This document shows, piece by piece, positions 1 through 50,608 of a stretch of 50,608 nt of DNA; position 1 is the stretch's first letter, and each line of letters starts with the position of its first letter. The translations under genes were made by a program, and so were the position numbers. The notes under the pieces were generated by a model. It worked only from the letters and a program-made list of their open reading frames with translations, was not told where the DNA came from and searched no databases. Origin of the DNA: Rheinheimera sp. (GTDB taxonomy: Bacteria; Pseudomonadota; Gammaproteobacteria; Enterobacterales; Alteromonadaceae); NCBI GenBank assembly GCA_008015325.1, contig SSFI01000049.1, positions 1-50,608 of the forward strand, read 5' to 3'.

Positions 1-58
1 ATAGAGTACTCGGCTACGAACCGAGCGGTCGGAGGTTCGAATCCTCCTGCGTCCGCCA
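1..58 (+). tRNA. tRNA-Arg(ACG), 5' part outside the window
   Basis: Only the part from the D-loop onward is present. The sequence from here through the 3' CCA is identical to bases 142-199 of the complete tRNA-Arg downstream, including the anticodon arm with an ACG anticodon and the T-arm. It is the previous member of a tandem tRNA-Arg array that continues to the left. The 64-base spacer to the next copy holds nothing else recognisable. Confidence 0.95.
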
Positions 59-122
59 TCTGAAACACTGGCACTGCAAGCAAGACTGTAAAATGTAAGA
101 CCTGTCGCAAGACATACTCACC

Positions 123-199
123 GGACGCATAGCTCAGCTGGATAGAGTACTCGGCTACGAACCGAGCGGTCGGAGGTTCGAATCCTCCTGCGTCCGCCA
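123..199 (+). tRNA. tRNA-Arg(ACG)
   Basis: A 77-nt cloverleaf. The acceptor stem GGACGCA pairs with TGCGTCC, followed by G and an encoded CCA. The anticodon stem CTCGG/CCGAG encloses the loop CTACGAA, giving anticodon ACG (inosine-34 after deamination, reading CGU/CGC/CGA). The T-loop GTTCGAA is canonical. It is the last intact member of the array and is followed after four bases by an intrinsic terminator. Confidence 0.97.
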
Positions 200-228
200 T
201 TAAACCTGCTTAGTGCAGGTTTTTTTGT
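197..228 (+). repeat. 32-nt direct repeat, copy 1 (tRNA CCA end plus terminator)
   Basis: From the CCA of the tRNA through the terminator T-run, this stretch is repeated exactly at 513-544. The first copy is the natural tail of tRNA-Arg. Confidence 0.85.
204..226 (+). terminator. Intrinsic terminator of the tRNA-Arg array
   Basis: Stem ACCTGC/GCAGGT with loop TTAGT followed by seven T residues, right after the tRNA 3' end. The same hairpin recurs at 520-542. Confidence 0.85.
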
Positions 229-310
229 ATCTGATTAGTACCTGAATTAAAGACTGAAGACGAAGGCGGTAAGAACCTCTCTCCTCGCGGAGCTTGTCGT
301 GTTCAGCCGG

Positions 311-512
311 CAGCACGCCAAACTGTTGGCGTGCTGAGATCCCGGTCTCACGGTTCGACGTGTCGGCTTTGCCGACCGAGCGCGCGAAGCGCGACCCGAA
401 GGGCAGCTGGCGCAGCCAGCTGTAATCCTCCTGCGTCCTCCGGCCTGTTGCAGAGCAACAGGCGTGAAAACGGCGCAAGCCAAATTGTTGGCTTGCTTTG
501 ATCCGTTTTCAC
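311..512. repeat. Array of short hairpins with a tRNA-Arg-like fragment
   Basis: A run of near-contiguous stem-loops: 311-319/328-336 (CAGCACGCC), 335-339/346-350, 363-367/371-375 (TCGGC-TTT-GCCGA), 381-385/389-393 (CGCGC-GAA-GCGCG), 395-403, 404-411/415-422 (8 bp, 3-nt loop), 444-451/455-462 (CCTGTTGC, 3-nt loop), and a nested pair 464-473/503-512 enclosing 475-481/490-496. Bases 424-438 match the 3' T-arm/acceptor sequence of tRNA-Arg exactly over 15 nt, and TCGGCT and CCGAG upstream resemble its anticodon stem. It reads as a decayed tRNA-Arg interspersed with palindromes. Minus-strand ORFs crossing it look like by-products of the palindromes. Confidence 0.7.
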
Positions 513-544
513 CCATTAAACCTGCTTAGTGCAGGTTTTTTTGT
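513..544 (+). repeat. 32-nt direct repeat, copy 2 (orphan tRNA tail)
   Basis: Exact second copy of the tRNA-Arg tail (CCA plus terminator hairpin and seven T), but without an intact tRNA in front. It bounds the hairpin-rich stretch 229-512 on the right, so that stretch lies between direct repeats, as after a duplication or an insertion into a tRNA array. Confidence 0.85.
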
Positions 545-590
545 TTTTGCCATCCTGGCAAAAATCCCTGCGGGACCAGCTAAAGCTGTC
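545..590 (+). repeat. Imperfect direct repeat, copy 1 (TTTTGCC hairpin unit)
   Basis: Unit consisting of hairpin TTTTGCCA-TCC-TGGCAAAA, then TCCC-TGC-GGGA, then AGCT-AA-AGCT. It closely resembles 686-732 in order and sequence. Between the copies lie two further hairpins, 594-601/608-615 (AAAACGGC) and 664-669/675-680 (AAACGC, followed by T residues). Confidence 0.75.
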
Positions 591-685
591 CACAAAACGG
601 CAGGATAGCCGTTTTGCACAGCAAAGCTGCCGATAGGCGAGCGGCATGGATGTCGCGAGTGTCAAACGCTCCCGGCGTTTTTGTG

Positions 686-732
686 TTTTGCCGTCCGGGC
701 AAAAATCCCTTCGGGACCAGATAAAGCTGCCT
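686..732 (+). repeat. Imperfect direct repeat, copy 2 (TTTTGCC hairpin unit)
   Basis: Second copy of the unit at 545-590, with compensatory-looking changes that keep the stems: TTTTGCC-GTCC-GGGCAAAA, then TCCC-TTC-GGGA. Conservation of pairing despite sequence change suggests the structure, not a protein, is what is kept. Confidence 0.7.
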
Positions 733-1029
733 CCACTGCACTCCCTAAACTTTTAATGTCGTCGGTGAGCGCGTTTTATGCCGAGGAGCTTGCGCTCATT
801 CAGTTCAACAGGCTTCAACGTTGCACCTTTGTAGTGCTACAGACTCGGGCTTGCCGCAATGAGTAGGCGGTTTGGCGCATTGTTCGTCGTATTTTGCGCT
901 GCGATAGTGCAAATCAGTCGCTGCTTAATTAGATAAATCCATATATATCATAAATTTAACTGATATTGGCCAGCGGCTGGATTTGCGTGATGTTGTGATT
1001 TGATGGGCCCGCACATGTTTGGGGGAATT
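733..1029. other. Intergenic stretch upstream of the broken chemotaxis gene
   Basis: No supported gene. A 61-codon reading frame (681-866) starts inside the hairpin repeat and lacks a ribosome binding site, so it is not called. Bases from about 930 to 965 are AT-rich (ATATATAT) and could hold the promoter of the following gene, but no confident -35/-10 pair was found. Confidence 0.5.
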
Positions 1030-2638
1030 ATGTTGTATCAAAAAATAACATCGATAAAAAAGAAAATTCTGTTGGCGGTGGGCGGTTCAACAGCCGTGTT
1101 ACTGGCGGTTGCTGCGCTGTTGGTGATCCAGCAAATTGCCGCACAGACCAGAGCTCAGGTTCAGGCCGAAGCGCAAAGTCTGATGCAAAAAGAAGCGGTG
1201 TCCGTTGGCCAGTTTTTTGCCGAATATGCTCAGGTTGCCAAAACGTTCTTGCACAATCCGCAGTTCCAGCAGTGGTTTGTCAGTTATCCGGGCCGCGGCA
1301 CTGAGCTTGCGACTGCTGCCGGCTATTCACAAATCAACGCGACTTTTAAAACCATTAGTGGTGGTGATGCCAATATCTTGTCAGCGTTTTTCGCCTTAAC
1401 CCGTTCCGACGAATATTTTCGCGAAGATTCCAGAACCGGGGTCGATGTGGAAGGACCTGATAAAGGAGTGATAGACAAAGGTTATTTTGCCAGCCAGCGC
1501 CCTTGGTATATCGAAACGATGAAACATAATAAGTTTTTTGTCGGCTCTCCGTCGGCGGATTTCACGACAGGCATCGTTTCGGCAGTACCGGCGCTTTGCT
1601 GATCCTGGCCTTAATCACCTGCAGTATTATGCTGACGACCAGTGTGATCACTAAGCCGTTGCAGCAACTGACCAGTGCAATGCAAGACATTGCCAGTGGC
1701 GAGGGTGATTTAACCCGACGTATTGATATCGCAGCACAAGACGAAGTAGGCGCGCTCGCCCGGCATTTTAATACTTTTGTCAGTAAGCTACGCCAATCGC
1801 TGGCGCAAACGCAGCTGCAAGCCGAGCAGGTCAAACAATCCAGTGAACATCTCAATCAAGTGGTCGGACTGACCAATCAGGAAATTCAGCACGAGAAATC
1901 GCAGATTGATTCGGTGTCGGCTGCTGTGACTGAAATGGCGGCCACAGTGCAGGAGAGCAGTCGTAACGCTCAGTCACCAGTCAGGCGGCGGCAGATGCGG
2001 ATGAACGCGGCCAGCAAGGCGCCACGTTGTCGCAACTTGCGGTCGCCGACATGGATGCGTTGAATAAAACTATGCTTTCGGCGGTCGATGTGGTGACTGG
2101 GCTTGCCAAAGAATCAGAAAATATCGGTACTGTGGTTGATGTGATTAAAGCAATTGCTGAACAGACTAATCTGCTGGCGCTGAATGCGGCGATAGAGGCG
2201 GCGCGGACCGGTGAGCAGGGCCGTGGCTTCGCTGTTGTGGCCGATGAAGTGCGTTCGCTGGCGGGGCGCACCCGGGAAAGTACCGACGATATCCGCCGCA
2301 TGGTGGAAAAACTGCAATCGATCGCCAAGCAGGCAGAAGAGGCGATGCAGCAAGGCCGCAGTCAGACCGAAATCAGTGCTGAGCGGGCCCGCGCCATGCA
2401 ACAGTCGCTGCAGGCTATCAGTGCCGCTATTGTCGTGGTGCAGCAACAAAGCACACAAATCGCAGTCGCGACTGAGCAGCAGACGATAGTTGCCGAGGAT
2501 ATCAACCGCAGTCTGACTGCTATTACTGCGCTGGTTGATAATACTGCCGGCCATGCACAGGAACTGACCGGTGAAGCCCGGCAGCTTGACAATTCAGCCT
2601 CGGCACTGAATCAGGTGGTGGCGCAATTTCGGATTTAA
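1030..2638 (+). pseudogene. Methyl-accepting chemotaxis protein, broken by a deletion and a frameshift
   Basis: An inner-membrane chemoreceptor gene split over three frames. Part 1 (1030 to the TGA at 1600) has an N-terminal membrane segment (residues about 10-35) and the first half of a periplasmic Cache-type sensor. Near base 1575-1590 the reading jumps frame straight into the second membrane segment, so roughly 100 residues of the membrane-proximal sensor half appear deleted. Part 2 carries TM2, a HAMP domain and the start of the signalling coiled coil. Just after base 1975 one base is missing, shifting the frame. Part 3 (to 2638) has the conserved hairpin tip ([16 protein letters not shown], then [15 protein letters not shown]) that binds CheA/CheW. 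The ATG at 1030 follows GGGGGA. A full receptor cannot be made without correction. A sequencing error could explain the 1-base loss but not the missing domain. Confidence 0.85.
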
Positions 2639-2666
2639 ACGCTGAATAAGACCTCAGACCCGGTAT

Positions 2667-2695
2667 GGCCACAGTTCGCGCACTGTGGCCTTTTT
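2667..2695 (+). terminator. Intrinsic terminator after the chemoreceptor pseudogene
   Basis: Stem GGCCACAGT/ACTGTGGCC with a short loop and a T5 run. Confidence 0.85.
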
Positions 2696-2876
2696 ATATG
2701 CTGGCGGATCGTGTGAGCACCTGCGCCACCACCGTCAGGTGGATCATTATGTTTACACTGTGTTGATTTGCAGAACCGGTATAAAGGCTTTGTTTTTTAC
2801 GCGTTCTCCATTACCATGCAGATAAGGGAAAAATAAAACAAAGATAGGGATATTTTATTTTTCAAGAGCATTTTGC

Positions 2877-4019
2877 ATGAACAGGTCGTATTTAACCGGA
2901 TTTATATCTCTTTTTATCGTCACTTCAGCGCAGACATCTGCCACAGACTGGGAACAAGCCCATCACGAAGTCAGCACCATTGCCGGGGTGCAAAGCAGTA
3001 ACAATTTATTTAATACCGCAGCATTGCAACAGCATGACCAAAGGCTTTACGCCGGTCTCAATTGGGACTGGCTCGGGTTGTTTGAAGGCTTTGGCGTGCA
3101 GTGGCCGCTGCAGGTACAACGCCGGCAATACCTCGACAATACTGCGCTGGATGCCACTTTGTATCAGCTTCAGCCTGAATTGCGTTTATTTCTGACACCG
3201 CACACTGATTTGTCATTGCAGGCTACGCTGAATAAGCAGCAATTTTTAGCTGGCGATGCTGCAGGCGAATTTCTCAGTCCTGAAGCCGGGGTGCTGGATG
3301 AAACCCAGCAGGGTATGCAGGCGTCGCTGAGCTTTGGCCGGGCGCCGGATATCCAAAATCTGCAGGTTAAAATTGCCACTGAACGGCGCCGGCAAAAAGT
3401 ACAAGACCAGCTGTATTCGCAGCAGGACAGCGACATGGCCGCTATTAATTACAGCCATAAAGTCAACGAAAATGTCGCGCTGGTGCTGGATGTTGCCCGC
3501 CGTCAGGAGCAGCAAAATCAGCGTGATTCCGATGTGAATCAATATGGTGCTGGTGTCGCGGTGCAGTGGACTGGCCAGCAGTATTTCCGCCTGACCGGCG
3601 GCCGGTTTGTACGCAGTTTTGCCGGCCAGCAACTGGACGACACCGCCGGGAGCTATTGGCAGCTGAATAACCTCTGGCAGCTGGACAGCCGCTGGCAGTT
3701 AGAACTGCAAAGTGGCCGGCGTTCCGTTTTATCTTATGCCAGTCAAAGTATTTCTCAGCTCGATACTGAGCATCTGGCCGCCGTGCGCTGGCAATATGAC
3801 CAATCCCATCAGTTTGCTGCACAAATCAGCCGTCTGAACAGTCGGCTGGATCAGAGCAATTACCGTCGTACCCGTGATGCTATCAGTGCCAGCTGGCAAT
3901 GGCAGTGGGCACAGCAATGGTGCAGCTTGCTGCAGGTCAGTCAGGTACAGCAAAGCCGTGAACAGCAACCAGACCGCAACCGGCTGGAATTTACTGCACA
4001 AGTGAGCTGGGCATGGTGA
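2877..4019 (+). CDS. Outer-membrane beta-barrel protein of a polysaccharide export operon
   Basis: A 380-residue protein with an N-terminal signal peptide (about residues 1-22, hydrophobic core then a TSA-type cleavage site). The mature part has alternating polar/hydrophobic strands rich in Q, W, Y and R, typical of a large outer-membrane barrel, and ends in an aromatic residue (W). I recognise no catalytic motif. It is first in a three-gene operon and overlaps the Wza-like gene by 7 bases, so it is probably the outer-membrane partner of that export system, comparable to the barrel proteins beside exopolysaccharide export genes in Vibrio and other gammaproteobacteria. That comparison is by context, not a firm family match. 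The start has only a weak Shine-Dalgarno (AAGAG about 8 bases upstream). Confidence 0.75.
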   Translation: MNRSYLTGFISLFIVTSAQTSATDWEQAHHEVSTIAGVQSSNNLFNTAALQQHDQRLYAGLNWDWLGLFEGFGVQWPLQVQRRQYLDNTALDATLYQLQPELRLFLTPHTDLSLQATLNKQQFLAGDAAGEFLSPEAGVLDETQQGMQASLSFGRAPDIQNLQVKIATERRRQKVQDQLYSQQDSDMAAINYSHKVNENVALVLDVARRQEQQNQRDSDVNQYGAGVAVQWTGQQYFRLTGGRFVRSFAGQQLDDTAGSYWQLNNLWQLDSRWQLELQSGRRSVLSYASQSISQLDTEHLAAVRWQYDQSHQFAAQISRLNSRLDQSNYRRTRDAISASWQWQWAQQWCSLLQVSQVQQSREQQPDRNRLEFTAQVSWAW

Positions 4020-4549
4020 TCTCGCGTTTGTTGCTGTTATGCCTGCTGGTTTTGCCAGGCATTGTGCTGGCCGGGTCTGCGCAGACCGCCGGTTTACAGA
4101 GCTATAAGTTTGGCCCGGGCGATGCGCTGAAAATCAGCGTGTATCAGGAGCCGGATTTAGCTGTGACCGCTGAAATCAGCCAGCAGGGTTACATTGATAT
4201 GCCGTTACTGGGCAGCATCAGAATGACCGGTCACACCCAGCAAAGCGCCAAAGAATACCTGGAGCAGCGGCTAAAGGACGGTTATCTGGTCTCGCCCAGT
4301 GTGTCCATCACTATCGACAGTTACCGGCCGTTTTTTATTTACGGTGAAGTCCGAAATCCCGGCAGTTACGATTATCAGCCCGACATCACGCTGGAGCAGG
4401 CTATTGCGTTATCCGGCGGTTTATTAGACCGTGCCTCGCGCAGTGCATGGCACATTCAGCGCGGCTCTGACAAAACGACCTTCAAAGCTGAAGCTGATAC
4501 CGTCATCCTGCCTGGTGATGTGATCAAGATTGATAAGAGTTTCTTCTGA
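4013..4549 (+). CDS. Short Wza/GumB-like polysaccharide export protein
   Basis: A 178-residue periplasmic protein of the polysaccharide export family. Residues 1-20 form a signal peptide ending VLA-G. There is no lipobox cysteine after the hydrophobic core, so it seems not to be a lipoprotein, unlike E. coli Wza. The Poly_export domain follows (FGPGDALKISVYQEPDL at about 33-49, then the GYIDMPLLGSI strand pair), then an SLBB domain (about 100-175, with GEVRNPGSYDY). It is about half the length of Wza (379 residues) and lacks the C-terminal region that makes the alpha-helical outer-membrane pore, so passage across the outer membrane may depend on the barrel protein encoded just upstream. Overlapping start and stop codons on both sides indicate translational coupling. 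Confidence 0.88.
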   Translation: MVISRLLLLCLLVLPGIVLAGSAQTAGLQSYKFGPGDALKISVYQEPDLAVTAEISQQGYIDMPLLGSIRMTGHTQQSAKEYLEQRLKDGYLVSPSVSITIDSYRPFFIYGEVRNPGSYDYQPDITLEQAIALSGGLLDRASRSAWHIQRGSDKTTFKAEADTVILPGDVIKIDKSFF

Positions 4550-6669
4550 TGCAAGCTGAACTGCAGCGCAGTGCACCGCCAGCCAGTGACGTGATTGAAC
4601 TTGGCGTCATTCTGGCTATTTTGTCGGCGCGGCGCTGGTTGATTGTGCTGATAAGCTCAGTGATTTTTGCCTTAGTCACCGCTTTTGTCGCACAGTTACC
4701 TTCGATGTATCGGGCAGAAACCACCCTGATGGTTAAAAGTGTACTGGCGGCAAACCCGTTACAGTCGCTTATTCCCGGCATGAGCGGTGGCAATGAAGAG
4801 CTGGACACCCAGATTAAATTGCTGACGTCGACTCAGTTTGTCCAGGACGTGGTCAAAGCGCTGCCAGCAGACCTGGAGCTGGGTATCCCCGACGACCGGC
4901 GCCGTGATGACGTCGCCGCATTATTGGCTGGGTTGGCAGTACAAGCCGTGCCAAAAACCACCTTATTGCAAATCTCATTCAGCCACAACAACCCCTATAT
5001 CGCGGCCGAAATTGTCAATCAGGTCGCCAGCCATTTTATGAATTATCAGTCCGGGCTGATGCAGCAGCATAATCATCAGGCCAGTGACTGGATCAAACAA
5101 CGGGTTGAAGATGTCAAAGCCAAGCTGACCGAATCGGAACTGAAGCTGCAGCAGTTCCGCCAGGAACGTAATATTATTGATATCAGCAGTGATATTGAGC
5201 TTAGTAAGCAGGAAATAGCCCAGCTGTTCAGCGAGCGCCGCCAGTTGCAAAAGCAATCGGACGAGCTGGCCGTATTACTCAGTAAAATTCAGCAATCCGG
5301 TCAGAATTACCCGGCGCTTATCACCATCCCTGAGGTGGCGGCAGTACCGGTGATTGCGGCGTTGCAACAACAATTGTCGATGCTACAGGCTGATTTTGCC
5401 CAGCTGCGACTCAGTTATCTGGAGAAACATCCGCGTTATATTGCAGCCAACCGTAAAATTGAAGTGGTCAGCCAGCAGCTGAACGGCGAGGTGAACAAGC
5501 TCGCCGCAAATCTGCAAATCCGCCAGCGTGATTTGCAGCGCAATTTACAGGAAACCAGCACCAAGGCTGAGGCGGCAACCGCGCGACTGGAACAGCTGGT
5601 TGGTGTTGGCCAGACTCATAAAAAGCTCGAAGCAGAAATTCAGGCCAATCTGCATTTGCTGACGACTTTGTCCGACAAAATGAAAGAAACCGAGCTGATG
5701 AAAGACATCAATAAAACCTCGAGCATCTTTGTGGTCGACCCGGCGATAGTGCCGGTGAAACCGATTGGACCTAAGCGCTTGTTGTTATCGGTGGCGGCTT
5801 TAGTATTAGGTGTGATCAGTGCAGTGTTTTTAGTGCTCTGTCTGCATTTTTTTGCTGATGTGACGTCAAAGTATCGGCATATTGCCAGCCGTTATGGTTA
5901 TAAATTGCTCGGTGTGGTGCCACAAATCCGCATCAAAGGCATTGACCGCAATCTGCCGGTGATCCAGCAATCCGGCAAGCAATACACTTTGTATCAGGAA
6001 TATATCCGTTCGTTACGCACCAATATTTTGCTGGATAAACAACTCAGTACCCAGCGCCTGCTGGCATTAACCTCGATATCACCAAACGAAGGTAAATCCA
6101 GTATTTGTCTGCAGCTTGCCAAGTCATTTTCCGAGCTGGAGCGGGTGATTATTATCGACGCTGATTTGCGTTTTCCGGCGCTTGCCGAAGCGCTTGGCGA
6201 AAATCCACACCGACCCGGTTTAACCAACTTGCTGGCTAAAACCCATACCTTTGAGCAATGTGTGTTTTACAGCAAGGAACTCAATGCCGACGTGCTGCCG
6301 TCCGGCATCCGGCCAATGAACCCGCTGCTGTTTTTGTCGATGCCGCGCTTTGATGCCGTACTTAAAGTGCTGGCGAAAAAATACGACCGGGTCATTATCG
6401 AATGCCCGCCGATATTATCGGTGTCTGATGCGATGGTGGTCGCTAAATGTGTTGGTAAGCTTGAACTGGTGGTCGATGTGAAGAAAACACCGCTGGTAGA
6501 TTTTGCCGCCAAGATGGATTTGTTGTCGCAATCGGGCGTTAATATTGGTGGCGTGATCTTAAACCGGGTGAAAAACGATACGTCAAATTACTACGCGACT
6601 TCCGCCACCCGTGCCAAACAGCCGTCGGCACTGCGCCAGCTGTTACAGGACAATTTGCGCCGCGCCTGA
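4549..6669 (+). CDS. Wzc-like polysaccharide co-polymerase with BY-kinase domain
   Basis: A 706-residue inner-membrane protein that controls polysaccharide chain length and export. Membrane helix 1 lies at about 28-50, followed by a Wzz domain, a long periplasmic coiled coil (about 165-370) and helix 2 at about 410-436. The cytoplasmic tyrosine-kinase domain has a Walker A (PNEGKSS, about 511-517), Walker A' (IIIDADLR, about 534) and Walker B (RVIIECPP). The C-terminal tyrosine cluster that Wzc autophosphorylates is reduced to a YY pair near residue 680. Its start overlaps the stop of the Wza-like gene (TGATG). No glycosyltransferase, flippase, polymerase or phosphatase gene follows. A terminator comes immediately after, so the sugar-building genes must lie elsewhere or be lost. 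Confidence 0.92.
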   Translation: MQAELQRSAPPASDVIELGVILAILSARRWLIVLISSVIFALVTAFVAQLPSMYRAETTLMVKSVLAANPLQSLIPGMSGGNEELDTQIKLLTSTQFVQDVVKALPADLELGIPDDRRRDDVAALLAGLAVQAVPKTTLLQISFSHNNPYIAAEIVNQVASHFMNYQSGLMQQHNHQASDWIKQRVEDVKAKLTESELKLQQFRQERNIIDISSDIELSKQEIAQLFSERRQLQKQSDELAVLLSKIQQSGQNYPALITIPEVAAVPVIAALQQQLSMLQADFAQLRLSYLEKHPRYIAANRKIEVVSQQLNGEVNKLAANLQIRQRDLQRNLQETSTKAEAATARLEQLVGVGQTHKKLEAEIQANLHLLTTLSDKMKETELMKDINKTSSIFVVDPAIVPVKPIGPKRLLLSVAALVLGVISAVFLVLCLHFFADVTSKYRHIASRYGYKLLGVVPQIRIKGIDRNLPVIQQSGKQYTLYQEYIRSLRTNILLDKQLSTQRLLALTSISPNEGKSSICLQLAKSFSELERVIIIDADLRFPALAEALGENPHRPGLTNLLAKTHTFEQCVFYSKELNADVLPSGIRPMNPLLFLSMPRFDAVLKVLAKKYDRVIIECPPILSVSDAMVVAKCVGKLELVVDVKKTPLVDFAAKMDLLSQSGVNIGGVILNRVKNDTSNYYATSATRAKQPSALRQLLQDNLRRA

Positions 6670-6673
6670 AAAC

Positions 6674-6699
6674 AAAAACGCCACTGTCGTGGCGTTTTT
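6674..6699. terminator. Bidirectional terminator between export operon and luxS
   Basis: Perfect 11-bp stem AAAAACGCCAC/GTGGCGTTTTT with a 4-nt loop. The A-run on one side and T-run on the other serve the two convergent genes. Confidence 0.9.
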
Positions 6700-6717
6700 C
6701 AATAATGACTTACTGAA

Positions 6718-7224
6718 CTAGTGGTTTAAAAACTCTGGCGCCAGCGTCAGTTCGTCGTTGCGGTTAATGCCTACACCGCGGTCGATAATGTTCTGCGCGA
6801 TTTGACGGGCTTCTTCCAGTGAATGCATCTCATAAGTGCCGCATTGATAGACGTTCAGCTCAGGGATTTTATTCTGGTCCTGCACCTGCAGCACGTCGTT
6901 CATGGCCGCTTGCCAGGCTTTAGCAACACGCGCTTCATCGGGCGTACCAATCAGGCTCATATAAAAGCCGGTGCGACAGCCCATCGGTGATATATCGATA
7001 ATTTCAACGCCGTTGCCGTTTAAATGGTCGCGCATAAAACCGGCGAATAAATGCTCGAGTGTGTGGATGCCTTTTTCTGACAGAATTTCCTGGTTTGGCA
7101 CGCAAAAACGCAGGTCAAACACAGTGATGTCGTCGCCTTTTGGTGTGGTCATTTTTTTCGCGACGCGCACGGCGGGTGCTTTCATGATGGTGTGGTCAAC
7201 GGTAAAGCTGTCGAGTAATGGCAT
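6718..7224 (-). CDS. luxS: S-ribosylhomocysteine lyase
   Basis: Cytoplasmic metalloenzyme that splits S-ribosylhomocysteine into homocysteine and DPD, the precursor of autoinducer-2, in the activated methyl cycle. The protein is 168 residues, close to the usual 170. The metal ligands are all present: H54 and H58 in HTLEH and C128 in [11 protein letters not shown]83-R84 (GCRTGFY) of the active site is also there. It is monocistronic, convergent with the export operon and divergent from dnaK. The ATG is preceded by GGAGA at good spacing. No luxPQ or lsr genes are nearby, so whether AI-2 is sensed cannot be judged from here. Confidence 0.97.
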
Positions 7225-7254
7225 GCTGAGTGTCTCCGTAAGAACAATGCGCCG

Positions 7255-7260
7255 ATTATA
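7255..7260 (-). promoter_or_regulatory. Probable -10 box of luxS
   Basis: On the minus strand this reads TATAAT, about 30 bases before the luxS start codon. No convincing -35 hexamer is seen at 16-18 bases, so the call rests on the -10 alone. Confidence 0.4.
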
Positions 7261-7397
7261 CCGGTGCTGGTTGGCCTTGGGTACGAAAATTCCGCAGTGA
7301 CAGATTAACCGACTCTGCGGTTTGGCCGAAGTTCCCGCTTTTACCCGCTGTTTTGCCCCGTTAAGCGCAGAAAAATGAAAATTTTTGTTGGAATAAC

Positions 7398-7427
7398 CTT
7401 GAATCGATCAGGGGTAAACCCCATTAA
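7398..7427 (+). promoter_or_regulatory. Sigma-32 heat-shock promoter of dnaK
   Basis: CTTGAA (7398-7403), 15 bases, then CCCCATTAA (7419-7427). This matches the RpoH consensus (CTTGAAA, 11-16 bases, CCCCATNT) and sits about 48 bases ahead of the dnaK start, predicting heat induction of dnaK-dnaJ. Confidence 0.85.
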
Positions 7428-7474
7428 CTGGTCAACACAATGAAATTGTTCCAAATTATAGAGCGGAGTAAATT

Positions 7475-9376
7475 ATGGGCAGAATTATTGGTATTGACTT
7501 AGGTACAACTAACAGCTGTGTGGCAATCCTGGACGGCGACCAGCCTCGCGTGATTGAAAACGCTGAAGGCGCCCGCACGACACCATCGATCATCGCGTAT
7601 GCCGAAGATGGTGAAGTTCTGGTCGGTCAGCCGGCAAAACGTCAGGCCGTCACCAACCCGAAAAATACTTTGTTTGCAATCAAACGTCTGATCGGTCGTC
7701 GCTTTGAAGACGCCGAAGTACAGCGTGATATCAAAATCATGCCTTACCAAATCACCCGTGCTGATAATGGTGACGCTTGGGTTGAAGTCAAAGGCAAAAA
7801 ATTAGCCGCACCGCAAATTTCTGCGGAAGTGCTGAAAAAGATGAAGAAAACTGCCGAAGATTACTTGGGTGAGCCAGTGACTGAAGCGGTTATCACAGTA
7901 CCAGCTTACTTCAACGACGCGCAGCGTCAGGCAACCAAAGACGCCGGTCGTATCGCGGGCCTGGAAGTCAAACGTATCATCAACGAGCCAACTGCTGCGG
8001 CGCTGGCTTATGGTATGGACAAGAAAAAAGGCGACACCAAAATTGCGGTGTATGACTTAGGTGGTGGTACTTTCGATATCTCAATCATCGAAATCGATGA
8101 TGTCGATGGCGAGCAAACCTTCGAAGTACTGTCGACCAATGGTGACACCCACTTAGGTGGTGAAGACTTTGACTCACGTCTGATCAACTATCTGGTCGAC
8201 GAGTTCAAAAAAGAACAGGGCATTGACCTGCGGAACGACCCGCTGGCGATGCAACGTCTGAAAGAATCAGCAGAAAAAGCCAAAATCGAGCTGTCTTCTG
8301 CTTCTCAGACTGAAGTGAATTTACCTTACATCACTGCGGATGCCACAGGTCCAAAACACCTGAACATCAAAGTGACACGTGCCAAACTGGAAGCGCTGGT
8401 AGAAGACCTGATCAGCCGGACTATGGAGCCGCTGAAACAAGCGTTGAAAGATGCGGATCTGTCAGTCGGTGACATCGACGACATCATTCTGGTGGGCGGT
8501 CAGACCCGGATGCCAAAAGTACAGGAAGCGGTGACGGCGTTCTTCGGCAAAGAGCCACGTAAAGACGTCAACCCGGACGAAGCGGTTGCCGTTGGTGCTG
8601 CTATCCAGGGCGCGGTACTGTCCGGTGACGTCACTGACGTATTGCTGCTGGACGTGACACCACTGTCACTGGGTATCGAGACCATGGGCAGCGTGATGAC
8701 GGCGCTGATTGAGAAGAATACGACGATTCCAACCAAGAAGTCGCAAACCTTCTCAACTGCCGAAGACAACCAGTCTGCCGTAACTATTCACGTGCTGCAG
8801 GGTGAGCGTAAGCAGGCGTCTGCCAACAAGTCGCTGGGTCAGTTTAACTTAGAAGGTATTCGCCCGGGTCGTCGTGGCGAGCCGCAAATCGAAGTGACGT
8901 TTGACCTGGATGCCGATGGTATTCTGCACGTGTCAGCGAAAGACAAAGACACAGGTAAAGAGCAGAAGATCACGATTAAATCGTCTTCAGGTCTGACTGA
9001 CGATGAAATCCAGCGCATGGTTCGCGACGCTGAGCTGAACGCGGAAGAAGACAAGAAGTTCGAAGAGCTGGTACAGACCCGTAACCAGGCCGACGCACTG
9101 GTGCACGCCACTCGTAAACAGGTGGAAGAAGCGGGTGCCAACCTGGCAACTAATGACAAACAAGAGATTGAAGCTGCGATCAGCGCGCTGGAAAGCGTGA
9201 TCAAAGGTAGCGACAAAGCTGAAATCGAAGCCAAGACTCAGGCGCTGGTACAGGCTGCACAAAAACTGCAGGCTGTTGCCCAGCAACATAATCCGGGCGC
9301 TGAGGCAGGCAATGCCAAAAACGCCAACGACGATGTGGTCGATGCTGAGTTTGAAGAAGTCAAAGACAACAAGTAA
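7475..9376 (+). CDS. dnaK: Chaperone protein DnaK (Hsp70)
   Basis: Cytosolic ATP-driven chaperone that folds nascent and stressed proteins with DnaJ and GrpE. The 633 residues match the usual length. The N-terminal nucleotide-binding domain opens with [12 protein letters not shown], has the phosphate-binding [12 protein letters not shown] and later [10 protein letters not shown]. The linker [12 protein letters not shown] leads to the substrate-binding beta domain (about 390-500), then the helical lid, and the tail ends EFEEVKDNK, close to the EEVD-like tail of bacterial DnaK. GGAG stands 8 bases before the ATG. The gene is driven by the sigma-32 promoter upstream and separated from dnaJ by a hairpin that probably lowers dnaJ expression relative to dnaK. 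grpE is not in the window. Confidence 0.98.
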
Positions 9377-9428
9377 GCGTTGTCTTGCTAAGACCAAAGC
9401 ATTAAGCTGCGGTCTTTTAAACAGTAAA

Positions 9429-9455
9429 AGCGACCGCCCCGGCGGTCGCTTGTTT
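9429..9455 (+). terminator. Hairpin between dnaK and dnaJ (partial terminator)
   Basis: 10-bp stem AGCGACCGCC/GGCGGTCGCT with a 2-nt loop and a weak T-rich tail (TGTTT). It probably acts as a leaky terminator or an mRNA stabiliser. Confidence 0.6.
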
Positions 9456-9487
9456 ATCCGCTGACCCTGAACAGTTGAAGCAGCATT

Positions 9488-10630
9488 ATGTCAAAGCGTG
9501 ATTATTACGAAGTGTTGGGCGTCAGCAAAGGCGCCGACGAAAAAGAGATTAAAAAGGCTTATAAGCGCCAGGCGATGAAATATCACCCTGATCGTACGCA
9601 GGGCGATAAAGCCATGGAAGAGAAATTCAAAGAAGTTCAGGAAGCCTATGAGATCCTGAACGACGAGCAAAAACGCGCCGCATATGATCAATATGGTCAT
9701 GCCGGCGTCGATCCAAACCGCGGTGCCGGTGGTTTTGGCGGCGGCGGTGCTGATTTTGGTGACATTTTCGGCGATGTGTTTGGCGACATCTTCGGTGGTG
9801 GCCGGCGTGGTGGCGGTGGTGGTCAGCGGGCGCAGCGCGGCTCTGACTTACGCTACAACCTCGAACTGAGTCTGGAAGAAGCGGTTAAAGGCAAAGAGCT
9901 GGAGATCAAAGTCCCGACGCTGGTGCCTTGTGATACCTGTGACGGTTCAGGCGCGAAAAAAGGCACTTCAGCCAAGACTTGTGGCACCTGTCAGGGCCAT
10001 GGTCAGGTCACGATGCGGCAGGGTTTCTTTGCTGTGCAGCAAACCTGTCCGACCTGTAACGGCCGGGGCAAGATCATCCCGGAACCATGTCCGAAGTGTC
10101 ATGGCGAAGGCCGCGTCGAAAAGACCAAGATGCTGAAAGTGAAGATCCCGGCAGGTGTCGACACCGGCGATCGCATTCGGCTGACCGGCGAAGGCGAGGC
10201 GGGTATGCATGGCGCGCCGGCAGGTGACCTGTATGTGCAGGTGCATGTTAAAGATCACCCGATTTTTGTCCGTGATGGCAATAATCTGGCCTGTGAAGTG
10301 CCAATCAGCTTCTCGATCGCTGCGCTGGGCGGTGAAATCGATGTGCCGACGTTGGATGGCCGTGTCAAACTGAAGATCCCGGCCGAAACCCAGACCGACA
10401 AAATGTTCCGTCTGCGCGGTAAAGGCGTGCAGTCAGTACGCGGTGGCGGCGTGGGTGATTTAGTCTGTAAAGTGGTGGTCGAAACGCCGGTCAATTTGTC
10501 TGACAAGCAAAAAGATCTGCTGCGTCAGCTTGATGAAAGCTGGGCCGGTGACAGCGAAGCCATGCACAGACCGAAATCCAAAGGTTTCTTTGATGGGGTG
10601 AAGAAATTCTTTGACGATTTAACCGGTTAA
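9488..10630 (+). CDS. dnaJ: Chaperone protein DnaJ (Hsp40)
   Basis: Cytosolic co-chaperone that delivers unfolded clients to DnaK and stimulates its ATPase. 380 residues. Domain order: J domain (residues 1-70, HPD at 33-35), a glycine/phenylalanine-rich linker (about 75-115), four CxxCxGxG zinc-binding repeats (about 145-210), and the C-terminal client-binding domains. All four zinc repeats are intact ([32 protein letters not shown]). It lies 111 bases after dnaK and is probably co-transcribed from the same heat-shock promoter. A hairpin follows the stop codon. Confidence 0.98.
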
Positions 10631-10646
10631 CGGTCTGCCTGAAAAT

Positions 10647-10676
10647 CACCGCCAGCCTTGCTGGCGGTGTTGTTTC
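10647..10676 (+). terminator. Terminator-like hairpin after dnaJ
   Basis: 9-bp stem CACCGCCAG/CTGGCGGTG with a 5-nt loop. The tail TTGTTTC is only partly T, so it may be leaky. Confidence 0.6.
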
Positions 10677-10717
10677 TGCTGTCAGGCAATTTTCAGTTTT
10701 AACGAACAGGATTTCTG

Positions 10718-11524
10718 ATGAAAAAACCAACCACGCTCTGGACCACGATGATTTTAGCGCTGGGCCTGTCCGCCTGTGCCGAGTCACCGACCGGCCGGCC
10801 GCAACTGATGTTATTTGATCAAACCCAGGTCAATAAAATGGGCATTCAGACCTTTGAAGATCTGAAAGCCAAAACGCCGGTCAGTAAAGACAAAAAAACC
10901 AATCAGTATGTGCAGTGCGTGGCAAAGCAGGTATTGAGCGTCACCCCTGCCAGGTATCAGCAAAACCCTTGGGAAATCGTGGTATTTGACAGCGATCAGG
11001 TCAATGCCTTTGCGCTGCCAGGTGGCAAGGTCGGCGTATACACCGGTTTGCTGCTGGTTGCAGAAAACCAGCATCAGCTGGCGGCAGTCATTGGCCATGA
11101 AATCGCCCACGTGATGTCTGGTCATTCCAATGAGCGTTTATCCAGCAACCAGGCGGTGCAGGCCACTTTAGGCGTGGCCGACGTAGCACTCAGCGCGATG
11201 GATACCCGCTTTAAAACCGAACTGTCGACCGCTTTTGGTTTAGGCGCCCAGGTCGGGGTGATTTTGCCATTTAGCCGGGTGCATGAATCAGAAGCTGACT
11301 TAATTGGTCTGGATCTGATGGCAAAAGCCGGCTTTAAACCGGAGGAGTCAGTGAAGCTGTGGCAAAACATGGCGAAACAAGGCAGCGGTGGTACACCACA
11401 GATTTTATCCAGCCACCCGGTGCCGGAAAATCGCATCAAGGCGCTGCAAAAGAATATGCCGAAGGCAGATGCTGAATATCAGCAGCGTAAAGCCATTGGT
11501 GGTTTACCTGCCTGTAATAAATAA
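10718..11524 (+). CDS. M48-family metalloprotease lipoprotein (LoiP-like)
   Basis: A 268-residue predicted lipoprotein: signal peptide with lipobox LSAC, so C20 would be lipidated. The peptidase M48 domain carries the zinc site HEIAH (127-131) and the third ligand region HESEAD (E190), followed by the SSHP motif typical of M48 proteases. Length and layout resemble E. coli LoiP/YggG and related periplasmic quality-control proteases. It cleaves unknown substrates at the periplasmic face of the envelope. It follows dnaJ with only a weak hairpin between, so read-through from the heat-shock promoter is possible and would fit a role in envelope protein quality control. That link is inference. Confidence 0.9.
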   Translation: MKKPTTLWTTMILALGLSACAESPTGRPQLMLFDQTQVNKMGIQTFEDLKAKTPVSKDKKTNQYVQCVAKQVLSVTPARYQQNPWEIVVFDSDQVNAFALPGGKVGVYTGLLLVAENQHQLAAVIGHEIAHVMSGHSNERLSSNQAVQATLGVADVALSAMDTRFKTELSTAFGLGAQVGVILPFSRVHESEADLIGLDLMAKAGFKPEESVKLWQNMAKQGSGGTPQILSSHPVPENRIKALQKNMPKADAEYQQRKAIGGLPACNK

Positions 11525-11543
11525 ATCCTTGTATTTCCGTATA

Positions 11544-11569
11544 AAAAATCCCGCAATTGCGGGATTTTT
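11544..11569. terminator. Bidirectional terminator between M48 gene and nhaC-family gene
   Basis: Perfect palindrome, AAAAATCCCGCAA joined directly to its complement, with A- and T-runs on either side, serving two convergent genes. Confidence 0.9.
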
Positions 11570-11590
11570 ACTTTAAGCACGATAAAACTG

Positions 11591-12901
11591 TTAGTGGCCG
11601 CGTGCGGGCCGCAGCAGCACCACACCGAGGGCAACGACCAGCAGGATCAGACAGTAGTAACTTTGCGTCACCACATCCCATGGCGACAGGCTGAAGCTGG
11701 CGCCGAGTAACAGCGCCTGCGCACCATAAGGCACCAGACCCTGACTGATACAAGAGAAAATATCCAGCAGACTGGCGCTGCGTTTCGGGCTGATGTCGTG
11801 ATGTTCAGCCAAATCGCGGCTGACATCGGCAGCCAGCACAATGGCTACTGTGTTGTTGGCGATACAAAGGTTACTGATAAACACCAGTGCGGCGATCGCA
11901 AGCTGCTGCGCTTTGTTGCCAGCCAGTCGCAGACGTTTGGCTGTGCCGTCGATTAAACCCGCGATCCAGGCAAGGCCGCCCTGGGCTTTAACAAATTCGC
12001 CCAAAGCACCGACAAACATCGACAGCAGGAAAATCTCCTGCATGCTGCCAAAGCCTTTAAAAATATCTTTGCCGAGATTTGCCACCGCATAATCAGCAAA
12101 AAACACGCCTTGCAGCGCTGCCAGCACGATGCCGAGTAATAACACTGCGAAAACGTTCATGCCGGCGACCGCCAGAATTAAAATGGCGGCATAGGGCAGT
12201 ACGCCAGTCCAGCTGAAGGCTTTGGCTTCGATCACCTGATCTGTGGTTGCAAGGCCAGTAAATAACAGAACAGACAAAACAGCGGCAGGCGTGGCAATTT
12301 TCAGGTTTTCACGGAATTTATCTTTCATTTCCGCGCCTTGGGTGCGGGTCGACGCAATCGTTGTATCGGAGATAATTGATAAATTATCGCCAAACATGGC
12401 GCCACTTAACAAAGCGCCCGCCATCAATGCCGGTTCAATTTGTGCTTGTTGTGACAGGCCTACCGCAATAGGTGCCAAAGCGCCGATAGTACCCATTGAA
12501 GTGCCCATGGCGGTGGCGACTATTGCAGAAATGACAAACAAACCGGGTAAAATCAGGCTGGCCGGTACCAGGCTTAAACCGGCATTCACCACTGCGTCCA
12601 CACCGCCGGTCGCCTGAGCGACAGTGGCAAAAGCGCCAGCCAGCAGATAGATAATACACATGGTAATGATGTTGCTGTTACCGGCACCTTTGACCAGTAA
12701 ATCTATCGATTCGGTCAGTGGCGCGCGGTGTAACCAGACGGCCAGCACTAAGGCCGGCAGTATCGCCACAGGCCCAGGCAGCTGGTAAAACGCATAAGCC
12801 ACGCCCTGACTTTGCAGGTAGAGGCCAGTGCCTAAAAACAACGAAACAAACAGCAACAACGGCAACAGAGACCGTTTGGCGCCGACGGCAGATCCGGACA
12901 T
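11591..12901 (-). CDS. Na+/H+ antiporter, NhaC family
   Basis: An integral inner-membrane protein of 436 residues with about 10-12 hydrophobic segments. It shows the signature of NhaC-family exchangers around the middle (GDNLSIISDTTIASTRTQG) and the later NNTVAIVLAADVSRDL. Family members exchange Na+ for H+, and some transport amino or organic acids, so the substrate is not certain. The start at 12901 is chosen because GAGG lies 7 bases ahead of this ATG; an upstream in-frame extension of 40 codons is basic, poorly hydrophobic and lacks a good ribosome site. It is a single-gene unit between two oppositely oriented neighbours. Confidence 0.85.
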   Translation of the reverse strand: MSGSAVGAKRSLLPLLLFVSLFLGTGLYLQSQGVAYAFYQLPGPVAILPALVLAVWLHRAPLTESIDLLVKGAGNSNIITMCIIYLLAGAFATVAQATGGVDAVVNAGLSLVPASLILPGLFVISAIVATAMGTSMGTIGALAPIAVGLSQQAQIEPALMAGALLSGAMFGDNLSIISDTTIASTRTQGAEMKDKFRENLKIATPAAVLSVLLFTGLATTDQVIEAKAFSWTGVLPYAAILILAVAGMNVFAVLLLGIVLAALQGVFFADYAVANLGKDIFKGFGSMQEIFLLSMFVGALGEFVKAQGGLAWIAGLIDGTAKRLRLAGNKAQQLAIAALVFISNLCIANNTVAIVLAADVSRDLAEHHDISPKRSASLLDIFSCISQGLVPYGAQALLLGASFSLSPWDVVTQSYYCLILLVVALGVVLLRPARGH

Positions 12902-12922
12902 GCTAAACCTCGGTATCAAATG

Positions 12923-12943
12923 CCGGTGTCTGTCTGACACCGG
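12923..12943 (-). promoter_or_regulatory. Leader hairpin upstream of the NhaC-family gene
   Basis: Perfect 8-bp stem (CCGGTGTC/GACACCGG, 5-nt loop) in the presumed 5' leader, about 20 bases ahead of the start codon. No T-run follows on the coding strand, so it is more likely a translational or stability element than a terminator. It resembles no riboswitch that I recognise. Confidence 0.4.
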
Positions 12944-13168
12944 AGCAATCTTGGTTAATTTAATTACTTTTATGTTTTTAATAATTTTGCGGAATATAAG
13001 GACGTCCAGAAGGCCTGTCAATATGAATTAGGACTTGCTTATAACGATGTTTTACCGCAATTTGCCGCAAATGCCGAATCTTTTCCCTTGAAATACGCCA
13101 CATCGCGACCATATCCGCTGGAGTGATTTGAAGTTTTCTATAGTGTCCCACCATTGCCGGAGCCCGTT

Positions 13169-14323
13169 ATGCTGAATTTTACCTTCCAGAATCCGACCCG
13201 CATTGTATTTGGCGAAGGCCAAATCAACCAACTACGCCAGTTGGTGCCTGCCGGTGCCCGGGTGTTAATGACTTATGGTGGCGGCTCGATCAAACACAAT
13301 GGTGTGTACGACCAGGTCAAAACGGCGCTGAAGGACTTTACGGTATTTGAATTCGGCGGTATTGAGCCAAATCCAAGTTATGAAACATTGAGCAAAGCGG
13401 TTGCACTGGTGCATGCCGAACAGATTGATTTTCTGCTGGCAGTCGGTGGCGGCAGTGTGGTCGACGGCACAAAATATATTGCTGCGGCGGCGCGTTATGA
13501 CGGCGAGGGCTGGGACATTCTGAGTAAACAGGCGAAGGTAAAAGCAGCCGTGGCTTTAGGTTGTGTGCTGACGTTGCCGGCCACCGGCTCTGAAAGTAAT
13601 GGCTTTGCCGTTATCACCAAACAGGCGACGCAAAAAAAATTGTCTTTTGGCAGCCCGCTGGTTTATCCGCAGTTTGCCGTGCTTGACCCGACAGTGACGT
13701 ATTCGTTGCCGGCAAAACAGCTTGCCAACGGTGTGGTCGATGCCTACATCCACGTGATGGAACAGTATCTGACTTATCCGGTTGGTGCGGCGGTGCAGGA
13801 CCGCTTTGCCGAAGGTTTATTGCTGACTTTGCTGGAGTTTGGCCCCAAAGCTATCGCTGCACCGCAGGATTACAACATCCGCGCCAATCTGATGTGGACT
13901 GCGACTATGGCACTCAATGGCCTGATTGGCGTTGGTGTGCCGCAGGACTGGTCAACCCATATGATTGGCCACCAGCTGACCGCATTATATGGTCTCGATC
14001 ACGCTCAGACCCTGGCCATTGTGCTGCCGGCCGTGATGCAGCAGCAACGCGAGCAAAAGCGTGAGAAGTTATTACAATACGGCCGCCGCGTGTTTAACCT
14101 GCAACATCAGGATGAAGAGCGGTTGATTGATGAAACCATCAGCCATACCCGGGCTTTCTTTGAACAAATGGGCGTACCGACGAGACTGGCTGATTACGGT
14201 ATCAATGCCGATGCCAAAGCTGCGGTTGTGGCAAAACTAACCGAGTTAAAAGCAGAGCGGTTAGGCGAACATGGCGATATCACGCCTGACGTGGTCGCGC
14301 AAATTCTGCAGCGGGCACTCTGA
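13169..14323 (+). CDS. YqhD-like NADPH-dependent alcohol dehydrogenase
   Basis: Iron-containing group III alcohol dehydrogenase of 384 residues, expected to reduce toxic aldehydes with NADPH in the cytoplasm. Cofactor motif GGGSVVDGTK (about 92-101) and the metal ligands D191, H195, H264 and H278 are all present; their spacing is offset by three from D194, H198, H267 and H281 of E. coli YqhD. The start at 13169 is preceded by GGAG at 6 bases; a TTG five codons upstream is less likely. E. coli yqhD responds to reactive aldehydes through YqhC, but no such regulator gene is adjacent here. The gene stands alone between the antiporter and the sugar-activation pair. Confidence 0.92.
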   Translation: MLNFTFQNPTRIVFGEGQINQLRQLVPAGARVLMTYGGGSIKHNGVYDQVKTALKDFTVFEFGGIEPNPSYETLSKAVALVHAEQIDFLLAVGGGSVVDGTKYIAAAARYDGEGWDILSKQAKVKAAVALGCVLTLPATGSESNGFAVITKQATQKKLSFGSPLVYPQFAVLDPTVTYSLPAKQLANGVVDAYIHVMEQYLTYPVGAAVQDRFAEGLLLTLLEFGPKAIAAPQDYNIRANLMWTATMALNGLIGVGVPQDWSTHMIGHQLTALYGLDHAQTLAIVLPAVMQQQREQKREKLLQYGRRVFNLQHQDEERLIDETISHTRAFFEQMGVPTRLADYGINADAKAAVVAKLTELKAERLGEHGDITPDVVAQILQRAL

Positions 14324-14419
14324 GCATTTGCCAGCTAATAGTTCTTGCCATCTGGCCGCCGCTGGTCCGCTGACGATGTCGTAAGAACTATGGTACATTG
14401 TTGTGAAAGTGTTAATAAG

Positions 14420-14440
14420 CGCCGGCTCTGCCGGCGTTGT
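14420..14440 (+). terminator. Possible terminator after the alcohol dehydrogenase
   Basis: 7-bp GC-rich stem CGCCGGC/GCCGGCG with loop TCT, about 100 bases after the stop codon. The tail TTGT is poor in T, so termination is uncertain. Confidence 0.4.
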
Positions 14441-14466
14441 GCTATTTGGGCAGGAGGCTAGCAGGA

Positions 14467-15333
14467 ATGGCTGCAGCAGTTTCATTATTAGTGCTGGCCG
14501 GGGGCATGGGCAGTCGTTTTGGCGGTGATAAGCAGCTGGCGACTGTCGGTCAGACCGGCCGGCCGCTCTTGTATTTCAGCGTGATGGACGCTTATCAGGC
14601 TGGTGTCCGCCATCTGGTGCTGGTGATCCGGCAGAATTTACAGACCTTATTTAGCGAGCAGGTGTTGCCCACATTACCGGCTGATTTGCGCGTTGATTTT
14701 GTCGTGCAGCAGCTCGATGACATCCCTTCAGGTTGTGTTTTGCCAGCTGTCGCCAGAACCAAACCCTGGGGCACGGCGCATGCGGTCTGGGCGGCACGCC
14801 GGCAGCTGACGCAGCCTTTTATTGTCATTAATGCCGACGATTATTATGGCGCCGATGCGATGCTGAAGTTAGTGCAGCATTTTTCAGTCTCAGTTAACAG
14901 CTGGGCCATGGTGGCTTATCCGCTGGCGCTGACTTTATCCGAGCATGGTGGCGTCAATCGCGGTTGTTGTCAGGTGGAGGCAGGACGTTTGCTGGAAGTT
15001 GCTGAGTGGACCGAAATACAGGCTGATACAGATAGCGCGTTCAGTGGGCTCGACGGCAAAGGCATACGCCGGCCATTGTCCGGCCAGCAGCTGGTGTCGA
15101 TGAATATTTGGGGTTTTACTCCGAATTTGCTGACTCGGCTGGAAACACAGTTGCGGCAGTTTTTCAACGCCGGTCCCGGCGACAAAACCGAGTCTTATCT
15201 GCCTGTTGCGGTGGACCAGGCCTTGCAGCAAGGTCAGCCGCTTGCTGTGATGGTCTCGACCGAAGCCTGGCGGGGTATCACTTACCCGGCCGATTTGGCT
15301 GCGCTCGGCAGTTTTTTTGACAATAAAATCTAA
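14467..15333 (+). CDS. Sugar-1-phosphate nucleotidyltransferase
   Basis: A 288-residue nucleotidyltransferase with a Rossmann-like fold. The N-terminal signature is LVLAGGMGSRFGGDKQL (nucleotide binding), with a NADDYYG metal/product motif at about residue 120. It should join a sugar 1-phosphate to an NTP, giving an NDP-sugar in the cytoplasm. The exact sugar and nucleotide are not visible in the sequence. The next gene is a NahK-like sugar 1-kinase, so the pair most likely converts a free N-acetylhexosamine or similar sugar into an activated NDP-sugar. The ATG at 14467 is chosen because AGGAGG lies 9 bases upstream; an upstream in-frame GTG has no such site. Confidence 0.82.
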   Translation: MAAAVSLLVLAGGMGSRFGGDKQLATVGQTGRPLLYFSVMDAYQAGVRHLVLVIRQNLQTLFSEQVLPTLPADLRVDFVVQQLDDIPSGCVLPAVARTKPWGTAHAVWAARRQLTQPFIVINADDYYGADAMLKLVQHFSVSVNSWAMVAYPLALTLSEHGGVNRGCCQVEAGRLLEVAEWTEIQADTDSAFSGLDGKGIRRPLSGQQLVSMNIWGFTPNLLTRLETQLRQFFNAGPGDKTESYLPVAVDQALQQGQPLAVMVSTEAWRGITYPADLAALGSFFDNKI

Positions 15334-15391
15334 TCAAGCACAATAGTCGGCTTGCTCAAACGTTGTGTGGGCCGTCAATCAGGTAAGTTCT

Positions 15392-16477
15392 ATGTCAGTT
15401 GAATCTGCCGCTGCTGCGGTGTCGTCGTTATTGCCAGCCGATGTGCTGGCGGCTTATCAGTTTTCGCCGGATGCCTCTGTCCGGTTATTTGGCAATGGCC
15501 ATATCAATCGGACTTATTTGATTGAAAATTCGCAAAAAAGACTCATTCTGCAGCAAATCAATACGCAGATTTTCCCGTCGCCACAACAACTGGTCGACAA
15601 TGCGTTGCGGATTGAACAGCATCTCGAAAAAAAACAGGCACAAGGCCAGTATCCGTTACAGATCCTGCGCCAGCAGCCTCGGCTGGATGGCCGTTATTTA
15701 AGCGGTGAGCAGGCAGATTTACGCGCCTTAGCCTTTATTGACGGCGGCCGCAGTATCGAAGTGGTCGACACCGCTGAGCAGGCTTTTGCCGCCGCACTGA
15801 CCTTTGGCCAGTTTGCTGCAGCACTGGCTGACTTCCCGGCCGATGAGTTGCATACGGTGATCCCGGATTTTCATAATCTGGTTTTTCGCTTCCAACAGCT
15901 GGAAGACGCTGCTGTGCTGAACAAAGCCGGCCGGCTTTCCGGCTGTCAGGATTTACTGAATTATTGTCTGTCGCAGCGCACACTGGTGACAGAACTCGAA
16001 GCTGTTTGTGCAGAGCTGCCGCGTCGGGTTTGCCACAACGATACTAAAATCAATAACATGTTGTATTCCGACTCGCAGGGGCGTGGTATTGCTGCTATCG
16101 ATTTGGATACCTGCATGCCGGGTTATTGGCTGTTTGATTTTGGCGATATGGTACGTACCTGCTGCTCGCCGGAGCCGGAAGATTCATTAAATCAGGCGGC
16201 GGTACGTATCAGACCGGAGATTTTTACCGCCTTAGCGCAAGGCTATTTGCATGGTCTTGCCGGTATCATCACGCCTGCTGAGCGGCAAAGCCTGTGGCTC
16301 GGTGCCAAGGTGATGTGTCTGATGATCGGCATCCGCTTTTTGGCTGATCACTTAAACGGTGATTGTTATTTCGCCGTGCACAGGCCTAATCACAACTTAC
16401 AGCGCGCGGAAAACCAGCTGCGGTTATATCTGGATTTACTGGCGCAACAAGAGCAATTGCAGCCTTTGCTGAAATAA
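15392..16477 (+). CDS. NahK-like sugar 1-kinase (APH fold)
   Basis: A 361-residue kinase of the aminoglycoside-phosphotransferase fold. It opens with the nucleotide-loop motif FGNGHINRTYLIE and has the catalytic loop HNDTKINN (215-222, catalytic D217) and the metal-binding segment IDLDTCMPGYWLFDFGD (around D237/D239). These phrases match N-acetylhexosamine 1-kinases such as bifidobacterial NahK (DTKxNN, IDLDTxMPG, DFGD) better than the AmgK kinases of peptidoglycan recycling. It likely makes sugar 1-phosphate for the transferase encoded 58 bases upstream. Older databases often mislabel this family as desulfatase or aminoglycoside resistance. The ATG at 15392 has a modest AGGTAA site, and an upstream in-frame GTG is possible. 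A strong terminator ends the pair. Confidence 0.8.
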   Translation: MSVESAAAAVSSLLPADVLAAYQFSPDASVRLFGNGHINRTYLIENSQKRLILQQINTQIFPSPQQLVDNALRIEQHLEKKQAQGQYPLQILRQQPRLDGRYLSGEQADLRALAFIDGGRSIEVVDTAEQAFAAALTFGQFAAALADFPADELHTVIPDFHNLVFRFQQLEDAAVLNKAGRLSGCQDLLNYCLSQRTLVTELEAVCAELPRRVCHNDTKINNMLYSDSQGRGIAAIDLDTCMPGYWLFDFGDMVRTCCSPEPEDSLNQAAVRIRPEIFTALAQGYLHGLAGIITPAERQSLWLGAKVMCLMIGIRFLADHLNGDCYFAVHRPNHNLQRAENQLRLYLDLLAQQEQLQPLLK

Positions 16478-16550
16478 ATGGCGAATTTTGCTGACTCGTT
16501 ACAACTAAACAGACCGACACACCGACTGAGTGCATGTTGTTGTCTGACTT

Positions 16551-16577
16551 ACGCACCCTCCGGGGTGCGTTTTTTTT
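16551..16577 (+). terminator. Terminator after the sugar kinase
   Basis: 8-bp stem ACGCACCC/GGGTGCGT, loop TCCG, then eight T residues. Confidence 0.92.
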
Positions 16578-16689
16578 GAAAATGACAGAAGTCGTAGTTA
16601 AAGCGTCTGCGCAGCTTTTACAGAACAAGGCCGCAAATTTGATTAGAGCCGCCGGCAATTTTTTGCTTTAATAAGCCACTTTTTTAAAT

Positions 16690-16712
16690 ATGGCGGTCTG
16701 GACCGCCATTTT
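16690..16712 (+). terminator. Terminator-like hairpin just upstream of dapB
   Basis: Perfect 9-bp stem ATGGCGGTC/GACCGCCAT with a 2-nt loop followed by TTTT, ending about 20 bases before the dapB start and next to its AGGA site. It is either a second terminator for the upstream gene or a leader attenuator for dapB. The segment 16578-16689 between the two hairpins shows no reading frame with a ribosome site. Confidence 0.5.
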
Positions 16713-16732
16713 GGCGATACAGGAACCTAGAC

Positions 16733-17542
16733 ATGACTTCGATTGGCATCTTTGGCGCCAATGGCCGCATGGGCCGCGCTTTAGTGACAGTGGCAAAAGA
16801 ACAACAGTTAAACCTGACTGCCGCTACAGTGCGTGCTGGCTCTGAGCTTATCGACACAGATGCCGGTGAACTGGCGGGTTGCGGTAAATTGCAGCTGGCG
16901 CTGACACAAACCAGCCTTGCTGCGGTGGAAAAGGCCGATGTCTGGGTTGATTTCACCATGCCGGAGGCGATGCTGGCTCACCTTAAACTGGCTGTCGCGG
17001 CGAACAAGGCCATGGTGATTGGCGTGACGGGTCTGACCGACGCGCAGTATGCCGAAGTGCAGGCGGCCAGCCGGCAAATTCCGATTGTCTGGGCGCCAAA
17101 TATGAGCGTTGGTGTCAATTTGCTGCTGCATCTGGTGCAAACCGCTGCACGGGTGATGGGGCAGAGCGCCGACATCGAAATCATTGAAGCTCACCATCGC
17201 TTTAAAAAAGATGCCCCCAGTGGCACTGCATTGGCGATTGGCAATAGCATCGCCAAAGCCATAGGGCGGGACTTAAAAGACTGCGCAGTGTATGGCCGTG
17301 AAGGCATCACCGGTGAGCGTGACCAACAGACTATCGGCTTTGCTACTGTGCGCGGCGGCGACATCATCGGCGACCATACCGCACTCTTTGCGGACTTGGG
17401 GGAACGTCTGGAAATCACTCACAAAGCATCCAGTCGCAACACGTTCGCCCAAGGTGCGCTACGCGCAGCCTTGTGGTTGAAAAATCAACAGGTTGGACTT
17501 TATTCTATGCAACAAGTATTGGGTTTGGCTGACTTAACATAG
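16733..17542 (+). CDS. dapB: 4-hydroxy-tetrahydrodipicolinate reductase
   Basis: Cytoplasmic NAD(P)H-dependent reductase of the diaminopimelate pathway, supplying lysine and the peptidoglycan cross-link residue. 269 residues, normal for the family. The N-terminal dinucleotide motif is FGANGRMG, and the substrate motif [15 protein letters not shown] carries H155 and K159, equivalent to H159 and K163 of E. coli. AGGA precedes the ATG by 8 bases. It lies ahead of carAB in the same order as in many gammaproteobacteria, but a 197-base gap with its own promoter-like and terminator-like signals separates it from carA. Confidence 0.97.
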
Positions 17543-17607
17543 ATTTTTGGCTTTTTTAGCGCAAATTTGTGATTAAGTCGTTATTTTCGCAATAATCCAA
17601 AAAATAG

Positions 17608-17637
17608 TTAGACCAAAGAGCGCAAATGGCCTAGAAT
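17608..17637 (+). promoter_or_regulatory. Possible promoter of carAB
   Basis: TTAGAC (17608-17613), 18-base spacer, TAGAAT (17632-17637). The predicted start would give a leader of about 95 bases that contains the terminator-like hairpin. I could not identify a clear ArgR or PurR box. Confidence 0.4.
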
Positions 17638-17681
17638 AAGCAGGTTTGCCTAGGCAGAACTGAGTACACAATTTCTGGGTC

Positions 17682-17722
17682 AAAACGGGTGGTAAAACAG
17701 CAGCATTTTACGCCCGTTTTTT
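17682..17722 (+). terminator. Terminator-like hairpin in the carA leader (candidate attenuator)
   Basis: AAAACGGG plus GTAAAA pair with TTTTAC plus CCCGTTTT across the loop CAGCAGCA, with a small internal bulge, and the stem ends in a T6 run. It lies just 8 bases ahead of the GGAGG of carA, so transcription must pass through it to express carAB. A leader peptide was looked for; only very short frames exist upstream. Confidence 0.55.
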
Positions 17723-17739
17723 GCTGTTTGGAGGTTATC

Positions 17740-18870
17740 TTGACTAAGTCCGCCCTGCTCGTACTGGAAGACGGCACCGTATTTCGTGGTACAGCCATTG
17801 GCGCTGAAGGTGTGTCGGTTGGTGAAGTGGTGTTTAATACTTCAATGACCGGGTATCAGGAGATCCTGACCGACCCTTCGTATGCAGAACAAATGGTCAC
17901 ATTGACCTATCCCCACATTGGTAATACCGGCACCAATGACGAAGACGAGGAATCCGGCAGAGTATGGGCTAAAGGCCTGATTATTCGTGACCTTCCACTG
18001 CTCGCTTCAAATTTCCGCAATCAACGTTCCCTTAGTCAATACCTCAAAGATCACAATGTTCTCGGCATTGCCGATATCGATACCCGTAAACTGACGCGCA
18101 TCCTGCGGGAAAAAGGCGCGCAGAACGGCTGCCTGATGGCTGGCGATATCGATGAAGCCAAAGCACTGGAACTGGCGCGTAACTTCCCAGGTTTGTCTGG
18201 CATGGATTTAGCCAAAGAAGTGACGGTCAAAGTGCCATACAGCTTCAGCGAAGGAAGCTGGGCACTGGGCGAAGGCCACCGTGCCGCACCTGAGTCGGCA
18301 TTTCACGTCGTTGCCTACGATTTCGGTGTGAAACGCAATATTTTGCGTATGTTGGTTGACCGTGGCTGCCGCTTAACAGTGGTTCCGGCGCAAACATCTG
18401 CTGCAGATGTTTTAGCACTGAATCCGGATGGCATCTTCCTGTCGAATGGCCCTGGCGACCCGGCACCTTGTACTTATGCCATTGAAGCGATTAAAACTTT
18501 CCTCGAAACTGATATCCCGGTGTTTGGTATCTGTCTGGGTCATCAGCTGTTGGCGCTCGCCAGTGGTGCAAAAACATTGAAGATGAAGTTTGGCCACCAT
18601 GGTGGTAATCACCCGGTGCAGAACCTCGACAGCAAAAAAGTGCTGATCACTGCGCAAAACCACGGCTTTGCCGTTGATGAAGCGACGCTGCCGGCCAATT
18701 TACGCGCCACGCACAAGTCACTGTTTGATGGTTCGCTGCAGGGCATTCACCGCACTGACAAACCGGCGTTCAGCTTTCAGGGCCACCCGGAAGCCAGCCC
18801 GGGCCCGCATGAAGCCAGCGAACTGTTTGACCACTTCATCACACTGATGCAACAGCGAAACGCCAAATAA
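17740..18870 (+). CDS. carA: Carbamoyl-phosphate synthase small (glutaminase) subunit
   Basis: Glutamine amidotransferase subunit. It hydrolyses glutamine and passes ammonia through a tunnel to CarB for carbamoyl phosphate, the precursor of arginine and pyrimidines. 376 residues against 382 in E. coli. The N-terminal CarA domain is followed by a class I amidotransferase domain with the triad C265 (GICLGHQ), H349 and E351 (GHPEASPG), close to C269/H353/E355 of E. coli. The start is a TTG at 17740: it follows GGAGG by 5 bases and gives the family's usual N-terminus; an upstream in-frame start would place the hairpin inside the gene. It is followed 18 bases later by carB. Confidence 0.97.
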
Positions 18871-18888
18871 GCCAGGATTGACAGAGCT

Positions 18889-21800
18889 ATGCCAAAACGT
18901 ACCGACCTTAAAAGTATTTTAATCCTGGGCGCAGGCCCAATCGTCATCGGTCAGGCCTGTGAGTTTGACTATTCAGGTGCTCAGGCCTGTAAAGCGCTGA
19001 AGGAAGAGGGTTACCGGGTCATTCTGGTGAACTCAAACCCGGCGACTATCATGACGGACCCGGAAATGGCCGATGCGACTTATATCGAGCCTATCCACTG
19101 GCAAGTGGTAGAAAAAATCATTGAAAAAGAGCGGCCATGTGCGGTGTTACCAACCATGGGCGGTCAGACCGCGCTGAACTGTGCGCTGGATCTGGAACGT
19201 CACGGTGTGCTGGCGAAATATAACGTCGAGATGATTGGTGCCACAGCTGATGCTATCGATAAAGCCGAAGACCGCGGTCGTTTTGACAAAGCCATGCGCT
19301 CTATCGGTTTGTCATGCCCACGTGCCGGTTTTGCCCACTCGATGGAAGAAGCCTACCAGGTACTGGAAACCATTGGTTTTCCGTGCATTATCCGTCCATC
19401 GTTCACCATGGGTGGCTCCGGTGGCGGTATCGCGTATAACCGCGAAGAGTTCGACGAAATTTGTGCCCGCGGTCTCGATTTATCGCCGACCAAAGAGCTG
19501 CTGATCGACGAATCGTTAATCGGCTGGAAAGAATACGAAATGGAAGTGGTGCGGGATAAAAACGACAACTGCATCATCGTCTGTTCGATTGAAAACTTTG
19601 ATCCTATGGGCGTGCACACCGGTGACTCTATCACGGTGGCGCCAGCTCAGACGCTGACTGACAAAGAATATCAAATCATGCGCAACGCGTCTCTTGCAGT
19701 GCTGCGTGAAATCGGCGTAGAAACCGGTGGTTCAAACGTGCAGTTTGGTATCAACCCGGTTGATGGCCGCATGGTCATCATCGAGATGAACCCACGGGTG
19801 TCACGCTCATCTGCGCTGGCATCGAAAGCAACCGGTTTCCCTATTGCCAAAGTCGCGGCTAAGCTGGCGATTGGTTACACGCTTGACGAGCTGGCCAATG
19901 ACATCACCGGCGGTCGTACCCCGGCGTCATTCGAGCCGAGCATCGATTATGTTGTGACCAAAGTGCCACGCTTTAACTTCGAAAAATTTGCCGGCGCTAA
20001 TGACCGTCTGACGACGCAGATGAAATCGGTCGGTGAAGTGATGGCGATTGGCCGCAACCAGCAGGAATCGCTGCAAAAAGCGTTACGTGGACTCGAAATC
20101 GGCGTTTGTGGTCTGGACCCGATTATTGATATCCATGCGCCGGAAGCCAAAGAGAAAATCACCCGTGAATTGCGTGAGCCTGGTTCTCACCGCATTTGGT
20201 ACATCGCCGATGCGTTCCGCTTTGGCATGAGCATGGATGAAATCTTTAAGCTGACCAATATCGATCCCTGGTTCCTGGTGCAGCTGGAAGATTTGATCAA
20301 AGAAGAAGCAGCCATCAAAGCCGCTGGTTTTGCCGGTTTGGATCAGGCCCGTCTGACTGTGCTGAAACGTAAAGGTTTTGCCGACAAACGTATCGCTGAC
20401 ATTCTGGGCGTTGCTGAAGCCGAAGTGCGGAAAAAACGCCATGGTTTTGGTCTGCACCCGGTGTACAAACGCGTGGATACCTGTGCGGCTGAATTCGCTT
20501 CTGACACCGCGTACATGTACAGCACCTACGATGAAGAGTGTGAAGCGGCGCCGAGCAACCGCGACAAAATCATGATCATCGGTGGTGGCCCGAACCGCAT
20601 CGGTCAGGGTATTGAATTTGACTACTGCTGTGTACACGCGGCACTGGCACTGCGCGAAGACGGTTATGAGACCATCATGGTCAACTGTAACCCGGAAACA
20701 GTGTCTACCGATTACGACACTTCAGACCGTTTGTACTTCGAGCCAATTACACTGGAAGACGTGCTGGAAATCGTGAAAAAAGAACAGCCAAAAGGCGTGA
20801 TCGTGCAATACGGTGGCCAGACGCCACTGAAACTGGCGCGCGCGTTAGAAGCGAATGGCGTGCCAATTATTGGCACTTCGCCGGACGCGATTGACCGTGC
20901 CGAAGACCGCGAACGTTTCCAGCAGGCGGTCGAACGTCTGGGCCTGAAACAGCCGAAAAATGCCACAGTCACCAGCCTGGAAGAAGCACTGACCAAAGCG
21001 CCGGATATCGGTTATCCGATGGTAGTTCGTCCATCTTATGTCCTGGGTGGTCGCGCTATGGAAATCGTTTATGACGACATCGATTTACGTCGTTACATGA
21101 CCGAAGCAGTGTCAGTCTCTAACGATTCACCGGTACTGCTGGACCGTTTCCTGGACGATGCAATTGAAGTAGATATCGACGCCATTTGTGATGGTAAAGA
21201 CGTCGTCATCGGCGGCATCATGGAACACATCGAACAAGCCGGTGTGCACTCGGGCGACTCTGCCTGTTCATTACCACCGCACAGCCTGAATCAGCAAATT
21301 CAGGACGTGATGCGTGACCAGGTTCGTAAACTGGCGCTGGAATTAGGTGTTGTCGGTCTGATGAATACCCAGTTTGCCGTCAAAGACGGTGAAGTGTATC
21401 TGATTGAAGTGAACCCGCGTGCTGCGCGTACAGTGCCATTTGTGTCCAAAGCCACAGGTGTGGCTGTGGCCAAAGTCGGTGCCCGTTGTATGGCTGGCCG
21501 TTCACTGCAGGAACAAGGCGTGACTAAAGAGATCATCCCACCGTATTTCTCAGTGAAAGAAGTGGTGATCCCGTTTAACAAGTTCCCGGGTGTTGACCCT
21601 ATCCTTGGCCCAGAAATGCGCTCGACCGGCGAAGTGATGGGCGTTGGTGAAACGTTCGCCGAAGCTTTTGCCAAGAGTGAACTGGGTGCAGGAACGCTGA
21701 TCCCAACCGGCGGCCGTGCTTTACTTTCGGTCCGTGATAGCGATAAAGTGCGCGTCGTTGAACTGGCAAAAACTATGGTTAGCCTCGGTTTTGAGCTGGA

Positions 21801-22110
21801 TGCTACCGGCGGTACCGCGAAAGCGTTGCAGGCCGCCGGTATTCCTTGCCGCGAAGTCAGCAAAGTATTTGAAGGCCGCCCGCACATTCTGGATCGGATC
21901 AAAAATGGTGAGTACAGCTATATCGTGAATACCACCGAGGGCCGTCAGGCCATTGAAGATTCCAAAGTGTTACGTCGTGGCGCCCTGCAACATAAAGCCA
22001 ATTACACCACGACCTTGAATGCCGCATTTGCCACTTGTACTGCTAACGCAGCTGATGCGTTTGGCACAGTGAATTCGGTGCAGGAGTTACATAAGAGAGT
22101 TAACGGATGA
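18889..22110 (+). CDS. carB: Carbamoyl-phosphate synthase large subunit
   Basis: The 1073-residue synthetase subunit, equal in length to E. coli CarB. It consists of two homologous ATP-grasp halves. The first (about 1-400) phosphorylates bicarbonate and the second (about 550-935) phosphorylates carbamate. The paired motifs [19 protein letters not shown] and [18 protein letters not shown] mark the start of each half. An oligomerisation domain lies between them, and a C-terminal MGS-like allosteric domain (about 936-1073, TGGTAKAL) binds UMP and ornithine/IMP in known homologues. It is co-transcribed with carA and overlaps greA by 4 bases. Confidence 0.98.
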
Positions 22111-22583
22111 GTCAAATCCCGATGACAGTTCAGGGCGCGCAGCGTCTGCGTGATGAACTGCATGAACTGAAAACAGTGAAGCGGCCGGCGATTATCGAAG
22201 CCATTGCCGAAGCGCGTGAGCATGGTGATCTGAAAGAAAATGCGGAGTACCATGCCGCCCGTGAAGCACAAGGGTTTTGTGAAGGCCGTATTCAGGATAT
22301 CGAAGGTAAACTGGCCAATGCCCAGATCATTGATATCAGTAAGATGACCAACAATGGCAAAGTGATTTTTGGCTCGACTGTCACCATTCTGAACCTGGAT
22401 TCAGAGGAAGAAGTCACCTACAAAATCGTTGGCGATGATGAAGCAGATATCAAAAACAATCTGATTTCAGTTAATTCGCCGATTGCCAGAGGCCTGATCG
22501 GCAAGAACCAGGATGATGTGGTCAATATCACCACACCTTCTGGTGTAGTCGAGTTTGAAATCACTGACGTTCAGTACGTCTGA
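22107..22583 (+). CDS. greA: Transcription elongation factor GreA
   Basis: A 158-residue factor that enters the secondary channel of RNA polymerase and triggers cleavage of backtracked transcripts. The N-terminal coiled coil (residues about 5-75) includes the tip acidic motif in [13 protein letters not shown]. The C-terminal globular domain (about 80-158) contacts polymerase. The ATG overlaps the carB stop (ATGA), so greA is translationally coupled to carB, an arrangement also seen in related gammaproteobacteria. A strong terminator ends the carA-carB-greA unit. Confidence 0.97.
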
Positions 22584-22611
22584 ATAAGACTTTAGTCTTG
22601 AAATGACATGA

Positions 22612-22636
22612 AAAAGCGGCTTCGGCCGCTTTTGTC
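22612..22636 (+). terminator. Terminator after greA
   Basis: 9-bp stem AAAAGCGGC/GCCGCTTTT closed by a stable TTCG tetraloop. Confidence 0.9.
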
Positions 22637-22711
22637 GTTTCTATCAGGCGGGACTGTGGTTTAATAACAAATATCAGAAGTTGCAATTGCTGATGTCAAT
22701 CGGAGCCTCAG

Positions 22712-23140
22712 ATGAGAAGTAATCAACCCGTGTTTGAATTGGTGCTTGAAGATCAGACCTTGTGGGTGCGGGCTTTTGGCGTTTGGACTATCCGTGATGT
22801 TGAAGATTATGTGCGCGCATTTCGCGAACTGGTAGCGCCGGTGATTGGCAAGCCTTGGGCGTTAGTGCTGGACGTGCGGCAGTGGCAAACCAGTCCTGCT
22901 GAGATTTTCGCGGCAGCGCTGGATAACAGCGAGTGGTGTCTGGCCCACCAACTGGCGCATGTGATTGCATTGGTGCCAGCCGATCATTTGGTTGGCTGGC
23001 AGTTTGTCAAAGCGACTTCGGTCGATGTGCCTGGTTCACTGGTGCGGCAACGCGCAGGCAGTGATGAGGAAGCCAGGCAGAATTTGCTGGTTGCCGGTTT
23101 TATTCAGCCAACCAGTCCTGCAGCGATTTCACAGGCATAA
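22712..23140 (+). CDS. Small uncharacterised protein, possible STAS/SpoIIAA-like fold
   Basis: A 142-residue cytoplasmic protein with no signal peptide or membrane segment. The alternation of strands and helices (FELVLEDQTLWVRAFG, then a helix with a YVRAF core, then the strand WALVLDVRQW) resembles the SpoIIAA-like STAS fold, but no anti-sigma-antagonist phosphorylation serine is obvious. I do not recognise a named family member, so the fold call is tentative. The ATG has GGAG at 6 bases, and a terminator follows at once, so it is a single-gene unit between greA and yhbY. Confidence 0.75.
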   Translation: MRSNQPVFELVLEDQTLWVRAFGVWTIRDVEDYVRAFRELVAPVIGKPWALVLDVRQWQTSPAEIFAAALDNSEWCLAHQLAHVIALVPADHLVGWQFVKATSVDVPGSLVRQRAGSDEEARQNLLVAGFIQPTSPAAISQA

Positions 23141-23161
23141 AAAACTGCAGGAGCAGTTTTT
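23141..23161 (+). terminator. Terminator of the small STAS-like gene
   Basis: 8-bp stem AAAACTGC/GCAGTTTT with loop AGGA, directly after the stop codon. Confidence 0.85.
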
Positions 23162-23213
23162 AACAACGCAAAGCGTTGGCCTTTAAAGGTGAGCACTACG
23201 GATGGTTGCGAAT

Positions 23214-23240
23214 AAAAAAACCGCTGGTGGCGGTTTTTTT
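23214..23240. terminator. Bidirectional terminator before yhbY 3' end
   Basis: 11-bp stem, seven A plus CCGC paired with GCGG plus seven T, serving yhbY on the minus strand and catching read-through on the plus strand. Between it and the previous hairpin lie two more small palindromes (CAACGC-AAA-GCGTTG and CCTTTAAAGG). Confidence 0.88.
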
Positions 23241-23289
23241 ATGCCTGTACTCAAACAACAGAGTCACTCTGCTGTTTGTGCTGACTAAA

Positions 23290-23586
23290 TCAGCCACGTG
23301 GCAGTTGCAGTTTTTTGTCTTTGGCGGCGCGGTACAGCACCAGAATATGGCCAATGACCTGCACTTTTTCAGCTTTGGCTTCACGCACAATGGCGTCCAT
23401 CACAGCCAGTTTCTCTTCGCGGTCAATGCTTGGCACTTTGACTTTAATCAGTTCGTGGTGCTCCAAAGCCAGATCGACTTCGGCCATCACGCCTTCGGTC
23501 AGACCGTTGCCACCCAGCAGGATCACTGGCTTTAATTCGTGGGCTTTGGCTTTTAAAAATTGTTTTTGCTTGTTTGTAAGACTCAT
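23290..23586 (-). CDS. yhbY: Ribosome assembly RNA-binding protein YhbY
   Basis: A 98-residue CRM-domain protein that binds precursor 50S ribosomal subunits. The sequence matches the family from the start (SLTNKQKQFLKAKAHELKP), with the RNA-binding loop GGNGLTEGV (about 28-36) and the conserved core HHELIKVKV. The ATG at 23586 gives the family's usual length; a longer in-frame form would run into the promoter region shared with rlmE. It is divergent from rlmE, as in E. coli. Confidence 0.95.
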   Translation of the reverse strand: MSLTNKQKQFLKAKAHELKPVILLGGNGLTEGVMAEVDLALEHHELIKVKVPSIDREEKLAVMDAIVREAKAEKVQVIGHILVLYRAAKDKKLQLPRG

Positions 23587-23669
23587 AAAATAGATTTTTC
23601 CGTGTGGAAAGCTTGAAATAGCGTCATTGTACCGCCATCTTGCAGGGAAGACCAATTAAGAGTGTTTCC

Positions 23670-24299
23670 ATGACAAAGAAAAAGCGCTCGGCCAGTTCCA
23701 GCCGCTGGCTGCAGGAACATGTGTCCGACCCTTTTGTGCACAAGGCACAAAAATTAGGCTTGCGCTCCCGGGCTTCTTTTAAGCTCGAAGAGATCCAGCA
23801 AAAAGATAAGTTGATCAAAAGCGGCATGACAGTCGTAGATCTAGGCTCAGCCCCCGGTAGTTGGTCGCAGTTGGCGGCAGAACTGGTGGGGCAGGATGGC
23901 ATGGTCATCGCCTGCGATATTTTACCGATGGACCCGCTGGCCGGTGTGGCGTTTTTACAGGGCGATTTTCGCGAAGACGCAGTGCTGGAAGCCCTGTTAA
24001 CCCGCATAGACGGTCGCAATGTCGATGTTGTGTTATCTGACATGGCACCGAATATGAGTGGCAATGCCACAGTTGATCAGAGCAGAAGCATGTATCTGGT
24101 CGAACTGGCGCTGGATATGTGTAACAAAGTACTGAAGAAAAACGGTAGTTTTGTCGTCAAAGTGTTCCATGGCGAGGGCTTTGAAACCTTTGTCCAGCAG
24201 GTCCGGGACGTATTCACCAATGTACGGATCCGCAAACCCGATTCGTCCCGCGCCCGTTCCAGCGAGACATATATCGTGGCGACTGGTTTCAAACTCTAG
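23670..24299 (+). CDS. rlmE: 23S rRNA 2'-O-ribose U2552 methyltransferase
   Basis: Cytoplasmic SAM-dependent methylase (FtsJ/RrmJ) that modifies U2552 in the A loop of 23S rRNA late in 50S assembly. 209 residues from the chosen ATG, the same as E. coli. SAM motif [11 protein letters not shown] and the catalytic K-D-K-E set (K in RASFKLEE, D in LSDMAPN, K in [10 protein letters not shown] in SSETYIV) are all present. An upstream in-frame start adds ten unconserved residues and was rejected. It is heat-induced in E. coli and here lies 44 bases ahead of ftsH, with which it is probably co-transcribed. Confidence 0.97.
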
Positions 24300-24343
24300 T
24301 AAAGTAGCAACAGAAGCAATTCTGGTAACAAGAGGTTATTTCC

Positions 24344-26272
24344 TTGAGCGACATGGCAAAGAATCTGATGGTATGGCTGGTGATAGCCGTTGTACTGATG
24401 ACGATGTTCAACAGCTTCAGTCCGGCCGACCGGTCTGATCGCAGCACCAGCTATACCCAGTTCATCAATGAGGTGAATCAGGGGCAAATCCGCGAAGTTC
24501 AGGTGGACCGTGGTGGTGTGGTACGGGCAGTCCGCAAAGACGGCCAGCGTATCGAAACAACAATTCCTGGCGGTTATGATGAAAAACTGCTGGATGACCT
24601 GATCAAAAACAACGTGGATTCCACTGGCGTTAAACCAGAAGAAACCAGTTTGTTAGGTCAGATTTTCATTTCCTGGTTCCCAATGTTGTTGTTAATTGGT
24701 GTGTGGATTTTCTTCATGCGCCAGATGCAGGGCGGTGGTGGCAAAGGCGCTATGTCCTTCGGTAAGAGCCGCGCCCGCCTGATGGGCGAAGACCAGATCA
24801 AAACCACTTTTGCCGATGTCGCGGGTTGTGACGAAGCTAAAGAAGAAGTGACTGAGCTGGTTGATTATCTGAAAGACCCGTCACGCTTCCAAAAACTCGG
24901 CGGCCGTATTCCAAAAGGCGTGCTGATGGTAGGCCCACCGGGTACCGGTAAAACTCTGTTAGCCAAGGCAATAGCCGGCGAAGCTAAAGTACCGTTTTTC
25001 ACCATTTCCGGTTCGGACTTTGTTGAGATGTTTGTTGGTGTCGGCGCCAGCCGCGTGCGTGACATGTTTGAACAGGCGAAGAAAGCCGCACCGTGCATCA
25101 TCTTCATCGATGAGATTGATGCGGTCGGTCGCCAGCGTGGCGCGGGTCTTGGCGGTGGTCATGACGAGCGCGAGCAAACGCTGAACCAGATGCTGGTAGA
25201 AATGGATGGTTTTGATGGCAACGAAGGCATTATTGTGATCGCCGCCACCAACAGACCAGACGTGCTGGACCCGGCGTTATTGCGCCCAGGCCGTTTTGAC
25301 CGTCAGGTTGTGGTCGGTTTACCGGATGTGCGTGGCCGCGAACAAATTCTGAAAGTCCATATGCGCAAAGTGCCATTAGGTGATGGCGTTGACGCTTCAT
25401 TGATTGCCCGTGGCACACCAGGTTTCTCCGGCGCTGATTTGGCGAACCTGGTGAACGAAGCTGCGTTGTTTGCTGCACGGAACAATCGCCGCGTCGTGTC
25501 GATGGATGAGTTTGAAAAAGCCAAAGACAAGATTCTGATGGGCACAGAGCGCCGCTCTATGGTCATGACAGAGAAAGAAAAAGAAATGACGGCCTATCAT
25601 GAAGCCGGCCATGCCATCGTCGGGCGTCTGGTGCCTGAACATGACCCTGTGTACAAAGTCAGTATTATCCCACGCGGTCGCGCACTGGGTGTGACCATGT
25701 ACCTGCCGGAGCAGGACCGCCACAGTCACTCCAAACGGTTCTTAGAAAGCATGATCAGCTCTTTGTTTGGTGGTCGTATCGCCGAAGAGCTGATTTACGG
25801 TTCTGAAGCGGTCAGCACCGGAGCTTCTAACGACATCGAGCGGGCGACCAATCTGGCGCGTAAGATGGTCACACAGTGGGGTTTCTCAGAAAAACTGGGT
25901 CCATTACTGTACGCCGAAGAAGAGGGTGAAGTATTCCTCGGCCGTTCAGTGACCAAAAACAAGCATATGTCCGAAGATACAGTGAAGCTGATTGACCAGG
26001 AGATCCGCGAGTTTATCGACCGCAACTATGTACGGGCGAAACAGCTGATCGAAGAGAATATGGATATTCTGCATGCGATGAAAGATTGCCTGATGCAATA
26101 CGAAACCATCGATGCCAAGCAAATCGATGACCTGATGGCCCGCCGTGAAGTGCGGCCACCAGAGCACTGGGAGCCAAAGGACAAAAAGCCGGAAGCTCCA
26201 GGGTCAGGCGGCGCAGCGGCGACAGCGACACCAGCTGCTGACGCGACGCCAAGCCAAAGTCACGGTAGTTAA
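24344..26272 (+). CDS. ftsH: ATP-dependent zinc metalloprotease FtsH
   Basis: Inner-membrane hexameric AAA+ protease that degrades unassembled membrane proteins and regulators such as sigma-32 and LpxC. 642 residues. Two N-terminal membrane helices (about 8-25 and about 103-125) flank a periplasmic domain. AAA module: Walker A GPPGTGKT, Walker [11 protein letters not shown], second region of homology [19 protein letters not shown]. The zinc site is HEAGH. The TTG at 24344 sits 8 bases after AGAGG and is taken as the start; the ATG three codons later (MAKNL, as annotated in E. coli) is the alternative. FtsH degrades RpoH in E. coli, so it would link to the heat-shock dnaK promoter seen here. 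Confidence 0.97.
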
Positions 26273-26289
26273 TCCTTATTGATCAATTA

Positions 26290-26313
26290 AAACCCCGGCT
26301 TGCCGGGGTTTTC
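26290..26313 (+). terminator. Terminator between ftsH and folP
   Basis: Stem AAACCCCGGC/GCCGGGGTTT with a 2-nt loop and a short T-rich tail, 5 bases before the folP ribosome binding site. Confidence 0.75.
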
Positions 26314-26327
26314 TGTTTGGAGTCCTG

Positions 26328-27167
26328 ATGGAATTGTTATTACCGCGCCAGCGCCGGTTGGATTTGCGTCAGACCCGGCTGATGGCGATTTTAAATGTGA
26401 CACCGGATTCATTTTCTGACGGTGGCCGTTTTAGCGGCGAACAGGCTTGTTTAGACCGGGTCAGCGAAATGGTCGCCGCCGGCGCTGAAATCATTGATAT
26501 CGGCGGGGAGTCGACCCGCCCTGGTGCCGCTAATGTCACGCTGGACGATGAGTTAGAACGGGTGATCCCGGTACTGAGTTCAATCCGGCATAAATTTCCC
26601 GACCTGGTAATTTCTGTCGATACCAGTAAAGCCGAAGTGATGCACCAGGCGGCAATTGCCGGCGCAGATATCTTCAATGACGTGCGTGCTTTGCAGGAAG
26701 ATGGCGCTCTGGAGGTTGCGGTTGCCAGTCAATTGCCGGTTTGCCTGATGCATATGCAGGGGCAACCGCGGTCGATGCAGCATCAACCGGTGTATCAGGA
26801 TGTTGTCAGTGAAGTTCTGCATTGGTTAACCGCGCGGGCACAGCAATGCCAGCAAGCCGGCATTCCGGCGTCACAAATCATCCTGGACCCGGGTTTTGGC
26901 TTTGGTAAAAGCCTCAGCCACAATTATCAGCTGCTGGCGGCGATGCAGGATTTTGTCGGCAGCGGTTATGCAGTACTGGCCGGAATGTCACGTAAGTCTA
27001 TGATTGGTCAGTTACTTCAGCGGGACGTGTCAGAACGTTTGGCAGGCAGTATTGCCTGTGCCACAATAGCCGCCATGCAAGGGGCACAGATAGTTCGTGT
27101 CCATGATGTCAAAGAAACGGCAGATGCATTAGCTATTGTTGCCGCGACCAAATCTGGAGTTATTTAA
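26328..27167 (+). CDS. folP: Dihydropteroate synthase
   Basis: Cytoplasmic TIM-barrel enzyme condensing p-aminobenzoate with hydroxymethyl-dihydropterin pyrophosphate in folate synthesis; it is the sulfonamide target. 279 residues. Signature [13 protein letters not shown] near the N-terminus, the pterin-binding [11 protein letters not shown], and the later LDPGFGFGK and GMSRKS phosphate-binding loop. GGAG is 6 bases ahead of the ATG. Its stop codon overlaps the glmM start by one base, the standard ftsH-folP-glmM order of gammaproteobacteria. Confidence 0.97.
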
Positions 27168-28501
27168 TGAGCAGGAAGTTTTTTGGCACGGATGGTGTAC
27201 GTGGCCGGGTTGGCGAGTTTCCAATTACACCAGAATTTGCAATGAAATTAGGCTGGGCAGCCGGCCGGGTGTTGTCGCAGCGCGGCACACGTAAAGTGTT
27301 GATTGGCAAGGACACCCGTATCTCTGGTTATTTGCTGGAGACAGCATTAGAAGCCGGTTTAATCTCCGCCGGTATTGATGTGCGCTTATTAGGCCCGATG
27401 CCGACCCCTGCAGTTTCTTATCTGACGCATACCTTCCGGGCGGAAGCCGGTATTGTGATCTCTGCCTCGCATAATCCTTATTATGATAACGGTATTAAGT
27501 TCTTCTCCGGCGACGGCAGTAAACTGGCCGACGACATTGAGCTCGCCATCGAAGCTGAGCTTGAGCAACCCATGGTGTGTGAGCCGTCAGAAAAGCTTGG
27601 TAAAGCGCAGCGGATTGACGATGCCTCAGGCCGTTATATTGAATTCTGTAAAAGCCATTTGCCCAATCACATGTCGTTAAGCGGCTACAAAATAGTGCTG
27701 GATTGCGCTAATGGTGCCACCTACCACATTGCGCCGAACGTGTTCCGTGAGTTAGGTGCTGATGTGCACACTATTGCCTGTACACCAAATGGCCTGAACA
27801 TCAATGAAAAGTGTGGTGCGACGCACACTGATGATCTGCAAAAAGCCGTCGTTGAACTTGGGGCAGATTTAGGTATCGCCTATGACGGCGATGGCGACCG
27901 GGTGATGATGGTGGATCATTTAGGCCGTCAAATCGATGGTGACGAAATTATTTATATGATTGCCCGTTCTGCGAAACAACGCGGTCGCCTGGTCGGTGGT
28001 GTGGTGGGCACGCTGATGAGCAATATGGGTCTTGAAATAGCGTTGGCAGAGTTGGACATTCCTTTTGCACGCAGTAAAGTCGGCGACCGCTATGTGATGG
28101 AATTGCTGCAGGAAAAAGGCTGGCGCATCGGCGGTGAAAATTCCGGCCATGTGATTAATCTGGACCATACCGGCACTGGCGATGGTATTGTCGCCTCGTT
28201 GCAGGTATTAGCGGCGATGATGGATACCAACCTGAGTCTGGCTGAACTGAGCCACGGCATGACTAAGCTGCCGCAAGTGCTGGTCAATGTGAAGTTTGAA
28301 AAAGGCTCTGCGCCGTTGGATAACATGCACGTAAAAGAAGTGATAGCCCAGGTTGAAGCCGAATTACACGGACAAGGTCGGGTGCTGATCCGTAAATCCG
28401 GCACCGAGCCACTCATTCGTGTAATGGTAGAAGGAAGAGAACAGGCCCAGGTACAGGAATATGCTGAGCGAATTGCAGCAGCAGTAAAACTGGCCAGTTA
28501 A
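27167..28501 (+). CDS. glmM: Phosphoglucosamine mutase
   Basis: Cytoplasmic enzyme interconverting glucosamine-6-phosphate and glucosamine-1-phosphate on the way to UDP-GlcNAc for peptidoglycan and LPS. 444 residues, as in E. coli (445). Active-site phosphoserine S101 in [12 protein letters not shown], metal loop DGDGDR (about 240), sugar loop GEQNSGH-like GGENSGHV, and the phosphate-binding [12 protein letters not shown] near the end. Translationally coupled to folP. Two stem-loops follow in the gap before tpiA. Confidence 0.98.
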
Positions 28502-28513
28502 TAACGGGCCTGT

Positions 28514-28547
28514 TTCAGCGTAAAACAGCCTGGGCTGATACGCTGAA
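28514..28547. repeat. Nested hairpin in the glmM-tpiA gap
   Basis: Outer 9-bp stem TTCAGCGTA/TACGCTGAA enclosing an inner 5-bp stem CAGCC/GGCTG. No T-run follows on the plus strand. It is probably an mRNA 3'-end or processing structure after glmM. Confidence 0.6.
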
Positions 28548-28553
28548 AAAATG

Positions 28554-28592
28554 AGCCGGAAAAAATCTCGATACAGGTTTTTTTCGGCTTTT
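28554..28592 (+). terminator. Possible terminator after glmM
   Basis: AGCCG plus A6 pairs with T6 plus CGGCT across a 13-nt loop with one bulged G, followed by TTT. Imperfect, so efficiency is uncertain. Confidence 0.5.
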
Positions 28593-28650
28593 GCTTGTCT
28601 GCAGGTGCGATGTTCGTTAAGATCACGCCGGCTGAAACAGGGGAGTCCGC

Positions 28651-29391
28651 ATGACAGTCCGTCGTCCGTTAATAGCTGCAAACTGGAAAATGAATGGCGA
28701 CCGTGAGCTGGTCAATACGATGGCTGCCACGCTGCAAGGCATCGACAGCGCCAATGAAATTCTGATCTGTCCACCTGTAATATTTCTGTCTGACTTCCCA
28801 AAATCAACGCAATACCGCCTTGGTGCTCAAAATGTCAGCAGTGAGAAGGCGGGTGCCTTCACAGGTGAAATAAGTGCTGATATGATTCGCGCCGCTGGAG
28901 CCGAGTATGTGATTCTAGGGCACAGTGAAAGGCGTTGTCTGTTTGCTGAAACTGACGCTACAGTTTTACAAAAAGCACTGCAGGCCTTACGGGTTGGGAT
29001 CACGCCAATTATTTGTTTTGGCGAGACTTTATCTGAAAGGCAGCAAGAAAAAACCATGTGGGTTCTTGCACAGCATTTAGATGCAGTGTATGCTGCGCAC
29101 CCTGATTTGCTGGCTGATACCGTGATTGCTTATGAACCCATTTGGGCCATAGGTACAGGGTTGACAGCGACGCCTGAGCAGGCACAACATGTGCACGCTT
29201 TTATCAGGCAACACCTGGCACGGATCAACTCAGATGCAGCTGCTAAGGTCAGAATTTTATACGGTGGCAGTGTCAATGCCGACAACTGGCCGACACTGTT
29301 TAGCCAGCCAGACATAGATGGTGCATTGGTTGGCGGAGCAAGTTTAAAACCAGCAGAGTTTGCTGCAATTTGCCGGATGGCAAAGGAATAA
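28651..29391 (+). CDS. tpiA: Triosephosphate isomerase
   Basis: Cytoplasmic TIM-barrel enzyme of glycolysis and gluconeogenesis, interconverting dihydroxyacetone phosphate and glyceraldehyde-3-phosphate. 246 residues. Catalytic residues lie in NWKMNG (Lys), ILGHSERR (His) and AYEPIWAIGTG (Glu, followed by the flexible loop 6), and the phosphate loop is YGGSVN. GGGGAG is a strong ribosome site 5 bases before the ATG. It sits between glmM and secG, where E. coli has no tpiA, but this order occurs in other gammaproteobacteria. Codon choice looks slightly less biased than in the flanking ribosomal genes. Confidence 0.97.
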   Translation: MTVRRPLIAANWKMNGDRELVNTMAATLQGIDSANEILICPPVIFLSDFPKSTQYRLGAQNVSSEKAGAFTGEISADMIRAAGAEYVILGHSERRCLFAETDATVLQKALQALRVGITPIICFGETLSERQQEKTMWVLAQHLDAVYAAHPDLLADTVIAYEPIWAIGTGLTATPEQAQHVHAFIRQHLARINSDAAAKVRILYGGSVNADNWPTLFSQPDIDGALVGGASLKPAEFAAICRMAKE

Positions 29392-29393
29392 AG

Positions 29394-29738
29394 ATGTACG
29401 AAATTATCATCGTCTTATACGCAATCGTCGCGCTGGCAATTATCGGTCTGGTACTGATCCAGCACGGTAAAGGCGCAGATATGGGTGCGTCATTTGGCGC
29501 CGGTGCTTCGGCCACAATTTTTGGTTCTGCTGGTCGCGGTAACTTTCTGACCCGTTCAACCACAGTATTAGCAGTATTATTTTTTGTGTTGAGCCTGATT
29601 TTAGGCAACTACAACACCAGTCATATTCAGAAGAAATCTGAATTTGAAAACATTACAGCGCCAGCTGCAGCAGAAACTGCACCAGCTAAGCCTGAAGAGA
29701 AAAAAGAAGCTTCGAAAGATATCCCGGTTGGTAACTAA
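29394..29738 (+). CDS. secG: Protein translocase subunit SecG
   Basis: A 114-residue inner-membrane subunit of the SecYEG export channel. Two membrane helices (about 3-22 and about 53-72) flank the conserved cytoplasmic loop GADMGASFGAGASATIFGS. The C-terminal tail is charged and rich in A, P, K and E. The start is the ATG at 29394, two bases after the tpiA stop, preceded by AAGGA; an upstream in-frame start within tpiA was rejected because SecG proteins begin MYE-like. It is followed by the tRNA-Leu gene, as in E. coli. Confidence 0.95.
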   Translation: MYEIIIVLYAIVALAIIGLVLIQHGKGADMGASFGAGASATIFGSAGRGNFLTRSTTVLAVLFFVLSLILGNYNTSHIQKKSEFENITAPAAAETAPAKPEEKKEASKDIPVGN

Positions 29739-29765
29739 TATCCCCCGGAATACCCTCTGAATAAT

Positions 29766-29849
29766 GCCGAGATGGTGAAATTGGTATACACGCTACCTTG
29801 AGGTGGTAGTGCCCTAGGCATGCGGGTTCGAGTCCCGCTCTCGGCACCA
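29766..29849 (+). tRNA. tRNA-Leu(GAG)
   Basis: An 84-nt class II tRNA with a long variable arm. Acceptor GCCGAGA pairs with TCTCGGC, followed by A and encoded CCA. Anticodon stem CTACC/GGTAG holds loop TTGAGGT, anticodon GAG. It lies 27 bases after secG, matching leuU of E. coli in position. Confidence 0.96.
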
Positions 29850-29922
29850 ATTATTATCATCGCCGTGGCTCAACACGGTGATGATGCAGTGAAACTGAAC
29901 CGGTTCACTGCGAAACAATATG

Positions 29923-29951
29923 TTGCGATACAGTGGTCTCCACTATATAAT
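29923..29951 (+). promoter_or_regulatory. Sigma-70 promoter of the tRNA-fMet-rimP-nusA-infB unit
   Basis: TTGCGA (29923-29928), 17-base spacer, consensus TATAAT (29946-29951), 16 bases before the tRNA-fMet 5' end. A GC-rich discriminator (GCACGCC) follows the -10, which in known stable-RNA promoters goes with stringent control. Confidence 0.85.
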
Positions 29952-29967
29952 GCACGCCAGTTACGGA

Positions 29968-30044
<77 letters not shown>

Positions 30045-30130
30045 CTTTCACCGACAATGACCGTTTTCTTTGAATTCAATAGTTGTCGCGAACCGCAAGT
30101 GAAAACTTCAGTTCGCAACCAGATTTAAAG

Positions 30131-30153
30131 CAGGATTGGCGATATCCTGTTTT
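30131..30153 (+). other. Small leader hairpin between tRNA-fMet and rimP
   Basis: CAGGAT/ATCCTG stem (30131-30136 with 30144-30149) followed by TTTTA. It may help release or process the tRNA transcript. Confidence 0.4.
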
Positions 30154-30166
30154 ACCGGTGTAAAGT

Positions 30167-30191
30167 CGCCCCGATCTATCGGGGCGTTTTT
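30167..30191 (+). terminator. Terminator between tRNA-fMet and rimP
   Basis: 8-bp stem CGCCCCGA/TCGGGGCG, loop TCTA, then T5. Read-through would supply the rimP operon, so this probably sets the ratio of tRNA to mRNA. Confidence 0.85.
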
Positions 30192-30257
30192 ATATCTGGA
30201 GTAACGTTGTACTACTATTCTGGGCTATATGCCCTTTTTTTATTTCCGGAGGTCTCT

Positions 30258-30713
30258 TTGACTAAACAAGAACAGCGTTTAACTGAGCTGTTGGCACCCA
30301 CAGTTGCGGCCAACGGCTTTGAACTGCTGGGCATCGAGTTCATGGCCGCAGGCCGGCATTCCACCCTGCGCTTATTTATTGATCATCCGGATGGGGTTAA
30401 TGTCGACCACTGTGCGCTGATCAGCCGTGAAGTCAGTGCCATACTTGATGTCGAAGACCCAATTCCAAACGAATACAACCTGGAGGTTTCTTCTCCGGGT
30501 TTAGATCGTCCTTTGTTTACCCCGGCACATTTCGCCAAGGTGGTCGGACAAAAAATTGAAGTCAAACTGGCCATTCCGCAGGACGGCCGCCGGCGTTTCA
30601 AAGGGCTTCTTAACGCAATAGAAGATGACATGCTCGTCATCGAAGTGGATGGCAAACCTTATCGTTTGCTTATGGATAACGTAGATAAAGCAAACGTAGT
30701 TCCGGTGTTCTGA
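30258..30713 (+). CDS. rimP: Ribosome maturation factor RimP
   Basis: A 151-residue factor for 30S subunit maturation, with an N-terminal alpha/beta domain containing [18 protein letters not shown] and the conserved [12 protein letters not shown], and a C-terminal SH3-like domain. The start is the TTG at 30258: GGAGG stands 5 bases ahead, and the resulting length equals E. coli RimP (150). A longer in-frame form beginning at 30207 would start in the terminator tail and is rejected. First protein gene of the nusA-infB operon. Confidence 0.95.
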
Positions 30714-30745
30714 CAAGAACCGCGGCTCTGAGTGAGGCAGAAATC

Positions 30746-32242
30746 ATGGCAAAAGAAATATTATTAGTTGTTGACGCGGTATCGAATGAAAAATCAGTCC
30801 CGCGTGAAAAAATCTTCCAGGCGCTGGAGTTCGCGCTGGCAGCAGCCACCAAAAAGAAAAATGAAGGCGATATCGAAGTTCGTGTAGCAATTGACCGGAA
30901 AACCGGTGCTTATGAAACCTTCCGCCGTTGGTTAGTGATCCCGGACGATCAGGTGCAGGAACATCCGTTCCGCGAAATGACCTTGTCTGCGGCTCAATAC
31001 GATGAGCCAAATTTGAAAGTCGGCGATTACGTCGAAGAACAAATTGAATCTATTCAGTTTGACCGTATTACCACGCAAATGGCTAAGCAGGTCATTGTGC
31101 AAAAGGTTCGTGAAGCTGAACGTTCACAAGTCGTTGAAGCTTATATCGATCAGGTTGGTGAACTTGTCACCGGCGTGGTGAAAAAAGTCAATCGTGAAAG
31201 CGTCATCGTGGACCTTGGTAACAATGCCGAAGCAATGTTAGCCCGTGAAGAGATGATCCCACGTGAAACTTTCCGTCCTGGCGACCGCATCCGTGCACTG
31301 CTGTATGCAGTCAACCCGGAAGCTCGTGGTGCCCAGTTATTCTTAAGCCGTACCCGTCCGGAAATGTTGATCGAATTGTTCCGCATCGAAGTGCCGGAGA
31401 TTGGTGAAGAGATGATCGAAATCCGCGGTGCCGCGCGCGACCCAGGTTCTCGCGCCAAAATTGCCGTCAAAACCAATGACCGCCGGATAGACCCGGTTGG
31501 CGCTTGTGTGGGTATGCGTGGCTCACGCGTACAGGCTGTATCTGGTGAACTGGGCGGCGAGCGCGTTGATATCGTTCTGTATGACGATAATGCCGCACAG
31601 TACGTCATCAACGCGATGGCGCCGGCAGAAGTCGCATCCATTATTGTTGATGAAGATGCCCACTCGATGGATATCGCGGTAGAAGATTCAAACCTGCCAA
31701 TGGCAATTGGTCGCGCCGGTCAAAACGTGCGTCTGGCCAGTCAGCTGACTCAGTGGGAACTGAACGTGATGTCAGTTTCTGACATGAAGAAAAAGCATCA
31801 GGAAGAAACGTCGAAAGTGCTCAGTGTGTTTATGGACGCGCTGGAAATCGATGAAGATTTCGCTTCTATCCTGGTTGATGAAGGTTTCTCCACACTGGAA
31901 GAAGTTGCTTATGTACCGGTTTCTGAACTGCTGAGCATCGACGGTCTGGACGAAGAGACTGTTGAAGAATTACGCCGCCGCGCCAAAGCCGTTCTGACGA
32001 CCCGTGCGCTGGCCAGTGAAGAGTCACTGGAAGGTTCGCAGCCAAGTGAAGCGCTGCTGAGCTTAGAAGGCATGGAAACCCACACCGCTTATGTCCTGGC
32101 CAGTAAAGGTGTGGTGACGCTCGATGATCTGGCCGAATTAGGTGTCGATGATTTGATTGAAATTGAAAAAATGGCAGAAGATAAAGCTGCTGCATTAATT
32201 ATGGCTGCACGCAATATCGTTTGGTTTAGCGAGCAGAACTGA
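30746..32242 (+). CDS. nusA: Transcription termination/antitermination factor NusA
   Basis: RNA polymerase-associated factor controlling pausing, termination and antitermination. 498 residues (E. coli 495). N-terminal polymerase-binding domain (1-130), S1 domain (about 135-200, [21 protein letters not shown]), KH1 and KH2 (about 200-345, with [12 protein letters not shown] and [12 protein letters not shown]), and two acidic C-terminal repeats (about 360-495) that bind alpha-CTD and Nun/N-type partners. It lies 32 bases after rimP, a conserved operon order. Confidence 0.98.
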
Positions 32243-32266
32243 TAGGTCAACGGAGGAAACTATTAC

Positions 32267-34939
32267 ATGGCAGATGTCACGATAGAAAAACTGGCCAGTG
32301 ATGTGGGAACGACTGTTGATCGGTTGGTTCAACAATTTGCTGATGCAGGTATTGCAAAGCAGGCTGGTCAGATGGTCAGCGAAGATGAGAAAAAATCTCT
32401 GCTTGAGCACCTGAGTAAACAACATGGTGGTGCCAGCAGCGAGCCGTCACGGCTCACGCTGAAGCGCAAAGAAAAAACCACGCTGAGTGTCAGTGGTGGT
32501 GCCGGGCGCAACCGTGAAATTCAGGTTGAAGTGCGCAAGCAAAAAACCTACGTCAAGCGTCCAATCATGGACGAAGCAGCATTAAAAGCTGAAGAGGAAG
32601 CGCGTTTGGCCGAAGAAAAAGCCAAAGAAGAAGCGCGTCTTGAAGCCGAGCGTCAGGCCGCGGAAAAACGCGCCCGTGATGAAGCGGAGCGCAAAGCAGA
32701 AGCAGAACGAAAAGCTGCCGATGCGAAACGCCGTGAAGCAGAACGTGCTCAGCTGGCGAAAGATGATCCGGAAGAAGCGGCCCGTCGTGCGGCAAAAGAA
32801 GAAGCCCGCAAAGAAGCTGAGCGCATCAAAGCGCAACAAGATGCTGAGCGTCTGCGTAAGCTGGAATTAGAAGCGCAGCGTCAGGCCGAAGAAGCCCGTC
32901 GTCTGGCTGAAGAAAATGCTGAGCGTTGGTCACAGGAAGCTGCCCCGGCAGTGGAAGTCGGTGATTATCATCTGACCAGCAACGTGTTCGCCAAACAAGC
33001 CGAAGACGAAGAAGATTCACGTGATGAGCGTGGCGGTCGCCGCCATGGCAAAAAAGCGCCGGTTGGCAAAGCCAAGAAAAAAGACGACGCTGATGATAAA
33101 GACGCTTTTAACCGCGCCAATCGTCATAAGAAAAAGAAAACCCCAACCAGTATGTTGCATGGCTTTAACAAGCCAGCACAGCCGGTTGAGCGTGAAGTCA
33201 AAATCGGTGAAACCATCACTGTTGCTGAACTGGCTGCCAAAATGGCGGTAAAAGCCTCTGAAGTCATCAAAGTGATGATGAAAATGGGCGCGATGGCGAC
33301 CATTAACCAGGTGATTGACCAGGAAACTGCGGCTATTGTCTGTGAAGAAATGGGCCACAAGTTTACACTGACCCGTGAAAACGAGTTAGAAGAAACCGTC
33401 ATGGCTGACCGTGAAGGTGAAGGTGCACTGGAACCACGTGCGCCGGTTGTGACTGTCATGGGTCACGTCGACCACGGTAAAACCTCCTTACTCGACTATA
33501 TCCGTAAAGCAAAAGTCGCTGCTGGCGAAGCTGGTGGTATTACCCAGCATATCGGTGCTTACCACGTTGAAACTGACCGTGGCATGATCACTTTCCTGGA
33601 TACCCCAGGTCACGCCGCGTTTACCTCGATGCGGGCCCGCGGTGCGAAAGCGACAGATATCGTGGTGCTGGTCGTTGCTGCCGATGACGGCGTGATGCCG
33701 CAAACCAAAGAAGCTATCCAGCACGCAAAAGCGGCCGGTGTGCCAATTGTGGTTGCAGTCAACAAAATTGATAAACCAGATGCAGATCCAGACCGTGTAC
33801 GTAACGAACTGTCGCAATACGGTGTGATTTCAGAAGACTGGGGCGGTGATACTCAGTTCGTGCAGGTTTCTGCGAAAACAGGCTTAGGTATCGACGACCT
33901 GCTTGAATCGCTGTTAGTGCAGTCTGAGTTACTGGAACTGACCGCAGTGCGTGAAGGCATGGCGCGTGGTGTGGTAATCGAATCGCGCCTGGACAAAGGT
34001 CGTGGTCCGGTAGCGTCTATCTTGGTACAGGAAGGTACGCTGAGTCAGGGCGACATCGTATTGTGTGGTCTGGAATATGGCCGTGTGCGCGCGATGCGTG
34101 ATGAAAATGGTCATGAAGTGAAAGAAGCAGGTCCGTCGATTCCGGTCGAAATCCTGGGTCTGTCTGGCGTGCCATCAGCCGGTGATGAAGTCACAGTGGT
34201 GCGTGACGAGCGTAAAGCGCGTGAAGTTGCACTGTATCGTCAGGGTAAATTCCGCGATGTTAAACTGGCTCGTCAGCAAAAAGCCAAGCTGGAAAACATG
34301 TTTGCCAACATGACCGAAGGCGACGTAGCTGAACTGAACATCGTACTGAAAGCTGACGTACAGGGTTCTGTCGAAGCGATCAGCGAATCGCTGTCACGCC
34401 TGTCTACAGATGAAGTGAAGATCCGCATCATCGGTAGCGGTGTTGGTGGTATCACTGAAACTGACGCTACGCTTGCCGCAGCTTCTTCAGCCATCGTCAT
34501 CGGCTTTAACGTCCGTGCCGAAGCCAATGCGCGGAAGATTATCGAAGATGAGAATCTGGATTTACGCTACTACAGCATCATCTATGAACTGTTAGATGAA
34601 GTGAAAGCGGCGATGACCGGCATGCTGGCGCCTGAGTTCAAACAACAGATCATCGGTCTGGCTCAGGTTCGTGACGTGTTCCGCTCACCGAAGTTCGGTG
34701 CAGTTGCTGGTTGTATGGTCACTGAAGGTATCGTCAAACGTAATGCGCCAATCCGCGTACTGCGTGACAACGTGGTCATTTACGAAGGTGAACTGGAATC
34801 ACTGCGTCGCTTTAAAGACGACGTTTCCGAAGTCCGTAACGGCTTCGAGTGTGGTATCGGCGTGAAGAACTACAACGACGTCCGTGAAGGCGACCAAATC
34901 GAAGTATTCGAAGTGGTTCAGGTTGAACGTACACTGTAA
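32267..34939 (+). CDS. infB: Translation initiation factor IF-2
   Basis: GTPase that brings initiator tRNA-fMet to the 30S subunit and promotes subunit joining. 890 residues, the same as the long E. coli form. The N-terminus has a small IF2-N fold, then a long charged E/A/R/K coiled segment (about 100-230). A second IF2-N precedes the G domain (from about 390), which contains G1 GHVDHGKT, G3 DTPGHAAF and G4 NKID. The C-terminal C1 and C2 domains bind fMet-tRNA. The gene encoding its tRNA partner is in the same operon. GGAGG precedes the ATG. Confidence 0.98.
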
Positions 34940-34971
34940 TCTATTGAGTTAATAGAAATTATTGAATGAAG

Positions 34972-34997
34972 CAGGGGCCCGCGGCCCCTGTTTGTTT
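34972..34997 (+). terminator. Hairpin between infB and rbfA
   Basis: 8-bp stem CAGGGGCC/GGCCCCTG with a 3-nt loop followed by TTTGTTT. Probably a partial terminator that lowers expression of rbfA-truB. Confidence 0.7.
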
Positions 34998-35016
34998 CTG
35001 ATTTCAGGTGAGTATT

Positions 35017-35451
35017 ATGGCAAAAGAATTCAGCCGGGTTGACCGGCTCGCCCAGCAAATGCAGCAGGAAATGGCGCTCATTTTGCAAAGGGAAATTAAA
35101 GATCCACGGTTACATACCATGATCACAGTGTCTGACGTTGATGTGTCGAAAGACCTGTCGCACGCCAAAATTTATGTGACTTTCCTTGGTCTTGACACTG
35201 ATAAAGTGAAGCAAAACCTCGACATCCTGAACGATGCCAGTGGTTTTATCCGCAGCCTCATCGCCAAACGCATTCAGGCGCGGATTGTGCCAACAGTACG
35301 TTTTTACTTTGATAAGTCGCTGGATGAAGGTATCCGGATGGCGAATCTGGTTGAAAACGTGCGTAAAAACGACGAGCAAAAACGCAAAGCCGCAGGGCAG
35401 GAGCTGGAGGCAAAACCAGTTGCTGACACCAAATCTGACGAAGAAGAATAA
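35017..35451 (+). CDS. rbfA: Ribosome-binding factor A
   Basis: A 144-residue KH-fold protein that assists 16S rRNA 5'-end maturation and 30S release, also in cold adaptation. N-terminus [18 protein letters not shown] and core [10 protein letters not shown] are family-typical. The C-terminal tail (from about 118) is charged and disordered-looking, as in E. coli. Start at the ATG 35017, with AGGTGA 5 bases ahead and the MAKEF N-terminus matching E. coli; a GTG three codons upstream overlaps that site. Two bases separate it from truB. Confidence 0.96.
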
Positions 35452-35453
35452 GC

Positions 35454-36380
35454 ATGGCGCGTCGTATCGTTGACGGCATTTTGCTGTTGGATAAACCGCT
35501 GGAAGTGTCGAGTAATGGCATTTTACAGCGGGTGCGTTGGTTATATCAGGCAGAAAAAGCCGGTCATACCGGCGCTTTAGATCCGCTGGCGTCAGGTTTA
35601 TTGCCAATCTGTTTTGGTGAAGCCACCAAATTCAGCCAGTTTTTGCTGGATACCGACAAGACGTATGAGGTCAGTGCACGTTTTGGTGTGCGAACTGACA
35701 CTTCCGACGCAGCCGGTGAAGTCATCAGCGAAAAGCCAGTTCACTTTGATTTGGCGCAGCTGCAACAAGCGGTTGAGAAGATGCGTGGGCCGCAAATGCA
35801 GGTGCCAACGATGTTTTCCGCGCTGAAATATCAGGGGCAGCCACTGTACAAATATGCCCGTCAGGGCATTACAGTGCCGCGCGACGCCCGGCCTATCAAT
35901 ATCTTCCGCTTTGATTTACTCGATTTTGACGGTCAGGATGCGCGTTTTATTGTGCATTGCAGTAAAGGTACTTATATCCGTACTTTGATTGACGACCTCG
36001 GCGAGGCGCTGGGCTGCGGTGCTTATGTTACAGCACTGCGCCGGACTCAGGTCGGGCCTTTTCAGGCCAGCCAGATGCTGACGGACGAGTTTCTGGCACC
36101 GCTGAATCAGGCTCAGGACTGGGCTGCGTTGGATGCATTGCTATTACCGATGGACTATGCGCTGGCCGGTTTGCCACGTCTGAACCTTGAACCTGTTGCG
36201 GTCACACGCTTGCGCCACGGCCAGACCGTGCTGCTGACGCCTGACTTGCTGGCACTGTTGCCGGCAGGGCCAAGCGACGCCATCGCGCTATATGACGAAC
36301 AGCAAAATTTTATCGGTGTCGGGATGCAGGACGCGGATGAACTCAAAGTGCGTCGCTTACTGAATACCGCGAATCGCTGA
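35454..36380 (+). CDS. truB: tRNA pseudouridine(55) synthase
   Basis: Makes the universal pseudouridine-55 in the tRNA T-loop and acts as a tRNA chaperone. 308 residues. The catalytic aspartate lies in GHTGALDPLASG (about residue 42-48), with the KTYEVSARFG and later RALIDDLG-like TLIDDLGEALG motifs. The C-terminal PUA-like part is present. Translationally coupled to rbfA, so the order rbfA-truB-rpsO-pnp is conserved. Confidence 0.97.
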   Translation: MARRIVDGILLLDKPLEVSSNGILQRVRWLYQAEKAGHTGALDPLASGLLPICFGEATKFSQFLLDTDKTYEVSARFGVRTDTSDAAGEVISEKPVHFDLAQLQQAVEKMRGPQMQVPTMFSALKYQGQPLYKYARQGITVPRDARPINIFRFDLLDFDGQDARFIVHCSKGTYIRTLIDDLGEALGCGAYVTALRRTQVGPFQASQMLTDEFLAPLNQAQDWAALDALLLPMDYALAGLPRLNLEPVAVTRLRHGQTVLLTPDLLALLPAGPSDAIALYDEQQNFIGVGMQDADELKVRRLLNTANR

Positions 36381-36388
36381 GATAATGC

Positions 36389-36416
36389 TTGTACTGAGCG
36401 CGTGCTGTGTTAGAAT
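36389..36416 (+). promoter_or_regulatory. Promoter of rpsO
   Basis: TTGTAC (36389-36394), 16-base spacer, TAGAAT (36411-36416), giving a leader of about 65 bases. In E. coli this leader folds into a pseudoknot bound by S15; I cannot confirm the pseudoknot here. Confidence 0.6.
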
Positions 36417-36487
36417 GCGCGCTCATTTTTGGTCGTAGGCTGGATTAGTGCCTGGCTGCGGCTGTATTTCATATCCTGGAGGATACT

Positions 36488-36757
36488 ATGTCACTAACTA
36501 CTGCTGAAAAAGCAAAAATCCTGGCTGACTTCGGTGCAAACGCTGCTGATTCAGGTTCAACTGAAGTTCAGGTCGCTCTGCTGACCGGTTCTATCAACAA
36601 GCTGCAACCACACTTCGCTGAACACAAACACGACTTCCACTCACGTCGTGGTCTGCTGCGGATGGTTTCTCAGCGTCGTAAACTGCTGGACTACCTGAAA
36701 CGTACGGATTCAGCTCGTTACGCAACACTGATCGAGCGTTTAGGTCTGCGTCGTTAA
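36488..36757 (+). CDS. rpsO: 30S ribosomal protein S15
   Basis: 89 residues, the same as E. coli. Primary 16S rRNA-binding protein of the platform that also contacts the 50S subunit. Four-helix fold with the signature [15 protein letters not shown] and [23 protein letters not shown] (split over helices 2-3). Codon use is strongly biased, as expected of a ribosomal gene. GGAGGA lies 6 bases ahead of the ATG. Confidence 0.98.
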
Positions 36758-36775
36758 TCGACCTGCCAAACCAGT

Positions 36776-36804
36776 AAAAAAAGGAGCTTTTAGCTCCTTT
36801 TTTT
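36776..36804 (+). terminator. Terminator after rpsO
   Basis: Stem of A7 plus GGAGCT paired with AGCTCC plus T7, loop TTT. In E. coli the rpsO terminator region is also the RNase E entry site. Confidence 0.92.
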
Positions 36805-36860
36805 ATGCCCGCTATATCCCGAAAGCTTTGAGTCCGTCGATTTCTTCTGATCCCAGTTTC

Positions 36861-36896
36861 ACTGCGACAAAAAGGCCGGCTTTTTCCTTTCGCAGT
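36861..36896 (+). other. Hairpin in the rpsO-pnp gap
   Basis: Outer stem ACTGCGA/TCGCAGT with an inner AAAAAG/CTTTTT stem. It sits ahead of the probable pnp -10 box (TATACT, 36933-36938) and may be a 3'-end or processing structure of the rpsO transcript. Confidence 0.5.
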
Positions 36897-36968
36897 CTGG
36901 TGCCGAACTATCTTTTCCGCCACCGAAACAGCTATACTGTGCCGCGCAATATCGAGCCAAAAATATAC

Positions 36969-37003
36969 CGCGTAAAAGGCCCAGCAGGGCCCTGATCCAC
37001 GCG
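36969..37003 (+). promoter_or_regulatory. pnp leader hairpin (candidate RNase III/PNPase autoregulation site)
   Basis: CGCGT pairs with ACGCG around an inner GGCCC-AGCA-GGGCC stem, 25 bases ahead of the pnp start. E. coli pnp is autoregulated through RNase III cleavage of a leader hairpin in the same position; a similar role here is inference. Confidence 0.5.
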
Positions 37004-37027
37004 TACAAGACAAAGGAAAAATATCAA

Positions 37028-39151
37028 GTGAATCCTATCGTAAAATCATTCCAGTTTGGTCAGCATACCGTCACTTTAGAAACCGGTGTCATTGCCCGTC
37101 AGGCTGACGGTGCCGTATTAGCCAGCATGGGCGATACCGCAGTTCTGGTCACTGTAGTTGGTAAAAAAGAACCAAAACCAGGTCAGGACTTTTTCCCGCT
37201 GACTGTAAACTATCAGGAAAAAATGTATGCTGCCGGCCGTATCCCAGGTGGCTTCTTTAAGCGTGAAGGCCGTCCAAGCGAAGGCGAAACTTTAACTTCA
37301 CGTCTGATCGACCGTCCAATCCGCCCACTGTTCCCTGAAGGCTTCACCAATGAAGTTCAGGTCATTGCAACTGTGGTTTCTGTTGAGCCGGACATCCAGC
37401 CGGACATCATCTCTATCCTTGGTACTTCAGCTGCGCTGGCGATTTCTGGTATTCCGTTCAGCGGTCCGCTGGGCGCTGCCCGCGTTGGTTATATCAATGA
37501 CCAGTACGTGCTGAACCCGTCTGAAACCGCGCTGAAAACCAGCAAACTCGACCTGGTTGTTGCCGGTACTGCCAACGCGGTATTGATGGTTGAATCTGAA
37601 GCTCAGGTGCTGTCAGAAGACGTGATGTTAGGTGCAGTGGTTTATGGTCACGACCAAATGCAGGTTGCCATCAAAGCTATCGCTGAATTTGCAGCTGAAG
37701 CTGGCAAGCCGGCCTGGAACTGGGTTGCTAAGCCGAAAAATGACACGCTGATCAGCAAAATCGAAGCACTGTCGACTGCTGCTGTTGGTGAAGCGTACCG
37801 CATCACGGAAAAAGCCAAACGCTACGAGCGCATTGGCGCTATCAAAGCAGAAGTATTTGCCCAAATCAAAGCTGAACTGGCTGAAGGTGAGAGCTTCAAT
37901 GAAACTGAAGCCGGCGAAATTTTCCATAACCTGGAATCAAAAATCGTCCGTAGCCGCATCATTGCCGGCGAGCCACGCATCGATGGCCGTGACAACGAAA
38001 TGATCCGCGGTCTGTCAGTCATGACTGGTTTACTGCCACGCACGCACGGTTCTGCCCTGTTCACCCGTGGTGAAACGCAAGCGCTGGTCACTTGTACTTT
38101 AGGTACAGCCCGTGACGCACAAACAGTTGACGATCTGCTGTCAGACAAAACCGACAACTTCCTGTTCCACTACAACTTCCCTCCATTCTCAGTTGGCGAA
38201 ACCGGCATGGTCGGTTCACCAAAACGCCGCGAAATCGGTCACGGTCGTCTGGCAAAACGTGGTGTAGCTGCCGTAATGCCTGATTTTGATGCTTTCCCGT
38301 ACACAGTGCGGATGGTTTCTGAAATCACTGAGTCAAACGGTTCAAGCTCGATGGCATCTGTGTGTGGTTCTTCACTGGCACTGATGGACGCTGGTGTCCC
38401 AATCAAAGCCTCTGTTGCTGGTATCGCCATGGGTTTGGTCAAAGAAGGCGACAACTTTGTTGTCCTGTCTGATATTCTGGGCGACGAAGACCATCTGGGC
38501 GACATGGACTTTAAAGTAGCCGGTACTACTGCTGGTATCACTGCTCTGCAGATGGATATCAAGATTGAAGGTATTACTAAAGAAATCATGCAGATCGCAC
38601 TGAAACAAGCCAAAGCCGCCCGTATCCACATTCTGGGTGTAATGGATTCTGCGATCAGCACGCACCGTTCTGAACTGTCTGAGCACGCACCACGCATCTA
38701 TACCTTACACATCAACCCGGAGAAGATCCGTGATGTTATCGGTAAAGGCGGCGCTGTGATCCGTCAGATCACTGAAGAATCAGGCACTACTATCGAAATC
38801 GAAGATGACGGTACAGTCAAAATCGCCGCCACCAACAGCGCTGCTGCTGGTATTGCAATCGCCAAGATTGAAGCCATCACGGCTGAAATCGAAGTTGGTG
38901 CAGTGTACGAGGGTGAAGTCGTGCGCATTGTTGATTTCGGTGCTTTCGTCAACGTACTGCCGGGTAAAGATGGTCTGGTGCACATTTCACAAATCTCTGA
39001 TGAGCGCGTGAATAATGTGGCAGAGCACCTGCAACTGGGCCAGAAAGTGAAAGTGAAGGTACTGGAAGTAGACAAACAAGGCCGCGTCCGTTTGTCTATC
39101 AAAGAAGCCAACAGCAAAGCGGGCGAAGCCCATGCCGAAGCAGTTAACTAA
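37028..39151 (+). CDS. pnp: Polyribonucleotide nucleotidyltransferase (PNPase)
   Basis: A 3'-5' phosphorolytic exoribonuclease of the RNA degradosome. 707 residues (E. coli 711). Two RNase PH domains (about 1-215 and 310-545) separated by an all-alpha linker, then KH (about 550-615, [11 protein letters not shown]) and S1 (about 620-690, [23 protein letters not shown]). The catalytic second PH domain carries the phosphate-binding SNGSSSMAS. The start is GTG, with AAGGAA about 10 bases ahead. The last codons overlap the nlpI start by 20 bases. Confidence 0.98.
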
Positions 39152-40085
39152 GCTGCTGCTGGTGCCACTGCTGCTCAGTGCAGTAGTGGCGTTACCGGCC
39201 TGCCAACTGGCGCCTAAAGCGCCTGTTGGTGTCCTCGTTGAAAATCCGCTTGAACCAGAACCACTTGCTGCACCGTTTCGCACCGAAATCGCCATTGCGC
39301 GCATCAGTGAAATGCTGCAAAGCGCCAAAATGTCTGATGCCGAACGTGGCCGTTTACACTATGACCGTGGTGTGATGTATGACAGTGTCGGGCTTGCTGC
39401 ACTGGCGCGTTATGATTTTATGCGTGCCTTGCGTCTGCAGCCGGATATGGCGGATGCTTATAACTTTATGGGGATCCAGCACACGCTGAGCGGTGATTAC
39501 GAGCTGGCTTATGACGCTTTTGATTCAGCGCTGGAACTGGAACCCAAGTATCAGTATGCCTATTTAAACCGTGGTATTGCCTTGCAGTATGACGGCAAAC
39601 TGGCGCTGGCCATCAATGATTTTCAACAGTTTCAGGCGTTAAAACCGGATGATCCGTACCGTAGCCTCTGGTTATTTTTAGCCGGGGCCGAACAGTCGGA
39701 GCCGCAGGCATTGGCTGTGTTGGCAAAACAACAGGCAGCGCTGGATAAAAAAGCCTGGTCCGCACAGATTGTGGCGTTTTACCTCGGGCAAATCAGTGAA
39801 GCTGAGCTATTGAAACTTGCCAGTACTGATGCCACAGATCCGAAGCAACTCGCTGAACAGCTCTGTGAAGTTTATTTTTACCTGGCACGCTGGCATGCGC
39901 TTAAGCATAACCCGACACTCGCGGCCTCGTACTTTAAAAAGTCACTGGCGACCAATGTGTATGAGTTCGTCGAACATCGATATGCCAGACTCGAGCTGGA
40001 CCGGCTGCGTCAGGCCGTCGTTGAACAGGCTGACTCTTCGGATCAGGTTGAAGCGCAGGAACAGACTGATGCTCATCAGCATTAA
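39132..40085 (+). CDS. nlpI: Lipoprotein NlpI
   Basis: A 317-residue outer-membrane lipoprotein of TPR repeats. In E. coli it is the adaptor that brings endopeptidase MepS to the protease Prc, so controlling peptidoglycan growth. Signal peptide with lipobox ALPAC (C24, then Q, so outer-membrane sorting). TPR repeats begin at about 62 ([48 protein letters not shown]). The start overlaps the end of pnp by 20 bases, so it is translationally coupled to it. The C-terminal tail is rich in E, Q, A and H, and its last codons contain the start of the next gene. Confidence 0.95.
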
Positions 40086-41232
40086 GCTGTGGTGTCAGAT
40101 AAAAAAAAGCCGGCTTGCTGGCTTTTTTTTATTTTCGACGTTATTGGGCTGCCAGCCACAGCCCGCTCCTGAACCTGGCGCACTGGAATTCGGCCGAGCT
40201 AAACAATCATTACAAGCCGGTCTGCCAATCAAAGCGGCCGAGCAGCTGGCTACTGCTATCCGGCAAGGTCATCCTGACGCCGTCACACAGTGGCTGGAAC
40301 TGACACTGCCGCAGCGTGGGCCGTTACAACAATACCAACAGTTGCAGGCATGGTCTGTGGCACCGCTGACTTCTGCACAGGCGGTGCGTTTAGGCTTATG
40401 GCATGACGCGACCGTGATGCCGCCAGCCTTGACCGCTACTTCTGCGCCGGCCGGCTGCAAACTCACTGTACAGCCAGTGCTCAGTACTGCAGCGTCAGTC
40501 GCGCATTGGCAGCGGTTGCAGCAAGACTGGCCACAGTCGGATTTTGCGCCGTTACCAGTCTGTTTTTTAGCACCGATTTTTGTCGATAGCCGCGAGCTGC
40601 GCTGTACTGAGCAGCCACAGCAGCGTATTGCCTGCGATGCGAGCCGGTTAAGTGACATCATGCTACACAGTCCTGCACAAATTCTGCTGGTCGCGGCAGG
40701 GCGAGGCCAAGCCAGTTTTAACAATGGCTGGCTGCAATTGCCGGAGCTGTTCTCGCCAGCGTTATTCCGGCACGAATTCAGCCATGCGCTGGGGTTTATT
40801 GATGAATATCAGTTACCTGAGCTGACCGCCTCGGCAGAATGTGCGCGTACCGACATTCTCGCGAATCTGCTACTGGATCCTGCTGATGTTGGCCGTTATG
40901 CCAGGCACTGGCAGCTTGATGTGCAGGATTTGCAGTTAACGCCAGTGGAAACTTGTCGTGCTGCCGGCATTCAGGCCTGGCGCCCGGTGCAGTCTGCCAG
41001 TCATATGCAGCATTTCGAACTCGCAGTGCCGGCGTTATATCAGCGGGTGATGCAACAGCAGCTAAGACAAGCCGCTACGCTGATGCCGGTCCAGTATTAT
41101 TTCGCTTATCTGGCGCGCCAGCAGCAGGAAATGCAGCGTTGGCAGCTGTTGATGGGGCGAGCGGCCGCCTTTGGTTATCCGGCCGCTGTGGCTGCGCTGG
41201 AAGCCGCCGGGGCTAGTTTGACAACTCGCTGA
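40069..41232 (+). CDS. Lipoprotein with HExxH metalloprotease motif, coupled to nlpI
   Basis: A 387-residue protein that I do not recognise as a named family. The ATG lies 17 bases inside nlpI, 8 bases after AGGA. The N-terminus is basic then hydrophobic and ends in a lipobox LLGC (C28, then Q), so it is probably an outer-membrane lipoprotein. Residues about 40-70 resemble a Sel1/TPR repeat (AAEQLATAIRQGHPDAV). The central domain has H235-E-F-S-H239-A-L-G-F-I-D-E, an HExxHxxGxxDE zinc-protease signature. Six further cysteines could form three disulfides. The C-terminal segment GRAAAFGYPAAVAALEAAG is again Sel1-like. Being coupled to nlpI, it may be an envelope protease acting with NlpI. That role is inference. 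The end overlaps the convergent PilZ gene by 20 bases. Confidence 0.8.
   Translation: MLISIKLWCQIKKSRLAGFFLFSTLLGCQPQPAPEPGALEFGRAKQSLQAGLPIKAAEQLATAIRQGHPDAVTQWLELTLPQRGPLQQYQQLQAWSVAPLTSAQAVRLGLWHDATVMPPALTATSAPAGCKLTVQPVLSTAASVAHWQRLQQDWPQSDFAPLPVCFLAPIFVDSRELRCTEQPQQRIACDASRLSDIMLHSPAQILLVAAGRGQASFNNGWLQLPELFSPALFRHEFSHALGFIDEYQLPELTASAECARTDILANLLLDPADVGRYARHWQLDVQDLQLTPVETCRAAGIQAWRPVQSASHMQHFELAVPALYQRVMQQQLRQAATLMPVQYYFAYLARQQQEMQRWQLLMGRAAAFGYPAAVAALEAAGASLTTR
40101..40130 (+). terminator. Intrinsic terminator inside the 5' codons of the HExxH lipoprotein gene
   Basis: Eight A plus GCCGGC pair with GCTGGC plus eight T (one G-T wobble) around a TT loop, about 16 bases after the nlpI stop codon. 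It has all features of a strong terminator for nlpI, yet the same bases encode residues 11-21 of the next protein's signal peptide (IKKSRLAGFFL). Translation through it could prevent the hairpin from forming. Confidence 0.85.
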
Positions 41233-41566
41233 GTTCTCGGCTCAGCATTTCTGCATCACCCAGATTCAGCTCTAACAACCGGCGCAAATGACTGGCACTT
41301 TCGATGTCGATGCGCTCACAGCGCAGGCCTATAGTGGCGTCGTGTAAGTGAGCAATGCTGACATCCATTTCTAATACCAGCTCAGACTGGTCCAGCTGAA
41401 ACTGTAACTGCGCCTGTTCACCAACCAGCCCCTGAAAGTCGGCCGGACGCTGCACCAGGGCACCTTTTAACGACAGGTCCAGCACCTCAGTGAAGAAGTT
41501 CTGCCCCTGAAAACGCAGAGTGGCCTGATTGTTATACAAAATACGGCTGAACTTACGGTGGTCCAT
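41213..41566 (-). CDS. PilZ-domain protein
   Basis: A 117-residue single PilZ domain, expected to bind cyclic di-GMP in the cytoplasm. The RxxxR loop is R4-K-F-S-R8 and the second motif is D30-L-S-L-K-G35 (D/NxSxxG), both complete. No partner domain is fused, so it would act by binding another protein; motility, adhesion and exopolysaccharide control are common for the family. The ATG at 41566 follows AAGGAG at 6 bases; a longer in-frame form lacks such a site. The Wzc-like export operon at 4.5 kb is a possible, but unproven, client. Confidence 0.88.
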   Translation of the reverse strand: MDHRKFSRILYNNQATLRFQGQNFFTEVLDLSLKGALVQRPADFQGLVGEQAQLQFQLDQSELVLEMDVSIAHLHDATIGLRCERIDIESASHLRRLLELNLGDAEMLSRELSELSN

Positions 41567-41609
41567 GACAGCTCCTTGAGAATCGCTAAAAGCATAAGCT
41601 GTTTTGCCG

Positions 41610-41639
41610 AAAAAAAACAGGCTGTTATCACACAGCCTG
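41610..41639 (-). terminator. Terminator of the lipoate operon
   Basis: On the minus strand: 8-bp stem CAGGCTGT/ACAGCCTG with a 6-nt loop followed by eight T residues, about 30 bases after the lipA stop. Confidence 0.9.
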
Positions 41640-41668
41640 CTTTGGAACAACTTAAGCCTGGTCAGCGG

Positions 41669-42634
41669 TTAACTGATATCTTCGCCGGCGGCCTGGCGGT
41701 CGGCATGATAGCTCGAGCGCACAAACGGCCCTGAGGCAACATGCTTAAAGCCAATCTCATAACCGATGCGTTTGATTTCATCAAACTCTTCCGGTGACAC
41801 ATAACGTTTGACCGGTAAATGGTGTTTGCTTGGCTGCAGGTACTGACCAACGGTCAGCATATCAACGTTATGCGCCCGTAAATCTTTCATCACTTCGATG
41901 ATTTCTTCGGTAGTTTCGCCAAGGCCAACCATCAGGCCGGACTTGGTCGACACTTCCGGATGCGCTTCTTTGTAGCGGCGTAACAGTTCCAGCGACCATT
42001 TGTAGTCTGCGCCCGGGCGAGCCAGTTTGTACAACCTCGGTGCTGTTTCCAGGTTATGGTTAAAAACATCGGGTGGCGTTTGGGTCAAAATATCCAACGC
42101 TGTGTCCATGCGGCCACGGAAGTCCGGCACCAGCACTTCGATTTTGATCGCCGGTGTTTCGCGGCGGATAGCAGTGATACAGTCGGCAAAATGCTGAGCG
42201 CCGCCGTCACGCAGGTCATCGCGGTCAACTGAAGTGATCACCACATATTTCAGCTTCATGTCTTTGATGGTCAGAGCCAGTTTTTCCGGCTCTTCGGCGC
42301 TTGGCGGCAGCGGGCGGCCATGCGCTACATCACAAAACGGACAACGGCGGGTGCAAATTGCGCCCAAAATCATAAAAGTCGCTGTACCGTGATTAAAACA
42401 CTCGGTCAGATTGGGGCAGGACGCTTCTTCACAGACAGAATGCAAGCCATGTTTACGCAGCGCACCTTTGATTTCGTCGATACGTTCAGAGCTTTTTGGT
42501 AATTTGATTTTGAGCCAGGCCGGTTTACGCAACATTTCGGCTGGTTCGGTTGGCAATACTTTTACCGGGATTAAGGCCATTTTGTCGGCGTCACGCAGTT
42601 TGACGCCTGGCTCCATACGGGCAGTTTTGGTCAT
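41669..42634 (-). CDS. lipA: Lipoyl synthase
   Basis: Radical-SAM enzyme that inserts two sulfurs into protein-bound octanoate to make lipoate. 321 residues. The auxiliary cluster cysteines are C68, C73 and C79 ([12 protein letters not shown]); the radical-SAM cluster is C94-TRR-C98-PF-C101. The C-terminal RSSYHAD serine ligand motif is present. It follows lipB by 5 bases on the minus strand, and a terminator ends the operon. Confidence 0.98.
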
Positions 42635-42639
42635 CTGTA

Positions 42640-43287
42640 CTAAAACCCTGTTAATTCCTGAAATTCACTGACATTCAGCAGGTTAATCAGCTGAGCACTC
42701 AGTTGCTGTTTTGCCTGTTGCATCGACACAGGTCCGCCCAAATCTTTACTTTGTACCATCTGCATGCCGGCATAACCGCAAGGGTTAATACGGGAAAATG
42801 GTGATAAATCCATATCTACATTCAGCGCCAGGCCATGGAAGGTACAGCCTTTACGCACGCGAAGGCCTAAAGACGCCACTTTTTTTTCATCGACATAGAC
42901 GCCAGGCGCATCGGCCTTGGCATAAGCCGCCACTCCATTTTGCGCCAGTGTAGCAATAATGCTTTGCTCAATCAGGTTCACCAGTTGGCGTACCCCTAAA
43001 TTGCGGCGTTTGATATTGAGCAGAACATAAGCCACCAGCTGGCCCGGGCCGTGATAAGTGACCTGACCACCACGGTCAACCTGCACCACCGGAATATCGC
43101 CCGGAAACAGCAGATGCTCGGCTTTGCCGGCCTGGCCCTGAGTGAATACCGGCGGATGTTCCAGTAACCAGATTTCGTCGACCGTGTTGTCGTCACGTTG
43201 ATCAGTAAATTGCTGCATCCGCTGCCAGGTGGAGGTGTAGTCCACCAGACCTAAGTCGCGGATGATTAGTGCATCAGAACAGGGCAA
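42640..43287 (-). CDS. lipB: Octanoyl-[acyl-carrier-protein]-protein N-octanoyltransferase
   Basis: Transfers octanoate from ACP to the lipoyl domains of 2-oxoacid dehydrogenases. 215 residues. Catalytic pair: C170 in [10 protein letters not shown] and K136 in KKVASLGLR; the substrate motif [16 protein letters not shown] is complete. The start is TTG, with GAGG 8 bases ahead; no closer in-frame ATG exists. It lies 72 bases after ybeD and next to lipA in the usual ybeD-lipB-lipA order. Confidence 0.96.
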
Positions 43288-43359
43288 TCGGCAGTCCTCG
43301 GCTGAATTCAGGCTGGCAAGGCCGGGGCATTATAAGCTGCCGGCCGGCTTGCGCGAGTG

Positions 43360-43641
43360 TTACATGACATAGCGGACCAGTTCGAGCCTGCCAAGTTCGG
43401 TATACAGCAGTTCGATATGGTCTTTATCCCGCACCACTACGGACACCGAGACGGAGTGGTAGTTGCCTTTACTGGAAGGTTTAACCGTTGGCGCGTAATC
43501 GTTGGCTCCGGCGTGTTGATGCAAAGTTGCAATCACCTGCGGCACCAGATCTTCGTGGGCCAGCCCCAGCACCTTAAAGGTAAAAGCGCAGGGAAACTCC
43601 AGAAATTCGTCAAATTTGGTATCTTTAACTACAGTCACCAC
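43360..43641 (-). CDS. ybeD: UPF0250 (DUF493) protein YbeD
   Basis: A 93-residue protein of ferredoxin-like ACT-type fold, function unknown, present beside lipB in many gammaproteobacteria. Family core [11 protein letters not shown] and the end [14 protein letters not shown] match. The start is a GTG with AGAGG about 6 bases ahead. It probably shares a transcript with lipB and lipA, but the neighbourhood does not reveal its role. Confidence 0.92.
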
Positions 43642-43695
43642 AGGACACCTCTTGCTGTTAGCTGGGAACAGTAAAAAAACGGGGCCTATTCTAAC

Positions 43696-43723
43696 AAAAA
43701 GTCCCGGGCTGTGCCGGGACTTT
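43696..43723 (-). terminator. Terminator after dacA
   Basis: On the minus strand: stem GTCCCGG/CCGGGAC with a 6-nt loop and a T5 run. Confidence 0.85.
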
Positions 43724-43752
43724 CTGTGCTGGGTAAAAATATTCGGCCGCTG

Positions 43753-44910
43753 TTATTGCAGCTGCATCTTCACATAATCCACTAAACGACCAAAAATACC
43801 TGCTTGTTCAATATCTTCCAGTGCAACCAGCGGATATTCGGCAATGTCAGCGTCATTTAACTTCAGATAAACCGTACCGACCACCTGACCTTTAGCAATA
43901 GGCGCCACCAGTTGCTGATTCAGTTTGAAGTCTGCTTTGATGTTTTTACGCTGACCACGTTGCAGCGTGATTGGGGTTTCGCTCAGCACGCCCAGGCTGA
44001 TGTTCTCTTTGACACCTTGCCAGACCCGTTGCGATGCAAACTCTTCGCCGGCTTTATATGGCGAGAAAGTCTCAAAAAAGCGGAAGCCGTAAGTCAGTAA
44101 TTTTCTGTTTTCTGCTTCACGGGTTTTGGCGCTGTCAGTACCCATTACGACAGAAATCAAACGCATACCGTCTTTGGTGGCTGAAGTGATCAGGCTATAA
44201 CCGGCTTCTGAAGTGTGACCGGTTTTGATGCCGTCGACGTTCAGGCTTTTATCCCACAGCAAGCCATTGCGGTTGTATTGTTTGATGCCATTAAACACGT
44301 ACTCTTTTTCAGAGTAGATTTTGTATTCTTCCGGTACGTCACGGATTAACGCTACTGACAACTTCGCCATATCGCGCGCTGTGGTTTTCAGCTCAGGGTC
44401 CGGGTAACCGTGCGAGTTGGTAAAATGGGTGCTCTCCATACCAAGGCGTTTGGCATGGGCATTCATCAGTTCGGCGAAGGCGCCTTCAGTGCCGGCAATA
44501 TGTTCTGCCATCGCCACACAGGCGTCGTTACCGGACTGGATGATAATGCCGCGGTTTAACTCTTCGACTGAAATGGTTTTGCCCACTTCGATAAACATCT
44601 TGGATGAGTCGGTGTATTTTTTTGCCCAGGCATTTTCGCTGATGGTCACCTGATCAGTTGGCTTGATATTGCCGTTTTTGATTTCAGTGCCGATGACGTA
44701 ACTGGTCATCATTTTGGTCAGACTGGCTGGCGCTAAAGAGGTGTCAGCATTGCCCTCAGCCAGCACTTTGCCGGTGTGGAAATCAATCAGAATATAACCT
44801 TTAGCATTTACTTCCGGTGGCGTTGGCGCGATCTGTACAGCCTGGCTGTGGGCGAAGAAGCTGAAGCAGCTCAGGCTGCTGGCGAGTAAAAAACGACGAT
44901 ACTGATTCAT
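43753..44910 (-). CDS. dacA: D-alanyl-D-alanine carboxypeptidase (PBP5/6 type)
   Basis: Periplasmic, membrane-anchored low-molecular-mass penicillin-binding protein that trims the terminal D-Ala of pentapeptides. 385 residues. Signal peptide (1-23). Active-site motifs: S63-L-T-K66, S126-G-N128 and K229-T-G231. A C-terminal PBP5 domain (about 280-370) and an amphipathic tail (FGRLVDYVKMQL) anchor it to the membrane. It follows rlpA on the minus strand with a 45-base gap, as in E. coli. Confidence 0.97.
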   Translation of the reverse strand: MNQYRRFLLASSLSCFSFFAHSQAVQIAPTPPEVNAKGYILIDFHTGKVLAEGNADTSLAPASLTKMMTSYVIGTEIKNGNIKPTDQVTISENAWAKKYTDSSKMFIEVGKTISVEELNRGIIIQSGNDACVAMAEHIAGTEGAFAELMNAHAKRLGMESTHFTNSHGYPDPELKTTARDMAKLSVALIRDVPEEYKIYSEKEYVFNGIKQYNRNGLLWDKSLNVDGIKTGHTSEAGYSLITSATKDGMRLISVVMGTDSAKTREAENRKLLTYGFRFFETFSPYKAGEEFASQRVWQGVKENISLGVLSETPITLQRGQRKNIKADFKLNQQLVAPIAKGQVVGTVYLKLNDADIAEYPLVALEDIEQAGIFGRLVDYVKMQLQ

Positions 44911-44955
44911 GAGACTCTTTCTTATTGTGCTAACAGATTAATTGGATTGGGCTTT

Positions 44956-46002
44956 TCAGCCACATAAACTCTTATTGGTAAAATATGCCTGTGGATATTC
45001 ACCAGAACGCACTGTGTCCAGCACATGCTGCGCATTGCCTTGCAGCGGGCCGGCCAACAGCCGGAACAGGCCGTTGGCATTCTCAATGGCTGTAGGTACG
45101 GACAATTGCTGTTGTAATTCGTTCCCCAGACGTTGCACTTTGGCTTTATCGCTGCTGGCAATCAGCTGGATAAAACAGCCATCGGCACTGCTGCGACTGG
45201 CCAGTTGCGGCGCAGCAGCCGGTCGTGCCGGTGCCGCCGTGTTACGCGCAGGCAACTGTGCTGGTGCGGTTGCTGCCGGCACATAAGGCCGTTCGACAAA
45301 TTCATTGCTGCTGCGGCTTGGGCGCTCGCTTGGGGTTACCGGCTGATAAGGGATGTCCGGCAGTTTGGCGATGGGGGTGGCAAAACTTTCCTGCGACGCC
45401 ATCGCTGGTGATGAAATCAGTTCCAGTTTTACCCGGCCGGTGCCGCCGGGGAAAATGCCCAGTTTATAAGCCGCGGAGTAGGACAAATCGATAATCCGGT
45501 TGTCGTGAAAAGGGCCACGGTCATTCACCCGCACAATCGCTGTGCGGTAGTTATCGAGATTGGTCACCCGCACGTAAGAAGGCAGTGGCAGGGTTTTATG
45601 TGCCGCAGTCATCGAGAACACATTATACACTTCACCGTTTGACGTCAGATGACCGTGAAACTTGCTGCCATACCAGGAAGCAATGCCTTCTTCTTCATAT
45701 TGCAGAATGTCGGTGCGTGGCGAGTAATTCACGCCATAGATATTGTAAGGTTTATTGCCACCCCGGCTTAAACTTTCGACTGTAGGCTCAGGGTCGCGTA
45801 ATTCATCTTCGGTCGGCAGGCGCAGTGGAATGCTGTCTTTATCCTGCGAATAACGGCCGGCGTTTGGGTCCATGTTGTCACGCAGTCCACTGTCGGTAGA
45901 TTCCGGCGCACTGGAGCAGGCAGCAAGAAAAACGGCAAGTGCGATAACGGAAACTGTTTTGCCGGAGCAAGGGAGATGAAAAGTTCGGGCGCTGTGCTTC
46001 AT
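44956..46002 (-). CDS. rlpA: RlpA septal lytic transglycosylase lipoprotein
   Basis: A 348-residue outer-membrane lipoprotein. Signal peptide with lipobox LAAC. The DPBB (RlpA) domain (about 100-195) has GIASWYGSKFHG, NGEVYN and the later VRVNDRGPF, and a C-terminal SPOR domain (about 270-345) binds denuded septal glycan. In Pseudomonas and Vibrio, RlpA cleaves naked glycan strands at the septum; the same activity is likely but not shown. The start overlaps the rodA stop by 4 bases. Confidence 0.95.
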   Translation of the reverse strand: MKHSARTFHLPCSGKTVSVIALAVFLAACSSAPESTDSGLRDNMDPNAGRYSQDKDSIPLRLPTEDELRDPEPTVESLSRGGNKPYNIYGVNYSPRTDILQYEEEGIASWYGSKFHGHLTSNGEVYNVFSMTAAHKTLPLPSYVRVTNLDNYRTAIVRVNDRGPFHDNRIIDLSYSAAYKLGIFPGGTGRVKLELISSPAMASQESFATPIAKLPDIPYQPVTPSERPSRSSNEFVERPYVPAATAPAQLPARNTAAPARPAAAPQLASRSSADGCFIQLIASSDKAKVQRLGNELQQQLSVPTAIENANGLFRLLAGPLQGNAQHVLDTVRSGEYPQAYFTNKSLCG

Positions 46003-47114
46003 GATTGTTTTGCTAACATCCGTTTGTGGGTACTGATCGACATCAGAATGCCAAAGCCGGCTAATAAGGTCACCAACGAGGTGCCACCATAGCTGATGAG
46101 CGGCAATGGCACGCCAACTACCGGCAGGATACCAGATACCATGCCGATATTAACAAACACATAGACAAAAAACGTCAGTGTAATACTGCCGGCGAGGAAT
46201 TTGCTGTAATTGTCCTGTGCCTGGCTGGCGATAATGAGGCCACGCCCCAGAATAAACAGATAAATCCCTAATAGCGCCAATACGCCCATCAGACCAAATT
46301 CCTCGGAATACACGGCAAAAATAAAATCGGTATGGCGCTCCGGTAAAAACTCCAGTTGCGACTGGGTGCCATGTAACCAGCCTTTGCCTTCAATGCCGCC
46401 GGAACCAATGGCTATTTTCGACTGAATAATCTGAAAACCTTTGCCGAGTGGATCGCGTTCTTCGTCCAGTAATGTGAGCACGCGCTGACGCTGGTAATCA
46501 TGCATCAGGAAGTTCCACAAAATGGGAATAAAACCGGCGATCAGAGCCGCGATCACGCCGATGATTTTCCAGCTCATGCCACTGAAAAAAATCACAAACA
46601 CACCAGCGACGCAAACCAGAATGGAAGTACCCAGATCGGGCTGTTTGGCAATCAGCAAAGTCGGCACCAGGCAGATGGCAAAGCCGATGAGAATATCGCG
46701 GATACGCGGCGGAATGGGTTGATTACCCATGTACCAGGCTACTGCCATCGGCACCGCCAGTTTCATCACCTCTGACGGCTGAAATTTAGTAAAGCCAAGG
46801 TCCAGCCAGCGGGTTGAACCTTTCGCGGTATAACCGAACAGTTCAACCAGCACCAGCATCACGACGCCAAAACAGTACAAAGGCACTGACCAGTGCTGAT
46901 AAGTTTTTGGATTGACCTGCGCAAGACCAAACATCACGATCAGGGCAAAACCAAGCCGCGCTGTCTGCTGTTCCAGTTTAAGTAAATCCTGACCATCGGC
47001 ACTATAGAGCGTGACCAGCCCAAGAATAGTGACGGCCAATATGCCAAGCAATAACGGAAAATCGACATGCCAGCGTTGCAGACGATGCTGGGTGTTTTCC
47101 ATAAAACTGTTCAT
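45999..47114 (-). CDS. rodA: Rod-shape peptidoglycan glycosyltransferase RodA
   Basis: Inner-membrane SEDS glycosyltransferase of the elongasome that polymerises lipid II with PBP2. 371 residues and about ten membrane helices. The family motifs GSTRWLDLGFTKFQPSE and, at the end, GVPLPLISYGGTSL are conserved. The ATG overlaps the mrdA stop by 4 bases and has GGAGG 6 bases ahead, so synthesis of the two partners is coupled. Confidence 0.97.
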   Translation of the reverse strand: MNSFMENTQHRLQRWHVDFPLLLGILAVTILGLVTLYSADGQDLLKLEQQTARLGFALIVMFGLAQVNPKTYQHWSVPLYCFGVVMLVLVELFGYTAKGSTRWLDLGFTKFQPSEVMKLAVPMAVAWYMGNQPIPPRIRDILIGFAICLVPTLLIAKQPDLGTSILVCVAGVFVIFFSGMSWKIIGVIAALIAGFIPILWNFLMHDYQRQRVLTLLDEERDPLGKGFQIIQSKIAIGSGGIEGKGWLHGTQSQLEFLPERHTDFIFAVYSEEFGLMGVLALLGIYLFILGRGLIIASQAQDNYSKFLAGSITLTFFVYVFVNIGMVSGILPVVGVPLPLISYGGTSLVTLLAGFGILMSISTHKRMLAKQS

Positions 47115-49333
47115 AGGCGGCCTCCGCCGTTTGTGCCCGTCGGGTTATTGCCGTTTTGTTGCTGGCTTTGCTGCTGACCTTCTTCGTCCAGTTGCGGTGC
47201 CGGCAGGTTTTCAGGTTCCGGCGTTGGAATGACCGGCGCGGCGTTTTGCGGCTGGCTGCGGGCCGGCACATTGTCGGTGCCGGTTTCAGTGTTCGCTGGT
47301 GCCGGGCCTGCGTTGGTGTCGGCTTTGTTCTGGCTGGCTTTTTGCGCCGCCAGTGCTTTGGCAGCTTTTTCCCGTGCCGCTTCTTCGGCATAACGTTGTT
47401 CACGCGCAATCATGGCTGCCGCACGTTCGGCCTGAATTTTTTGAACTGTGGCGCGGTCCGGCAGCTGTGGGGCGTCATACTGCGGCGAGAAATAATAATC
47501 CATCAGCTGGCGTGCGACCGGCGCGGCATTGGTACCACCGCCGCCACTGGCGACGTTTTCAACGATAACTGAGATAACAATTTCCGGCTTGTCGTGCGGC
47601 GCATAACCAACAAACAACGCATTATCACGATGCCGTTCGTTGATGTTACTGGCTTTGTATTTGACACCCGCGGCAATATTAATCACCTGAGCTGTGCCGG
47701 TTTTGCCGCCTGCGGTGTAGGTTGCGCCGATGAATGCACCGTGTGCGGTACCACCTTCCAATACAGTTCGATACATGGCTTCGCGAGCGATAGCCCAGTT
47801 TTGCGGGTTAATGACCTCGATCACCTGCTCTTTGGGTTGTAACAGCGAGGTCTGCTGCTCTTTATTGCGAAAACTCTCACCAAGGCGCGGTGTGATGCGA
47901 GCGCCGTCGTTGATCAATGTGGCGGTGGTCAGCGCGATTTGCAGCGGGGTGGATTGCCAGTAACCCTGACCGATACCGATGTTGATAGTATCCCCCGGCC
48001 CCCAGTTTTGTTTACGCCGGACTTTTTTCCACTCGCGGCTTGGCATCAGGCCTGAGGTTTCTTCACCGATATCGATGCCGGACAAATGGCCATAACCGGC
48101 TTTCTGCATAAAATCAGAGATGCGGTCTACGCCCATTTTGTAAGCTAAATCATAGAAATAGGTGTCACAGCTTTTGATGATGCCGGTATACACATCGACA
48201 TAGCCGTGGCCCCATTTAATATGGTCGCGCCAGGGCCGGCTGACTTTGGGCAAGCGATAAAAGCCAGGGTCAGGCACCCGGGTATGTTCGGTAACAACTC
48301 CGGCTTCGAGACCTGCGACCGCCATCAGCGGTTTTACTGTTGAAGCCGGCGGATAGACGCCTTGCGTCATGCGGTTCACCAAAGGCCGGTCCGGAGAATT
48401 CAGCAACATGCGATAATCTTTGCCACTGATGCCGTGGACAAATAAGTTCGGGTCATACGAGGGGTTGGAATAAAACGCCAGAATACCGCCGGTGCGTGGG
48501 TCCATAGCGACAATAGCGCCACGGTTTTCCCCCAGTGCTTCCTGCGCTTTTAATTGCAGGCCTAAATCCAGCGTCAGATATAAATCGTCGCCGGAAACGG
48601 CTGGTTGCTCGCGTAGGGTGCGGATCACCCGGCCGCGGTTATTGACTTCCACTTCCTGAAAGCCAACGGTGCCATGTAACTGGGCCTCATAATATTTTTC
48701 GATACCGATTTTGCCGATATCGCGGGTGGCGGCGTAGTTCGGGCTTTGGCCGTTTTCTTCAATCTGCTTAAATTCTTTATCGTTTATTTTGCCGATGTAC
48801 CCAAGGCCATGCGTCAGCAAATCGCCGTAAGGATAATGCCGGGTTAAGCGCGCTTCTAAGGTCACGCCTTTCAGATGATGCAAATGCACCGCCAGACGCG
48901 CCACTTCCTGTTCGGTCAAAAGCTCTTTGAGCGCAATACTCTTAAAACGGCGCTGTGCTTTGACTTCTTTAAAAAAGTCCGCTTTTTGCTCTGGTGTGAT
49001 CTCGATAATCGCCGCGATTTGTTCGACAGCAGCATGCAGATCTGGCACTTGCTCCGGTACCAGTTCTATCGAATGCACCGGCGCATTTTCTGCTAGTAAA
49101 GTGCCGCGCCGGTCGAAAATCATGCCGCGATTCGGCGATAACGGCACCAGCTTGATGCGGTTACCGTCGGCACGGGTGGAGTATTCTTCGTAGCGCAGCA
49201 CCTGCAGGTTATACAAATTGGCGATGAGGATGCCAAAGCACAACAAAATAAAACCAAATGCGATCAACGCCCGGCGATTAAACAGCAGCGTCTCAAAAGC
49301 AACATCGGCAATGGCAATACGGCGTTTTTGCAT
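47111..49333 (-). CDS. mrdA: Penicillin-binding protein 2 (elongasome transpeptidase)
   Basis: Class B penicillin-binding protein that cross-links side-wall peptidoglycan with RodA. Membrane helix about 22-44, pedestal domain (about 65-235), then transpeptidase: S331-T-V-K334 (E. coli S330), S388-C-D390 and K544-T-G546. The protein is 740 residues against about 630 in E. coli. The surplus is a C-terminal extension from about 630, first charged and helical (Ala, Glu, Arg), then Pro/Gln/Asn-rich with runs of Q, N and G. It would lie in the periplasm after the catalytic domain. Coupled to rodA by overlapping codons and 3 bases after rlmH. Confidence 0.97.
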   Translation of the reverse strand: MQKRRIAIADVAFETLLFNRRALIAFGFILLCFGILIANLYNLQVLRYEEYSTRADGNRIKLVPLSPNRGMIFDRRGTLLAENAPVHSIELVPEQVPDLHAAVEQIAAIIEITPEQKADFFKEVKAQRRFKSIALKELLTEQEVARLAVHLHHLKGVTLEARLTRHYPYGDLLTHGLGYIGKINDKEFKQIEENGQSPNYAATRDIGKIGIEKYYEAQLHGTVGFQEVEVNNRGRVIRTLREQPAVSGDDLYLTLDLGLQLKAQEALGENRGAIVAMDPRTGGILAFYSNPSYDPNLFVHGISGKDYRMLLNSPDRPLVNRMTQGVYPPASTVKPLMAVAGLEAGVVTEHTRVPDPGFYRLPKVSRPWRDHIKWGHGYVDVYTGIIKSCDTYFYDLAYKMGVDRISDFMQKAGYGHLSGIDIGEETSGLMPSREWKKVRRKQNWGPGDTINIGIGQGYWQSTPLQIALTTATLINDGARITPRLGESFRNKEQQTSLLQPKEQVIEVINPQNWAIAREAMYRTVLEGGTAHGAFIGATYTAGGKTGTAQVINIAAGVKYKASNINERHRDNALFVGYAPHDKPEIVISVIVENVASGGGGTNAAPVARQLMDYYFSPQYDAPQLPDRATVQKIQAERAAAMIAREQRYAEEAAREKAAKALAAQKASQNKADTNAGPAPANTETGTDNVPARSQPQNAAPVIPTPEPENLPAPQLDEEGQQQSQQQNGNNPTGTNGGGRL

Positions 49334-49336
49334 CCG

Positions 49337-49807
49337 TTACTCGCGATGATAAGGATGGTTAGTACTGATACTCCAGGCGCGGTACAGGCTTTCTGCCAGT
49401 ACCACCCGCACCAGCGGATGCGGTAAGGTTAAGGCTGACAACGACCATTTGCCTTCGCTGGCAGCGATGCAGGCCGGCGCCAGGCCTTCAGGCCCGCCGA
49501 CTAACAAACAGACGTCTCGGCCATCCAGCTGCCACTGCACCAGTTTTTGCGCCAATTGCGGGCTGGACCAGTTGCCGCCTTCTACTTCCAGCGTGATGAT
49601 GCGGGCGCCTTTGGGCACAGCGGCCAGCATTTTTTCGCCTTCGATATCCAGAATACGTTTGATGTCGGCGTTTTTGCCGCGTTTGCCGGCCGGAATTTCA
49701 ATCAGTTCAAACGGCATATCACGCGGAAAGCGCCGGGCGTATTCTTCAAAGCCGGTGCTGACCCAGCCCGGCATTTTGGTGCCTACGGCGATTAAAATCA
49801 GTTTCAT
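49337..49807 (-). CDS. rlmH: 23S rRNA pseudouridine(1915) N3-methyltransferase
   Basis: Cytoplasmic SPOUT methylase that modifies pseudouridine-1915 in helix 69 of 23S rRNA on assembled 70S ribosomes. 156 residues (E. coli 155). SAM-binding trefoil knot motifs [11 protein letters not shown] and [23 protein letters not shown] are present, and the C-terminus ends NHPYHRE as in homologues. It lies between rsfS and mrdA with gaps of only 3 bases. Confidence 0.97.
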
Positions 49808-49810
49808 GCT

Positions 49811-50131
49811 TCAGGCTGCCCAGAGCTTTTCCAGCTGATAAAACTGCCGGCTTTCTTCCTGCATCACATGCACAACCACATCGCCTAAATCAATCAGCAC
49901 CCAGTCGCCGTATCGCTCACCTTCGACACCCAAAATGGTCATGCCTTTATTTTTGAGCTCACTTGTCAGGTACCAGGCGATACTTTTGGTGTGACGGTTC
50001 GAAGTACCGGTGCAGACCACCATAAAATCGGTTTCACCCGTTTTACCATGCATGTCGATCGCAGTGATATCGCGCGCTTTCATGTCGTCGATTTTCTCAA
50101 GCACTAATTGCAGTAACTCAATGCTTTGCAA
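49811..50131 (-). CDS. rsfS: Ribosome silencing factor RsfS
   Basis: A 106-residue protein that binds L14 of the 50S subunit and blocks subunit joining when nutrients are low. It aligns from the first residue with E. coli RsfS (QSIELLQLVLEKIDDMKARD), with the conserved CTGTSNRH and the ending DVVVHVMQEESRQFYQLEKLW. The start is a TTG with only a weak upstream GAGA; no in-frame ATG lies nearby. It follows nadD on the minus strand, as in E. coli. Confidence 0.95.
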   Translation of the reverse strand: MQSIELLQLVLEKIDDMKARDITAIDMHGKTGETDFMVVCTGTSNRHTKSIAWYLTSELKNKGMTILGVEGERYGDWVLIDLGDVVVHVMQEESRQFYQLEKLWAA

Positions 50132-50194
50132 GGTATTGTTCTCGTGTAGAAGAAGTGTGTGGCGAAAGGGCGGAGTGTACCAGTTTTTCCTGCA

Positions 50195-50608
50195 TCAGCC
50201 CACCGCCGAACGATATAAACCGTGCTGTTGGATATAGTCAGCAACCGCTGGTATTTGCAGTGGATGCGCCTCGGTTGGCGCTTGGCGTAGCTTGGTTGCT
50301 GACACATCAAATGCTGGATTGGCAAGACGGTAAATGCAGCCGCTGCTTTGGCGGTCAAGTTCATAAAGATCGGTGACTTGATAGCGCGCGAGCAACTCAG
50401 GTGCGTCGCCATCGGCGGCATTGTAGCCTGGGCGGTCAACCACCAACAAATGCGCTAATGCCAAGATCTCTTGCCAGCGATGCCAGCGAGTAAAGTACTG
50501 TAGCGAATCCATGCCAATCAAAAAGCACAAGTGATCCGTGGGATAGGCTTTTTTTATTGCCGACAACGTATCCACTGTATAAGACGGTTGGGCGTGTAAG
50601 AGTTCGAT
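50195..50608 (-). CDS. nadD: Nicotinate-nucleotide adenylyltransferase, N-terminal part outside the window
   Basis: Cytoplasmic enzyme making deamido-NAD from nicotinate mononucleotide and ATP. Only the last 137 codons are in the window; the open frame runs to the edge (IELLHAQPSYTVDTL), so the GTG at 50575 is an internal valine and not a start. Diagnostic segments are PSYTVDTL, LIGMDSLQYFTRWHRW and the C-terminal ISATKLR-like VSATKLRQ (nucleotide site). The HxGH motif lies outside. Leads into rsfS-rlmH-mrdA. Confidence 0.93.
   Translation of the reverse strand: MELLHAQPSYTVDTLSAIKKAYPTDHLCFLIGMDSLQYFTRWHRWQEILALAHLLVVDRPGYNAADGDAPELLARYQVTDLYELDRQSSGCIYRLANPAFDVSATKLRQAPTEAHPLQIPAVADYIQQHGLYRSAVG

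Follow-up and report, generated by a model that had tools for sequence, protein, structure and literature searches.

A metalloprotease-like gene directly behind nlpI in the Alteromonadaceae, with terminator-like hairpins in its signal-peptide codons in two clades

In Escherichia coli, NlpI is described as the adaptor through which the periplasmic protease Prc reaches its substrates at the outer membrane, MepS among them, and four acidic positions of NlpI bind Prc (PMC5686067). The locus analysed here lies in a window of 50,608 nt (the whole stretch of DNA that was examined) from Rheinheimera sp., and resembles this system in that NlpI would again serve as adaptor for a periplasmic protease, a partnership that we infer. 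It differs in the enzyme, because Prc is a PDZ protease, encoded here at another locus, whereas the window protein has a zinc-type motif, is encoded right behind nlpI and was found in one family alone within the samples searched. Another envelope protease with an HExxH motif and TPR repeats is BepA; it differs, as described in PMC7950410, by its M48 zinc ligands and the C-terminal position of its repeats, and the M48 model matched neither the window protein nor any of the 46 catalytic domains of the family that were searched. The motif HExxHxxGxxD is that of the Asp-zincins, and is shared with Acel_2062; relative to the account of that protein in PMC3890501, the window family has a larger domain, possibly with three disulfides, and little similarity outside the motif, with PF06262 matching two of the 46 catalytic domains (best E 0.11). 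The best weak metallopeptidase matches of the family were M64 (PF09471) and M6 (PF05547, TIGR03296), none of which is matched by the window protein.

A closely following ribosome prevents the action of intrinsic terminators in E. coli, as in pyrL-type attenuation, where the terminator lies in the leader-peptide region (PMC5021804). In the arrangement proposed here a ribosome close to RNA polymerase would likewise prevent an intrinsic terminator, but the terminator-like element falls within signal-peptide codons of the very gene that it would control, behind a full upstream gene. Overlapping genes are, in addition, often translationally coupled (PMC6728339). Among the matches listed in the open-licence literature (titles and starts of abstracts), there was no paper on this protease or on a terminator within signal-peptide codons.

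The gene behind nlpI and its distribution

The upstream gene of the window was identified as nlpI by NCBIfam NF008391 (356 bits, cut-off 250), and its product matched the E. coli NlpI structures with an E of about 4e-69. The ORF that follows (387 codons) opens with an ATG at 40069, in a different frame from nlpI, whose last 17 nt it overlaps (stop codon TAA, 40083–40085), with a spacer of 8 nt after AGGA (40057–40060); both the start codon within nlpI and its AGGA are thus as the original prediction had them (Table 1). Such an overlap is found chiefly in the Rheinheimera clade: the first in-frame ATG lies upstream of the nlpI stop codon in 33 of the 34 loci of that clade (type A, see below) versus 3 of 63 loci of type B or without hairpin. 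The simple view of a product made in register with NlpI by coupling misses a terminator-like hairpin situated between the two genes.

Table 1. Features at the nlpI junction (positions in the window)
Feature	Position	Strand	Basis
nlpI, outer-membrane TPR lipoprotein adaptor	39132..40085	+	NCBIfam NF008391, NlpI structures
AGGA, possible Shine-Dalgarno of the protease gene, within nlpI	40057..40060	+	read in sequence
Undescribed gene for a HExxHxxGxxDEY metalloprotease-like lipoprotein, 387 aa	40069..41232	+	first 17 nt overlap nlpI
Signal peptide and lipobox codons (LLGC, putative lipid-bearing Cys28)	40069..40152	+	lipobox pattern
Intrinsic-terminator-like hairpin and U-run	40102..40130	+	stem 40102-40113 with 40118-40129, loop CTTG
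Catalytic domain, residues 126-341, source of family profile A3	40444..41091	+	
Putative zinc motif H235-E-F-S-H-A-L-G-F-I-D-E-Y247	40771..40809	+	conserved in homologues
Convergent ORF, PilZ-like (presumed name)	41213..41650	-	in every genus locus compared

The protease gene and the convergent gene, which we take to be PilZ-like, share 20 nt at their 3′ ends (41213–41232), so that read-through transcripts would enter the PilZ-like gene in antisense. At the start of the mechanically called PilZ-like ORF there is a strong terminator-like hairpin on the minus strand (41618–41639), probably the terminator of the next gene, presumably lipA, ahead of the true ATG of the PilZ-like gene. A promoter scan of the window found none.

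A first protein search identified homologues in 55 of 98 relatives, comprising 22 of 22 from the genus (the window's genome included), 33 of 37 from other genera of the family and none of 39 from other families. Profile A3 was found in 243 of 246 Alteromonadaceae genomes, and in all 229 of good quality, with one match per genome except for two genomes with two; the three genomes without a match are 81–85% complete. Outside the Alteromonadaceae, none of the 138 genomes of the order sample had a match at E 1e-5. In a class sample (n = 274), the profile hit two members of the family and gave three further matches that were weak and partial (E 0.001–0.006, covering 30–48 profile positions around HExxH), and a phylum sample (n = 249) yielded five matches at E 0.001, all from members of the Alteromonadaceae; the order, class and phylum samples overlap.

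Gene nlpI was situated directly upstream of the protease gene and on the same strand in 127 of 127 loci, or in 110 of 110 distinct loci once 17 duplicates, identical in the last 600 nt of the ORF, were removed; this tally leaves aside L089–L091 (weak class-sample matches) and L092–L093 (Prc loci). The same was true of all 55 loci of the first set, from which L001 was excluded because its contig has the same length as that of L003. This linkage suggests a dedicated partnership of the protease with NlpI. Alternatively, the metalloprotease could act on an envelope substrate of its own without any physical contact with NlpI, the adjacency resulting from operon inertia: only one bacterial family is involved, so the linkage may date to a single event, and shared ancestry together with inertia may account for it. 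However, the link to nlpI was kept in every distinct locus, whereas the far-side neighbours of the genus (the PilZ-like ORF and lipA) are mostly missing at the loci of other genera, some of which are short, and we consider this alternative somewhat unlikely.

Prc was above cut-off in all 36 family genomes searched, and we therefore reject its replacement by the new protease. Three of the Prc-facing positions of NlpI are acidic in 105, 110 and 110 of the 110 loci, and the fourth in 29 according to the letters listed, the window included; residue numbers were assigned to letters by a fit on A114. Because Prc is present and three of the four positions facing it stay acidic, the protease would most likely be an addition to Prc and not a substitute for it.

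Hairpins within the signal-peptide codons

Right after the nlpI stop codon the window reads AAAAAAAAGCCGGCTTGCTGGCTTTTTTTT, containing a predicted hairpin (fold z −4.27) across which the protease frame reads K-K-S-R-L-A-G-F-F. With its GC-containing stem-loop and U-run it has the sequence of an intrinsic terminator, and it obtained 30 in our second terminator score. In frame, an A-run encodes lysines and a U-run encodes phenylalanines, residues appropriate to a signal peptide. The first terminator scan did not list this hairpin, perhaps because the U-run was counted into the stem. Within 30 sense ORFs of the window, a list chosen by hand, there were three terminator-like sites, with scores of 30 (the junction hairpin), 1 and 35, the last located in the 5′ region of the PilZ-like ORF, probably ahead of its true start. 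The sole Rfam match was Thr_leader, sub-threshold (24.1 bits, gathering 55, E 0.33); it spans 40073–40131, covering the junction hairpin, and has an attenuator-like shape. The hairpin pattern occurs solely at this locus in the window's genome, which rules out a dispersed repeat.

Terminator-like hairpins were frequent at these junctions. Within 150 nt, 71 of the 110 distinct junctions had one of any score, versus 309 of 2200 dinucleotide shuffles, and 64 of 110 had one scoring 20 or more, versus 9.6 expected from codon resampling that preserves the protein; in control windows of the same two genes the latter score was reached in 32 of 1477. The second score was positive in 34/34 loci of type A, 22/24 of type B, 5/16 classified as weak and 1/36 as none, versus 6/400 control windows. 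Three of 27 initial type B calls (L028, L082 and L131) were moved by hand to the weak class because they lack the GAGC core; the counts of start positions, lipoboxes and terminators after the gene use the types before this change. Locus L105, misaligned in alignment A4, is nevertheless counted.

The hairpin of the window represents type A (AAAAGCCGGCTTGCTGGCTTTTTT, read KKSRLAGFF), present in 34 of 34 loci of one clade and starting 15–25 nt past the nlpI stop codon. Set A5 comprises 24 of these 34 loci. Where two loci encode the same residue, their codons were identical in 98.0% of pairs (3007/3067) under the hairpin versus 45.1% outside it, and the highest value among 306 other windows of nine codons was only 67.7%; this test used 31 of the 34 loci, since the frame differs in L018, L021 and L024. 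Both L021 and L024 have the same hairpin in another frame, with the peptide KKAGSLAFF, which indicates that it is the RNA that is conserved and not the peptide. Codon resampling, the synonymous-codon test and this change of frame together rule out that the hairpin is a by-product of the peptide. Covariation was thin in type A (one pair, one cell, with 23 of 500 shuffles equally high), and the case for this hairpin rests on synonymous constraint. In L018 the hairpin precedes the first possible start. Between hairpin and lipobox, loci L018 and L020 have extra codons that are similar in sequence (ALTLRAIVAMLQCSKTF and ALIRAIVALLQCTKTF), giving the impression of a small repeat inserted in this part of the signal peptide.

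A different hairpin, type B, was found in 24 of the 30 loci of a second clade, read for example as MSLLVLLPSSSFF. Here both sides had changed in 11 of 14 pairs and 92.8% of cells can pair; on four of five covariation measures none of 500 shuffles was as high, on the fifth two of 500 were, and the signal was lost when the partners were slid. The 5′ arm begins with the first in-frame ATG in several loci of type B, among them L055, L123 and L124. Two loci, L132 and L096, have hairpins of unusual sequence that are of type B or similar to it: the signal peptide of L132 reads SVMTCWWLRSFF, with the pairing retained, and in L096 TGAGTG pairs with CACTCA and is followed by a long U-run.

In a FastTree phylogeny of NlpI plus protease, with some long branches, the 34 type A loci form one side of a branch and the 24 type B loci fall within one group of 30. 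Neither form is present in the 40 loci of a third group or in the remaining six. Only two of the 40 loci of this third clade have a positive second score.

A putative translation-gated attenuator

The best explanation of the locus, to which we give a probability of about 0.5, is a translation-gated attenuator in two of the three major clades combined with a periplasmic protease that accompanies NlpI. By default, a ribosome would halt at the end of nlpI, the hairpin would form just beyond it and transcription would end, yielding the adaptor only. If, instead, a ribosome initiates on the protease frame (in Rheinheimera from the overlapping ATG) and stays close behind RNA polymerase, it would cover the hairpin sequence; transcription would then go on, and some protease would be made. 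Considering the size of the ribosome footprint, a ribosome terminating on nlpI would leave hairpin A free, and for this reason we place termination as the default. The net outcome would be much adaptor and little protease, with cell-wall enzymes or outer-membrane proteins as the most likely joint targets of the two in the periplasm. Termination in cells and its relief by translation are what we infer from the position of the hairpin.

The third clade has neither hairpin, and hence such a valve would not be needed for the nlpI-protease pair as such. In type B, the coincidence of the first ATG with the first codon of the 5′ arm means that the control exerted by the hairpin may be on initiation instead. 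Within the 150 nt that follow the protease gene, a terminator was present in 0 of 32 loci of type A, 3 of 26 of type B and 1 of 47 classed as none or weak; since it is equally missing where there is no hairpin or a weak one, its absence is no special argument for the valve.

Terminator-like hairpins behind nlpI extend beyond this family. Among 26 nlpI loci of other families (the best 30 matches less four from Alteromonadaceae), 15 had such a site within 230 nt and 11 had none, and 10 of these 15 sites start within 60 nt and score 22 or more. Because nlpI elsewhere often has such a hairpin at about the same place, a simple history would be that the protease gene settled behind nlpI and its 5′ end grew over the retained terminator. 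The same observation is also in keeping with mere packing, with the hairpin being the terminator of nlpI and the protease being expressed by leaky read-through or from a promoter inside nlpI, with no regulation by ribosomes. Nevertheless, in type A every mRNA that bears the start codon must cross the hairpin, and the hairpin could have drifted out of the codons, yet two clades retained it; an explanation by packing of this kind is, in our opinion, unlikely. A role of the hairpin in translation or mRNA stability instead of termination, be it masking of the start codon, slowed elongation during export of the signal peptide or a barrier at the 3′ end, would agree with the type B loci whose first ATG opens the 5′ arm; but both forms retain a U-run directly 3′ of the stem, which is needed by a terminator and not by a masking hairpin, and 33 of the 34 type A loci have their start upstream of the hairpin, making such a role improbable. 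Under the attenuator reading, the terminator of nlpI would have become the signal peptide of a new protease gene while keeping both jobs, and the ribosome would settle for each transcript whether protease is made along with the adaptor, which would set the ratio of the two, with different hairpins in the two clades; we propose this tentatively, with slightly less than even confidence.

The protein family and its zinc-type motif

The window protein has the lipobox L-L-G-C28, eight cysteines overall, of which six are in the mature domain (C130, C165, C179, C189, C258 and C296), and the zinc-type motif HEFSHALGFIDEY (H235-EFSHALGFIDEY247). A lipobox, six cysteines that could form disulfides and HExxHxxGxxDE had all been predicted, and all are present in the window protein. 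Residues H235, E236, H239, D245, E246 and Y247 are invariant in the 110 distinct homologues and G242 is conserved in 109, making HExxHxxGxxDEY complete in 109 of 110, which rules out a chance motif. The sole homologue with G242 altered, to Arg, is that of L099, in which H, E, H, D, E and Y are kept. Likewise, C179, C189, C258 and N266 are present in 110/110, C165 in 109/110, and C130 and C296 in 106/110 each.

Compared with the named relative Rheinheimera texasensis (88% identical), dN was 0.062 and dS 0.494, indicating purifying selection; the resulting dN/dS of about 0.12 against the nearest species rules out a pseudogene. Five pairs of catalytic domains had dN of 0.008–0.101 and dS of 0.149–1.238. 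For a sixth pair, L076–L083, the values were 0.270 and 0.336, which probably reflect an indel, the comparison having been made without gaps. The original prediction had named in advance what would speak against it, namely loss of HExxH among homologues, a neutral dN/dS or no recurrent nlpI neighbourhood; none of the three applies, as HExxH is retained, dN/dS lies far below 1 and the gene adjacent in 110 of 110 distinct loci is nlpI.

At E 1, the window protein matched nothing in Pfam, PHROGs or PDB, and NCBIfam gave only two chance-level matches (E 0.059 and 0.18), in agreement with its description as unrecognised. Even at E 10, no Pfam family whatever was found in it, so that the Sel1-like repeats predicted at both ends were not confirmed for the window protein; repeats were found in its relatives only. 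Pfam identified Sel1 in 8 and TPR_8 in 12 of 48 family members, and a profile of the whole protein matched, among solved structures, mostly TPR and Sel1 chains at about columns 60–180. The homologue of L025 has a long Sel1 array at its C-terminus (Pfam Sel1, E 2.2e-27).

The 46 catalytic domains weakly matched 22 Pfam families, of which 10 are metallopeptidases and 12 are unrelated and appeared once or nearly so. The top three were M64 (21/46 domains, best E 3.2e-5), M6 (6/46) and M12 (4/46), and TIGR03296 (M6) was found in 21 of 48 relatives (best E 9.3e-5). The curated cut-off of peptidase families M64 and M6 was not reached, and the window protein was without any match to them. All eight PDB matches of the catalytic-domain profile were metalloproteases (E 0.62–1.3). 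The Asp-zincins (MEROPS subclan MA(D)) are defined in sequence by HExxHxxGxxD, which is present in 109 of 110 homologues, with Asp at the third-ligand position in all 110. The Met-zincins, subclan MA(M), have a conserved Met in the Met-turn and His as third ligand (PMC3890501); the candidate Met-turn column, Met313, has Met in 69 of 110 homologues, Leu in 10 and gaps in 29 in a rough alignment, and Met is therefore not invariant. The protein looks like a member of an undescribed family of Asp-zincin-type proteases, and its motif suggests zinc-dependent proteolysis. That it is a pseudoenzyme or a zinc hydrolase other than a protease would fit with all family matches being sub-threshold, but H, E, H and D are invariant in 110/110 and the weakly matched families (M64, M6, M12), as well as the eight weak PDB matches, are metallopeptidases, so we regard it as very improbable.

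The lipobox pattern occurs in 33 of the 34 type A loci, in no type B locus and in seven others, so predicted lipidation is mostly clade-specific. Among the lipobox loci of the type A clade, the residue at +2 after the lipobox Cys, on which the +2 sorting rule for lipoproteins turns, is never Asp. As part of the preferred explanation as a whole, the product would be a secreted, disulfide-bonded metalloprotease, and a lipoprotein in the Rheinheimera clade.

In E. coli, NlpI is a hub for cell-wall hydrolases, and a second protease locked to it across a whole lineage, if true, would allow one to test directly which substrates NlpI delivers to proteases elsewhere. If confirmed, a terminator that lies in signal-peptide codons and shows compensatory changes under a coding constraint would be a clear natural example of termination and export served by one sequence, and embedding it there would be a simple means to hold a protease scarce relative to its adaptor. 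It may also illustrate a possible route by which new secreted proteins arise behind terminators.
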